Of a stretch of DNA of 49,892 bases, positions 1-49,892 are shown piece after piece; positions within the stretch are counted from its first letter, which is position 1; each line of letters opens with the position of its first letter. The translations under genes were made by a program, and so were the position numbers. The stretch comes from Bacteroidota bacterium. Its GTDB lineage: Bacteria > Bacteroidota > Bacteroidia > Bacteroidales > UBA10428. The stretch covers positions 1 through 49,892 of the forward strand of contig QKEH01000079.1 in the NCBI GenBank assembly GCA_003252385.1, in the 5' to 3' direction. The notes below the pieces were generated by a model. It did not search any database. It was not told the DNA's origin and saw nothing but the letters and a program-made list of their open reading frames with translations.

Positions 1-2757
1 GGTGGCACTGGAAACCATCGGGTTGCAGGTACTGCACTCACCGCAGCGGTCAATAATGTGCAAGTGCCTGCCATTGGCGAAGCAACCCTGCGTATTTGCG
101 GCTCCTTCATCAAAGATTGGGCTTTTAATGTCGATTCCAGAAATGTGATAAAAATTAACGATTACCAATTCAACTTAAACAACGATTGGCGGGGTTTCGG
201 AACGGATAACATGTGGTTTGGCGTTATGGAGTTGGATATTCCCATGGAACACTTAAAAACCAACAATACCATTTTTGCCGACTTTGTGGTCGATGGCGAT
301 TATGCTAACGTGAGTATTCAAACCTGGGATTTCTCGAAGGCTCCCGGCCGCTCCGAAATCGTGGGTGGTTCATCCAGTTCAAGCTCCAGTAGCAGTAGCA
401 GCAGTAGTTCCAGCTCTAGTAGTTCCAGCAGCTCAAGCAGTAGCTCAGGTGGAGGTAGTTCGAGCAGCTCCAGCAGCAGTTCTGGTGGAAACGTTATTAC
501 ACTCGAAGCAGAAAACTACTCCAGCATGGGCGGTGTTAATCAAAACGGCACTATGGGGGGTAAAATTGGCACCATTGGTTCTATTACGTACATGTACGAA
601 ATCATTAATACCGACTGGCTGCAATACATTTTTAATGTTCCCACTAGTGGCAACTATACAGTCGATTTTATTGCCGCTTCTGACCGTACCGACCAAAACA
701 TTCAATATGCTTTGGATGGTACCACTAATGCCACACAAACCATAACCCAAACAGGCTCATTAACCACATTCGGAACAACCCGGGCAGCAACTAATATGGC
801 ATTAACATCAGGTTCGCATACGCTTAAACTTACAGCTTCCGGAACCTATATTCAATGGAATTTGGATAAAACTATTTTAACTCTGTCAAGTAGCAGTAGT
901 AGCTCAAGCAGCAGCTCAAGTAGTTCCAGTAGTAGCAGTAGTAGTTCAAGCAGCTCTAGTAGCTCCAGTAGCAGTGGCGGATCAATACCGGGTACCATTC
1001 AAGCTGAAAGCTATTCTTCACAAAGTGGCATCCAGGTCGAAAGTTGTTCGGAAGGGGGCCAGGATGTTGGATATATTGATGCAGGCGATTGGATGAGCTA
1101 TCAGGTAACTGTTGCTAAAACAGCAGACTACAGTTTGAGCTACCGTGCAGCCGGACTGTACCAAGGCAATGTTGAACTTTTGGTAGATGGAACTTCCAAA
1201 GGAAGCTTAGCTGTTGGCAATACCGGTGGATGGCAAACCTGGAGCGATTTCAATACCTCGGTTAATTTAACCGCAGGGACCCATACTTTGCGTCTGCAAG
1301 CTATTGCCGGCGGATGGAACTTAAACTATATGAAGTTCACTGAAAAAGTTACCACTATTCCCGTTACCTCGGTAACTGTTAATAAAACATCGCTCACGCT
1401 TACAGCAGCAGGCGCAACGGCAAGTATTACGGCAACTGTATTACCAACTAACGCAACCGATCGTTCAGTAAAATGGACCTCCGACAACACTGGAATAGCC
1501 ACAGTCGACCAGAATGGTCTGGTAACCGCAGTAGCCAATGGTACAGCAAAGATTACTGTTACCACAACTGATGGTTCGTTTACCGCTCAAACCAATGTAA
1601 CGGTTAACCTACCAGCTACTCAATATGCGTACCCAAGCGGAACTCCTAATGCTGTTCCCGGAAAAATAGAATCGGAAAATTACGATATTGGGGGCGAAGG
1701 CATTGCTTACCACGATGCCGATGCAACAAATAGCGGTAATACGTATCGTACTGCAGACGGTGTCGACATACAGGCTTGTGGTGAAGGCGGCTATAATGTA
1801 GGCTGGACCCAGGCAGGCGAATGGCTGGAATATACTGTCAATGTGGCCACTGCCGGCAATTACCAGATCGATGTGCGTTACGCTGCAAACTCGGCCACTG
1901 GAACCATTCATGTCGAATTTGGAGGTGTAAATAAAACCGGAAGCATTATCTTACCCGCCACCGGGGCATGGCAGACCTATAAAACGGTAACAGCTACCGC
2001 CACCCTTACTGCAGGTATCCAGGTTATGCGTGTTTATATTGATGCTGCAGGTATTAACCTCAACTACCTGAATATTGTTATGAGTTCATCTCCGGTTGAA
2101 CTGACCATTCAGGCAGAAAGTTTTACAGCAACAGGAGGAACCTATGGAGGATTCCAAACCTATACAACCGGTGGAGTTACTGCTATTAACTGGAACCAAA
2201 CCGGCGACTGGGGCGACTATTCAGTCACTGTTCCCCAAAGTGGTTCGTATAGCGTTGAATACCTGATTAGCACCCCCATGAATGGAGCCGCAATAAAGTT
2301 TAGTCTCAACAACAACGGCATCATGACCGATGCGGTTCCTAACAATGGCAGCTGGGATAGCTTTACTTCCCTGTTTGCTTCCAGGGAAGTGAACCTGAAT
2401 GCCGGAGCACAAACCATTCGTCTGGAAAGTGCCGGAACATCAAATTGGGAGTGGAACCTGGATAAATTTATCCTTCGTCGTACCGGAGCTCAAAAGAGTT
2501 CAAACACCGAATCGGTAACGCAGGAAGTGCTACTTTATCCTAATCCGGCGGATAACGAACTCAATGTTTATATCGGCGGAGAACTTTGCCCCAATGCCCA
2601 AATTGTAGTTCTTAACAGTACCGGTACAGTTTTGCGCATGGAAAGTATGACATCGAACCTGTTGCAAATTGATACCGGCCATTTTCCTAAAGGAATCTAT
2701 GCGATTCGCGTAATCAACGGCAATGAGCATTCTAATAAAATATTCATGAAGCAATAG
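1..2757 (+). CDS. T9SS-exported multi-CBM6 carbohydrate-active enzyme, 3' part (5' end outside window)
   Basis: The reading frame is open from base 1, so this is the C-terminal 918 residues of a longer protein; the GTG at 58 is internal. Counting from base 1, residues ~20-120 form a beta-sandwich-like end of a catalytic region. Its pattern (WFGVMELDIP, then an Asn-Thr strand) resembles the C-terminal domain of GH86 agarases/porphyranases, but that is a weak recollection. Then come polyserine linker 1 (~124-163), a CBM6-like module (~164-296), polyserine linker 2 (~297-326), a second CBM6 (~329-450), a bacterial Ig-like Big_2 domain (~451-537), a third CBM6 (~541-695), a fourth CBM6 (~699-830) and a T9SS type A sorting domain (~840-918, YPNPADNELNV, ending KIFMKQ). 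The fourth CBM6 contains NWEWNLDKFIL, like agarose-binding CBM6 modules. It is probably a secreted or surface-attached polysaccharidase. The catalytic family cannot be assigned from what is visible. The domain order and T9SS tail are secure. Confidence 0.85.
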   Translation, partial: GGTGNHRVAGTALTAAVNNVQVPAIGEATLRICGSFIKDWAFNVDSRNVIKINDYQFNLNNDWRGFGTDNMWFGVMELDIPMEHLKTNNTIFADFVVDGDYANVSIQTWDFSKAPGRSEIVGGSSSSSSSSSSSSSSSSSSSSSSSSSSGGGSSSSSSSSSGGNVITLEAENYSSMGGVNQNGTMGGKIGTIGSITYMYEIINTDWLQYIFNVPTSGNYTVDFIAASDRTDQNIQYALDGTTNATQTITQTGSLTTFGTTRAATNMALTSGSHTLKLTASGTYIQWNLDKTILTLSSSSSSSSSSSSSSSSSSSSSSSSSSSSSSGGSIPGTIQAESYSSQSGIQVESCSEGGQDVGYIDAGDWMSYQVTVAKTADYSLSYRAAGLYQGNVELLVDGTSKGSLAVGNTGGWQTWSDFNTSVNLTAGTHTLRLQAIAGGWNLNYMKFTEKVTTIPVTSVTVNKTSLTLTAAGATASITATVLPTNATDRSVKWTSDNTGIATVDQNGLVTAVANGTAKITVTTTDGSFTAQTNVTVNLPATQYAYPSGTPNAVPGKIESENYDIGGEGIAYHDADATNSGNTYRTADGVDIQACGEGGYNVGWTQAGEWLEYTVNVATAGNYQIDVRYAANSATGTIHVEFGGVNKTGSIILPATGAWQTYKTVTATATLTAGIQVMRVYIDAAGINLNYLNIVMSSSPVELTIQAESFTATGGTYGGFQTYTTGGVTAINWNQTGDWGDYSVTVPQSGSYSVEYLISTPMNGAAIKFSLNNNGIMTDAVPNNGSWDSFTSLFASREVNLNAGAQTIRLESAGTSNWEWNLDKFILRRTGAQKSSNTESVTQEVLLYPNPADNELNVYIGGELCPNAQIVVLNSTGTVLRMESMTSNLLQIDTGHFPKGIYAIRVINGNEHSNKIFMKQ
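370..489 (+). repeat. Polyserine linker 1 coding tract
   Basis: Almost pure serine codons interrupted once by Gly-Gly-Gly, separating the N-terminal region from the first CBM6. TCN and AGY codons are mixed. Polyserine linkers are known spacers in multimodular plant- and algal-wall hydrolases. Confidence 0.9.
889..978 (+). repeat. Polyserine linker 2 coding tract
   Basis: About 28 consecutive serine codons followed by Gly-Gly, between the first and second CBM6 modules of the same protein. Trinucleotide AGC/AGT/TCN mixture; length variation by slippage is likely. Confidence 0.9.
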
Positions 2758-2783
2758 CGTGCATTTTTTTAGTTTGTTTGTTA

Positions 2784-2813
2784 GGGACACCACTTCCGTG
2801 GTGTCCCATTTTA
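2784..2813 (+). terminator. Rho-independent terminator after multi-CBM6 gene
   Basis: Perfect 10-bp stem GGGACACCAC / GTGGTGTCCC with a TTCC loop, followed by ATTTTAT, 27 bp after the stop codon. Confidence 0.85.
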
Positions 2814-2937
2814 TCCAAACTGGTATTTCGCTGCCTTCGTGCCCTCTTCCGATAAACGGGATCCATTCAGCCTTCCCTTATCGTAAAGGCTTTCTCAGCC
2901 CAATAAACTCATAAAATAACCCCTAAAACACGATTCT

Positions 2938-5226
2938 ATGCATAAAAAATTGGTTCAAATACTCCTTCTATGCCTGCTACATTCGCTGGAAGGATCCACT
3001 TGGGCTACCCCTCCGGGAAGCGGCTGGGGCAATCCGGTTTTCCAGGACGACTTTGATGGAACAACAGTTAACACCAGCAACTGGCGCGACCTAACCTGGG
3101 ACGAATTCGACAGTAAACACACTAATGTCAGCAATGGCAACCTGGTTATTACCGGTGAATGTAAGGCTGACTATACCACCCTGGGCGGACGCCTGGATAC
3201 CTGGGGCAAACGAACCTTCCGCTACGGGTACTACGAAACCCGCTGCCGTATCGAATCAAAAAGTGGGACAATATGGCCTGCCGTATGGTTAGGAAATGGG
3301 CTAAACGATACCGAACTGGATATTTTCGAATGGATGCATGACAACAACGATGGTGGCACAGGCCCCAATCAATCCCATCACTTTCGCGACGACGCAAACA
3401 TCATCGTAAAAGCATCCCCTGGCATAAACCCTGCCGACTGGCATATCTATGCAGTGCTTTGGACTCCTTCAGAAATATCGTTCTATATCGATGGCGGCTT
3501 CCAGTATTCCTCGCCACGATGGGCCGAAGCCAACGACTATATCTATATGTTGCTGACATCAAGCCCCGACAAAACCCTTCTGAATTTTCATTATCCGGCC
3601 TACGACTATCCCGAATTCTATGTCGATTACATCAGGGTGTGGCAAAAAACCGATTACAGCACCACGGTTGGCCCCAAACGAGCTGCCCATCCAATTCCTG
3701 GAGTTATTGAGGCGGAAGAATTCTACATGCCCTCGGGAATACAAACCATAGGCTGTAGCGAAGGAACCACAGCTGTGGGATATCTGGATGCCGGCGACTG
3801 GATGGATTACTCGGTAACTATTGCCGCTGCCGGATCCTACAACCTGTGCTACCGGGCTGCAACCGCCTGGAGTGGAAATATCGAATGCTATGTCGATGGC
3901 ACATTTCAAAAAAGCACCTCTATAACCTCCACCGGTGACTGGCAGGCTTATAAGGATTTCAATACCACCGTTACCCTGCCCTCGGGGCAACATACGATGA
4001 GGCTTAAGGCTGCCAGCGATGGCACCAATGCCAGCTGGAACCTCAACAAAATGACGTTTACCTCTGCCAGCTCAAGTAGTTCATCAAGCAGTTCTTCGAG
4101 CAGCTCATCAAGTGGCGGAGGAAGCAGTATTCCAGGTAAAATTGAAGCTGAATCGTACAGTAGCATGAGTGGCATTCAAACACAAACTACATCGGACGTA
4201 GGCGGAGGGCTCAATGTGGGATGGATTGATGCCGGCGATTGGATGGATTATGCCGTGAACGTAGTCCAAACCGGCCGTTACAATCTTATTTATCGCGGTG
4301 CAGGAATTGGCAGCGGATCGGTCGAATGCCTAGTCGATGGATCGTCCAAGGGATCCATATCAATTGGCAACACCGGCGGCTGGCAGATCTGGAGCAATTT
4401 CTCCACCACACTGGATCTGGCTTCAGGTAACCACACACTTCGAATTAAAGCGCTGGCTGGTGGATGGAACCTCAACTACTTAACCTTTGTACAAAGTTCG
4501 AGCAGTTCGTCCAGCTCCAGTTCTAGTTCTAGTTCTAGTTCAAGCAGTAGTTCCGGGGGAGGCAATACCTCGGCTCCTATTGGCCAGGTGATATGGCTTA
4601 TGGGCAATAACGGCCAGTATGTATGCTCCGAAAATGGCACACAAGCCATAAATTGCAACCGCTCTTCTGTGGGCGCATGGGAAAAATTCACGGTAGTCGA
4701 TGCCGGCAATGGAAAAATTGCCCTCATGGGAAACAACAACCGGTATGTAAGCAGCCAAAACGGAACCGCCTCGATGACCTGTACCAGCACCAGCATAGGT
4801 TCTTACGAAATGTTTACCTGGGAAACACCAGGCACAGGCACCTTGTCGCTAAAAGGAAATAATAACAAGTACGTGAGCTCGGAAAACGGTTTACAAGCCA
4901 TGAGCTGCAACCGATTGTCGGCAGGAACCTGGGAAACTTTCACCTTTGGAGTAACCAGCAAGTCTGCCGAAGAGGCAACACCCCTGTCGGAGCAACTGTA
5001 TGTATATCCAAATCCAACTCATGATGATTTGAACATTACACTGAGCGGAACCATACAGTCCCACGCACAAATCGGCTTGTATAACTGTTCTGGAATGCAA
5101 CTTAGAGCTTTATCGCTGACTAGTGACGAAGTGCATTTGTACCTGAACAATTTGCCCAATGGCATCTATATTCTGAAGGTCATTAACGGAAACCATGTGC
5201 TATCGCGACGCATCATTAAAGACTAA
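2938..5226 (+). CDS. GH16 endo-glycanase with two CBM6, fascin-like trefoil and T9SS tail
   Basis: 762-residue secreted enzyme. Residues 1-23 are a signal peptide. The GH16 beta-jelly-roll spans ~25-242 with the catalytic ExDxxE motif as ELDIFE (nucleophile E126, D128, acid/base E131). GH16 retaining enzymes cut beta-1,3/1,4-glucans or galactans; the [18 protein letters not shown] block resembles laminarinase-type members, so a beta-glucanase is favoured. A CBM6 (~251-376), a polyserine linker, a second CBM6 (~398-519), and another polyserine/Gly linker follow. Next are three ~40-residue repeats of the type GNNxxYVSSENG (~545-672), a fascin/ricin-like beta-trefoil. The protein ends in a T9SS sorting domain (~685-762, [11 protein letters not shown], ending RRIIKD). 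The downstream GH16 at 5596 is a paralogue. A terminator follows, so the gene is probably transcribed alone. Exact substrate is not determinable. Confidence 0.92.
4066..4128 (+). repeat. Polyserine linker between the two CBM6 modules of the GH16
   Basis: About 17 serine codons followed by three glycines and two further serines; same composition as the linkers in the upstream gene. Confidence 0.85.
4495..4563 (+). repeat. Polyserine linker before the fascin-like domain
   Basis: About 20 serine codons ending in Gly-Gly-Gly. It contains a nearly pure hexanucleotide run, TCTAGT repeated around 4522-4540, a likely recent slippage expansion. Confidence 0.85.
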
Positions 5227-5250
5227 TTCAGATTAACCACTCGAAATGCA

Positions 5251-5283
5251 AAGGCCGACTAATTTTCAAGTCGGCCTTCTTTA
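5251..5283 (+). terminator. Rho-independent terminator after first GH16
   Basis: Perfect 10-bp stem AAGGCCGACT / AGTCGGCCTT (5251-5260 and 5269-5278) with an 8-nt loop, followed by CTTTAT, 25 bp after the stop. Confidence 0.85.
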
Positions 5284-5456
5284 TGTGTATGCTCTGTAAA
5301 AAGTTGTGTCCAGAAGCAGGCAACACGAAAATTTGCCAATATTACCGGTGTAGAATGCGCCAGTAGCAGACTTCTGTAAGTCTCTAGCAGTTGCCCCTAT
5401 TAATTCATAGCAATCTGAATACCTGGCAATGGTTATAGGATATTTATTATAAAAAA

Positions 5457-5483
5457 ATCTACCTTGTAGATATTTTGTTGATA
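5457..5483 (+). promoter_or_regulatory. Candidate operator: tandem TTGTNGAT element, copy A
   Basis: A 27-bp segment matching 13918-13944 at 24 of 27 positions. It starts ATCTACCTTGT and holds two direct half-sites, TTGTAGAT and TTGTTGAT, 11 bp apart (one helical turn); its first 15 bp, ATCTAC-CTT-GTAGAT, also form a palindrome. It lies about 10 bp upstream of a predicted -33 element for the second GH16, an activator-type position. Binding by the TPR/HTH regulator at 12205-13857 is inference. Confidence 0.55.
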
Positions 5484-5492
5484 TAACTTTAG

Positions 5493-5523
5493 TTGCTTCA
5501 TAATCCGTTGCCAACTATACTTG
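5493..5523 (+). promoter_or_regulatory. Predicted Bacteroidetes promoter for the second GH16
   Basis: TTG (5493-5495), a 20-nt spacer and TATACTTG (5516-5523), one mismatch from the TAnnTTTG -7 consensus. The start codon is 72 bp downstream. The remaining gene-free DNA (5284-5595) holds the operator candidate and nothing else I recognise. Confidence 0.45.
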
Positions 5524-5595
5524 CCGGATAAATGATGAAGTAGAACTCCAGGTTTAAACTGAGCCATTTGCAAAATTTAATCCCCATTTTTTCTC

Positions 5596-6972
5596 ATGAA
5601 ACGAAAGATACTTTTTCTTATCCTGCCCATCCATTTCCTTCTTCCAATTACGTTAGTATTTGCCCAGCCCGGAACCGGATGGGGCGACCCGATATTTGAC
5701 GAAGAATTTGATGGCAGCACCATTAATGCCGCAATGTGGCGCGACCTTACCTGGGATGAATATAAAGCCGAAAACACCTCCGTATCCAACGATATGTTGA
5801 TCATAAACAACGAATGCACCGGCGATGGAAGCACCTACGGCGGCCGGGTAGATACCTGGGGAATACAGACTTTCCGCTATGGTTATTACGAAATCCGCTG
5901 CCGTACCGAATACAAGGCTCGCACCACCTGGCCGGCAGCATGGCTGGGGCTCAATGCCAACAATACCGAACTGGATCTGTTCGAATGGTTCCACCATTCG
6001 TACGACGATGGCATGGGTCCCAACCAATCGCATCACTTTAAAGACGATCGCAACATCATTGTTAATCTGCACGATTCGATCGACCCTTCTGACTGGCATA
6101 CCTATGCCGTTCTTTGGACTCCATCGGAGATCAGTTTTTATGTAGACGGACAATTCCATTACTCCTCCCCTGCCTGGGCAGAAGCCAACGATGAGATTTA
6201 CTTATTGCTCACCTCCAGCCCAGACCAAAACCTGACCACGCATTCACCGGGCGATTCCTACCCGGACTTTTACGTAGATTATGTGCGCATCTGGCAAAAA
6301 GCAGATTACAGCACCACCGTTGGAGAATACCGCCCGCCCTGCCCCGTTCCGGGTTTTATCGAAGGTGAAGACTTTACCATGCCTTACGGCATTCAGAATG
6401 TGGGTTGCAGCGAAGGCGGACTGGCCGTAGGCTATCTCGACACCGGCGATTGGTTAAAATATAATGTTTCGGTGTTTGCAACAGGCACCTACCAGATTAC
6501 ATTCCGAATGGCAACAGCATCCAGTGGCTCGGTAAAAGTGTATGTGGACAACGTCATACAGACCTCCTTGTCGATTGGAAACACCGGAGGCTGGCAAAAC
6601 TGGCGCGACTTTAGCACCCAGGTACAATTGCCTCAGGGCGAACACGAACTCAAACTTCAGGCCACGGGTAGCTGGAATCTTAACAATATGGAGATCACCC
6701 TGGTCCAAACCGGGCTTGATGATGCTCTTACTACTGGCGGATCGGTACAGGTGTACCCGAACCCTACAGCCGATAAGGTGTTTTTCGCCAACCTGCCCGA
6801 AGGAAACTATACCGTGCGAATAGCCAACCTGGACGGAAAGATCGTTAGGCAATTTAATGCACAATCGCTCCAGTATGGTATTTCGTTGCATGAGCTCTTG
6901 CCCGGAATGTATTGTATTCAGCTGATGAGTGACACCTACAGTTCCTCCTATAGAATAGTAAAGAGCAACTAA
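5596..6972 (+). CDS. GH16 endo-glycanase with one CBM6 and T9SS tail
   Basis: 458-residue secreted paralogue of the GH16 at 2938. Signal peptide 1-23 (ends TLVFAQ), GH16 domain ~25-240 with the same ELDLFE catalytic motif (E125, D127, E130), one CBM6 (~250-375, with the typical GDWLKYNV and WNLNNMEI strands), and a short T9SS sorting domain (~385-458, YPNPTADKV, ending YRIVKSN). It lacks polyserine linkers, the second CBM6 and the fascin-like domain of its neighbour. The two GH16 domains share long stretches, for example [13 protein letters not shown], so tandem duplication is likely. It is preceded by a candidate operator and promoter, suggesting separate induction. It would act outside the cell on the same or a related glucan. 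Family assignment is secure; substrate is not. Confidence 0.92.
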   Translation: MKRKILFLILPIHFLLPITLVFAQPGTGWGDPIFDEEFDGSTINAAMWRDLTWDEYKAENTSVSNDMLIINNECTGDGSTYGGRVDTWGIQTFRYGYYEIRCRTEYKARTTWPAAWLGLNANNTELDLFEWFHHSYDDGMGPNQSHHFKDDRNIIVNLHDSIDPSDWHTYAVLWTPSEISFYVDGQFHYSSPAWAEANDEIYLLLTSSPDQNLTTHSPGDSYPDFYVDYVRIWQKADYSTTVGEYRPPCPVPGFIEGEDFTMPYGIQNVGCSEGGLAVGYLDTGDWLKYNVSVFATGTYQITFRMATASSGSVKVYVDNVIQTSLSIGNTGGWQNWRDFSTQVQLPQGEHELKLQATGSWNLNNMEITLVQTGLDDALTTGGSVQVYPNPTADKVFFANLPEGNYTVRIANLDGKIVRQFNAQSLQYGISLHELLPGMYCIQLMSDTYSSSYRIVKSN

Positions 6973-7261
6973 ATGGCAGCCGAAGTAAAACGCGATTCTT
7001 TTAATTAGGCTACTTGAATTTCCTTATGAATAACCGTAAACACACGCATTGGATGTTTAGCCAAAGAATGCGCTTACCTGCCCGAGCTCAATTTGACCAT
7101 ATACCAACCGATAACTTACACGAAGAGGATTGTTCTTAAAACCCAATATGGAATTTGCATGTTAGCAGCTGATGTCCTCAGGAAATTGAGAACATCAATT
7201 GCCCTATCGAATATGATCTGTATGACCGCTATTGCCCTCAATTAAAATACACTAAGATATA
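6973..7261 (+). other. Gene-free spacer with one imperfect hairpin
   Basis: 289 bp without a plausible gene. The only structure seen is GATGT-C-CTCA, loop GGAAAT, TGAG-A-ACATC (7171-7196), not followed by a T-run, so not a classical terminator. It may be a leader structure of the GH43 transcript or chance. Confidence 0.3.
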
Positions 7262-9247
7262 ATGATAACTCCTTCACGAATAAAAAAAAACAGGCAAATT
7301 GGGTGCTGTGTTGCTCTGATACTGGCATTTCCGTTGTATACAATTGCACAAAACCCATTTATTACAAACCGTTACACCGCTGACCCTACTGCCCGGGTTT
7401 TTAATGACACCTTATTTGTGTATCCTTCCAGCGATACCGTTTGTAACCTGATAGAGGAAAACAATGGCTTTTGCATGCACAACTACCATGTATACTCCAC
7501 CACCGACCTGACCCATTGGACAGATCATGGCCATATTGTTGAGCAAAATTCGGTACCCTGGGTACAAAAAAACAGCTACGGCATGTGGGCTCCGGATTGC
7601 ATCAGAAAGGACGGCAGGTACTATTTCTACTTCCCGGCCATACCTGCGGACGGAAGTGCATTCCGGCGAATTGGCGTGGCTATCGCCCAGCAACCCACCG
7701 GGCCATTTGTGCCAGAACCAGATTATATCCAGGGCATTGGAGGAATCGACCCCAATATTTTTATAGACGACGACGGTAGAACCTATCTCTACTTTGGGGG
7801 TGGCGAACAGCTCAACGTGGTGGAACTTAACGAGGATTTGGTATCCATCAAAGGCCAGGTGGCCGTAGTGCAAGGCCTGCCCGCCGGTTACAAAGAAGGT
7901 TCGTTTGTTTTCAAACGCAACGGCATTTACTATTTCACATTCCCTCATGCACCCGGAGCTTCTGAAGAAATTGCCTATGCCATGGGAAAATCGCCATTGG
8001 GACCCTTCGAATATCAAGGAGTTATTATTGATCGTTGGACCGACGGATGTTGGACCAACCACCACTCCATTGTAGAGTACCGGGGACAGTGGTATATATT
8101 TTACCACCACTTCGAAACCTCCTATAGCATGACCCGGCGTTCCATCTGTGCCGACAAAATTAGTTTTAACCCCGATGGTACCATTCCAAAAATTCATGCC
8201 ACCAAACGCGGAATTGGCCAAATTTCAGCCAATCAAACTATTCAGGCCGACCGTTACAGTCTCCTGCTTAACGCTCATACCGCACCGCAACATCACGAAG
8301 CATTCTACAACTGGGTAATTAAAGATATTACGGACAGCACACGGATACGGGTCGATGAAATCGATTTTGGACAAGAAGACTTTGCCGGAGTAGTTGCCTA
8401 TGTCAATGCTCCCACCGAAGGAGGCAATCTTCAAATTAGAGCCAATGACGGCGTCATTGCTTCGGCTTCCTTACCAAAAACTCACCTTTACCAATGGGTT
8501 GCAGTATACCTGCCATTGACTAAAAAGGTGAAAGGCCTGCAAAACCTGGAGTTCACTTTTGAAAACAGCTCGGACGATGTACAATTGGACTGGATTCGTT
8601 TCGTCCCCAAGGGCATAGCCGCCATTGTTAAATCATACGAACTGGAAATGGATTACCAGAATGTCGAATTTCTCTCGGGACAAAACAACATACGCCTGAC
8701 AAAACCCGATATGACAAGTATAAATGAGCTACAATGTGGCGAGGTGTCAAACGACGGCCGTATAGAAATTCGACTTAATGGGGAAACAAGGAATTCATCT
8801 TCGCCCTTGAAAGCGAATGACATACTCGATTTCTCCGTGATCGGCAAAGAACATTGGTTCTCGGCTTTCGACACCATAAAGGCTTCTGCCTATACCAATA
8901 TGAATGGCATATCCACCGAGCCTTGTTGGAGCGGCGGGCAAAATGTAGCCTTTATCGAGAATGGCGATTATATTGAATTCAACAACCTGATCTTTGATCG
9001 GCCAGCCAGGAATATCGAAGTCTCAGTAGCTTCTGAGCGATTGGGAGGTAGTATTGAAATACGGAAGGACAATATTAAGGGAGAAGTTATTGCAACTATA
9101 GACGTTCCCAGTACCGGGGGTTGGCAAAATTGGAATTCCCGGCACATTGAACTCAATACCCCGGTTAACGAGAATCATAAAATTGTAGTCATGTTTAATG
9201 GGGGTGACGGTTTCCTGTTTAACCTGGATTGGATACGATTTTACTAA
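7262..9247 (+). CDS. GH43 family glycosidase with two CBM6-like domains
   Basis: 661 residues. A signal peptide (~1-30, ends YTIAQ) is followed by a five-bladed GH43 propeller (~31-325). The three catalytic acids are visible: general base D41 in TADPTARV, pKa-modulating D163 in GGIDPNIF, and general acid E212 in YKEGSFVF. Two beta-sandwich modules follow (~340-455 and ~530-661), each ending in a CBM6-type LDWIRF strand. Known GH43 activities are mainly alpha-L-arabinofuranosidase, beta-xylosidase and galactan exo-hydrolase; the N-terminal sequence is closest to the xylosidase/arabinofuranosidase type. There is no T9SS tail, unlike the GH16s, so the enzyme is probably periplasmic. The GH3 gene starts 50 bp downstream, probably in one operon. 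The ATG at 7262 is the only start giving a full signal peptide. Confidence 0.9.
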   Translation: MITPSRIKKNRQIGCCVALILAFPLYTIAQNPFITNRYTADPTARVFNDTLFVYPSSDTVCNLIEENNGFCMHNYHVYSTTDLTHWTDHGHIVEQNSVPWVQKNSYGMWAPDCIRKDGRYYFYFPAIPADGSAFRRIGVAIAQQPTGPFVPEPDYIQGIGGIDPNIFIDDDGRTYLYFGGGEQLNVVELNEDLVSIKGQVAVVQGLPAGYKEGSFVFKRNGIYYFTFPHAPGASEEIAYAMGKSPLGPFEYQGVIIDRWTDGCWTNHHSIVEYRGQWYIFYHHFETSYSMTRRSICADKISFNPDGTIPKIHATKRGIGQISANQTIQADRYSLLLNAHTAPQHHEAFYNWVIKDITDSTRIRVDEIDFGQEDFAGVVAYVNAPTEGGNLQIRANDGVIASASLPKTHLYQWVAVYLPLTKKVKGLQNLEFTFENSSDDVQLDWIRFVPKGIAAIVKSYELEMDYQNVEFLSGQNNIRLTKPDMTSINELQCGEVSNDGRIEIRLNGETRNSSSPLKANDILDFSVIGKEHWFSAFDTIKASAYTNMNGISTEPCWSGGQNVAFIENGDYIEFNNLIFDRPARNIEVSVASERLGGSIEIRKDNIKGEVIATIDVPSTGGWQNWNSRHIELNTPVNENHKIVVMFNGGDGFLFNLDWIRFY

Positions 9248-9297
9248 TCCTCCTCAAATGCTACATACACACATTTTGAACCTATAAAAAACAGCCC

Positions 9298-11913
9298 ATG
9301 AATGCACTCCATAAAATACTCTTCCTGACTGCTGTTTTATCCCTTCCGGTATTGGGTCACACCCAGGAAATCGATTTCGATTTTTTAAATACCAACCTGT
9401 CGTTCGACGACCGGGTGGATATTCTGATACAGCAAATGACCCTCGATGAAAAAATTGCCCAAATGCAGTACAATGCCCCGGCCATTCCACGCTTAAAGGT
9501 ACCCGAATACAGTTGGTGGAACGAGTGCCTGCATGGGGTGGCCTTTGCCGGCAGGGCTACTGTTTTTCCCGAACCCATTGGGTTAGCTGCGACCTGGAAT
9601 ACCCATTTAGTGTATTCCGTGGCTCAGACCATCTCGGATGAAGCCCGGGCAAAACACAACGAGTTTTTAAAAGAAGATAAACGAAATAATTTTCAAGGCC
9701 TGAACTTTTGGGCTCCAAATGTGAATATTTTCCGCGATCCCCGTTGGGGAAGAGGCATAGAAACCTATGGGGAAGATCCTTGCCTGACTTCAAAAATGGG
9801 CGTTGCTTTTGTGAAAGGTTTACAGGGTAACGATGAAAAATACCTCAAACTGATAGCCACGCCGAAACACTTTGCTGCACACAGCGGGCCGGAACCCGAA
9901 AGACATAGATTCAACGCGATCGTATCCGACAAGGATTTGTACGAAACCTACCTGCCTCAATTTAAAGCTGCTATTCAGGAAGGCGGTGCGTATTCCATTA
10001 TGAGCGCTTACAATCGGTTAAATGGCGAATCGTGCAGTGGGCACCCTCGTTTGCTCACAGAGATTCTTCGCGACGAATGGAATTTTAATGGTTTTGTAGT
10101 TTCTGATTGTGGAGCTATTCGCGATATTTATGAATACCACAAAATAGCGAACTCCAAGGAAGAAGCTGCCGCCATTGCCCTTAAATCCGGATGCGACCTA
10201 AACTGTGGCGATTATTACTTTTACCTTAATGACGCGTTCGCCCAGGGACTGATAGCGGAATCTGATATCGATAAAGGCCTACGGCGGCTTTTTATGGCGC
10301 GGTTCAAACTGGGCATGTTCGACCCTCCCGAAATGGTTCCTTACAGCCAGCTCGATCGAAGTGTGGTCAACTCCAGCCAGAATCAGGATTTGGCTCTTCA
10401 GGCAGCCTTGGAATCCATTGTTCTGCTAAAAAATGAAAACCAGGTTTTGCCCCTTTCCTCCTCCGTTCGGCATATTGCAGTAATAGGCCCCAATGCCAAC
10501 GATATGGACGTATTGTTAGGCAACTACAATGGACGGCCCTTCTCAGCCACTACCCTGTTGGAGGGCATTCAAAAACTTGCACCCGAAGGCTGCCAGGTGG
10601 AATATTCCCCCGGCGCCGATTGGGCTGAAGGGGTATACCTGATTGAAGACCTTCCATACCGGATGCTTCTTACCGAAAACAATGGTATCAAAGTGCAAGG
10701 CCTAAAAGGCGAGTATTTTGCCTCTAAAAACCTAAGCGGCCAACCGGTATTTTCCAGAATTGACTCTGTTCTACGATTCGACTGGCGCGATGGAGCACCG
10801 GCTCCGGAATTACCCGAAGATTATTTCAGCATACGATGGACGGGCAAAATAAAATCGGACAGTACCGCACACTACCTGATTGGGGGCGAAGGACATCACG
10901 GGTACAAACTCTACATCAACGACTCCCTGCTGATTCAGGAGGACGAATTTTACCATACCAATTCACAGCAGATAAAGGCTGTAAAGTTGGAAAAGGACAA
11001 GGTGTACGATATCCGTATAGAGTTCTACGCTTTAACCGGCGATGCCAACTTCCGCTTAACCTGGGTTCCCAACAATCGCAACTTGCTTAAAGATGCCCTG
11101 AACTTGGCCGGCAGATCCGATGTGGTGGTGCTGTGTATGGGCCTATCGCCCCGGTTGGAAGGTGAGGAACTGGGTATTTATCTGGATGGTTTTGCCGGAG
11201 GCGATCGCACCAAACTAGGTTTACCGGCTAATCAGCTGAATTTAATTCAGGAATTGGCACGCATCGGCAAACCCATGGTGTTGGTGACTCTTAATGGCAG
11301 CCCGCTGGCCTTAAACTGGGAACAGGAAAATATTCCGGCCATAGTAGAAGCCTGGTATCCTGGACAAGCCGGGGGCCAAGCAGTTGCAAAGGTGCTGTGG
11401 GGCGATTACAATCCTTCGGGAAAGCTTCCGTTAACCTTTTACCGTTCGGTAGACGATTTACCTTCCTTTGAAGATTACCGCATGAACAACCGTACCTACC
11501 GGTACTTCCAAGGTAAACCGCTGTACCCCTTTGGTTTTGGATTAAGCTATAGCTCGTTCAAATACTCCGATCTGAACATGAGTGATACGGTTAAAATAGG
11601 TTCGCCGCTTACCATTTCCTTCAACATAACCAATACCAGCCTTACCGATGGAGCTGAAGTAGCCCAGTTGTACCTTACCAACTATACCCTGAGCATTCCG
11701 GTAGAGTTACCCAAAATTGCTCTTAAAGGCTTTCAAAAAGTGTTCTTAAAAGCCGGTGAAAGCAAAAAGCTGGTATTTGAGTTGCAACCCGGCGATTTTT
11801 CCTATGTCACTGAGACCGGTAAAACTGAAATCCAGCCCGGACAATTTACCATTCATATCGGAAGTAGTTCAAACAGTTTCTCTTTCGAAAGAGAAATTCA
11901 ACTTCAGCCCTAG
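9298..11913 (+). CDS. GH3 beta-glycosidase with PA14 insertion (beta-glucosidase/xylosidase type)
   Basis: 871 residues, signal peptide ~1-22 (VLGHTQ). The GH3 N-terminal barrel contains the catalytic nucleophile D270 in FVVSDCGAI, and KHFAAHSGPE, a conserved GH3 substrate-binding block. The C-terminal alpha/beta sandwich is interrupted by a PA14 domain (~465-595: GLKGEYF, then GYKLYIND and FRLTWVP), as in PA14-bearing GH3 beta-glucosidases. A fibronectin III-like domain closes the protein (~765-870, GFQKVFLKAGESKKL). The enzyme removes terminal beta-linked glucose or xylose from oligosaccharides; the SDCGAI form is common in xylosidase-like GH3s, so either sugar is possible. Exported to the periplasm, no T9SS tail. 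It lies in tandem with the GH43 and is followed by a strong terminator. Confidence 0.92.
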   Translation: MNALHKILFLTAVLSLPVLGHTQEIDFDFLNTNLSFDDRVDILIQQMTLDEKIAQMQYNAPAIPRLKVPEYSWWNECLHGVAFAGRATVFPEPIGLAATWNTHLVYSVAQTISDEARAKHNEFLKEDKRNNFQGLNFWAPNVNIFRDPRWGRGIETYGEDPCLTSKMGVAFVKGLQGNDEKYLKLIATPKHFAAHSGPEPERHRFNAIVSDKDLYETYLPQFKAAIQEGGAYSIMSAYNRLNGESCSGHPRLLTEILRDEWNFNGFVVSDCGAIRDIYEYHKIANSKEEAAAIALKSGCDLNCGDYYFYLNDAFAQGLIAESDIDKGLRRLFMARFKLGMFDPPEMVPYSQLDRSVVNSSQNQDLALQAALESIVLLKNENQVLPLSSSVRHIAVIGPNANDMDVLLGNYNGRPFSATTLLEGIQKLAPEGCQVEYSPGADWAEGVYLIEDLPYRMLLTENNGIKVQGLKGEYFASKNLSGQPVFSRIDSVLRFDWRDGAPAPELPEDYFSIRWTGKIKSDSTAHYLIGGEGHHGYKLYINDSLLIQEDEFYHTNSQQIKAVKLEKDKVYDIRIEFYALTGDANFRLTWVPNNRNLLKDALNLAGRSDVVVLCMGLSPRLEGEELGIYLDGFAGGDRTKLGLPANQLNLIQELARIGKPMVLVTLNGSPLALNWEQENIPAIVEAWYPGQAGGQAVAKVLWGDYNPSGKLPLTFYRSVDDLPSFEDYRMNNRTYRYFQGKPLYPFGFGLSYSSFKYSDLNMSDTVKIGSPLTISFNITNTSLTDGAEVAQLYLTNYTLSIPVELPKIALKGFQKVFLKAGESKKLVFELQPGDFSYVTETGKTEIQPGQFTIHIGSSSNSFSFEREIQLQP

Positions 11914-11926
11914 GACGTTAAATGTG

Positions 11927-11975
11927 AACCACCCCAAATCGCTACCCGGTAACAGGCTTGGGGTGGTTGGCTTTT
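11927..11975 (+). terminator. Rho-independent terminator after GH43-GH3 operon
   Basis: Perfect 11-bp stem AACCACCCCAA / TTGGGGTGGTT (11927-11937 and 11958-11968) with a 20-nt loop, followed by GGCTTTT, 13 bp after the stop. From there to 12204 I see no gene or clear structure. Confidence 0.8.
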
Positions 11976-12204
11976 GCATAATATCGTAGTAATTGGGTGA
12001 CTAACAAACGTTGTCAAAAATTACAAAACGCTAACAGCTTATCACAGTCAGTACTATTGTTTCCTACACACGGTTAACTTCGAGCCTTACCCGCTCGCGT
12101 AAATACGAGCATGGTGTAATAAACCTTCCGGGTTGCAATTGCGAGAGAGGCTCAACCTTCTAGATGCCCATTGGACACACCTCGAAACCCGAAGCGCTAA
12201 TCGG

Positions 12205-13857
12205 TTAAATGCCTGAAATGTACGAACTCAGATTTACCTCCCTGTCCAAATTCATCTTCTTCCTCAGCCGATAGCGCGACATGTTTACACTGGTAGCGGA
12301 GATCCCCACCAAATGCGCCATTTCTTTGGCTGTGAAATCCAGTTTGATCAAGGCGCAGATTTTCAGGTCGGTTGGTGTTAGCACGGGATGTTTATCGCGC
12401 AACCGTTCATAGAACCCCTGGTTTACTTTCAGAAAACGCATATTAAATTCGTCCCAGTACTTACCACTGCCTTTTTCAGCATCTTTTATAACCTGAAGGT
12501 AAGCTTTACGGTGAGGCACCTCCTTTTTAATTACACTCAGCAAATCCGAAACGGTTTTTTCCTTTTCGACAAATTGCAGCGCATAGGTGGTAAGCTCTTT
12601 ATTTTGCTGTGTTAGCAATTCCCTTGCCTCCTTCTGTTTCTTCGCATGTCGTTTCCGTAAATAGCGGCTTCGCAGGATAAATATCGAAGAAAAAAGTAAC
12701 AGGAGGATCACACTAAAAATAAGCTTAATTTGATCCAGTGAGCGTTCCTTCTGCAAGAGTTGAAGGTTCTTTTTGCTAAGCTCCAGATCCTTCTGTCGCA
12801 ATTCATCCCGGTATTTGTTCTTAATTTCCAACAACTCGTTATTCTGAAGGTTGCGAGCTCCAAAAATCTGATCGTTCAACAGCCTCGATTCCATGCTCTT
12901 CTCGTATGCCTGCTTGTATTGCCCCAACTGAGCATGGCTTTGGGCCGATTTAAATAACAAATCGGGCCGAAGAGCCATATGACCTTTGAGTGCGTAGCTT
13001 ACTCGTAGCGAACGGTTAAAATACTCCAATGCCGATTGAAATTTTCCCTGTAGCATCTGCATATCTCCCATAAAAGAGTACACAATAACCAAATATTTTT
13101 TATCCTCAGCATATTCTGCCTGCTCGTCGCGAATTGGCTCCAATACCGAAGCAACTTGTAACAACATACCTTCAGCCTGCTTATAGTCTTGCGACTTTTG
13201 CGACACCAGTACCGCCTTCTCTGCCAACAAGTACCCTCGCTTAATACGATCCTGATGAAAGCGATCGGACAACATAAAACAGGTATCCAGATAGTCTTCT
13301 TCCCTCGATAGCTGCTCAAACGACCCACAGTACATAACCATGTTAAAATAACTAGAAATGAGTTCCTGCCCGGATAGTTTGCCTTCCTTTTGCAATTGTT
13401 TATTCAACCCCAATGAAGTTAACAGATGAAAAGCTGCCCGCTCCTTTTGCCCGAATATATGATACAACTGCCCTGCCCTGCCATGGGCACATGCTATCAA
13501 CACGGTATCCTTTAGTTTCTCGGCCAGTAACAGGCCATCCCAAACCAAATCGTAGGCTCTGCTATAATTCAGGTTAATCTTTTCGGCATCCGACATGTCT
13601 ATCCAACATTTCTGCAATCCAACGGAATCGCCCAACCGAATGTAATCTTGTGCGCACTCCCGGAGAAGTAGCATGCCGGAATCTATTTGGGTAGTGGAAA
13701 GCCTGAATGCTTCCTTCCGAATACTGTCTACATAGGCAGTTGTGATTTTGTCTACTTGAAAAGTTGCACTGTATATACCTATATTATTAAGTGCCAACAA
13801 GGGCAAAACAAAGACATACAGGAGTTTTCGACTATTTTTTACAGGCTTCATATTCAT
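12205..13857 (-). CDS. Membrane-anchored TPR regulator with C-terminal helix-turn-helix
   Basis: 550 residues. An N-terminal hydrophobic segment (~12-32) acts as signal or first anchor. A helical TPR-rich region (~60-340) follows, then a coiled coil (~345-377), one transmembrane helix (~378-396), a cytoplasmic coiled-coil linker (~400-480) and a LuxR-like helix-turn-helix (~492-545: LTPTDLKICALIKLDFTAKE, then VGISATSVNMSRYRLRKK). There is no receiver or kinase domain, so it would be a one-component transmembrane regulator whose outer TPR region senses a ligand or partner. This domain order is seen in Bacteroidetes regulators near carbohydrate genes. It sits alone on the minus strand between the hydrolases and the sugar-uptake genes, which supports island control. 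The candidate operator copy B lies 61 bp upstream of its start, consistent with autoregulation. Function is inference; architecture is well supported. Confidence 0.85.
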   Translation of the reverse strand: MNMKPVKNSRKLLYVFVLPLLALNNIGIYSATFQVDKITTAYVDSIRKEAFRLSTTQIDSGMLLLRECAQDYIRLGDSVGLQKCWIDMSDAEKINLNYSRAYDLVWDGLLLAEKLKDTVLIACAHGRAGQLYHIFGQKERAAFHLLTSLGLNKQLQKEGKLSGQELISSYFNMVMYCGSFEQLSREEDYLDTCFMLSDRFHQDRIKRGYLLAEKAVLVSQKSQDYKQAEGMLLQVASVLEPIRDEQAEYAEDKKYLVIVYSFMGDMQMLQGKFQSALEYFNRSLRVSYALKGHMALRPDLLFKSAQSHAQLGQYKQAYEKSMESRLLNDQIFGARNLQNNELLEIKNKYRDELRQKDLELSKKNLQLLQKERSLDQIKLIFSVILLLLFSSIFILRSRYLRKRHAKKQKEARELLTQQNKELTTYALQFVEKEKTVSDLLSVIKKEVPHRKAYLQVIKDAEKGSGKYWDEFNMRFLKVNQGFYERLRDKHPVLTPTDLKICALIKLDFTAKEMAHLVGISATSVNMSRYRLRKKMNLDREVNLSSYISGI

Positions 13858-14338
13858 TCCATGTAGTACTGCAAATAAATGGATTATTCATTACATGTTA
13901 TGGTACATTGGCTGTATATCTACCTTGTCGATGTTTTGTAGATACGCAGTTTTTTTTATAAGACCAATGAATTATAATTGTAAAACTAAAACATTTCTGA
14001 ACATGTCTATTTTTTATTTTTGATTATCAATATACTAATTTTCTGAAATCTGAACATTTGCAAAAACAAAGCCGGTTGACTATCGGAAACTACTCCAAAG
14101 GTAGATGGCTAACTATCCAAGACGCGCATTTGTCGTTATCTGAATATTTTATTCACTGCCTGTCGGAATAATACTGGTTTTAATCGTTCTTTTTTAGGAT
14201 ATTGAACACGATTAACTCCGAACCAGTAAATTAAGTTTGTGAAACACAAAATCCCGCTCAGCAACATCGAAGTACCAGGCTTAGGATGGTATCGATTGGT
14301 AGTTTAACTAAATATCCACAATCCTTTATTTGTATTTT
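13858..14338. other. 481-bp divergent intergenic region
   Basis: Separates the regulator (minus) from the DUF5060-type lipoprotein gene (plus). It holds operator copy B and, on the minus strand, CAAATAAA (13872-13879; TTTATTTG when read for the regulator), one mismatch from a -7 element. The plus half (13945-14338) is AT-rich, with a weak TTTATTTG just before the lipoprotein start; no ORF or RNA gene recognised. Confidence 0.5.
13918..13944 (+). promoter_or_regulatory. Candidate operator: tandem TTGTNGAT element, copy B
   Basis: Second copy of the 27-bp element found at 5457-5483 (24/27 identical). Half-sites TTGTCGAT and TTGTAGAT are 11 bp apart; the ends ATCTAC and GTAGAT are inverted repeats. 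It lies upstream of the TPR/HTH regulator gene and, more distantly, of the divergent lipoprotein gene. Confidence 0.55.
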
Positions 14339-16165
14339 ATGAAAACCCCATTGCATATTTTGTTACTTTTCGTCCTGGTCATCGGGATCACACCGGCTTG
14401 CACCAAACTAAAAAACAACCAAACCATTCCCGTCTGGAACACCCTCACCCTATCCTTCAAAGGACCCCAAACCAGCGAACTTGATTCGGTCAACCCCTTT
14501 CTCAACTACCTCTTGCTGGTAGAATTTGAATGCGAAGGCCAAAAACAAACCATCCGGGGTTTTTATGCCGCAGATGGAAATGCCGCCGAAACCAGTGCCG
14601 ATTCGGGCAACATTTGGCTGGTCCGGTTCACCCCCGATAAAATTGGTTCATGGAGCTATTCAGCCAGGCTCATATCCGGCGACAGCATAGCCATATACGC
14701 CGATCGGGATTCAGGATCCACGTTCCCCCTGCAAAATGCCACAGGAACCTTTCAGGTAACACCATCAACCATTCAGGGTCGCGACTTCAGGGCTCATGGC
14801 CGGTTAATTGCGGAGAAGGGGTATTATAAATTCAGCCCTTCCGATCGGTACTTTTTAAAGGCCGGAGCCAACAGCCCCGAAAACTTCCTAGCTTATTACG
14901 AATTCGACGGCACCTATCGGACATCGGACGAACAACGCCTCAATGAAGCCCAACCAACCGAAAGCCTCCACCGTTACCAAGCCCACCATAACGAGTGGAC
15001 GGAGGGCGATCCCACCTGGCAGGGAGAGAAAGGCAAGAATATTATTGGTGCCATTAACTACCTGTCCTCGAAAGGAATGAATGCGATCTACTTTCTTACC
15101 TTTAACATTCAGGGCGATGGCCATGATGTGTGGATGTATACTTCCCCTTCCGACTTTACCCGCTTTGATGTAAGCAAACTGGAACAATGGGAACGGGTAT
15201 TCGACCATATGCAAACCAAAGGCATTATGCTGCATGTGGTAACCCAGGAAACCGAAAACGAGCTCTTGCTCGATCAAGGCAATACCGGCCCCCTGCGCCA
15301 ACTCTACTACCACGAACTTATCGCTCGCTTCGGGCACCATCTGGCGCTGACCTGGAACCTGGGCGAAGAAAACGGCCCCAACCCATGGTCTCCCTTGGGA
15401 CAAAACGATGCCCAACGCAAGGCTATGGCACGCTTCTTCAAAATGAACGATCCCTACCAACACCCGGTGCTGATACATACCCCTCCTTCGGATGCCGAAA
15501 GGCTGCACATTGAAAGTGGACTTCTGGGTTACGAATACTGCGATGGACTTTCCTTTCAACAATACGAGCGTAAAGATGTGCCGGCAGCCATTGCCAACTG
15601 GAAACACAAAGCAGACTCGGCCGGTCATCCCTGGTTGATCACCATGGACGAAATTGGTATGTGGCATACCGGAGCCCTACCCGACACCACCGACCCCGAA
15701 CATCCTACCCTGGTGCGCTACGCTCTTTGGGGCAGTCTGTTATCCGGAGCTGCCGGTGTAGAGTGGTACTTTGGCGGACTTCATCCCCATAACGACCTCA
15801 CCTCGGAAGACTGGCACCAGCGCAATCGCTTGTGGGAGCTTACCCATAATGCACTTGAATTTTTCGATAGCTACCTCCCGTATTGGGACATGAAACCAGG
15901 ACACCAACTGACACTGCCTGACAGTGTCTATTGTTTCCATAAAGGCCAGGAAGTGTATGCACTTTATGTTCCTGCCAACACCCCGGGTACGCTCGATCTC
16001 CGCGAAGCTCCCGGAGCGTATACCATTGAGTGGTACGACCCGTGGCAGGGCGGTACGCTTCAACAAGGAAGTACAAGTACTATTCCCGGCGGCACTGTGG
16101 CCTCTTTGGGTACTCCGCCCCATAGCTCCGAAAAAGACTGGGTGGTTCTGGTACGCAGGAAATAA
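14339..16165 (+). CDS. DUF5060-type lipoprotein with glycosidase-like barrel
   Basis: 608 residues starting at the ATG at 14339; an in-frame TTG nine bases earlier is less likely. A lipoprotein signal ends in the lipobox TPAC, so the product is lipid-anchored. Residues ~30-135 form a DUF5060-like beta-sandwich (WNTLTLSFKGP, then FTPDKIGSWSY). Residues ~165-520 look like a (beta/alpha)8 barrel with two well-placed glutamates: WNLGEENG (E343/E344) and ITMDEIG (E438), the spacing expected of a retaining clan GH-A-type pair. A small C-terminal beta domain follows (~525-608). DUF5060 is known from putative glycoside hydrolases of marine Bacteroidetes; the substrate is unknown. It is the first of a run of plus-strand genes ending in transporter and kinase, so an oligosaccharide-trimming role is plausible. 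Confidence 0.75.
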   Translation: MKTPLHILLLFVLVIGITPACTKLKNNQTIPVWNTLTLSFKGPQTSELDSVNPFLNYLLLVEFECEGQKQTIRGFYAADGNAAETSADSGNIWLVRFTPDKIGSWSYSARLISGDSIAIYADRDSGSTFPLQNATGTFQVTPSTIQGRDFRAHGRLIAEKGYYKFSPSDRYFLKAGANSPENFLAYYEFDGTYRTSDEQRLNEAQPTESLHRYQAHHNEWTEGDPTWQGEKGKNIIGAINYLSSKGMNAIYFLTFNIQGDGHDVWMYTSPSDFTRFDVSKLEQWERVFDHMQTKGIMLHVVTQETENELLLDQGNTGPLRQLYYHELIARFGHHLALTWNLGEENGPNPWSPLGQNDAQRKAMARFFKMNDPYQHPVLIHTPPSDAERLHIESGLLGYEYCDGLSFQQYERKDVPAAIANWKHKADSAGHPWLITMDEIGMWHTGALPDTTDPEHPTLVRYALWGSLLSGAAGVEWYFGGLHPHNDLTSEDWHQRNRLWELTHNALEFFDSYLPYWDMKPGHQLTLPDSVYCFHKGQEVYALYVPANTPGTLDLREAPGAYTIEWYDPWQGGTLQQGSTSTIPGGTVASLGTPPHSSEKDWVVLVRRK

Positions 16166-16379
16166 AGTAGTATGCCTGCTAATCTGGCAACCGCCCCTTA
16201 ACGGCCTGGGTTTTTATCCAACAAAATTGATTTCATCAACCGTCTCCTTTCTGTTTTGAAAAAACAGAGAAGTATAGGAAATCCGCCGTATCGTAATCGT
16301 ATCAGTACAAACGGGCTTGGCAACCTTTCTTTTTGTACTTTTAGGAGCGTATTCTTACAAACCCGTTTTTCATGTACCA

Positions 16380-17741
16380 ATGAGCGCAACTAACACCAAT
16401 TTCAAAGTAGGCATGATTGCCTTCTCAGCCATTTTCTTCACCTTCGGATTTGCTACAACGTTTATAATTACCCTTAGTGCGAAGGTTAAAGAAATATTCA
16501 CCCTGAGCGAATTTCAGGCTCAGCTGCTCACCGGTGCCTTCTTTATTACCTATGCGGTTGTCAGTATCCCATCGGGGTATTTTATAAAAAGAATAGGCTA
16601 TAAAAATGCCGTTATTACCGGTTTGACACTGATGTCGCTGGGAAGCTTCATGTTTTATCCGGCAGCTAACATTCCCGATTTTACACTTTTTCTGGCCGCT
16701 ACTTTTATTCTTGCATCGGGCGTAGTGCTGCTGCAAACCGCCGCCAACCCGTATGTTTCCGACCTGGGTTCAAAAGAAAATGCCCCGGGACGTCTCAATC
16801 TGGTACAGGCACTCAACTCTATCGCCACTATGATTGCGCCCTGGCTCATCGCTATGGTTCTCTATAAGGGTACCAGCGAAGGATTATCCGCCAGCCAGCG
16901 CGCCGAATCGGTACAGATGCCTTTCCTGATCATGGGTTTGATTGTACTTCTGCTGGCACTCAGTATTGGTTTTATTCGTTTGCCGGTATTGAAGCAGAGT
17001 ACCACAACGGGCAGTAAAATAAATGTATGGAAATACCCTCATGTTCTTCTGGGGGCTCTGGCCATATTTTTTTATGTAGGTGCCGAAGTGGGTAATGCCG
17101 GCTTACTGGTTAATTATCTGAAACAAACCCTGGGCTTCAATGCCGAAACCTCATCGACCTATGCCGCGCTCTACTGGGGAGGTGCAATGGTAGGCCGGTT
17201 TTACGGGTCAATTATGTTCTCCAAATTCAACAACCCCCGAAAAAGAAATTGGTTCCTCTTGGGAGCCTTAATCCTGGCTTTTCTGTCCGGATCATTTGTA
17301 ACCCATTGGAATTGGCCGTCCGGAGTAATTTTCCTGGGCATTTCCCTGGCCAACCTGCTCATTATGCAACTGGGTCGAAGTAAAGCTGCTCGTTCCCTGG
17401 CAATATTTGCCCTGGTAGCCGCAGGTCTCGACCTCATCACCACCTTTACCACCGGATACAGCGCCCTCTGGACGGTACTCGCCATTGGGTTATTCAACTC
17501 CATCATGTTCCCCAACATCTTCACGTTGGCAGTAAAAGGCCTCAATCCGGGTGAACTGAGCACCGCCTCCGGCATTATTAACAGCCTGATTTTTGGTGGA
17601 GCGGTTATCCCGCTCTTGATGGGGCGCATAGCAGATACCATTGGCTATACCTGGGCATTCCTTATTCCGGCTCTCTGCTACTTGTACATTGCCTTTTTCG
17701 CGATTAAAGGCAGTCGGATCCGACACATAACTTCAACCTGA
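16380..17741 (+). CDS. FHS-family sugar:H+ symporter (MFS; FucP/GluP-like)
   Basis: 453 residues from the ATG at 16380; the frame is open to a TTG at 16317, but family members start at a point matching MSATNTNF. Twelve predicted membrane helices. QTAANPYVSDLG and GRLNLVQALNS match the FHS signature of fucose, glucose and galactose permeases of the major facilitator superfamily. The product would import a monosaccharide across the inner membrane with protons. It is followed by a ROK kinase, the usual transporter-kinase pairing. A possible -7 element TACTTTTA lies at 16336-16343. Which hexose is carried cannot be told from sequence. Confidence 0.9.
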   Translation: MSATNTNFKVGMIAFSAIFFTFGFATTFIITLSAKVKEIFTLSEFQAQLLTGAFFITYAVVSIPSGYFIKRIGYKNAVITGLTLMSLGSFMFYPAANIPDFTLFLAATFILASGVVLLQTAANPYVSDLGSKENAPGRLNLVQALNSIATMIAPWLIAMVLYKGTSEGLSASQRAESVQMPFLIMGLIVLLLALSIGFIRLPVLKQSTTTGSKINVWKYPHVLLGALAIFFYVGAEVGNAGLLVNYLKQTLGFNAETSSTYAALYWGGAMVGRFYGSIMFSKFNNPRKRNWFLLGALILAFLSGSFVTHWNWPSGVIFLGISLANLLIMQLGRSKAARSLAIFALVAAGLDLITTFTTGYSALWTVLAIGLFNSIMFPNIFTLAVKGLNPGELSTASGIINSLIFGGAVIPLLMGRIADTIGYTWAFLIPALCYLYIAFFAIKGSRIRHITST

Positions 17742-17885
17742 TAAGCGCCATGGTTTACTAACCGGAATAAAAAACTCAACGGCTACTTCTTCTCAGAAAG
17801 CTCTACATATTACCGTTCAGATAATTTACCTATCTTAAACGGAGCAAGTTAAAGCCTGATGCTTACAACTGTTAAACAAACACAA

Positions 17886-18842
17886 ATGGAACAAATAGCT
17901 ATTGGTATTGACATTGGCGGAACCAATACCGCCATAGGACTGGTTGACTCACAAGGAACTGTACTGCAAAAAACAAGTATAGCCACCCCAACCCATGGTA
18001 ATATTTATCAATTCATCACAAGTATTGGCCATGCCATTCGGGGACTGAAATCTGCAACAGGCACCGAAATTGAAATCATAGGTATCGGCATTGGCGCCCC
18101 CAACGCCAATTATTATACAGGAACTATCGAAGAAGCACCCAATCTTTCTTTCAAAGGTGTGGTTCCCTTTGTAGATCTGCTGAAGAAGGAAATGGCTCCC
18201 ATTCAGAACATTTCCATGACCAACGATGCTAATGCAGCCGCTCTGGGCGAAAAGGTTTACGGTGGAGCCAGGCAGATGAACCACTTTGTAATGTACACCC
18301 TGGGTACCGGTGTGGGTAGCGGAATTGTGGTGAATGGCGACCTGCTTTATGGCTACGATGGTTTTGCCGGCGAGTGCGGGCATACCACCCTAATCCCTGG
18401 TGGACGCCTCTGTGGATGTGGTGCCTTAGGACACCTGGAAGCATACTGCTCGGCAACCGGTATGAAACGTACCGCATTGGAGCTGCTGGCCAGGTACCAT
18501 GCAACCGACAGTTTACTGGCCGGCTACTCCCTGCTAACACTGGAAGCCAGGAATATTTTTGAAGCTGCGCAGAAAGGCGACAAAATCGCCCTCGAAGTGT
18601 TTGAACTAACCGGCCGCTGGCTCGGCCAAGGGCTTGCCGATACCGTTCACCACCTCAGCCCTCAAGCCATCTTCCTGTTTGGAGGTCCGGTTGCGGCCGG
18701 CGATTTTATTATTAAACCCACCATTCAGAGCCTTAACGAACACCTGCTTCCGGTTTTCCGGGGTAAAATTCAAGTGCTACCCTCACAGCTCCATCCGGGC
18801 GATGCAGCCATTGTAGGTGCCAGTGCTCTGGTTTGGAAATAA
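17886..18842 (+). CDS. ROK-family sugar kinase (glucokinase-like)
   Basis: About 318 residues if started at the ATG at 17886, which places GIDIGGTN at residues ~7-14 as usual; an upstream ATG at 17859 would add nine residues. The N-terminal phosphate-binding motif DIGGTNT and the ROK signature with its zinc-site region are present, here CGCGALGHLEAYCS. The third cysteine of the common CxCGxxGCxE pattern is His, a substitution that could still bind zinc. A second glycine-rich ATP-binding segment occurs at YTLGTGVGSG. The enzyme would phosphorylate the incoming sugar, most likely glucose, in the cytosol. It follows the sugar symporter by 144 bp and probably shares its regulation. Some ROK proteins are repressors, but there is no HTH domain here. 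Confidence 0.88.
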   Translation: MEQIAIGIDIGGTNTAIGLVDSQGTVLQKTSIATPTHGNIYQFITSIGHAIRGLKSATGTEIEIIGIGIGAPNANYYTGTIEEAPNLSFKGVVPFVDLLKKEMAPIQNISMTNDANAAALGEKVYGGARQMNHFVMYTLGTGVGSGIVVNGDLLYGYDGFAGECGHTTLIPGGRLCGCGALGHLEAYCSATGMKRTALELLARYHATDSLLAGYSLLTLEARNIFEAAQKGDKIALEVFELTGRWLGQGLADTVHHLSPQAIFLFGGPVAAGDFIIKPTIQSLNEHLLPVFRGKIQVLPSQLHPGDAAIVGASALVWK

Positions 18843-19016
18843 GCAAAAAGGCCTACAATACGTAGCATGCCCTATACCCATCCCTACTGTATGGACTGTA
18901 AAAAAGAACGCAACCAATCCTTCTGCAACTGCACCTTTGTTGCATCAAAAAGGCTCTTTCTTGTTTGTTGTTAAAAAGTCCTGTATTTCCAGAGCCTAAT
19001 TGAAACCCGAAGCCCG

Positions 19017-19024
19017 TATTTTTG
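19017..19024 (+). promoter_or_regulatory. -7 element (TATTTTTG) before GH3/beta-lactamase-like gene
   Basis: Exact match to TAnnTTTG, 46 bp before the ATG at 19071. A TTG lies upstream but the spacing is shorter than usual. Confidence 0.4.
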
Positions 19025-19070
19025 GTAGTAACAATACGGATTCAGGAATTTGCATAGAAAGGGAAATACG

Positions 19071-22000
19071 ATGGGCAAACATTTTCGCAAGGCGGCACTC
19101 ACTCTTGGAGCGGCACTGGTTATTGGTGTATTTTTTCAATTCTCGGTCGATCGCCGGCCTCTGATAGAACAAGAATTTGAACTTAAAACAGACTCACCTC
19201 CTTTTCTTAAAGTTAACCCGGACTGGCCCGATTCGGTATACAACAGGCTTTCTCCGGAAGAACGCCTGGCTCAACTATTCATGGTAGCGGCTTATCCCAA
19301 TAACGGCAAGGAGGATATCCGCAGAGTCAGCCGGTTGATTAAAAAATACAAAGTTGGCGGAATTATCTTCTTCCAGGGCAACCCCGAAGAAGTAAGTCGT
19401 TTGGCAACCTACTACCAATCTATCTCCGAAACCCCTTTACTTATTGCTATCGATGGGGAATGGGGACCTGCCATGCGTCTTTCAAATACCATTACCTATC
19501 CGCGTCAAATGGCCTTGGGGGCGATTAATGACGACGACCTGATTTACCAAATGGGTCGCGACATTGCCAAACAATTGACTTACATGGGTATCCATGTCAA
19601 CTTTGCTCCGGTGATCGACATCAACAACAATCCGGACAACCCAGTGATAAATAGCCGATCGTTTGGAGAAAACCGGATACAGGTGGCCCGTAAAGGTATA
19701 CTCTATATGCGAGGCATGCAGGACGGGCATGTGCTGGCTGTTGCCAAACACTTTCCCGGGCATGGCGACACCAATATCGACTCGCACCAAGCATTACCGG
19801 TAATCCCCCACAGCAACACAAGGCTCGACAGTATAGAACTTTTTCCTTTTGATGTACTTATAAAGAGTGGTGTTTCCGGTATCATGACCGCCCACCTGCG
19901 CGTTCCTGCCCTGGATACCATCCCCCTGCCCGTTTCACTTTCATCCCGGGTAGTAGATTCCTTATTGATTCGTAAAATGCATTTTGAAGGTCTCATCTTT
20001 ACCGATGCCATGAACATGCACGGCGTAGCGGATGTTCTGGATCCCATCCAAGCCAATCGTAAAGCTCTGGAGGCCGGAAACGACATATTGCTCATGCCCC
20101 AGGAAGATGAATCCACTCTGGAATTACTGCTTGACAGCATGACTAACAGTGAGTTTGAAAATCGTATCAATCTAAGTTGTTATAAAATTTTGAAGGCCAA
20201 ACAATGGGCCGTTATTCCCGAACTTAAAACCCCGAATCTGGAAGGTAAGAACCTGATTGATTCGCTCAACAATCCAGCCTTCCAACTTATCCGGCAACGG
20301 CTGGTCGAAAAATCGCTTACCGTTGTATCCAACCAGCACCACCTTTTACCATACCAACGCCTCGATACGTTACATATTGCATCCGTAGCACTGGGCTGCG
20401 ATAGCGGTGCCGTATTCCGCGAATATCTTAATTTGTACACCCGGGTCGATAATTTTTGCGTTACCGGCATCAACAACGATTCGGCCTTTCAATTCCTGCT
20501 CGATACCTTAAGAAACTACAATCAAATTATCCTAAGCCTTCATGGAAAACCCTATTGGAGTGGAAAAAATTACGGCCTTAATGATCAGATGCTGGCTTTG
20601 GCCGATACCATTCTGAAAAAATATCCTTCGGTTCTGGTAGGCTTTAGCAATCCATACCTCCTAAACCGGCTGCATTATCTGGGTTCCGAACAGGCACTGA
20701 TAATGGCCTATCAAAACGACAGTATTCAACAAAGCCAGACGGCACAGCTCATTTTTGGAGGTATTGGCGCATCGGGCAGCCTTCCCGTCAGCATGGGCAG
20801 CATCTATCCTCAAGGCACCGGCCTTACCGTCCAATCCATCCATCGGTTTCAGTACACCTCCCCATTGGATGCAGGTTTCGATGCTGCCAAACTGCGAAAA
20901 GTAGATTCGTTGGTTGCCGATGCCATAGCCCAAAAAGCCATACCGGGTTGCCAGGTACTTGCGGCACGTAATGGTAAAGTATTTTTAAACAAGAGTTATG
21001 GGTATTTCACCTACCGGAACCAACATCCGGTCGAAAATACAGATCTGTACGACCTGGCCTCTTTAACAAAAATTGTAGCCACCGTTCCGGTTATCATGCA
21101 TCTCGATCAGGAGAACCTGTTAAGCATCCGGGATCCACTCTCGCAGCACTTGCCGGAATTGGACTCCACCAATAAACTCAAAGTCCGTATCGACGATGTT
21201 CTGCTTCATCAGGCTGGACTGGCTGCATGGATACCTTTTTATCAATCTTACCTGCAACCGATTTATCCCGGTCAATTTTTTTCAAGTACCCGATATTCAG
21301 AGCAGTATCCCATTCAACTTACTCCCAATCTCTATGTGAATAAGCACTTAAAATATCAGGACTCTACTTTTTCGCGCATGCGCGAAGGCATTTACCAGGT
21401 AGAGATAACCAACAGCCTCTACATGAACCCTTCGCTTCGCGACAGCATGTTTTCCGCCATCTATGCCTCCGATTTACAAAAAAGAGGGAAGTACAAATAC
21501 AGCGACCTGGGTTTCATTCTATTTGCCGAAATGATTCGTCGGATTACCCATACCCCACTGGATCGGATTGCCGATTCGTTATTCTATAGTAAGCTGGGAG
21601 CCACCACCCTGGGCTTCACCCCTCTGAAACGGTTTGGAATGGATCAAATTGCGCCCACCGAAAACGATTTGATTTTCCGTAAGCAAATCATCCAAGGCTA
21701 TGTTCACGACCCTGCTGCGGCTATGCTGGGTGGGGTATCGGGGCATGCCGGCCTTTTCTCTAATGCCAACGATTTGGCCAAATACATGCAAATGTTGTTA
21801 AACGGTGGCGAATACGGCGATGAACATTATTTTGATCCGGAAATCATTCACGAATTCACCTCGTGTGTAGAATGCCGAAATGGAAACCGTCGCGGATTGG
21901 GTTTTGACAAGCCGGAACCCGATGCCTCAAAAAACGGCCCTTCCATACCCGGAATTTCACTGGAAAGCTACGGTCACTCAGGTTTTACCGGAACCCTTAC

Positions 22001-22136
22001 CTGGGTCGATCCGTCTACGGGTATTGTCTTTATCTTTCTTTCGAACCGGGTATTCCCCGATGCCATTAACAACAAACTGCTTCAACTTAACGTTCGAACT
22101 AATATTCAACAAGCCATTTACGATGCACTCCTTTAA
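19071..22136 (+). CDS. NagZ-like GH3 fused to serine beta-lactamase-like domain
   Basis: 1021 residues from the ATG at 19071 (a TTG 21 bases upstream is rejected). One N-terminal hydrophobic anchor (~8-25). Residues ~45-400 are a GH3 barrel of the beta-N-acetylhexosaminidase type: AKHFPGHGDTNIDSH carries the Asp/His dyad used by NagZ as acid/base, and IFTDAMNM holds the nucleophile (D312). A degenerate second GH3 domain (~400-600) follows. Residues ~610-1021 form a class C beta-lactamase/DD-peptidase-like fold with SLTK (S664, K667), YSDLG in the YxN position and HSGFTG as third motif. Such fusions occur in Bacteroidetes and suggest peptidoglycan turnover in the periplasm, cutting GlcNAc-anhydroMurNAc bonds and peptide or ester bonds. 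It may be unrelated to the glycan island despite adjacency. Confidence 0.9.
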   Translation: MGKHFRKAALTLGAALVIGVFFQFSVDRRPLIEQEFELKTDSPPFLKVNPDWPDSVYNRLSPEERLAQLFMVAAYPNNGKEDIRRVSRLIKKYKVGGIIFFQGNPEEVSRLATYYQSISETPLLIAIDGEWGPAMRLSNTITYPRQMALGAINDDDLIYQMGRDIAKQLTYMGIHVNFAPVIDINNNPDNPVINSRSFGENRIQVARKGILYMRGMQDGHVLAVAKHFPGHGDTNIDSHQALPVIPHSNTRLDSIELFPFDVLIKSGVSGIMTAHLRVPALDTIPLPVSLSSRVVDSLLIRKMHFEGLIFTDAMNMHGVADVLDPIQANRKALEAGNDILLMPQEDESTLELLLDSMTNSEFENRINLSCYKILKAKQWAVIPELKTPNLEGKNLIDSLNNPAFQLIRQRLVEKSLTVVSNQHHLLPYQRLDTLHIASVALGCDSGAVFREYLNLYTRVDNFCVTGINNDSAFQFLLDTLRNYNQIILSLHGKPYWSGKNYGLNDQMLALADTILKKYPSVLVGFSNPYLLNRLHYLGSEQALIMAYQNDSIQQSQTAQLIFGGIGASGSLPVSMGSIYPQGTGLTVQSIHRFQYTSPLDAGFDAAKLRKVDSLVADAIAQKAIPGCQVLAARNGKVFLNKSYGYFTYRNQHPVENTDLYDLASLTKIVATVPVIMHLDQENLLSIRDPLSQHLPELDSTNKLKVRIDDVLLHQAGLAAWIPFYQSYLQPIYPGQFFSSTRYSEQYPIQLTPNLYVNKHLKYQDSTFSRMREGIYQVEITNSLYMNPSLRDSMFSAIYASDLQKRGKYKYSDLGFILFAEMIRRITHTPLDRIADSLFYSKLGATTLGFTPLKRFGMDQIAPTENDLIFRKQIIQGYVHDPAAAMLGGVSGHAGLFSNANDLAKYMQMLLNGGEYGDEHYFDPEIIHEFTSCVECRNGNRRGLGFDKPEPDASKNGPSIPGISLESYGHSGFTGTLTWVDPSTGIVFIFLSNRVFPDAINNKLLQLNVRTNIQQAIYDALL

Positions 22137-22165
22137 ATTAGCAGCTATTTAAGAGAGGGCATATA

Positions 22166-22573
22166 CTACTTAACCCCATTGCTTATTAAAAAGTCCCGGT
22201 ATTTCATGTCGGTACCCATAATATGATCCCGCACCCATTTCTTAAGGAAATCGGTGACTTCAAAGGTCAGTATAACCGTTCCGCCCATAAATCTATTTTC
22301 CAGATCCACCACTTTGGCCACAAAGCTATCGTGTTCCTTTTTATGTTGAACGGCATCGGGGTAAGCATATTCATCAAATAGTCGTTCCTCATAGGCAAAG
22401 TGATTCGCCGTATATTCCTTCATCTCGCGCAGCACAGCACCAATAAGGTCGTTATTTGACTTTTTACTGATATTCTCATAAAATTCATTGAGCAGGTCAA
22501 ATAATTTTTTGTGCTGATTGTCAATAGATTCAATATTAGTACTGAATTCCTGTTTCCATTTCGTATACACCAT
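22166..22573 (-). CDS. Bacteriohemerythrin
   Basis: 135 residues from MVYTKW; an in-frame ATG 18 bases upstream is less likely. All diiron ligands of the hemerythrin four-helix bundle are visible: His in DNQHKKLF, HxxxE in HFAYEE, HxxxH in HKKEHDSF, and HxxxxD in HIMGTDMKY. The protein binds O2 reversibly at a non-heme diiron centre and is cytoplasmic (no signal peptide); roles proposed for the family are O2 storage, delivery or sensing. It is convergent with the GH3 fusion gene and 217 bp from the divergent lipoprotein gene. Family assignment is certain; biological role is open. Confidence 0.95.
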   Translation of the reverse strand: MVYTKWKQEFSTNIESIDNQHKKLFDLLNEFYENISKKSNNDLIGAVLREMKEYTANHFAYEERLFDEYAYPDAVQHKKEHDSFVAKVVDLENRFMGGTVILTFEVTDFLKKWVRDHIMGTDMKYRDFLISNGVK

Positions 22574-22723
22574 GATAGTATTTTTTACCATAATTTACAA
22601 AATCGTTAGGGCTGAAACAATTTTTTTGCCTTGATGCTATGAATTTTTGAAGTTAATAGTACTTTTGCCACAAGTTTATTTGCTCAAAACGCAGTTTTAA
22701 CCGGTTGTTCCGGGAACTATAAC

Positions 22724-22753
22724 TTTGATATTACTAAATAATTATTATTTTTG
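22724..22753 (+). promoter_or_regulatory. Bacteroidetes promoter for small acidic lipoprotein
   Basis: TTTG (22724-22727), 18-nt spacer and TATTTTTG (22746-22753), very close to the TTTG-N19-21-TAnnTTTG consensus; ATG 37 bp downstream. A perfect 11-bp palindrome, GTTCCGGGAAC (22707-22717), lies just upstream and may be an operator. Confidence 0.6.
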
Positions 22754-22790
22754 TCTAAACCTGTATTAAAAACGTACAAAATTTAAAAAC

Positions 22791-22997
22791 ATGAAAAAAC
22801 TTAGCTTTCTATTTGTTGCCTTATCACTTGTTGGTTTTATCACTTTATCATCTTGCAAAAACACCACTGTTCCTGCAGAACAAGCTACTGAAGAAGTAGT
22901 TGATCAAGCTACCGAAGAAGCTGTAGAAGAAGCAGTTGACAGCGTTGCTACTGAAGAAGCTGTAGTTGAAGAAGCTACTGAAGAAGCAGCTAACTAA
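22791..22997 (+). CDS. Small acidic repeat lipoprotein
   Basis: 68 residues. Lipoprotein signal with lipobox LSSC (Cys ~22). The ~46-residue mature part is almost entirely Ala, Thr, Glu and Val in imperfect repeats of ATEEAVEEA, with no aromatic residues and a strong negative charge. Codons of the repeats are degenerate, so the protein pattern appears selected. It has its own clear promoter and a strong terminator, which argues for a real, well-expressed gene despite its size. It is probably tethered to an envelope membrane. Function is unknown; it could be a periplasmic spacer or cation-binding tether. No homologue is recognised. Confidence 0.8.
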   Translation: MKKLSFLFVALSLVGFITLSSCKNTTVPAEQATEEVVDQATEEAVEEAVDSVATEEAVVEEATEEAAN

Positions 22998-23025
22998 TAA
23001 AAAACCAACCTTATTCCAAAGGTAT

Positions 23026-23060
23026 AAAAAGCAGGACTTAGATCCTGCTTTTTTATTTTT
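23026..23060 (+). terminator. Rho-independent terminator after acidic lipoprotein
   Basis: 11-bp stem AAAAAGCAGGA / TCCTGCTTTTT (23026-23036 and 23043-23053), 6-nt loop, followed by a T-rich tail. Confidence 0.9.
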
Positions 23061-23206
23061 TACCCATTCCAACCTAACGTTCTTCCTCTCTACCAATACC
23101 AAAAAACGACACCCAGAACGGATCATGCTCCCTGTATAATTAAAAGTTATTAACATTTTTTCGTCCATCCTAAACCAAATCCGTCCAAAACTTAAAATTT
23201 TCCACT

Positions 23207-23890
23207 ATGAGAATACATTGTATCCGACATGAACCTTTTGAAGGTTTGGCCGCAATTCAGGACTGGATACAACAAAAGGGCTATACGGTGAATACCACAC
23301 ATCGCTATCTGAATCAGGAATTCCCATCTCCGGACCATTTCGACATTCTCATAATTATGGGAGGAACGGCAAGCGTGTACGACGATTCACCCCTGGTTCG
23401 CGAAGAAAAGTTGTACCTCCGCCAAGTGTTGGCATTCCACAAGAAAATCATTGGCATTTGTTTGGGTGCTCAGTTTTTAGCTGACGCATTGGGTGCCAGG
23501 GTATATCCCGGCGTCGAGAAAGAAATAGGCTGGTTTCCAATAACCTACACGCTTGAAAGCAAAATACTTTTCCCCTTCTTACCCCAAAGCCATGAGGTCT
23601 TTCATTGGCATGGCGACACCTTCGACATACCAGTGGGAGCCACCCCCCTGGCCAGCTCTTCGCTCACGCCTAACCAAGGGTTTATAATTAAAGGCCATAT
23701 CCTTGCCTTGCAATACCACCTTGAAATGACAACGGAAAGTATCTCCAAAATGATTCAGGGAGCCAACGGAGAATTAAAACTAAAAGGTAATTACATTCAA
23801 TCCGCCGAGGAAATCCTGGGGAACACCGCACACTTTAAAAGCTCAAACCACTTATTGCATGAGCTCCTCGATAATTTCTGTTGCACATAG
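23207..23890 (+). CDS. Class I glutamine amidotransferase-like protein
   Basis: 227 residues, cytoplasmic. The GATase1 fold shows the nucleophile elbow GICLGAQ (C85) and a downstream QYHLEMT segment with the His-x-Glu of the triad; the oxyanion strand MGGTASVYDD precedes. Stand-alone proteins of this type are annotated as GMP synthase-like amidotransferases, but there is no synthetase domain or partner gene nearby, so the ammonia acceptor is unknown. Members of this group include gamma-glutamyl hydrolases acting on small gamma-glutamyl compounds. It is followed eight bases later by the convergent aldo/keto reductase gene. Confidence 0.88.
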   Translation: MRIHCIRHEPFEGLAAIQDWIQQKGYTVNTTHRYLNQEFPSPDHFDILIIMGGTASVYDDSPLVREEKLYLRQVLAFHKKIIGICLGAQFLADALGARVYPGVEKEIGWFPITYTLESKILFPFLPQSHEVFHWHGDTFDIPVGATPLASSSLTPNQGFIIKGHILALQYHLEMTTESISKMIQGANGELKLKGNYIQSAEEILGNTAHFKSSNHLLHELLDNFCCT

Positions 23891-23898
23891 CTGTTCAA

Positions 23899-24897
23899 TT
23901 AAGCCAAAATATCCTCAATGACTTGTAACTCTTCGTTCGTAAATTCCAATTTGCGAACTGCTGAAACATTGGCATGTAATTGAGCCACACTACTTGCTCC
24001 AACCAGAACAGAGGTCACCCGCTTATCTTTAAGCAGCCAGGCAATAGCCATTTGTGCTAAACTCTGTCCTCTGTTTACAGCCAGTTCGTGTAGTTTCCGA
24101 ACCTTTTGAAGCAACTCTTCGGTAATGTTTTTTTCAGTCAGAAAAGGAGATGAACTGCGGGCTGCCCGGGAATCGACCGGAATGCCATCCAGATAGCGAT
24201 TGGTTAACAATCCTTGCGCCAGTGGTGAGAATGCAATCGAACCGATACCTTCAAGATCAAGTACATCCAAAAGACCTTCTTCCGGAGTTCGAACCAGCAT
24301 AGAATATTTCGGCTGATGAATCAGACATGGAGTTCCCATTTCACGAAGCAAACGGGCAGCATGCCTTGCCTGCTCCGGATTGTAGTTGGAAATGCCTGCA
24401 TAGAGTGCTTTGCCTTGTTTTACCAAGTCACTTAACGCCCCCATGGTCTCCTCCAAAGGGGTCTTCGGGTCGGGTCGGTGCGAATAGAATATATCCACGT
24501 ATTCCACTCCCAAGCGTTTTAAACTCTGATCGCAACTGGCCATCATATACTTTCTCGACCCCCAGTCTCCATACGGACCGGGCCACATGGTGTACCCTGC
24601 CTTGCTCGAAATGAGCAGCTCATCGCGATAGTCCGCCAACTGACTCCGAAGAATTTTACCAAAGTTTACTTCGGCAGAACCCGGGGGTGGTCCGTAATTG
24701 TTTGCCAAATCAAAATGGGTCACTCCCTTGTCAAATGCATTTAATACGATATCGGTAGCCGTATCCTGATTGTCCACATTTCCGAAGTTATGCCACAAGC
24801 CTAACGAAATGGCTGGCAATAGAATACCACTTGCCCCACATCTCCGATAGGGCATGTCAATATATCTATGATCCGAAGGCGTATAGGTTTTTATCAT
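23899..24897 (-). CDS. Aldo/keto reductase, YghZ/Gpr type
   Basis: 332 residues, full family length, cytosolic. The sequence closely follows the E. coli YghZ (L-glyceraldehyde 3-phosphate reductase) pattern: LSLGLWHNF-like AISLGLWHNFG, THFDLANNYGPPPGSAE, KAGYTMWPGPYGDWGSRKY and VDIFYSHRPD. The tetrad residues Asp and Tyr (DLANNY), Lys (SSKAGY) and His (YSHRPD) are all present. It would use NADPH to reduce toxic aldehydes such as methylglyoxal or L-GAP; it belongs to the Kv-beta-like AKR branch. Monocistronic. Confidence 0.92.
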   Translation of the reverse strand: MIKTYTPSDHRYIDMPYRRCGASGILLPAISLGLWHNFGNVDNQDTATDIVLNAFDKGVTHFDLANNYGPPPGSAEVNFGKILRSQLADYRDELLISSKAGYTMWPGPYGDWGSRKYMMASCDQSLKRLGVEYVDIFYSHRPDPKTPLEETMGALSDLVKQGKALYAGISNYNPEQARHAARLLREMGTPCLIHQPKYSMLVRTPEEGLLDVLDLEGIGSIAFSPLAQGLLTNRYLDGIPVDSRAARSSSPFLTEKNITEELLQKVRKLHELAVNRGQSLAQMAIAWLLKDKRVTSVLVGASSVAQLHANVSAVRKLEFTNEELQVIEDILA

Positions 24898-24973
24898 AAG
24901 TTATCGATCTAATGGTACTCGGTCTAAAAACAGGCCTGAGCAGCTGGTTAAGCTCTCGAAATTATAAATTATT

Positions 24974-25005
24974 CAAAAAAAACGCCTTTGTCAAGCAAAG
25001 GCGTT
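24974..25005 (-). terminator. Rho-independent terminator (minus strand)
   Basis: Stem AACGCCTTTG / CAAAGGCGTT (24981-24990 and 24996-25005) with a 5-nt loop. On the minus strand it is followed by a run of eight T, 22 bp after the stop of the 25028-25552 gene. Confidence 0.85.
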
Positions 25006-25027
25006 CGGAACATTACATTGTTTCGAA

Positions 25028-25552
25028 TTAGTACTTGTAGTTTTTATCCAGTTTTCCTTTGTTGTTAAACCATTCTGGCAAAGCATAAGCAAAACCTTTT
25101 CCTTTAAAGTTCACTTTAATAATGTCGCCTCTGCGGTTAGCCAGTTTCTGAAGACTGCGTGTTACTTTTTTACGTACTTCATCTTCGCCGGAATTCGTTC
25201 CCCGGAGCGTATCCTGCGCCGAAACAAAATCGATAATCTCCTGAGTTATTGTCGCCTTGCCTGCATTTGATATAGCCGCAACAACATCTTCATCCCATAC
25301 GGATAATTTATAACCTGAAACCGTTTTTTTTGCAGTTAGCGTTCTTCCTGCACTTCGTATAGCCCGTATCTTCTTATCAGGCATATCTGACTCCGGCCTT
25401 TCTCCCTGATCAACTGATGTCAACAATTCTTCCAATTCGGCAATGGTCAGCTCTACCTCGTACTTTTGAAACTCCAACTTCTTCAGTTCAGAATGATACC
25501 GGTTTATTAAATCCTGAATTTCAGCGCTTGACAGTTGCGTTTTTTCCATCAT
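25028..25552 (-). CDS. Uncharacterised coiled-coil / winged-helix-like protein
   Basis: 174 residues, no signal peptide or membrane segment. Residues ~5-50 are a predicted coiled coil (heptads in YHSELKKLEFQKYEVELTIA). A charged, probably disordered link (~50-82) follows. Residues ~85-165 (VWDEDVVAAISN, then TRSLQKLANRRGDIIKVNFK) have the helix-helix-helix-strand pattern of a winged helix, so nucleic-acid binding is possible. I do not recognise a named family. A strong minus-strand terminator and a Fur-like palindrome 60 bp upstream suggest a separately regulated single gene. Confidence 0.75.
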   Translation of the reverse strand: MMEKTQLSSAEIQDLINRYHSELKKLEFQKYEVELTIAELEELLTSVDQGERPESDMPDKKIRAIRSAGRTLTAKKTVSGYKLSVWDEDVVAAISNAGKATITQEIIDFVSAQDTLRGTNSGEDEVRKKVTRSLQKLANRRGDIIKVNFKGKGFAYALPEWFNNKGKLDKNYKY

Positions 25553-25611
25553 TACAAATTTTAAGTTCTATATCCAATTTACAAAAAAAAAAATAATTTA
25601 CAAAGCACTTG

Positions 25612-25641
25612 ATTGATAATGGAATAAATATCATTATCAAT
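25612..25641. promoter_or_regulatory. Perfect 10-bp inverted repeat, Fur-box-like half-sites
   Basis: ATTGATAATG (25612-25621) and CATTATCAAT (25632-25641) with a 10-nt AT-rich spacer, between the divergent genes at 25552 (minus) and 25848 (plus). GATAATG/CATTATC are the half-sites of classical Fur boxes, though with a wider spacer. Rest of the 295-bp gap: AT-rich, with a possible -7 element TATCTTCG at 25828-25835 for the downstream gene. Confidence 0.5.
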
Positions 25642-25847
25642 GATTGTAAAGCTGGTTTCTTTGGGTTTGGTTCAATGTTATGACGTGTTGCATGTAAGTA
25701 TCAAAATCTCAGACGAACATTGATCCATAACGGCACAAATGTAATTTATTTTTCTTAATTGCGCAACATACTAGAAATCAAATAGTATTCTTAGATCATG
25801 TTTATGGTTGAATTTCAACAATAGATGTATCTTCGCATTATACAATT

Positions 25848-26627
25848 ATGGAACCAAAACACACCATTTCAGCTGTAATCATCACCTTCAACGAAGAAAG
25901 AAACATAATTCGTTGTTTGAATTCAATAATTCAGATTGTGGACGAGATTATTGTTGTCGATTCATTTTCAACCGACCAAACCAGGGAACTATGTAAAAAG
26001 TACCCTGTCAAATTTACCGAGCGTAAGTGGGATGGGTATTCAGCAACCAAGAATTTTGCAAACTCACTTGCTACCTGCGATTACATTCTTTCGCTCGATG
26101 CCGATGAGGCGCTTTCTCCCGTAATTCAGGAACAACTTCAACTCTATAAATACAAGGGCTTCGACGCCCAGGCATACCGCTTTAACCGACTCACCAATTA
26201 TTGCGGAAAATTCATTCATCATTGCGGTTGGTATCCCGACCAAAAAATACGTCTATGGAAGAATGGCGTCGGTCATTGGGAAGGCCATATTCATGAAGAG
26301 TTAATTCTACAGTCTTCTGTACAGGTTAAAACCATGAATGGCGACATCCTTCATTATAGCTATTACAGCATTAATGAACACATAGCTCAAATGATGAAAT
26401 TTACCGATATGATGGCAACCGATATCCTGATTTCAAAAAAAACGGTGTCAGCAAGCAAACTGATTATCAGCCCTCTTATCAAGTTTATAAAAAGTTACCT
26501 GATTCAGGGCGGTTTCCGCGATGGTTTTTATGGACTGGTAATCTGCATACTCTCCGGTGTAGCAACCTTTCTAAAATATGCCAAAGCCCGTCAGCTATCT
26601 CAGCAAAACATTCTTCCTCAATCCTAA
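25848..26627 (+). CDS. Family 2 glycosyltransferase, WaaE/KdtX-like
   Basis: 259 residues. GT-A fold: N-terminal AVIITFNEERNI, then VVDSFSTDQT, and the metal-binding DxD in LSLDADEA (D84, D86). HCGWYPDQKIRLWKNG and HIHEEL are characteristic of the LPS core beta-1,4-glucosyltransferase subgroup (WaaE/KdtX). A C-terminal amphipathic or membrane-associated helix (~225-245) would hold it at the inner face of the cytoplasmic membrane. It would add a sugar from a nucleotide donor to lipid A core or a related glycolipid. The 3' end overlaps the convergent receiver gene by 4 bp. No other LPS genes are adjacent. Confidence 0.88.
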   Translation: MEPKHTISAVIITFNEERNIIRCLNSIIQIVDEIIVVDSFSTDQTRELCKKYPVKFTERKWDGYSATKNFANSLATCDYILSLDADEALSPVIQEQLQLYKYKGFDAQAYRFNRLTNYCGKFIHHCGWYPDQKIRLWKNGVGHWEGHIHEELILQSSVQVKTMNGDILHYSYYSINEHIAQMMKFTDMMATDILISKKTVSASKLIISPLIKFIKSYLIQGGFRDGFYGLVICILSGVATFLKYAKARQLSQQNILPQS

Positions 26628-26992
26628 GTGAGGAATTGTTCCAGTATTTTGTTAAACTTAATCCGATTTATAGGTTTTGAAATATAAGCGTCAAATCCCA
26701 GCTCCCGGGATTTTTCTTCATCTTCTATGCGAGCATATGCAGTTTGGGCAATAATTGGAGTTTCCACTCCCAACGCCCTCAATCTCTTAATTGCTTCGTA
26801 ACCACTCATTTCAGGCATCTTAATATCCATTAATATCAGGTCGAAGCTATGCTGCTGACAACGGAGAATTGCTTCCGCACCCGTTTGTGCCCATGCCAAT
26901 TCCACATTCCAGCTTCGTAACAACACTTGAAGCAAAGCATAATTCGACTCTTCGTCTTCTACAATCAGAACTTTTTTCCTTATGTCTGTCAT
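26624..26992 (-). CDS. Single-domain response regulator (CheY-like)
   Basis: 122 residues, a lone receiver domain without output domain. Acidic pocket VEDEE, phosphoacceptor D56 in LILMDIKMP, and Lys in YISKPIN. It lies 21 bp downstream of the hybrid kinase, clearly in the same operon. Its sequence resembles the C-terminal receiver of that kinase, including the shared AQTA(Y/F)A segment, so it may have arisen by duplication. Probably takes phosphate from, or competes within, the kinase relay; the final output is not encoded here. Confidence 0.92.
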   Translation of the reverse strand: MTDIRKKVLIVEDEESNYALLQVLLRSWNVELAWAQTGAEAILRCQQHSFDLILMDIKMPEMSGYEAIKRLRALGVETPIIAQTAYARIEDEEKSRELGFDAYISKPINRIKFNKILEQFLT

Positions 26993-27013
26993 TTATTAAT
27001 AACTTACAACTTT

Positions 27014-29398
27014 TTACTTCTGGAGCAACTCTTCAATAGTTGAAAATAATTTGCCTTTACTTATGGGTTTGGTAATGTACCGGTCGCATCCGGCGGCCAA
27101 ACACTTGTATTCATCATCGTCCATTGCAAAGGCAGTTTGAGCAACGATAGGGGTAGTCACTCCCATTTGCCGCAGTTGCTGTGTTGCCTGAATTCCATTT
27201 AATATTGGTAGTCGGATATCCATTAGAATGATATCAAAATTCAGATTGGAACATATTTTCACAGCCTGACTGCCGTCCTTTGCCCGAATCACCTTTGCCT
27301 GCGACGACTCCAGAATAATTTTCATGTACTCAAAATTCAATTCATCATCTTCAGCGACCAATATTAATTTGTCTTTCCAGTTATATTTTTCGTCTATCCA
27401 TTCTGAGAACACTTCTTTCGATTCCTTCTCCTTTTCCCTTCTGTAGGGGATGGTAAAATAAAAAGTAGTCCCCTTGTTCTCCTCACTCTCAAACCGTATA
27501 GCTCCTCCCAGCAGATTCACCAGTCCCTGTGCTATGGGCAACCCTAATCCCGTGCCTCCGTATTTTCGGGTATGCCCTTCGTCGGCCTGTCTGAAACGTT
27601 CAAAAATAACCTCTCTTTTTTCTTTCGCAATTCCAATTCCGGAGTCTTTTACAAAAAATTCCAGCTTATCGCCCTGCACGGTATAGCCGAACTCAATGAA
27701 ACCTTCATCGGTATATTTTACTGAATTATCGATCAGATAGGAAAGCACCTGCCGAATACGGTGATCATCGGATACAATTTCAGCCTCTTCATCGGGCAAT
27801 GCCTTACTCACTAAAAGGGTAAGCGAGTTGGTATCGGATTGCTCCATGCGATTTTCGAAAAACACAAAGACCTGGTCGATGAGTTTGTTTACATCAAAAG
27901 TTTCTGCCGATATCCGAATCTGGTTGGCTTCCAGTTTCGCAAAATCAATAATATCATCAATGATACGAATAAGCTGCTCGCTGCTCTTTTTCATGATGAC
28001 CACATAATTTTTGCGAGTCTCGGCATCCAGGTCGTCTCGGGCAATCAACTCCGAAAAGCCAACAATCCCATTCATGGGCGTTCTGATTTCGTGTGATATA
28101 TTAGCCAGAAAAGTCGACTTTAACATGTCACTCTCCTGAGCCTTTTCTTTAGCAGTCATCAAGGCATCCTCGAAATCCTTTTGTTCGGTAATATCCGTAG
28201 TAATCTCGAGCAACCGGTAGGGCATACCCTCGCTATTGTACACCGGAAAGGACCGGGACCATAACCAACGAATGTCTCCGTCGGGCTTTACAATCCGAAA
28301 TTGCTGTACATAGGGCGTATTACGGGTCAAGGTCTCCAGATTCACCCAAACTTCTACATTAGGCTGGTCTTCCGGATAGATCCATTCGGATAACTGATAG
28401 GGATCCTGTATTAATGCTTCCTTAGAGCGACCCCAAATTTTTTCAAACTGATTATTTATATATATAATATGTTTGGCATCACGTAGCATAAAAATATCGT
28501 TCGTATTTTCTGCCATTTGCTGAAACACTTCCTCATCGTGTGCCAGGCTGTTAGATACCAACTGCCGTGGTGCTCCATCAGCCTGATCCGGCAATTTGGA
28601 ATCATCGTGCTTTTTCTGACTTTGCTGTAATTCTTTCTCCAGAGCATGCATTTGAACATTCAACTGCATCGCAAGGTCTTCGGTTTCCTTTATTTCAGAT
28701 ATATCCCTCAGAGAACAATACACTTCTACTGGTTCCCAATCATGGAATTCCATTTGGGCATTCAGTTGAAAATACAGATAACGCCCCGTCCGGTGCATGA
28801 AACGAAACTGAAGTGATACCGGTGTTGCATCATCGAATTCATGGTCAAACGCAATGGATTGTTCCAGTATACTGAGATCTTCCGGATGAACGTATACCGC
28901 AAGTTCTTCCAGGTTCTTCCCCAGCAAGGCCTTGTGGGAGTATCCCAACACATCTTCAATAGATGGACTGATATAATTCAGCTTCTTGTCTTGCAGGTTG
29001 AAACTAAAATAGATCTCCCTGGAAAACCGCAGCAGACTATTCACTCTGGCATTGGATGCAAAGGAAGTCAGGCTTCCTTTTACCAAAAGGAGTGCTACAA
29101 AGCCCTTTAGGTATGAAGTGGCTATACACGCCACATAACCGTTCTGAGGCAAATCCAAATCTGATAGCGGAATGGAAACAATCCCTTTGCCCGATTGAGC
29201 CATGGCAGCCAGAGTGGGTAGCCACTCTTTTTTAACCGGAACAGTCTCATCAGATTCCGCTTTGGCTACAACTTCTGAGGACCGATTCCAATCGACACAC
29301 CTAAATGTACCTTCCTGTTGATACAACAGATAATCTCCGGAATACCGATCTGCGAAATCGCGCAAAACTTCTTTTAAGGTGTTTAAGGTATCTGACAT
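27014..29398 (-). CDS. Soluble hybrid sensor histidine kinase with PAS domains and receiver
   Basis: 794 residues with no signal peptide or membrane helix, so a cytoplasmic sensor. A weak N-terminal sensory region (~1-115) is followed by PAS 1 with PAC (~125-240), a short coiled coil (~240-275), PAS 2 with PAC (~290-410), HisKA with phosphorylated H436 in ISHEIRTPMNG, and HATPase (N box SYLIDNSVKYTD, G1 KDSGIGIAK, G2 YGGTGLGLPIA). The protein ends in a receiver domain (~676-794) with D727 in ILMDIRLP. It forms a phosphorelay with the lone receiver encoded just downstream. The ligand or redox signal of the PAS domains is not evident. Confidence 0.95.
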   Translation of the reverse strand: MSDTLNTLKEVLRDFADRYSGDYLLYQQEGTFRCVDWNRSSEVVAKAESDETVPVKKEWLPTLAAMAQSGKGIVSIPLSDLDLPQNGYVACIATSYLKGFVALLLVKGSLTSFASNARVNSLLRFSREIYFSFNLQDKKLNYISPSIEDVLGYSHKALLGKNLEELAVYVHPEDLSILEQSIAFDHEFDDATPVSLQFRFMHRTGRYLYFQLNAQMEFHDWEPVEVYCSLRDISEIKETEDLAMQLNVQMHALEKELQQSQKKHDDSKLPDQADGAPRQLVSNSLAHDEEVFQQMAENTNDIFMLRDAKHIIYINNQFEKIWGRSKEALIQDPYQLSEWIYPEDQPNVEVWVNLETLTRNTPYVQQFRIVKPDGDIRWLWSRSFPVYNSEGMPYRLLEITTDITEQKDFEDALMTAKEKAQESDMLKSTFLANISHEIRTPMNGIVGFSELIARDDLDAETRKNYVVIMKKSSEQLIRIIDDIIDFAKLEANQIRISAETFDVNKLIDQVFVFFENRMEQSDTNSLTLLVSKALPDEEAEIVSDDHRIRQVLSYLIDNSVKYTDEGFIEFGYTVQGDKLEFFVKDSGIGIAKEKREVIFERFRQADEGHTRKYGGTGLGLPIAQGLVNLLGGAIRFESEENKGTTFYFTIPYRREKEKESKEVFSEWIDEKYNWKDKLILVAEDDELNFEYMKIILESSQAKVIRAKDGSQAVKICSNLNFDIILMDIRLPILNGIQATQQLRQMGVTTPIVAQTAFAMDDDEYKCLAAGCDRYITKPISKGKLFSTIEELLQK

Positions 29399-29772
29399 GT
29401 TGTATAGGAAAGTAAAATGTAGTTTCCAGAAGTAAGTTAGTAAAAAGTATTTACATCAACTTGCCTGCGATCCCAAAAAGTTACCCCCCAATTCTTTCCC
29501 TTTTATTGCAGAAAAACTCCCTTTTCCTCCACTCCCCCCTAATTAACTAAACACAACTTCACTTTTCATCCTTTCTTCGAAGAATATCGGCATTGCGACA
29601 TTAGAATATTTAAGCATTATCTGTTTTTTTGTCTTTCACCCCCCTATTTTAAGCAGGGTTAAAGTTTCTTTTTTATGTTTTTTATGTTTCCTACCTTATT
29701 TTTTGATAGGTTATATCAATTTTTTATATATATTTGCAGTGTCAATCAATTAATAACTTAATAATTATCGCT
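29399..29772 (+). other. 374-bp intergenic region with promoter of the nitrogen operon
   Basis: Between the divergent kinase and porin genes. T- and C-rich, no ORF. TATATTTG (29729-29736) matches the TAnnTTTG -7 element 36 bp before the porin ATG; TTTG at 29702-29705 is a possible, widely spaced -33. I looked for a sigma-54 site (TGGCAC-N5-TTGC type) and did not find one. Confidence 0.5.
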
Positions 29773-30555
29773 ATGAAAAATTTCAAAACACTCGTGCTAA
29801 CTGCCATGGCAGGAGCATTTATTGCACCAATAAGCATTTTCGCCCAAGAGGAGGAAACTTCCGCTGTGTCTATTGACGGAGGCTTTGACATGTACACCAG
29901 CTATATCTGGCGTGGTTCCAAATTTGGCTCAGGCCCCGCCTTCCAACCTTGGGTTGAAATGGGTGTTGGCGGCCTGTCATTGGGAGCTTGGGGTTCTGCC
30001 AGTGCCGGTTCCGAAGAAGCTTTAGAGATGGACCTTTACTTAGGTTATAGCTTCGACTTTGGTTTAGGCATTACCCTTACCGACTACTACTTCGGTGGCG
30101 ATTACGTAAACAGTGTAAACCACTTCCTGGAACCCAGCATCAGCTACGAAATTGGAGGATTCTCATTAATGGGCGCATATTTGTTGTATCCAGGATCAGC
30201 TAAAGTTGTTGCCTCTCCAGCCATACCGGGAAGTAACGCCATGATTGTTGGCAACGAGATTATCCCTGCTGTAGAAGCCATGGAAGCTGTAGAAGGCTCA
30301 GACGCAACATCGTTTGGAGAAGATGCTGACATTTACATTGAAGCCGGTTATTCTTTCAAAAACGTAAGCCTAGCAGTAGGCGCAGGCAATGGAGCCTATG
30401 TCGCCGAAGACGATGACTTTACCATTTGTAATATTACCGTAGGAACCTCCAAAGACATTGAAATTACCGACAAATTCGCACTGCCGTTGAGTGCTTCGGT
30501 TACCCTGAACCCCTCAACAGGAGGTTTCTTTATCACTGCAGGCGTATCGTTCTAA
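29773..30555 (+). CDS. Outer-membrane beta-barrel protein of the glnK-amtB operon
   Basis: 260 residues from the ATG at 29773 (an upstream TTG is rejected because the signal peptide begins at MKNFKTL). Signal peptide ends SIFAQ. The mature protein alternates polar and hydrophobic residues with many Gly and aromatic residues (MYTSYIWRGSKF, YLGYSFDFGLGITLTDYYF) and ends in a terminal beta strand, GFFITAGVSF, ending in Phe as expected for Bam-inserted barrels. It resembles TorF-type putative porins. One predicted loop (~150-190) is unusually acidic and Ala-rich. Position 90 bp before glnK suggests it is an outer-membrane channel for a nitrogen source. Confidence 0.8.
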   Translation: MKNFKTLVLTAMAGAFIAPISIFAQEEETSAVSIDGGFDMYTSYIWRGSKFGSGPAFQPWVEMGVGGLSLGAWGSASAGSEEALEMDLYLGYSFDFGLGITLTDYYFGGDYVNSVNHFLEPSISYEIGGFSLMGAYLLYPGSAKVVASPAIPGSNAMIVGNEIIPAVEAMEAVEGSDATSFGEDADIYIEAGYSFKNVSLAVGAGNGAYVAEDDDFTICNITVGTSKDIEITDKFALPLSASVTLNPSTGGFFITAGVSF

Positions 30556-30645
30556 GCGGTTTACAATCGATCTTAAAACCAAACCAACCAGCCCCTGCAT
30601 CCTATTTACCAGCAAAAGCGTGTAATTACTATAAAGACATTAATC

Positions 30646-30999
30646 ATGAAGAAAATTGAAGCTATCATTCGGAAAAGTAAATTCGAAGAGGTGAAAATTG
30701 CTTTAAACCAAGCCGGAATTGAATTCTTCTCTTTCTGGGAAGTGCGCGGTATAGGTAAAGCCACCGAAGCTCGCGTTTACCGGGGAATTAAATACGACAC
30801 CAGCACGATTGAGCGTATGTTTATCACCTTCTATTGTCGTGAGAAATATTTAGACCCTGCCATCAAAGCCATTCTTGAATCAGCCAAAACAGGAGAAGTA
30901 GGTGATGGGAAAATCTTTATCTCTGACATTGTAGATGCCTATCGCATACGTACCGGAGATAAAGGCGACAAGAGCCTGTACCTGGAAGGACAAGAATAA
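30646..30999 (+). CDS. glnK: P-II nitrogen regulatory protein
   Basis: 117 residues, full P-II length. MKKIEAIIRKSKFEEVK, the T-loop stem RVYRGIKYDT with a Tyr at the position uridylylated in enteric GlnB/GlnK, and the B-loop TGEVGDGKIFI followed by RIRTGDKGDKS are all recognisable. The trimer binds ATP/ADP and 2-oxoglutarate and plugs the AmtB channel when nitrogen is sufficient. It lies 35 bp upstream of amtB, the classical glnK-amtB pair. The T-loop after the Tyr (TSTIER) departs from the enteric sequence. Confidence 0.95.
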   Translation: MKKIEAIIRKSKFEEVKIALNQAGIEFFSFWEVRGIGKATEARVYRGIKYDTSTIERMFITFYCREKYLDPAIKAILESAKTGEVGDGKIFISDIVDAYRIRTGDKGDKSLYLEGQE

Positions 31000-31034
31000 A
31001 CTAATCAACGTGTCAATCTGATAAATCAATAATT

Positions 31035-34335
<3,301 letters not shown>

Positions 34336-34359
34336 TTTTTTAGTCACAACACCGATAAC

Positions 34360-36216
34360 ATGGATAGAAATTCGATCATTGGCATTGTACTCATTGCAGG
34401 AATCTTTGTAGTATGGGGCATTGTAAACAAACCTTCCGAGGAAGAAATCGCCCGCCAAAAACGCTACAACGATTCAATAGCCCTTGTTCAGCAAATTGAA
34501 CTCGCAAAGGCACAAACAGAGTTACAAGCCATACAGTCCGAAACCAATCAAAAGTCCGCCGACACTGCCTCCACCACTGCGGCAGATTCGATTAAATACC
34601 GCACTATCACCCTGGAAAACGACCTGATTCGTCTGTGTCTTTCGGAACAAGGCGGACGCCCCTGTTCTGTGGAGCTGAAAAAATACCACACCTACGACTC
34701 GCTTCCGGTGACACTTTTCGACAGCGACTCCAGTGCATTTGAACTTACCTTTTATGTAAATAACCGGCCTACCAATTCGGGTTCGCTTTATTTTAAGGCC
34801 AATACCGATGCACCAACTGTGGCAGCAGAACAGTCGGAACAAAAAATAGCCTTACGCTATACAGCGGGTCCCGATAAATACATTGAATATCAATACACAC
34901 TGGCACCGGGCAAATACCAGGTCGACCTGAACATTGTTTTTCAGGGCATGGAAGACCTCACCACCCAGCGCACAGGGGTTATCGACCTGAACTGGATGAT
35001 TTCTTCGCCCCAACAGGAAAAAGGCCGTACCAACGAAATGCAGTACACATCACTTTACTACAAGCCCTTTGAAGACGATGTCGACTTCATGAAGGCACGC
35101 TCTAAAAAAGAAGTGCAATCAGAGAATCTGCAAACCCGTGTGGAGTGGATTGCTTATAAAGATCAATTCTTCTCCAGCGTTCTCATGTCTAAGACCCCAT
35201 TCCTGGATGCCAACATGGAAATGCTGTCAAAATCAGAGAGTAGTAAGTATTTGAAGCAATTCAAATCCGTAATTGGATTACCCTACCAAGCCGGCGCGCA
35301 CCATGAAATCCCCATGAGTTTCTTCTTTGGACCCAACCAGTACAAGCTGTTGAAAAAGGAATATGGAGACAAACAACTGGAAGATTTGGTTACCGTTGGT
35401 CGCAATATCATCAAGTGGATCAACCAGGTAGTGGTAATCAACCTGTTTGCTTTCCTGAGTAAATTCATCTCCAATTACGGGATCATTATCCTGATTATGA
35501 CCATTATCATTAAGCTGTTCCTGCTACCCCTAACCTTTAAGTCGTACATGTCGACAGCCAAGATGAAGGTGCTTAAGCCCCAGATTGATGAAATCAATAA
35601 AAAGATACCTCAGGAAAAAGCCATGGAACGCCAACAAGCCACCATGGCGTTGTATAAAAAAGTAGGGGTAAGCCCGCTGGGAGGCTGCCTGCCGATGCTC
35701 CTTCAAATGCCCATTCTGTTTGCCTTGTTCCGCTTTTTCCCAACGTCGATTGAACTTCGCCAGCAAAGTTTCCTTTGGGCCACCGACCTTTCGACCTACG
35801 ATGCTATCCTGGAATGGAACGCCTATATACCTTTAATTAGTAACACCTTCGGCAATCACATCAGCTTGTTCACCCTGTTAATGACTGTTTCGACCATTAT
35901 CAGCATGAAATTCACCAATCAGGGTAATATGAGCAATCAGCAAATGCCAGGTATGCAAACCATGATGTACATTATGCCGGTAATGTTTATGTTTATGCTG
36001 AACAAGTTTTCGTCCGGATTAACCTATTACTACTTCCTGGCGAACATGATTACCATTGGCCAAAACCTGCTCTTTAACCAGTTTATTGACGAGGAAGCCC
36101 TCCTGAAGAAACTGGAAACCCGCAAGAGCAAACCGGTTAAAAAATCAAAGTTTCAACAACGTCTGGAACTCATTGCCAAACAACAGGGGCAGGTTTCTGG
36201 AAAGAAGAAAAAATAG
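34360..36216 (+). CDS. yidC: Membrane protein insertase YidC
   Basis: 618 residues. N-terminal membrane anchor (~5-23), a large periplasmic beta-supersandwich (~60-345), then five conserved membrane helices (~355-580) including LLPLTFKSYMSTAKMKVLKP and VGVSPLGGCLPMLLQMPILF, and a basic C-terminal tail (KKSKFQQRLELIAKQQGQ). It inserts inner-membrane proteins alone or with SecYEG. Co-transcribed with pyrG by spacing, an arrangement common in Bacteroidetes. Terminator follows. Confidence 0.97.
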   Translation: MDRNSIIGIVLIAGIFVVWGIVNKPSEEEIARQKRYNDSIALVQQIELAKAQTELQAIQSETNQKSADTASTTAADSIKYRTITLENDLIRLCLSEQGGRPCSVELKKYHTYDSLPVTLFDSDSSAFELTFYVNNRPTNSGSLYFKANTDAPTVAAEQSEQKIALRYTAGPDKYIEYQYTLAPGKYQVDLNIVFQGMEDLTTQRTGVIDLNWMISSPQQEKGRTNEMQYTSLYYKPFEDDVDFMKARSKKEVQSENLQTRVEWIAYKDQFFSSVLMSKTPFLDANMEMLSKSESSKYLKQFKSVIGLPYQAGAHHEIPMSFFFGPNQYKLLKKEYGDKQLEDLVTVGRNIIKWINQVVVINLFAFLSKFISNYGIIILIMTIIIKLFLLPLTFKSYMSTAKMKVLKPQIDEINKKIPQEKAMERQQATMALYKKVGVSPLGGCLPMLLQMPILFALFRFFPTSIELRQQSFLWATDLSTYDAILEWNAYIPLISNTFGNHISLFTLLMTVSTIISMKFTNQGNMSNQQMPGMQTMMYIMPVMFMFMLNKFSSGLTYYYFLANMITIGQNLLFNQFIDEEALLKKLETRKSKPVKKSKFQQRLELIAKQQGQVSGKKKK

Positions 36217-36240
36217 AAATTTAATCCAGTTTACATAGTA

Positions 36241-36271
36241 AACCCCGGGCCAAAATGGTTCGGGGTTTTTA
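36241..36271 (+). terminator. Rho-independent terminator after yidC
   Basis: Stem AACCCCGGGCC / GGTTCGGGGTT (36241-36251 and 36257-36267), 5-nt loop, then a T-run. Confidence 0.9.
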
Positions 36272-36381
36272 TTGCCTTGAATATTCTTGCAACCAACTGC
36301 TACCATACTGCTTTTCTTCGAATAGCCTGTTATTTTCCCTTAGAATCACCTACCTTTACTGCACGAAAAACTTACGATCGT

Positions 36382-36804
36382 ATGAAAGAGAAACTTATTG
36401 GACTCTACCAGCTCATTACCGGCATATTTGGAGCCATACTCCTTGCATTCAGCATTCCCAAAGCCATTAAGGTTCCCGAAATGCTTCCACTCTACTTACT
36501 GGGCCTGGCACTCTTTGTCGGAGTTGCCTATGCAGGCTACGCCTTGCTCAATAAACTTAAACATGCGGTTACCATTTCCATTTGGGCGCAAGCCTTGCAA
36601 ATCCTTGGTTTTTCATACAGCGGGGTGCAGTACCTTTTTACCGGATCGGCCTTTCTGTCCCTTGCCTACAAGGGTGGTTTTCATATCGAAAGCCAGATAG
36701 CACCCATCGCTTACAGCATTTCCCGCATTTCTTCAATGGCACCCCTGGAGATTAAACTTTTTGTTATTCCCTTGCTTTTTGTTTGGCTGCTTGCCAAAAA
36801 ATAA
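36382..36804 (+). CDS. Small integral membrane protein, function unknown
   Basis: 140 residues from the ATG at 36382; the longer open frame upstream runs into the yidC terminator and is not credible. About four hydrophobic helices (~7-25, ~35-55, ~65-85, ~118-138) and few charged residues. TACCTTTA at 36351-36358 is a near-consensus -7 element 23 bp upstream of the start. No family recognised and no functional clue from neighbours. Confidence 0.65.
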   Translation: MKEKLIGLYQLITGIFGAILLAFSIPKAIKVPEMLPLYLLGLALFVGVAYAGYALLNKLKHAVTISIWAQALQILGFSYSGVQYLFTGSAFLSLAYKGGFHIESQIAPIAYSISRISSMAPLEIKLFVIPLLFVWLLAKK

Positions 36805-37212
36805 AACACAGATTTTATTTTCCTTCTTTTCTTGGCAACCCACACATATGGGTTCACGATGGAAGTCTTGTCTCCAAACGTAGTTCACTCTGCAGTGCGT
36901 TCCGCAACCAGGCTGTATATCCCATTCGAACCATATACCGGGTAAAGATCCAGTATATGGTGCAACCCGTAACACTAAGCGTTATCGGCATTTCAGTAAC
37001 ATAGGTGCCCTTCGCGCCCAAATCCATTTTTCCTCAGGAGCCCAATGTTTTCAGAAGCCAGACACCTTTTTTCTGATCTTATACAGAATTACGAGCCTAT
37101 GCTGAATTACTAAAAGGAATTCAGTATATTCACAGTAGATGTTATGCGGTAGCTGAACCTTAAAATTTCAAGCCATCGTGTTAATATAAGACTTTGATAA
37201 ATATCGCTACCC
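36805..37212 (+). other. 408-bp gene-free region with inverted repeats
   Basis: No credible ORF. Right after the stop, AAAATAAAA / TTTTATTTT (36798-36821) could form a weak AT-only hairpin. AACCCA / TGGGTT flank 6 nt near 36838-36855. A perfect 8-bp inverted repeat CCATATAC (36931-36938) / GTATATGG (36953-36960) encloses 14 nt. No TAnnTTTG element found just before the protease gene. Confidence 0.4.
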
Positions 37213-40029
37213 ATGAAGAAACTCCCGATTATTCTGTTATTCCTGCTTGCTACCTCCGTGCTAAACCCGGTTTTCAGCCAGATTAGCTTTGGTGGCACCC
37301 CTAAGAGCTTTAGCCCCAACAAGGCAGCCCTGCTCAGTGCCGTACCGGTTAATACCATGCCCAAAGTGGATGTGGCGGCACTTCTGAAGGAAGATGCCTA
37401 CAACGACGAGCTAAAGGATCAACCCTGGCGTTTTGGTGAAAATTTGTATGTGGATTACAATCCGAATAATTCAGGGGTTTGGAACAACCTGACCGATGGA
37501 GGGCGTTTGTGGCGCCTGACTGTTTCTAGCCAGGGAGCCCTTACCCTCAACCTAACCTTTAACCGATTCCATCTGCCCGAAGGAGCCGAAATGTTCATTT
37601 ACAACAGCGACCATTCGGTCGTTTTGGGAAAGTTTGACTCCAGGAACAACCAGAATCACGGATATCTGGCTACCGTTCCCATTCCCGGAGAATCGCTAAC
37701 CATTGAATACTACGAACCCGCCGGGGTGGAATTTAATGGGGAAATCAATTTATGGAGGGTAACACACGGCTACCGAAGTGCTTCCGACTATGCCAAAGGA
37801 CTGAATACATCAGGAAGTTGCAATGTCAATGCAGCCTGTTCACAAGGCGATCCCATCCGGGATCAGATCCGCTCGGTGGCCATGCTGGTTACCGGCGGAA
37901 ACGGTTTCTGCACTGGTGCCCTTATTAACAATACTTCCAATAATGGCACACCGTATTTTTTAACCGCCAACCATTGCTCGTACGACCAATATGACAATCC
38001 GGTGGATCCGTCCACTTTGGCTTACTGGTTCAACTGGCAAAGCGAAACCTGTTCTAATGCCACCTCTTCTCCCTCCTATAATTCAATTTCCGGAGCTACT
38101 ACCCGGGCCAAATACGAGAATTCTGATTTTTGGCTTCTGGAACTGAACGACACGCCTCCGCTGGACTATAATGTATACTATGCCGGTTGGAACCGGAGCC
38201 CGCTAACCTCGATATCCGGTAAATGCTGGTGCATCCACCACCCCGATGGGGATGTGAAGAAGATCAGCTGGGTTAACCAGGGGGTAACCACCTCGAGTTA
38301 CCTGGGAGAAACCGGCGATGGCGCTAACCATTGGCGGGTTGGAGCATGGAGCGATGGGACCACCACCGAAGGTGGCTCATCCGGTTCGCCGCTATTTGAT
38401 AGCGATTTTCGCATTATCGGACAGCTGCATGGAGGCTATGCAGCCTGCGATGTGCTGCAACCCGACTACTACGGTAAGCTGGCTGCATCCTGGTCCGGAG
38501 GAAACACCAGCTCCACCAAACTGAGTAATTGGCTGGATCCTTCCAATACCGGAGTGCTTACTCTGGATGGCTTCGATCCTTCCATTCTGGCCATAGACGC
38601 CTCTGTTTCGGCCTTACTGTTCACCATCGATTCAACTTTGAACGATAGTTCCATTATAACCCCTGCGGTATACCTGTGCAATCTGGGTACCGAAACGTTA
38701 ACCTCGGCACAGGTGCAATACCAATTAACCGGGCTGTCTGGAGTTTCCATGAACTGGTCGGGAAGTTTAGCTACCCACGAATGCACGTACCTAGAATTTC
38801 CCGAAGTCCAAATTCCGCACAATTCCTATAACGCCACCACCGTGCTTACCGTTACTGACGATCAGAACACCGAAAACAATTCCGCTCACAATACCATTGT
38901 ACTAGATTCCGTTCAGGCACCTGTGCTCTTAACAGCAAGCATTAGCAATGTGCGAAATGTAAACCTATCCTGGTCCTCCATAGGCGAAATTACAGCAAGC
39001 GACACCCTATTCTTTGATGGCTTTGAATCCAATGATCTATTAGCATGGGACGGTATAAACGAAGGAACCGGTACGCCAGGGGATAATGGTGGGATTCCAT
39101 ACTGGCACACTGAAAACGATGCCTATTCGGGCACCTATTCGGCGATAGTTGACTGGGGGTATAACATCAATACCCGTCTAACCTCGAATACTTTTACCAT
39201 TGAAGCCGGGCAGTCCCTACAGTTCTACTGGTACTCCAGCTATACCTGGTTTGTATCCCCCAACGATAATGGAGAAATAACCGTTGAAGTATCCACCAAC
39301 GGAGGCAGTTCCTGGACTACGATATGGTCGTGCGATAATATAGGGGTTTGGGACAATGCTACCTGGTACCGCACCCGCATTTCACTTGCTGACTATGCCG
39401 GGCAGAGTATTCAAATTTCATTTCATGTTGTGGGCAATGACAACGATGTGGTTGTACTGGACGATGTGCTATTAGGAACCATTACAGACAAACAGGGCAC
39501 GACCAACACACCCGTTAGCTCTCAAATAGCGGTTTCCAAGTCCCGTTCGACGCTTACTATGCCATCGAAGACCAGTATTCTTCCGCTGGATAAAAAAACA
39601 CTGACCTACTATATGATCTATCGAAACGGAAGCAACATTGGCACCTCAACCAGTACATCCTTTCAGGATAATCATTTGGATGGCGGCACTTATACTTATC
39701 AAATTGTAGCCAAGTATGTCGACCCAAGCGGACAGTCGGCTGCATCGAACAGCCTGCAGGTAATAATCCCTCCCAGCTTGCTGGAAACCGTTTCAGACGA
39801 GAAGAATCAAGCGTTTCTTTACCCCAATCCGTCCGATGGCACCTTTAACCTGGTAGTTGACGAACATGCCACTCTGCGCGTATTGAACCTCAATGGCACC
39901 TTATTTGAACAACGCGAAGTTGAAGCCGGCACCAATACACTTAACATCAACTATTTGAGGAGTGGGATATACATTATCCACCTGGTTTTGGACGATCGAA
40001 TACAGGTACTGCGAGCCATTGTAAACTAA
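37213..40029 (+). CDS. T9SS-exported lysyl-endopeptidase-like serine protease
   Basis: 938 residues. Signal peptide ~1-22, prodomain ~23-200, trypsin-like protease ~205-445 with H254 in TANHCSY, D305 in NSDFWLLEL and S390 in GGSSGSPLF. These match the pattern of Achromobacter-type lysyl endopeptidase, including nearby cysteines (GFCTGALI, CWCIHHPDG). Then come a CARDB-like domain (~460-570), a MAM/jelly-roll-like domain (~590-760: FFDGFES, then VVVLDDVLLG), a fibronectin III-like segment (~790-855) and a T9SS sorting domain (~865-938, YPNPSDGTFNL). The protein would be secreted or surface-bound and cleave proteins, possibly after Lys. Monogenic, with its own terminator. Confidence 0.9.
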   Translation: MKKLPIILLFLLATSVLNPVFSQISFGGTPKSFSPNKAALLSAVPVNTMPKVDVAALLKEDAYNDELKDQPWRFGENLYVDYNPNNSGVWNNLTDGGRLWRLTVSSQGALTLNLTFNRFHLPEGAEMFIYNSDHSVVLGKFDSRNNQNHGYLATVPIPGESLTIEYYEPAGVEFNGEINLWRVTHGYRSASDYAKGLNTSGSCNVNAACSQGDPIRDQIRSVAMLVTGGNGFCTGALINNTSNNGTPYFLTANHCSYDQYDNPVDPSTLAYWFNWQSETCSNATSSPSYNSISGATTRAKYENSDFWLLELNDTPPLDYNVYYAGWNRSPLTSISGKCWCIHHPDGDVKKISWVNQGVTTSSYLGETGDGANHWRVGAWSDGTTTEGGSSGSPLFDSDFRIIGQLHGGYAACDVLQPDYYGKLAASWSGGNTSSTKLSNWLDPSNTGVLTLDGFDPSILAIDASVSALLFTIDSTLNDSSIITPAVYLCNLGTETLTSAQVQYQLTGLSGVSMNWSGSLATHECTYLEFPEVQIPHNSYNATTVLTVTDDQNTENNSAHNTIVLDSVQAPVLLTASISNVRNVNLSWSSIGEITASDTLFFDGFESNDLLAWDGINEGTGTPGDNGGIPYWHTENDAYSGTYSAIVDWGYNINTRLTSNTFTIEAGQSLQFYWYSSYTWFVSPNDNGEITVEVSTNGGSSWTTIWSCDNIGVWDNATWYRTRISLADYAGQSIQISFHVVGNDNDVVVLDDVLLGTITDKQGTTNTPVSSQIAVSKSRSTLTMPSKTSILPLDKKTLTYYMIYRNGSNIGTSTSTSFQDNHLDGGTYTYQIVAKYVDPSGQSAASNSLQVIIPPSLLETVSDEKNQAFLYPNPSDGTFNLVVDEHATLRVLNLNGTLFEQREVEAGTNTLNINYLRSGIYIIHLVLDDRIQVLRAIVN

Positions 40030-40040
40030 CTAAACCGCAA

Positions 40041-40084
40041 AAAACAGAAAGCCCCCTGACACATCAGGGGGCTTTCTGTTTTTT
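40041..40084. terminator. Strong terminator between convergent genes
   Basis: 18-bp perfect stem (40042-40059 with 40064-40081; core GCCCCCTGA / TCAGGGGGC) and a 4-nt loop, with A-rich 5' and T-rich 3' flanks. It serves the protease gene and could also stop the convergent SET gene. Confidence 0.93.
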
Positions 40085-40155
40085 CAAGCAATCAGACCAT
40101 TCGATAAGGAATGAATCACGCATGCCGGAACCGAACAGGCAACCCTTTGAATAAA

Positions 40156-40755
40156 TTAGTTGCGTATCACACTGCTGTCGTAATAATTATTCCGAACCGA
40201 TTCCAGCGCATCCTTACCTTGAACAATGTTTTCGACCTTCTCCCAGGTAGCTGCAGACAAAACCTCCTTTAAGGGTTGTTCCACCCCTACAATACGATGA
40301 AAAACCTCCTGAATTTGGGTATCCCATTCCGCGTGATAACGCAACAGGTCATCGGGGTAAACGGTTTTGCGGCGGGTACCTTCGTCGATACCGCTAAACG
40401 GTTCAATAATATTTAAGTTGCCATAATCGTTGGTCAACTGCTCTCCGGGCAAAATATCGCGAATAGCAATTTCAAAACCATACGCGGTCGAAAGACAGTT
40501 GGGATTGAAACTGTGATTAACATACCGGCCATGATCCCAACAGAACACCCAATGACCCATTTTATTTCTAAAACAGTAGGTTTCCAGAACGGATCGATAC
40601 ACCGGCTCGAGAGCCTGCACTTCATCGGGGTGAAACACCCGGTCGAACTTGTCCAATGCCCAGGTAATGGTTCCTGCAGGTAGTAACCGGGTGGCAACTA
40701 CTCCATGGCCCATATCATCGCTTATAAATTGCACTGCAGTGTTGGGGTGTATCAT
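40156..40755 (-). CDS. SET domain protein
   Basis: 199 residues, cytoplasmic. SET-fold motifs: GHGVVATRLLPAGTITW at the start, the pseudoknot-forming YVNHSFNPNC and GEQLTNDYG with the catalytic Tyr. SET proteins are S-adenosylmethionine-dependent lysine methyltransferases; bacterial stand-alone members have few known substrates. The C-terminal ~60 residues are helical and specific to this group; the post-SET cysteine cluster is absent. A TACATTTG -7 element is seen on the minus strand at 40846-40853, about 90 bp upstream. No linked partner gene. Confidence 0.88.
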   Translation of the reverse strand: MIHPNTAVQFISDDMGHGVVATRLLPAGTITWALDKFDRVFHPDEVQALEPVYRSVLETYCFRNKMGHWVFCWDHGRYVNHSFNPNCLSTAYGFEIAIRDILPGEQLTNDYGNLNIIEPFSGIDEGTRRKTVYPDDLLRYHAEWDTQIQEVFHRIVGVEQPLKEVLSAATWEKVENIVQGKDALESVRNNYYDSSVIRN

Positions 40756-40996
40756 TGCTGTATTTGTAAATAATAGTTTATATTACTGAATGTCAATGCA
40801 TTAATAAAGATCTGAATCCAATATTCATCCTCGATTTTGTGCCGACAAATGTAGTAATTTATTAACCTGAGCCCTTTCCATTTGCCAATTACTCCCCAAA
40901 AAAAAGATCAGGATATGTGGTTGAACCCTTTTATACAGAAATTCACAATGCGTACATAAACTAGTGTCCGGGTGTAGCATGTATACACAATTATAT

Positions 40997-41004
40997 TACT
41001 TTTG
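40997..41004 (+). promoter_or_regulatory. -7 element (TACTTTTG) of acetate transporter gene
   Basis: Exact TAnnTTTG match 29 bp before the ATG at 41033; the same TTACTTTTGCG context occurs before pyrG. No good -33 element. Confidence 0.55.
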
Positions 41005-41032
41005 CGGCTTCAAAAATTTAATTCACTGGTAC

Positions 41033-41605
41033 ATGAACAACATGAAATTAGGAAACCCTGCCGTTGTAGGCTTGGCAGGCTTCGGATTAACCACCTTACT
41101 TTTACAGATGCACAACCTGGGGCTGTGCTCACTGGGCCCTGTAGTTGCACTGGGATTAATTTTTGGTGGCGGCGCCCAGCTGATGGCCGGGCTTATGGAA
41201 CAAAAAACCGGTAACAACTTCGGTTTCGCTGCCTTCACCAGCTATGGCGCCTTCTGGATTAGCCTGGTCATTTTGTGGTTCCTTAACGAAAAAGGAGTTT
41301 TCGTTTCGAGCACTACCGATGTAGGTTATTTCCTGCTGGGTTGGACCTTAATTACAGCCATGTTCTGGGTAGGTTCGCTGTTCATTCACAAAGCCATGAC
41401 GGTAACTTTCTCCACCCTGCTGCTGGGTTTTATCCTGCTGGATCTGGGTCACTTTGGAGCTCCCGTATTCAATACTGTTGCGGCTTACGTACTTATTATC
41501 TGCGCCCTTTCAGCCTGGTACATGATGTTCACCATCATCCTAAACGAATTGGCAGGCAAGGAAATTTTAAAATCGGGCAAGCCTTTTATCCAAAAGGAGC
41601 AATAA
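41033..41605 (+). CDS. satP: Acetate/succinate transporter, GPR1/FUN34/YaaH family
   Basis: 190 residues starting at MNNMKLGNPA, which aligns with the E. coli SatP N-terminus; the frame extends upstream but only across the promoter. The family signature NPAVVGLAGFGLTTLLL and six hydrophobic helices are present. Members are inner-membrane channels or symporters for acetate and succinate. Monocistronic; convergent with the esterase gene after 84 bp. Symbol given by family resemblance. Confidence 0.9.
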   Translation: MNNMKLGNPAVVGLAGFGLTTLLLQMHNLGLCSLGPVVALGLIFGGGAQLMAGLMEQKTGNNFGFAAFTSYGAFWISLVILWFLNEKGVFVSSTTDVGYFLLGWTLITAMFWVGSLFIHKAMTVTFSTLLLGFILLDLGHFGAPVFNTVAAYVLIICALSAWYMMFTIILNELAGKEILKSGKPFIQKEQ

Positions 41606-41689
41606 CCCTCCAAAAGATATTCTGAGAAGCACGACATAAGCAGAGGACCAGGGAGTCATACAAAAAACTGCCCAAAAAGGCTTCTCGTA

Positions 41690-42598
41690 CTATTTTTTAC
41701 CACTCCCTCCGGTATGGAATTCGATGAGCTGTAAGCCCTGCGCTGCAGCCTTCCTCCAATACACCCAAGTATGCCCTCCCGGATCGGAAATAAAGGTATG
41801 GGCAATGCCGTTTTTGCTCAATAATTCACTAAACGCTTCGCTGGAAGAAAGCAGGGTATCGCTTTGCCCACAAAGAATATTCCAGTTTAATTGCCGATAT
41901 GCAACGGATGCCGGTGGTTTTAACCTGAAATAGGGCGAATAAAACAACCAATGCTCCGTAATACGAGTTTCGTTCGGTTTCACAGGTCCGAATACCTCCC
42001 GGAAATGGGTGTCGTAACTGGCCTGCGACAGTTGATCGTATTGCTCACGGGTGCGTACCGCAGGACTAAGGGCGACCACTGTACCAAATTTATCAGGGGC
42101 AAGCAAAGCCAGAATAATACTACCGTATCCGCCCATAGACAAACCCATCAGTGCATGTTGACTGGCTCCTGAACAAATCCGGTACGCACTATCTATTGCT
42201 GGCACAAATTCGTTCAGAAAGAAATCGGCATAGCGCATCCGCTGATTATAATTGTTGATATAATACGAATTGTAGCCGTCAGGTAACACATAAATCCGGG
42301 GTTGGATCGTGCCGGCCTGCTCCAGACTGTCGATACTTTTTTGAATGTTCCCTTCGTCCAGCCAATTGTTCCGGTTGCCATTAAACCCATGAAGCAGAAA
42401 AACTACCGGATAACAAAAATTACCGGAATCATAGCCATCGGGTAACATGATATGATACTGCACTTCCCGGTTCAGCACACTGCTTTTACAGGAAAGATTC
42501 CTCAGTACATGGGAGCGGGCCTGTAATTCGCTACTGCAGAAGGTTCCGAAAAAAAGACACCAACAGACAAGTAGCCAACTTTTAACAAGAATTGGCAT
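41690..42598 (-). CDS. Secreted alpha/beta-hydrolase esterase (esterase D / CE1-like)
   Basis: 302 residues with an N-terminal signal peptide (~1-27). HGFNGNRNNW forms the oxyanion region, GLSMGGYGS the nucleophile elbow (Ser), CGQSDTL the acid (Asp) and GGHTWVYW the His. This is the putative-esterase family that includes feruloyl and acetylxylan esterases (CE1) and S-formylglutathione hydrolase. The signal peptide favours an extracytoplasmic carbohydrate or lipid esterase. It is 20 kb from the glycan island, with no glycosidase beside it, so substrate is unknown. Confidence 0.88.
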   Translation of the reverse strand: MPILVKSWLLVCWCLFFGTFCSSELQARSHVLRNLSCKSSVLNREVQYHIMLPDGYDSGNFCYPVVFLLHGFNGNRNNWLDEGNIQKSIDSLEQAGTIQPRIYVLPDGYNSYYINNYNQRMRYADFFLNEFVPAIDSAYRICSGASQHALMGLSMGGYGSIILALLAPDKFGTVVALSPAVRTREQYDQLSQASYDTHFREVFGPVKPNETRITEHWLFYSPYFRLKPPASVAYRQLNWNILCGQSDTLLSSSEAFSELLSKNGIAHTFISDPGGHTWVYWRKAAAQGLQLIEFHTGGSGKK

Positions 42599-42649
42599 AA
42601 AAAATATGTTTTCAGCGAATTAATATACACGATTACCACAAGATTTCCT

Positions 42650-42657
42650 TAGTTTTG
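42650..42657 (+). promoter_or_regulatory. -7 element (TAGTTTTG) of the LPG-synthase-type gene
   Basis: Exact TAnnTTTG match 47 bp before the ATG at 42705, in the divergent gap with the esterase gene. Confidence 0.45.
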
Positions 42658-42704
42658 TCCGCTGTTTACTTCAATATTCAAAGGCGTCTATTTTTCTCTC
42701 AGTT

Positions 42705-43739
42705 ATGAAAAAGATTGTTGTTAATACGACTAAGTACCTGATTTTTTTGGGCATAGGTCTTTTTATTTTTTGGCTGCTATATCGCAAAATTGAATGGTCG
42801 GAACTGGTTGATGCCTTGAAGAACCTTACCTACCCCTGGCTGATTCTATCCGTGATTTTTGGGTTGCTTTCCCAACTCTCGCGGGCTATACGCTGGAAAA
42901 TGCTCATGAAGCCACTGGGTTACCAGCCATCTACCTACAACACATTTCTGTCGGTTTTAGTATTGTACTTTGTTAATCTGATTGTTCCCCGCGCCGGCGA
43001 GGTAGCTCGCTGCACCGTGCTGTCGCGAACCGACAAAATCCCTCTTGCCAAATTGGTGGGCACTGTTTTTATTGAACGCCTTGCGGATACCGTAATGCTC
43101 TTTGTGCTTGCAGTTATTATATTTACCTCGAACCTCGATGTGGTGACAGAATTTTTCCATCAGCACCCGCGGATGCTTGAAAAGCTGCACAGCTTGGTTG
43201 CCCCAGGGAATATCGCGATTATGGTTGCTATTTTGGCAGCAGTGGCCGGAGCCTTATTGTATGTTAAACGGCACCTGAAAAGATCGTCTCACAAAGGCAA
43301 ACTCAGCGAACTGAAAGACCACTTTATGGAAGGCATAAAATCCATTGTTCACATGAAAAACAAATGGTTGTTCCTCGGACATACGGCTTTTATCTTTCTC
43401 ATGTGGCTGGTAATGCTATACGTGGTTTTCCTGGCCTACGAACCCACTGCCCATCTCTCGGTACGCACCGGAATGGTAGTATTCCTGATGGGCGGACTGG
43501 CCATGCTGGCGCCCATTCAGGGAGGTATTGGACCCTGGCATTTTATGGTTATTGAAACCCTTGTTCTGTATGGGATTCCAAAAGCCGAAGGCAGTATTTT
43601 TGCGCTCATTGCCCACACCGCCACCAACCTGATTTATATAGTATTTGGCGGTATAGCGGTTATGCTGATCGTACTGAAATATGGCAACCAGGCCATACGC
43701 TTCCGGCCTGCCGAAAAAGGAGAAATGGAAGGTGCCTGA
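42705..43739 (+). CDS. Lysylphosphatidylglycerol synthase-type membrane protein (UPF0104)
   Basis: 344 residues, about eight membrane helices. The conserved segments SRAIRWKMLMKPLGY, NLIVPRAGEVARC and the late MGGLAMLAPIQGGIGPWHFM identify the LPG_synthase_TM (flippase-type) domain. The soluble aminoacyl-transferase domain of MprF is absent, so this is the stand-alone membrane module, thought to move or modify lipids or glycolipids. The downstream acetyltransferase gene overlaps its 3' end, so the two are translationally linked. Confidence 0.9.
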   Translation: MKKIVVNTTKYLIFLGIGLFIFWLLYRKIEWSELVDALKNLTYPWLILSVIFGLLSQLSRAIRWKMLMKPLGYQPSTYNTFLSVLVLYFVNLIVPRAGEVARCTVLSRTDKIPLAKLVGTVFIERLADTVMLFVLAVIIFTSNLDVVTEFFHQHPRMLEKLHSLVAPGNIAIMVAILAAVAGALLYVKRHLKRSSHKGKLSELKDHFMEGIKSIVHMKNKWLFLGHTAFIFLMWLVMLYVVFLAYEPTAHLSVRTGMVVFLMGGLAMLAPIQGGIGPWHFMVIETLVLYGIPKAEGSIFALIAHTATNLIYIVFGGIAVMLIVLKYGNQAIRFRPAEKGEMEGA

Positions 43740-44214
43740 CATTTCCGGGGCCGTAATTCAACAGGCACGGGAGTCAGAACTCCTGAATATCACCCGGTTG
43801 ATACACCTTACTATTGAGAAATGTTACCCGGCCATCTACCCCGATAAGGTAGTTCAGTACTTTCTGGATTACCATTCCTTCGAAGAAGTCCAAAGACGTT
43901 ATCGTGCCGGATATATGGCTGCCCTGCATGGTTATGGGGAAATACTGGGAACCGGATTTGTTGTGGGTAACGAGCTGGGCGGTGTCTACGTTCATCCCGA
44001 TTATCAGAAGAAAGGCTACGGCAGGCAACTGGTCAGTCACCTGATTCATTCAGCCAAAGAACAACGTTTGGAATTTATTTGGTTGGATGCTACTCCTATC
44101 GCCAAGCCCCTTTACGATCGTATGGATTTTAAACTGGTTAGCCCCATGCTGCAAATGGTCGATGACGCAGCACTGCCTTACTTTAAGATGGAAATGCATT
44201 TCAACCTTTTATAA
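43732..44214 (+). CDS. GNAT-family acetyltransferase
   Basis: About 160 residues. The GTG at 43732 overlaps the upstream stop by 8 bp and places the first beta strand close to the N-terminus; an ATG at 43681 is the alternative and would give 177 residues. The acetyl-CoA-binding motif A is clear: GGVYVHPDYQKKGYGRQLVSHLI, here in the order strand, V-x-P-x-YQ-x-KGYG. The substrate is unknown. Its 3' end overlaps the convergent aminotransferase gene by 6 bp. Confidence 0.82.
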   Translation: MPDISGAVIQQARESELLNITRLIHLTIEKCYPAIYPDKVVQYFLDYHSFEEVQRRYRAGYMAALHGYGEILGTGFVVGNELGGVYVHPDYQKKGYGRQLVSHLIHSAKEQRLEFIWLDATPIAKPLYDRMDFKLVSPMLQMVDDAALPYFKMEMHFNLL

Positions 44215-45357
44215 ATAGGCATTTGCATCTTGTTCCTGCACCAACAGGCCATCCATGGTGTTGATCAAATTATCGATTTCCGGTATTGGAATGGGTATTG
44301 GCGGCATAAAACGCAGGGTATTCTCTTTACAGCCCACTAAAATACCATTCTCCAGAAGGTGAGAATACATCCGGTCCGTAAAGCCATTTGTCCTAAACTC
44401 TAACGCAATCATTAAACCCCTGGCCCGTATTTCGGCTATCGCGTTATACTTGTGTTGTAATTCAAGCAGTTTTTGTTTGAAGTACGCGCCTTTCACCGAA
44501 GCTTCTTTTATAAAATCGTATTTTTCAATGGTATCTATCACTTCCATTCCAATAGCACAACCTAAAGCATCATTCTGATGCGATTGAGCATACCGAAACG
44601 GCGCTTTTAAAAACCATTCCGAAATTCGGGAAGAAATAGCAACACCACTTATGGGATAGCCATTCCCTAACGCTTTCCCAACCGATACGATATCGGGACT
44701 GTAATCGTAATGCTGAAACCCAAACCATTTACCGGTTCGTCCAAAGCCGGTTGTTACCTCATTGGCCATCAATAATCCATCGTGCTTCTTAATTTCGGAT
44801 GCTACTGCAGCTATAAAATCAGCATGGGGATATCGGATTAATCCTGATGAATTCCCGGGTTCAAAGACAAAAACAGCAATTTCTCGAAAATTAATATTCG
44901 AAATTGCCTCGATGGTGTTGATTGGAATACTTACTAAATCGCTATTCGATTCCACCTGCTGCCCAGCCCCATAAGCGGCTAAATAGGAGCAATCCTGTTT
45001 CAGCACTTTATTCCTGCGGGTGAGTTTTTGGGCTATGGCAATTCCGAGATTTACAGCTTCCGAACCGGAATTCAGAAACACGCTCTGACCTCCCTGCAAC
45101 CCTAGTTTGTCCAGTAATTTAACAGACAATTGCTCCGACTCCGTATTTCGAAAGTGCAATCCGTCATGAATAAGTTTGTCGACCTGCTGTTTGATGCGTT
45201 GGTTAATCAGTGGATTCGAATGCCCCATATTGGCAGACCAATCGCCCGATTCAAAATCAACGTACCGTTTGTGATCGGAATCAAAAACATAACAGTTTTC
45301 CGACTTTACCATCCATCGGTCATCTTGTTTGTAAAAGGGTATTATGGGCGAATACAT
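44209..45357 (-). CDS. Class III aminotransferase-like protein with Asn at the usual PLP-binding Asp
   Basis: 382 residues, somewhat short for the family. The fold-type I pattern is clear: NSGSEAVNLGIAIA, TTGFGRTGKWFGFQ and the PLP-lysine K228 in SVGKALGNGYP. However, the residue that normally pairs with the pyridine nitrogen (Asp in the common DEVQTGFGRTG) is N199 in MANEVTTG, confirmed by the AAT codon, and the usual HGRT region is replaced by YLAAYGAG. So it may be a subgroup with altered cofactor chemistry rather than an acetylornithine or 4-aminobutyrate aminotransferase. The substrate cannot be named. It is convergent with the acetyltransferase and separated by 134 bp from the TPR membrane protein. 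Confidence 0.85.
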   Translation of the reverse strand: MYSPIIPFYKQDDRWMVKSENCYVFDSDHKRYVDFESGDWSANMGHSNPLINQRIKQQVDKLIHDGLHFRNTESEQLSVKLLDKLGLQGGQSVFLNSGSEAVNLGIAIAQKLTRRNKVLKQDCSYLAAYGAGQQVESNSDLVSIPINTIEAISNINFREIAVFVFEPGNSSGLIRYPHADFIAAVASEIKKHDGLLMANEVTTGFGRTGKWFGFQHYDYSPDIVSVGKALGNGYPISGVAISSRISEWFLKAPFRYAQSHQNDALGCAIGMEVIDTIEKYDFIKEASVKGAYFKQKLLELQHKYNAIAEIRARGLMIALEFRTNGFTDRMYSHLLENGILVGCKENTLRFMPPIPIPIPEIDNLINTMDGLLVQEQDANAYL

Positions 45358-45491
45358 GCTGGAGTTTGTTAGATGATCGGGTTATTAAGCGTAATAAAAT
45401 GTATAGGCTGTCTGAAAAATCTGAATGTTTATTGTGGGCAACAGCACGAATAATCTGGCACCGGTTTTCTCCGGTGGTTATACAGAACCGG

Positions 45492-47447
45492 TTACTTCAC
45501 CGGTTTATCGAGCATTTCGGCTCGTTTAAAACAATCCATGGCAAGTCGGGTTTCTCCCAAATTGTGATAGGTCATTCCCAGGTTAATCAGATTTTCGCGA
45601 TTATTGGGCTGCAAACTGTCGGCTCGGACAAAACAAGGCAACGATGCGCTATATTGCCCTCCCAGAGCATACGCCACGCCTAAATCGCGAAGTGCCGAAT
45701 GGCTCCCGGGACGAAGATCGACCGCCTTCCTTAGATACACCAGAGCACTGTCGTTATTTCCCAAAATTTTACCGTAGGTGATCCCCAACTCATAATTCAG
45801 ATCAAAATCGGTGGGCTGAAGCGCATACAGGTACCGCAGCCCATCTCGTTTTTCCAAAGGTTGATTGTGGCGCATTGCTACTTTTTTGTAATTGGAAAAG
45901 GCCAATTCATAGCCGGGCGAACGCTCCAGGATTTTCCGATAACACCGCCCTGCACTTGAAATATCCCGTTGATACTCGTAATATACATTGCCCAACAATA
46001 GCAAAGCATCTACATATTCGGGGTAAATGGCCACCGCACAGTTCAAATAGTGCAGCGACTGCCGAAAAAGCGAATCGCGCTCATTGGGGATAGTTGTTGC
46101 CAAAGCCCGCTCGTAAAGTGCTCCTCCAGCAGTGCAGTTGGCCTTGGCACTCCCCTCCGACACTCGAACATCGTGGGTAAACAGGGTGTAATTATCTTTC
46201 CATTGCATATTTCGGATGAAGGTTTTGCAGGAAAATACCACAATCACCACCCCCAATACCACAGCTACCACGGTCTTTCGTCTCCATTTTAAGAATTGCC
46301 ACACACCATACGCCAAAGCAAGCATTGCACCAGCCGAAGGAAGAAAAAGAAAGCGCTCGTTCATAAACGAGCCGATATTCACCAACAAGTTGGTCATTGG
46401 AAGCAAAGTAATCAGGTACCACGCCAAACCAAAACCCACCACACGGTGCTTCCTTATGCTCCACAGCAAAAAACCAACCAGTGCAACATATATGCCCATT
46501 GATAACCAGACCCCGAAACTACTCCACGACTGATAAGGTATATGAAACGGATAGTAATCGTAGGTTAGCGGGTGTGGCAGCAACAACAGTTTCAGATAGC
46601 GCCACAGGATGTACACTACAGTCGGGAGTTTTTCCCCGTGGGCAGCCCAAAGATAAGGATCGTTCATTAGTTCGGGGAGTGCCCCGGCCTGTACACCACC
46701 AAGAGCCTTCCCCCGCAAATACAGGTATCCGGCCAGCACCAAAGCTAATGCTCCTATTTGCACCATCGTGGTACGGACTGGCCTTCGTTCTTGCTGCATC
46801 ATGAATACAACCGCCAGAAGAGGCACGAGCATTACCGCATGTTCTTTGGACAGTAAAGCCAGAAAGAACAAAAAAGCACTCAGGGCCAACCGCCACCATT
46901 TTAAAGGTGTTACCTCCCCAATAAGCACCTTAAAGGAGGCGCACAGAAACAGTACCGACAACAACTCATCGCGCCCTTTAATATTGGCTACCACTTCGGT
47001 ATGCACCGGATGAACAGTAAACAGCAATGCCGCCCAAAAAGCCATTCCATGAGATGCTTCTACATGACCTAACACACACAAGACTCTTTGAAAGCAGCCA
47101 TAAAGAAGCAAACTCAACAGCGCAAACAACAAGGTGTTTATCCCATGTGAAATATGCGGATTGTTGCCGAAAAACTGATGCTCTACGGCAAAAGTAACCA
47201 ACGAAAGCGGTCTGTACCTTCCTCCGTCCACCAGGTTTTTCTTCACCTTGAAAAACCCTGCAAACCCCTCATTAGCCAACAAAGATGGGATTCCCTTGAC
47301 ACCCTGCTGAACGTAAACATTCTCCGTTATTACCAAGGCATCATCGAGGGCATACCGGTTCCAGCAACTGTTACCATACAACAGAATGGCCAAACCAAAA
47401 AGAATCGTTCGATACCAGGCCGGTTTTAGAGCTTGTATAACAGACAT
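45492..47447 (-). CDS. TMTC-like polytopic membrane protein with C-terminal TPR repeats
   Basis: 651 residues. About ten membrane helices (~12-420) with luminal-type loops: YALDDALVITENV near the start carries the acidic pair expected in GT-C glycosyltransferases, and HTEVVANIKGRDELLSVLF is the hallmark of the TMTC/DUF1736-type O-mannosyltransferase group. The C-terminal ~215 residues are five or so TPR units. It may glycosylate exported proteins from a lipid-linked sugar at the periplasmic face. It starts 18 bp downstream of an MFS gene on the same strand, so the two form an operon. After its stop (45359-45491) lie four ACCGG units, two forming a 6-bp hairpin at 45459-45476. Confidence 0.85.
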   Translation of the reverse strand: MSVIQALKPAWYRTILFGLAILLYGNSCWNRYALDDALVITENVYVQQGVKGIPSLLANEGFAGFFKVKKNLVDGGRYRPLSLVTFAVEHQFFGNNPHISHGINTLLFALLSLLLYGCFQRVLCVLGHVEASHGMAFWAALLFTVHPVHTEVVANIKGRDELLSVLFLCASFKVLIGEVTPLKWWRLALSAFLFFLALLSKEHAVMLVPLLAVVFMMQQERRPVRTTMVQIGALALVLAGYLYLRGKALGGVQAGALPELMNDPYLWAAHGEKLPTVVYILWRYLKLLLLPHPLTYDYYPFHIPYQSWSSFGVWLSMGIYVALVGFLLWSIRKHRVVGFGLAWYLITLLPMTNLLVNIGSFMNERFLFLPSAGAMLALAYGVWQFLKWRRKTVVAVVLGVVIVVFSCKTFIRNMQWKDNYTLFTHDVRVSEGSAKANCTAGGALYERALATTIPNERDSLFRQSLHYLNCAVAIYPEYVDALLLLGNVYYEYQRDISSAGRCYRKILERSPGYELAFSNYKKVAMRHNQPLEKRDGLRYLYALQPTDFDLNYELGITYGKILGNNDSALVYLRKAVDLRPGSHSALRDLGVAYALGGQYSASLPCFVRADSLQPNNRENLINLGMTYHNLGETRLAMDCFKRAEMLDKPVK

Positions 47448-47465
47448 ACTATTGGATTGAAGTGA

Positions 47466-48665
47466 CTAAAATACAACTTTTCCGGAAGCAGCCGACCTGG
47501 AACTCCGGTGCATCAAAAACAACACCACAGTTCCGGAAACAAGAATAGATATTCCTGCCAGCAATAACGCAAACGACAAACTGATACGTTCCGTAAGCAC
47601 CCCCAGAAGGGGCCCCAGGACAGCAAACAGCAATCGTATAATTAAGCTGCGAACCGAAAGCACCGTTGCCCTTACCTGTGAATGAGTATGCTGATTAATC
47701 CGGTCCTTCAGTATGGGGTGTGCCGTTCCCCTAACAAAATAGAAAACCAACAAGCAGACTATGCCAACCGGAGAAATGGTATAGGCCGCCAGAAGGTATC
47801 CGCCAGATAAAAATGCCAGAATGTAATACAGGCATAACCTATTGCCCCACCATCGATCGATACGGTGCGAATTCATGGAACCCAAAGCTACCATGCCATT
47901 CAAAACGGCCCAAATAATACCAAAATAGCTGTACAGCACACCAGCATCGTAGATGAAAATTTGCGCAAACCAGGCCATGGCAAGACTGGCAAATCCAACA
48001 ATTGACGAAAAAAACACATAGCGGCTTAAGGTTCGGTTGTGCCACAAAGTATGGCGTACAATGTGAAGGATAGATTGCGCATTAACCTCGCTGCGGTGAC
48101 TGTGCAAAACAGGTTCCACCAACCCCAGAGCCAGAATAAAAGCCGCCCCCAGCAACACGCTTTGAACCACGTAGTAATTCCTTATCTCGGAAAATGCCAA
48201 AAGAGTTACGGTAAGGCCGGCTGCTGCTTCGGCAAAATTACCCATACCGGTAATGCGACCTTCCAATTGCAGGTAGCGATCCTGTCGATTCTGTTGCAAC
48301 AGGCTATCGTAGAGCAAAGCCGAATCGGATCCCGAAATAAAAGCCTCTCCCACTCCCAGAGCAATTTCAGCCACCAAAAACCCCCAAACCCCGGTTCCAA
48401 AAGCATAAGCCGTAAAACCAGCCAGCCCAAAAAGCAGGCCTATCCGAATACTCCGCACTCGTCCCCATCGGTCTGCCAGGTATCCCGAAGGGATTTCCAC
48501 CAGAAAAATCACCCCAGAATACACCGCATGCAGCCAAAACAAATCAAAATCATCAAGTTGGTTTTCGGCATAATACAGCTTCACCACCGGCATATAAAGC
48601 ATGAACCACTTGCACAGCTTGATCAGGGTCAATAAAGCAATATTTCGACGCATGGAAGATTTCAT
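47466..48665 (-). CDS. MFS transporter
   Basis: 399 residues from the ATG at 48665; the frame is open further upstream but the membrane protein begins at MRRNIALLTLIKLCKWF. Twelve predicted helices. The MFS loop motif is GYLADRWGRVRSIRIG, and AFISGSDSALLYDSL is typical of a Bacteroidetes/Firmicutes MFS subgroup of unknown substrate. It is translated just ahead of the TMTC-like gene, so a role in export or in supplying that pathway is possible, but drug efflux is equally likely. Confidence 0.88.
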   Translation of the reverse strand: MKSSMRRNIALLTLIKLCKWFMLYMPVVKLYYAENQLDDFDLFWLHAVYSGVIFLVEIPSGYLADRWGRVRSIRIGLLFGLAGFTAYAFGTGVWGFLVAEIALGVGEAFISGSDSALLYDSLLQQNRQDRYLQLEGRITGMGNFAEAAAGLTVTLLAFSEIRNYYVVQSVLLGAAFILALGLVEPVLHSHRSEVNAQSILHIVRHTLWHNRTLSRYVFFSSIVGFASLAMAWFAQIFIYDAGVLYSYFGIIWAVLNGMVALGSMNSHRIDRWWGNRLCLYYILAFLSGGYLLAAYTISPVGIVCLLVFYFVRGTAHPILKDRINQHTHSQVRATVLSVRSLIIRLLFAVLGPLLGVLTERISLSFALLLAGISILVSGTVVLFLMHRSSRSAASGKVVF

Positions 48666-49086
48666 TTTTTGTGTTTTACACATTCCATTTCTCGTTCTGA
48701 AGAACTCCGGCAGTACATAGCATGAAAGCAGGCAAACAACATCGGGGTCAATCTGATTATCACCTTCAGCCATCTATCCCAGTTCTGCCCGAGCCCAACT
48801 TGCCAATGAGACGTGTTATTCCACTCGTTTTCAATACAGAACATACTCACCAATAACAGATTGTATGAGCATTATGAATCCATGTCCGGGTTTTCCTTCG
48901 TAAAGTATAAGTTTGGCAAATATAGTATGGTATCACGTAGCGAAACGACAAAAAATAACCGACAGATTTGGTTGTGAATAATCTATGAACCAAATGCCGT
49001 TTTTTTTTGCTAAATTGATCTCATATATTTTCAATTGGTTCGGAATGACCATTGATCGGAAATTATAACTGCATAAAGTGCCTGAC
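48666..49086. other. 421-bp divergent intergenic region
   Basis: No convincing gene. On the minus strand CAAATATA (48917-48924) reads TATATTTG, a consensus -7 element but about 250 bp before the MFS start; on the plus strand TAAGTTTG (48908-48915) fits the same consensus 170 bp before the sensor gene. The overlapping divergent elements may share an operator. Confidence 0.35.
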
Positions 49087-49892
49087 ATGGAGCATGTAAA
49101 CAAAAAATTTTTCGATAAAATAGATCCCCGGAATTTTAGTATTGCAGCAAAGCTCATCAGCCTTGTACTTGTTCTGCTACTTTTTTTGGCAGCATTTTAT
49201 TCAACCCTTGGCCTTCAATCTTTACGTAGATCGCTGTTAAACACCACTGGCGATTATCTGGAGCATATCGGGTACATTAAAGCTTCCGAATTAAACCTGA
49301 GCTTTCAGGATTTCGAAAACGAGGCAACCAAACTGGCCAATTCTTCCGAAATCAGGCGTGCTTCCTTGGATTTTATTACTGCATTCAAATCCATTGATAC
49401 CGAACACGACCAACTCTTATACGGTGGTCGAAAAGCTGAAATTAAGAAAGAACTTCAAAGCTACTACTCCAACCAGGTAAAATCACACTCCCCATTAAGT
49501 GCCGATCTCATTGAATCCTATTTCCCCCGCGACGATCGCACACTTATTGCACAGCATGTTTTTCTTGCCCAAAACCCCAAGGAGTACGATGAGAGATATA
49601 AGTATACTCAGGCCGATGACCCATCGACCTATGCAACCTATCACCTGAAACATCATCCGGAACTACTTAACGCGTTGAATGCATTAAAAGCCTACGATCT
49701 GTATCTTATTGATCCCAACACCGGCTATGTGGTTTATTCAACCAAGAAAAACATCGACTTTGGAGTCGACCTGAATAAAGGACTTTTTAAAACCAGTAAA
49801 CTGGCCGAAGTCATGCACCAATCCATGGCTTCCGAAGAAAACGACATCCACCTGAGCAACTATAGCCCCTACCTGCCCGCTTCGGATAAACC
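49087..49892 (+). CDS. Membrane sensor with extracytoplasmic Cache-like domain, 5' part (3' end outside window)
   Basis: Open from the ATG at 49087 to the window end, 268 residues seen. A cytoplasmic N-terminus and one membrane helix (~25-46, ISLVLVLLLFLAAFY) lead into a long helical extracytoplasmic region. The block YDLYLIDPNTGYVVYSTKKN, then DFGVDL, at ~212-240 is characteristic of Cache-like sensor domains in chemoreceptors, adenylate cyclases and sensor kinases. The output domain lies beyond the window, so it could be a methyl-accepting protein, guanylate/adenylate cyclase or histidine kinase. Confidence 0.8.
   Translation, partial: MEHVNKKFFDKIDPRNFSIAAKLISLVLVLLLFLAAFYSTLGLQSLRRSLLNTTGDYLEHIGYIKASELNLSFQDFENEATKLANSSEIRRASLDFITAFKSIDTEHDQLLYGGRKAEIKKELQSYYSNQVKSHSPLSADLIESYFPRDDRTLIAQHVFLAQNPKEYDERYKYTQADDPSTYATYHLKHHPELLNALNALKAYDLYLIDPNTGYVVYSTKKNIDFGVDLNKGLFKTSKLAEVMHQSMASEENDIHLSNYSPYLPASDK

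Follow-up and report, generated by a model that had tools for sequence, protein, structure and literature searches.

A predicted direct-repeat operator of a TPR-LuxR membrane regulator in a Bacteroidota bacterium, with a layout recurring in related regulator loci

A 49,892-bp stretch of DNA from a Bacteroidota bacterium (the window; contig C7 in its entirety, from a 3.93-Mb genome assembled in 182 contigs) contains two copies of a tandem element that is probably the direct-repeat operator of a one-component membrane regulator of the TPR-TM-LuxR(GerE) type, most likely the one encoded at positions 12205-13857. The repeats and their rarity were computed, as were the layout of the elements in the regulator family, their orientation, and their distance from the promoter; binding, activation, the sensed sugar, and the cognate protein are what we infer.

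The 27-bp segments at positions 5457-5483 and 13918-13944 are identical at 24 positions, as stated in the original prediction. This was the highest score for any ungapped pair of 27-mers between stretches of the window's intergenic DNA (5,496 bp in all), the runner-up being 20, and best scores in 150 first-order Markov resamplings of the same stretches ranged from 20 to 22. Both copies are direct repeats of the form TTGTNGAT-N3-TTGTNGAT with an 11-bp period, an arrangement that supports the earlier proposal of a direct repeat suited to a dimer on one face of the DNA. They have the same orientation, and each lies upstream of a gene. Predicted operator copy 1 (positions 5464-5482, + strand), TTGTAGAT-ATT-TTGTTGAT, has half-sites at 5464-5471 and 5475-5482; copy 2 (13925-13943, + strand), TTGTCGAT-GTT-TTGTAGAT, has half-sites at 13925-13932 and 13936-13943. 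On its 5' side, each copy is flanked by an ATCTAC arm (- strand), at 5457-5462, where it constitutes an inverted half-site, and at 13918-13923. The ATCTAC/GTAGAT symmetry ascribed to both copies holds in part: the arm is present in both, but the exact palindrome, ATCTAC-CTT-GTAGAT, in copy 1 only, the GTAGAT that matches the arm of copy 2 falling within the far half-site.

A -7-like promoter box follows each copy. The box of copy 1, TATACTTG (positions 5516-5523, + strand; one mismatch to TANNTTTG), is at offset 52 from position 5464 and fits the 50-52 bp rule of the class A loci described below; that of copy 2, TATAATTG (13973-13980, + strand), deviates, its offset of 48 from position 13925 being short of the usual range. 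Shuffling indicated that the chance of finding a -7 box at 50-52 bp is ca. 2% for copy 1 and also ca. 2% for a kindred site near the C144 paralog of the regulator. The -7 consensus and its position at -12 to -5 are given in the excerpted text of PMC9723704; with TAnnTTTG set at these positions, the 27-mers span about -71 to -45 (GH16 gene) and about -67 to -41 (copy 2) relative to inferred transcription starts. This is close to the activator-like location, roughly 45-80 bp upstream of starts, that had been predicted.

Full copies of the element are rare. The pattern ATCTACCTTGTNGATNTTTTGTNGAT, at up to three mismatches, had exactly two matches in the 3.93-Mb genome and none in the backwards control, i.e., the genome has no third full copy within this limit. 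The loose core was near control level (47 matches with up to two mismatches versus 38 for the control), as was a longer core with three mismatches (70 versus 71). However, when 32 of the 47 core sites were examined for a -7 box at offset 50-53, only two had one, copy 1 and the C144 site, and a glycoside hydrolase gene is located downstream of both. Judged by occurrence at random genomic positions, named at the outset as a result that would speak against the element, the outcome is mixed. Among 392 genomes of the order, a 26-base pattern matched once in each of six genomes other than the source genome, with nine matches for the backwards control. Two further candidates were set aside. At C85:55960-56025 (L064 9961-10026), TTGTNGAT-like repeats, two in tandem and one inverted, precede a very long adhesin-like ORF; the expected offset shows no -7 box, and the site is considered unrelated. 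The candidate at C93:3549 sits within a lactate permease gene.

The putative cognate regulator (550 aa; positions 12205-13857, - strand) is the only one of the 20 scanned ORF products of the window to have an HTH. It consists of an N-terminal hydrophobic helix, a TPR superhelix (residues 40-332), a long helix (342-446) that is hydrophobic around residues 378-396, and a C-terminal LuxR-type HTH (495-534), whose helices span residues 495-505, 510-517, and 521-534 in an AlphaFold2 model (mean pLDDT of 87, 53-member alignment). A Pfam scan of the protein returned TPR and GerE models only, with no kinase, receiver, or AraC HTH; the match to PF00196 covers residues 492-543 (E 2.9e-4) and scores 20.8 bits against a cut-off of 23.5. 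The TPR domain, the long TM/coil helix, and the conserved C-terminal CALIKL..F..KEMA HTH fit the TPR-TM-LuxR set, and the hydrophobic N terminus together with the 378-396 stretch suggests a periplasmic sensor and a cytoplasmic HTH. Two paralogs, on contigs C93 (35%) and C144 (31%) and named after them below, are encoded in the same genome. A search of 22 further genomes from the bacterium's family found no match to the regulator at E 1e-40 or better, a result that would fit acquisition of the gene by transfer.

Relatives of the regulator were collected by scanning GTDB genomes with the three paralogs. Of the 263 related stretches obtained, the best 80, mostly from marine Bacteroidota as judged by their titles, were used, and all counts in relatives given below refer to these best 80 of 263. 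The TTGTNGAT pair at 11 bp was not enriched in the relatives' loci. The proposed link to the TPR/HTH membrane regulator is supported by a family-wide layout but not by the letters of the motif. In 158,621 bp of intergenic DNA, 8-mer self-matches peaked at spacings of 11 bp (283 matches), 21 bp (272), and 32 bp (221) over a background of 139 on average (s.d. 42, spacings 8-45). The 21-bp peak may be due in part to HTCS operators, which are predicted to be 21-bp direct repeats (PMC3878776, excerpted text). Intergenic DNA of stretches L096, L102, L114, L118, and L143 contains TATTTTACC-like or ATATTACC-like words at 21 bp that resemble HTCS operators. When exact 7-mers paired at 11, 21, or 32 bp only were sought, with 27 control spacings from which direct neighbours of the helical series were excluded, the top word was GTCTAGT (9 loci), followed by TTAAGTT and TGTTAAG (5 loci each); GTCTAGT pairs occurred eight times at 11 bp, once at 32 bp, and at none of the 27 spacings off the helical series. 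Phased A-tracts were considered as the source of the peaks, and a small AAAA peak at 11 bp (276 versus a mean of 228) was indeed seen, but they were rejected because the conspicuous words were GTCTAGT and TTAAGTT.

The clearest layout was found in class A, the 37 loci whose regulator has a recognition helix like ESVHT. The pattern TTGTCTAGT-N2-TTGTCTAGT (11-bp period, up to three mismatches) occurs at 35 sites in 26 of these loci, and the same half-site pair at 11 bp in one of 43 non-class A loci (Fisher p 2.4e-11), a comparison in which the class boundary is not fully blind, because the helix class was drawn after the GTCTAG-bearing loci were known, and in which the association of motif and helix may partly be locus kinship, as class A loci have genes in common. 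At each of the other spacings (9-44 bp) the class A half-sites were found in 0-6 places. All 35 sites are in the sense orientation with respect to the next gene; the distance to the nearest sense ORF start is 36-369 bp for 34 of them and 825 bp for one. A -7 box (TANNTTTG, up to one mismatch) is positioned 50-52 bp from the element start at 25 of the 35 sites, or in 21 of 31 sequence clusters, while other three-base windows contained 1.4 boxes on average (maximum 4) and 500 shuffles gave a mean of 1.9 (maximum 7). Genome-wide, the pattern at up to two mismatches was found 35 times in 16 class A genomes versus seven times for the backwards control, an excess that is not independent of the locus counts, since all 16 genomes, corresponding to 16 of the 37 loci, had a site already seen; in four other genomes, two matches versus three for the control were found. 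The genes behind some class A elements are those of an agar pathway: they code for a TonB receptor, a GH2 protein, a GH117-type protein closely related to solved 3,6-anhydro-alpha-L-galactosidases, and alcohol and aldehyde dehydrogenases. In non-class A loci, TTGT-anchored tandem sites upstream of genes numbered eight at 11 bp and 0-8 at other spacings; two of the eight are the window and C144 sites.

A different repeat is present upstream of part of the regulator genes themselves. Here, near-identical half-sites (TGTTAAGTT, TTGTTCAGT, TTGTATAGA, TTGTCTAGT, TTGTAAATA, TGTCCTGTT, or ATGTTAATA, depending on the member) are repeated at 32 bp on the opposite strand. Counting any 9-mer repeated with no more than one mismatch in the 260 bp upstream, the 32-bp spacing was found for 20 of 83 regulators versus a mean of 3.2 at other spacings (11 and 32 bp being left out of the mean); the 33-bp spacing was found for 10 of 83, and the 32-bp spacing for 41 of the 833 remaining genes in these loci. 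The letters of these half-sites vary with the recognition helix, and the 32-bp spacing is constant. No such pair was seen in the 260 bp upstream of the window regulator gene. Autorepression through the 32-bp repeats is only a suggestion, because their relation to the promoter agrees weakly among loci, with an exact -7 box at 55-56 in three of 11.

Copy 1 precedes a + strand gene (5596-6972) coding for a protein with a laminarinase-like GH16 catalytic domain, a CBM6, and a T9SS tail. In the PDB, the GH16 domain matches laminarinases along with other 1,3-glucanases; the top match of the protein as a whole rests chiefly on the CBM6. Copy 2 had originally been assigned to the promoter of the regulator, and this assignment had to be revised. 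In nine of the 11 class A loci with an element immediately ahead of the regulator gene (hand count, up to three mismatches; best 80 of 263), the element points away from it. By this orientation rule, the probable target of copy 2 is the divergent + strand gene that it faces, 14330-16165, coding for a DUF5060-domain protein, and not the - strand regulator gene. The island genes comprise two GH16, a GH43, a GH3, DUF5060, MFS, and ROK genes, and one for a second GH3 protein. Near the contig edge, the ORF at 58-2757, whose start may be cut off by the contig end, codes for a beta-porphyranase C-terminal domain and CBM6/CBM35 repeats. A second island surrounds the paralogous regulator C93 (L036, 6972-15492) and includes DUF5060, GH3, and an agarase-CBM-like protein; no clear tandem element was found in it.

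The element could be an operator of the family and yet be recognized by one of the paralogs, C144 (L037:9356-10978) or C93, which would act on the window island in trans. We regard this as unlikely, though the C144 locus speaks for it. There, at 2187-2239 on the - strand, four half-sites of the TTGTAG or TTGTAGAT type are located at 0, 11, 33, and 44 before a GH86-like gene, the best PDB matches of which are to a beta-agarase and, further down, to a GH86 beta-porphyranase. The second pair has a -7-like box, TACATTCG, at offset 52, and the element adjoins this paralog rather than the window regulator. Moreover, in L122, which carries the nearest relative of the C144 paralog (42%), TTGTAGTATGATTGTAG lies ahead of the regulator gene. 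However, there is no -7-like box around offset 50-52 of the L122 element, and the promoter of the C144 paralog itself carries a different repeat (9231-9275), ACTGAACA twice at 32 bp, i.e., TGTTCAGT half-sites. The window regulator gene, on the other hand, starts 60 bp from copy 2, and its closest relative, L091 (41%), has the half-site variant TTGTAAATA; the L091 element, TTGTAAAT-AAA-TTGTATAT (TTGTAAATAAATTGTATAT), faces a porphyranase gene and has a -7-like box, TTATTTTG, at offset 52.

That an unrelated regulator, of the HTCS/AraC type or other, controls the algal-polysaccharide genes through this element appears improbable. HTCS operators are also predicted direct repeats, but they average 21 bp rather than 11 bp (both points from the excerpted PMC3878776), and none of the 20 window proteins scanned had an AraC-type match. 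Apart from the TPR-LuxR gene, a single gene family found repeatedly in class A loci is a possible regulator of large size; it is unannotated, and its 1121 aa would accommodate a sensor kinase. It is present in 17 of the 37 loci, and a small family that is IclR-like by eye in six, figures to be read next to the presence of the TPR-LuxR gene in all 37, which holds by construction because the regulator was the query. The 1121-aa family is, however, absent, within the locus stretches covered, from 13 of the 26 site-bearing class A loci (best 80 of 263). We consider it very improbable that chance similarity or a decayed mobile-element end accounts for the two copies. The presence of only two full copies in the genome and the near-control frequency of the loose core would be in line with such an origin, but the agreement between the copies exceeds that in every resampling, both are upstream of genes in one orientation, and the -7 spacing of copy 1 is common to the family.

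The offset of 52 bp shared by copy 1, the C144 element, and the L091 element speaks for an operator of this family, and we favor recognition by the window regulator itself. In the mechanism that we propose, two HTH domains would each occupy a TTGTNGAT half-site, the two sites being separated by one helical turn and located upstream of the -33 region; the -7 box would follow ca. 50-52 bp from the start of the element, and RNA polymerase would be recruited when a sugar is detected by the TPR domain, the presumed periplasmic sensor. Copy 1 would then act on the GH16 gene, and copy 2 on the divergent DUF5060 gene. The chances appear about even that a single operator grammar extends over this large, poorly characterised family of membrane one-component regulators in algal-polysaccharide-degrading Bacteroidota, with TTGTnnA-type half-sites spaced by 11 bp and a -7 box at 50-52 bp at activated targets, by 32 bp and oppositely oriented at the promoter of the regulator gene itself, and with inner letters that change together with the recognition helix. 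Regulons could then be read from sequence for any family member; repeat geometry and promoter distance would make regulons, inducing sugars, and distant targets, such as the C144 GH86-like gene, predictable.

Many polysaccharide loci of marine Bacteroidota have regulators whose DNA sites are apparently undescribed in the open-access literature, among the matches listed. No operator for the TPR-LuxR group was described in open-access titles and abstract starts among these matches, in agreement with the original prediction, although predicted direct-repeat motifs have been published for SusR-like and HTCS regulators (PMC3878776). LuxR-like factors are reported in carrageenan loci, with no operator mentioned in the excerpted text of PMC5698469. 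The agar-inducible ZGAL_4657-4669 genes of Zobellia galactanivorans, comprising the GH117 gene ahgA, 3,6-anhydro-L-galactose genes, a TonB receptor, and two regulators, resemble the gene set of class A loci, which come from other Zobellia species and other genera; the excerpted text of PMC5613140 names no operator for them. The BT3442 protein family (NCBIfam NF053779) gives weak matches to the window regulator (E 1.8e-4), C144 (4.4e-10), and C93 (1.1e-4), at 20-39 bits far under the family cut-off of 940.

The nearest known systems are the predicted SusR-like and HTCS motifs, as presented in the excerpted PMC3878776. Like the SusR-like regulators of Bacteroides, the window regulator is a predicted membrane protein with a periplasmic sensor and a C-terminal HTH that is linked to polysaccharide genes, and both groups have predicted direct-repeat operators on one DNA face, with motif similarity tracking regulator similarity. 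The SusR-like repeats, however, have centres 67 or 77 bp apart, while spacings here, scanned up to 60 bp, are 11 bp at targets and 32 bp at some own promoters. With the HTCS proteins, the regulator shares predicted direct-repeat operators upstream of polysaccharide genes, but HTCS combine an AraC HTH with a kinase and a receiver, none of which the window regulator has, and their repeats are ca. 21 bp rather than 11 bp. Operator spacing, the feature compared here, sets the TPR-LuxR family apart from both the SusR-like and the HTCS regulators.
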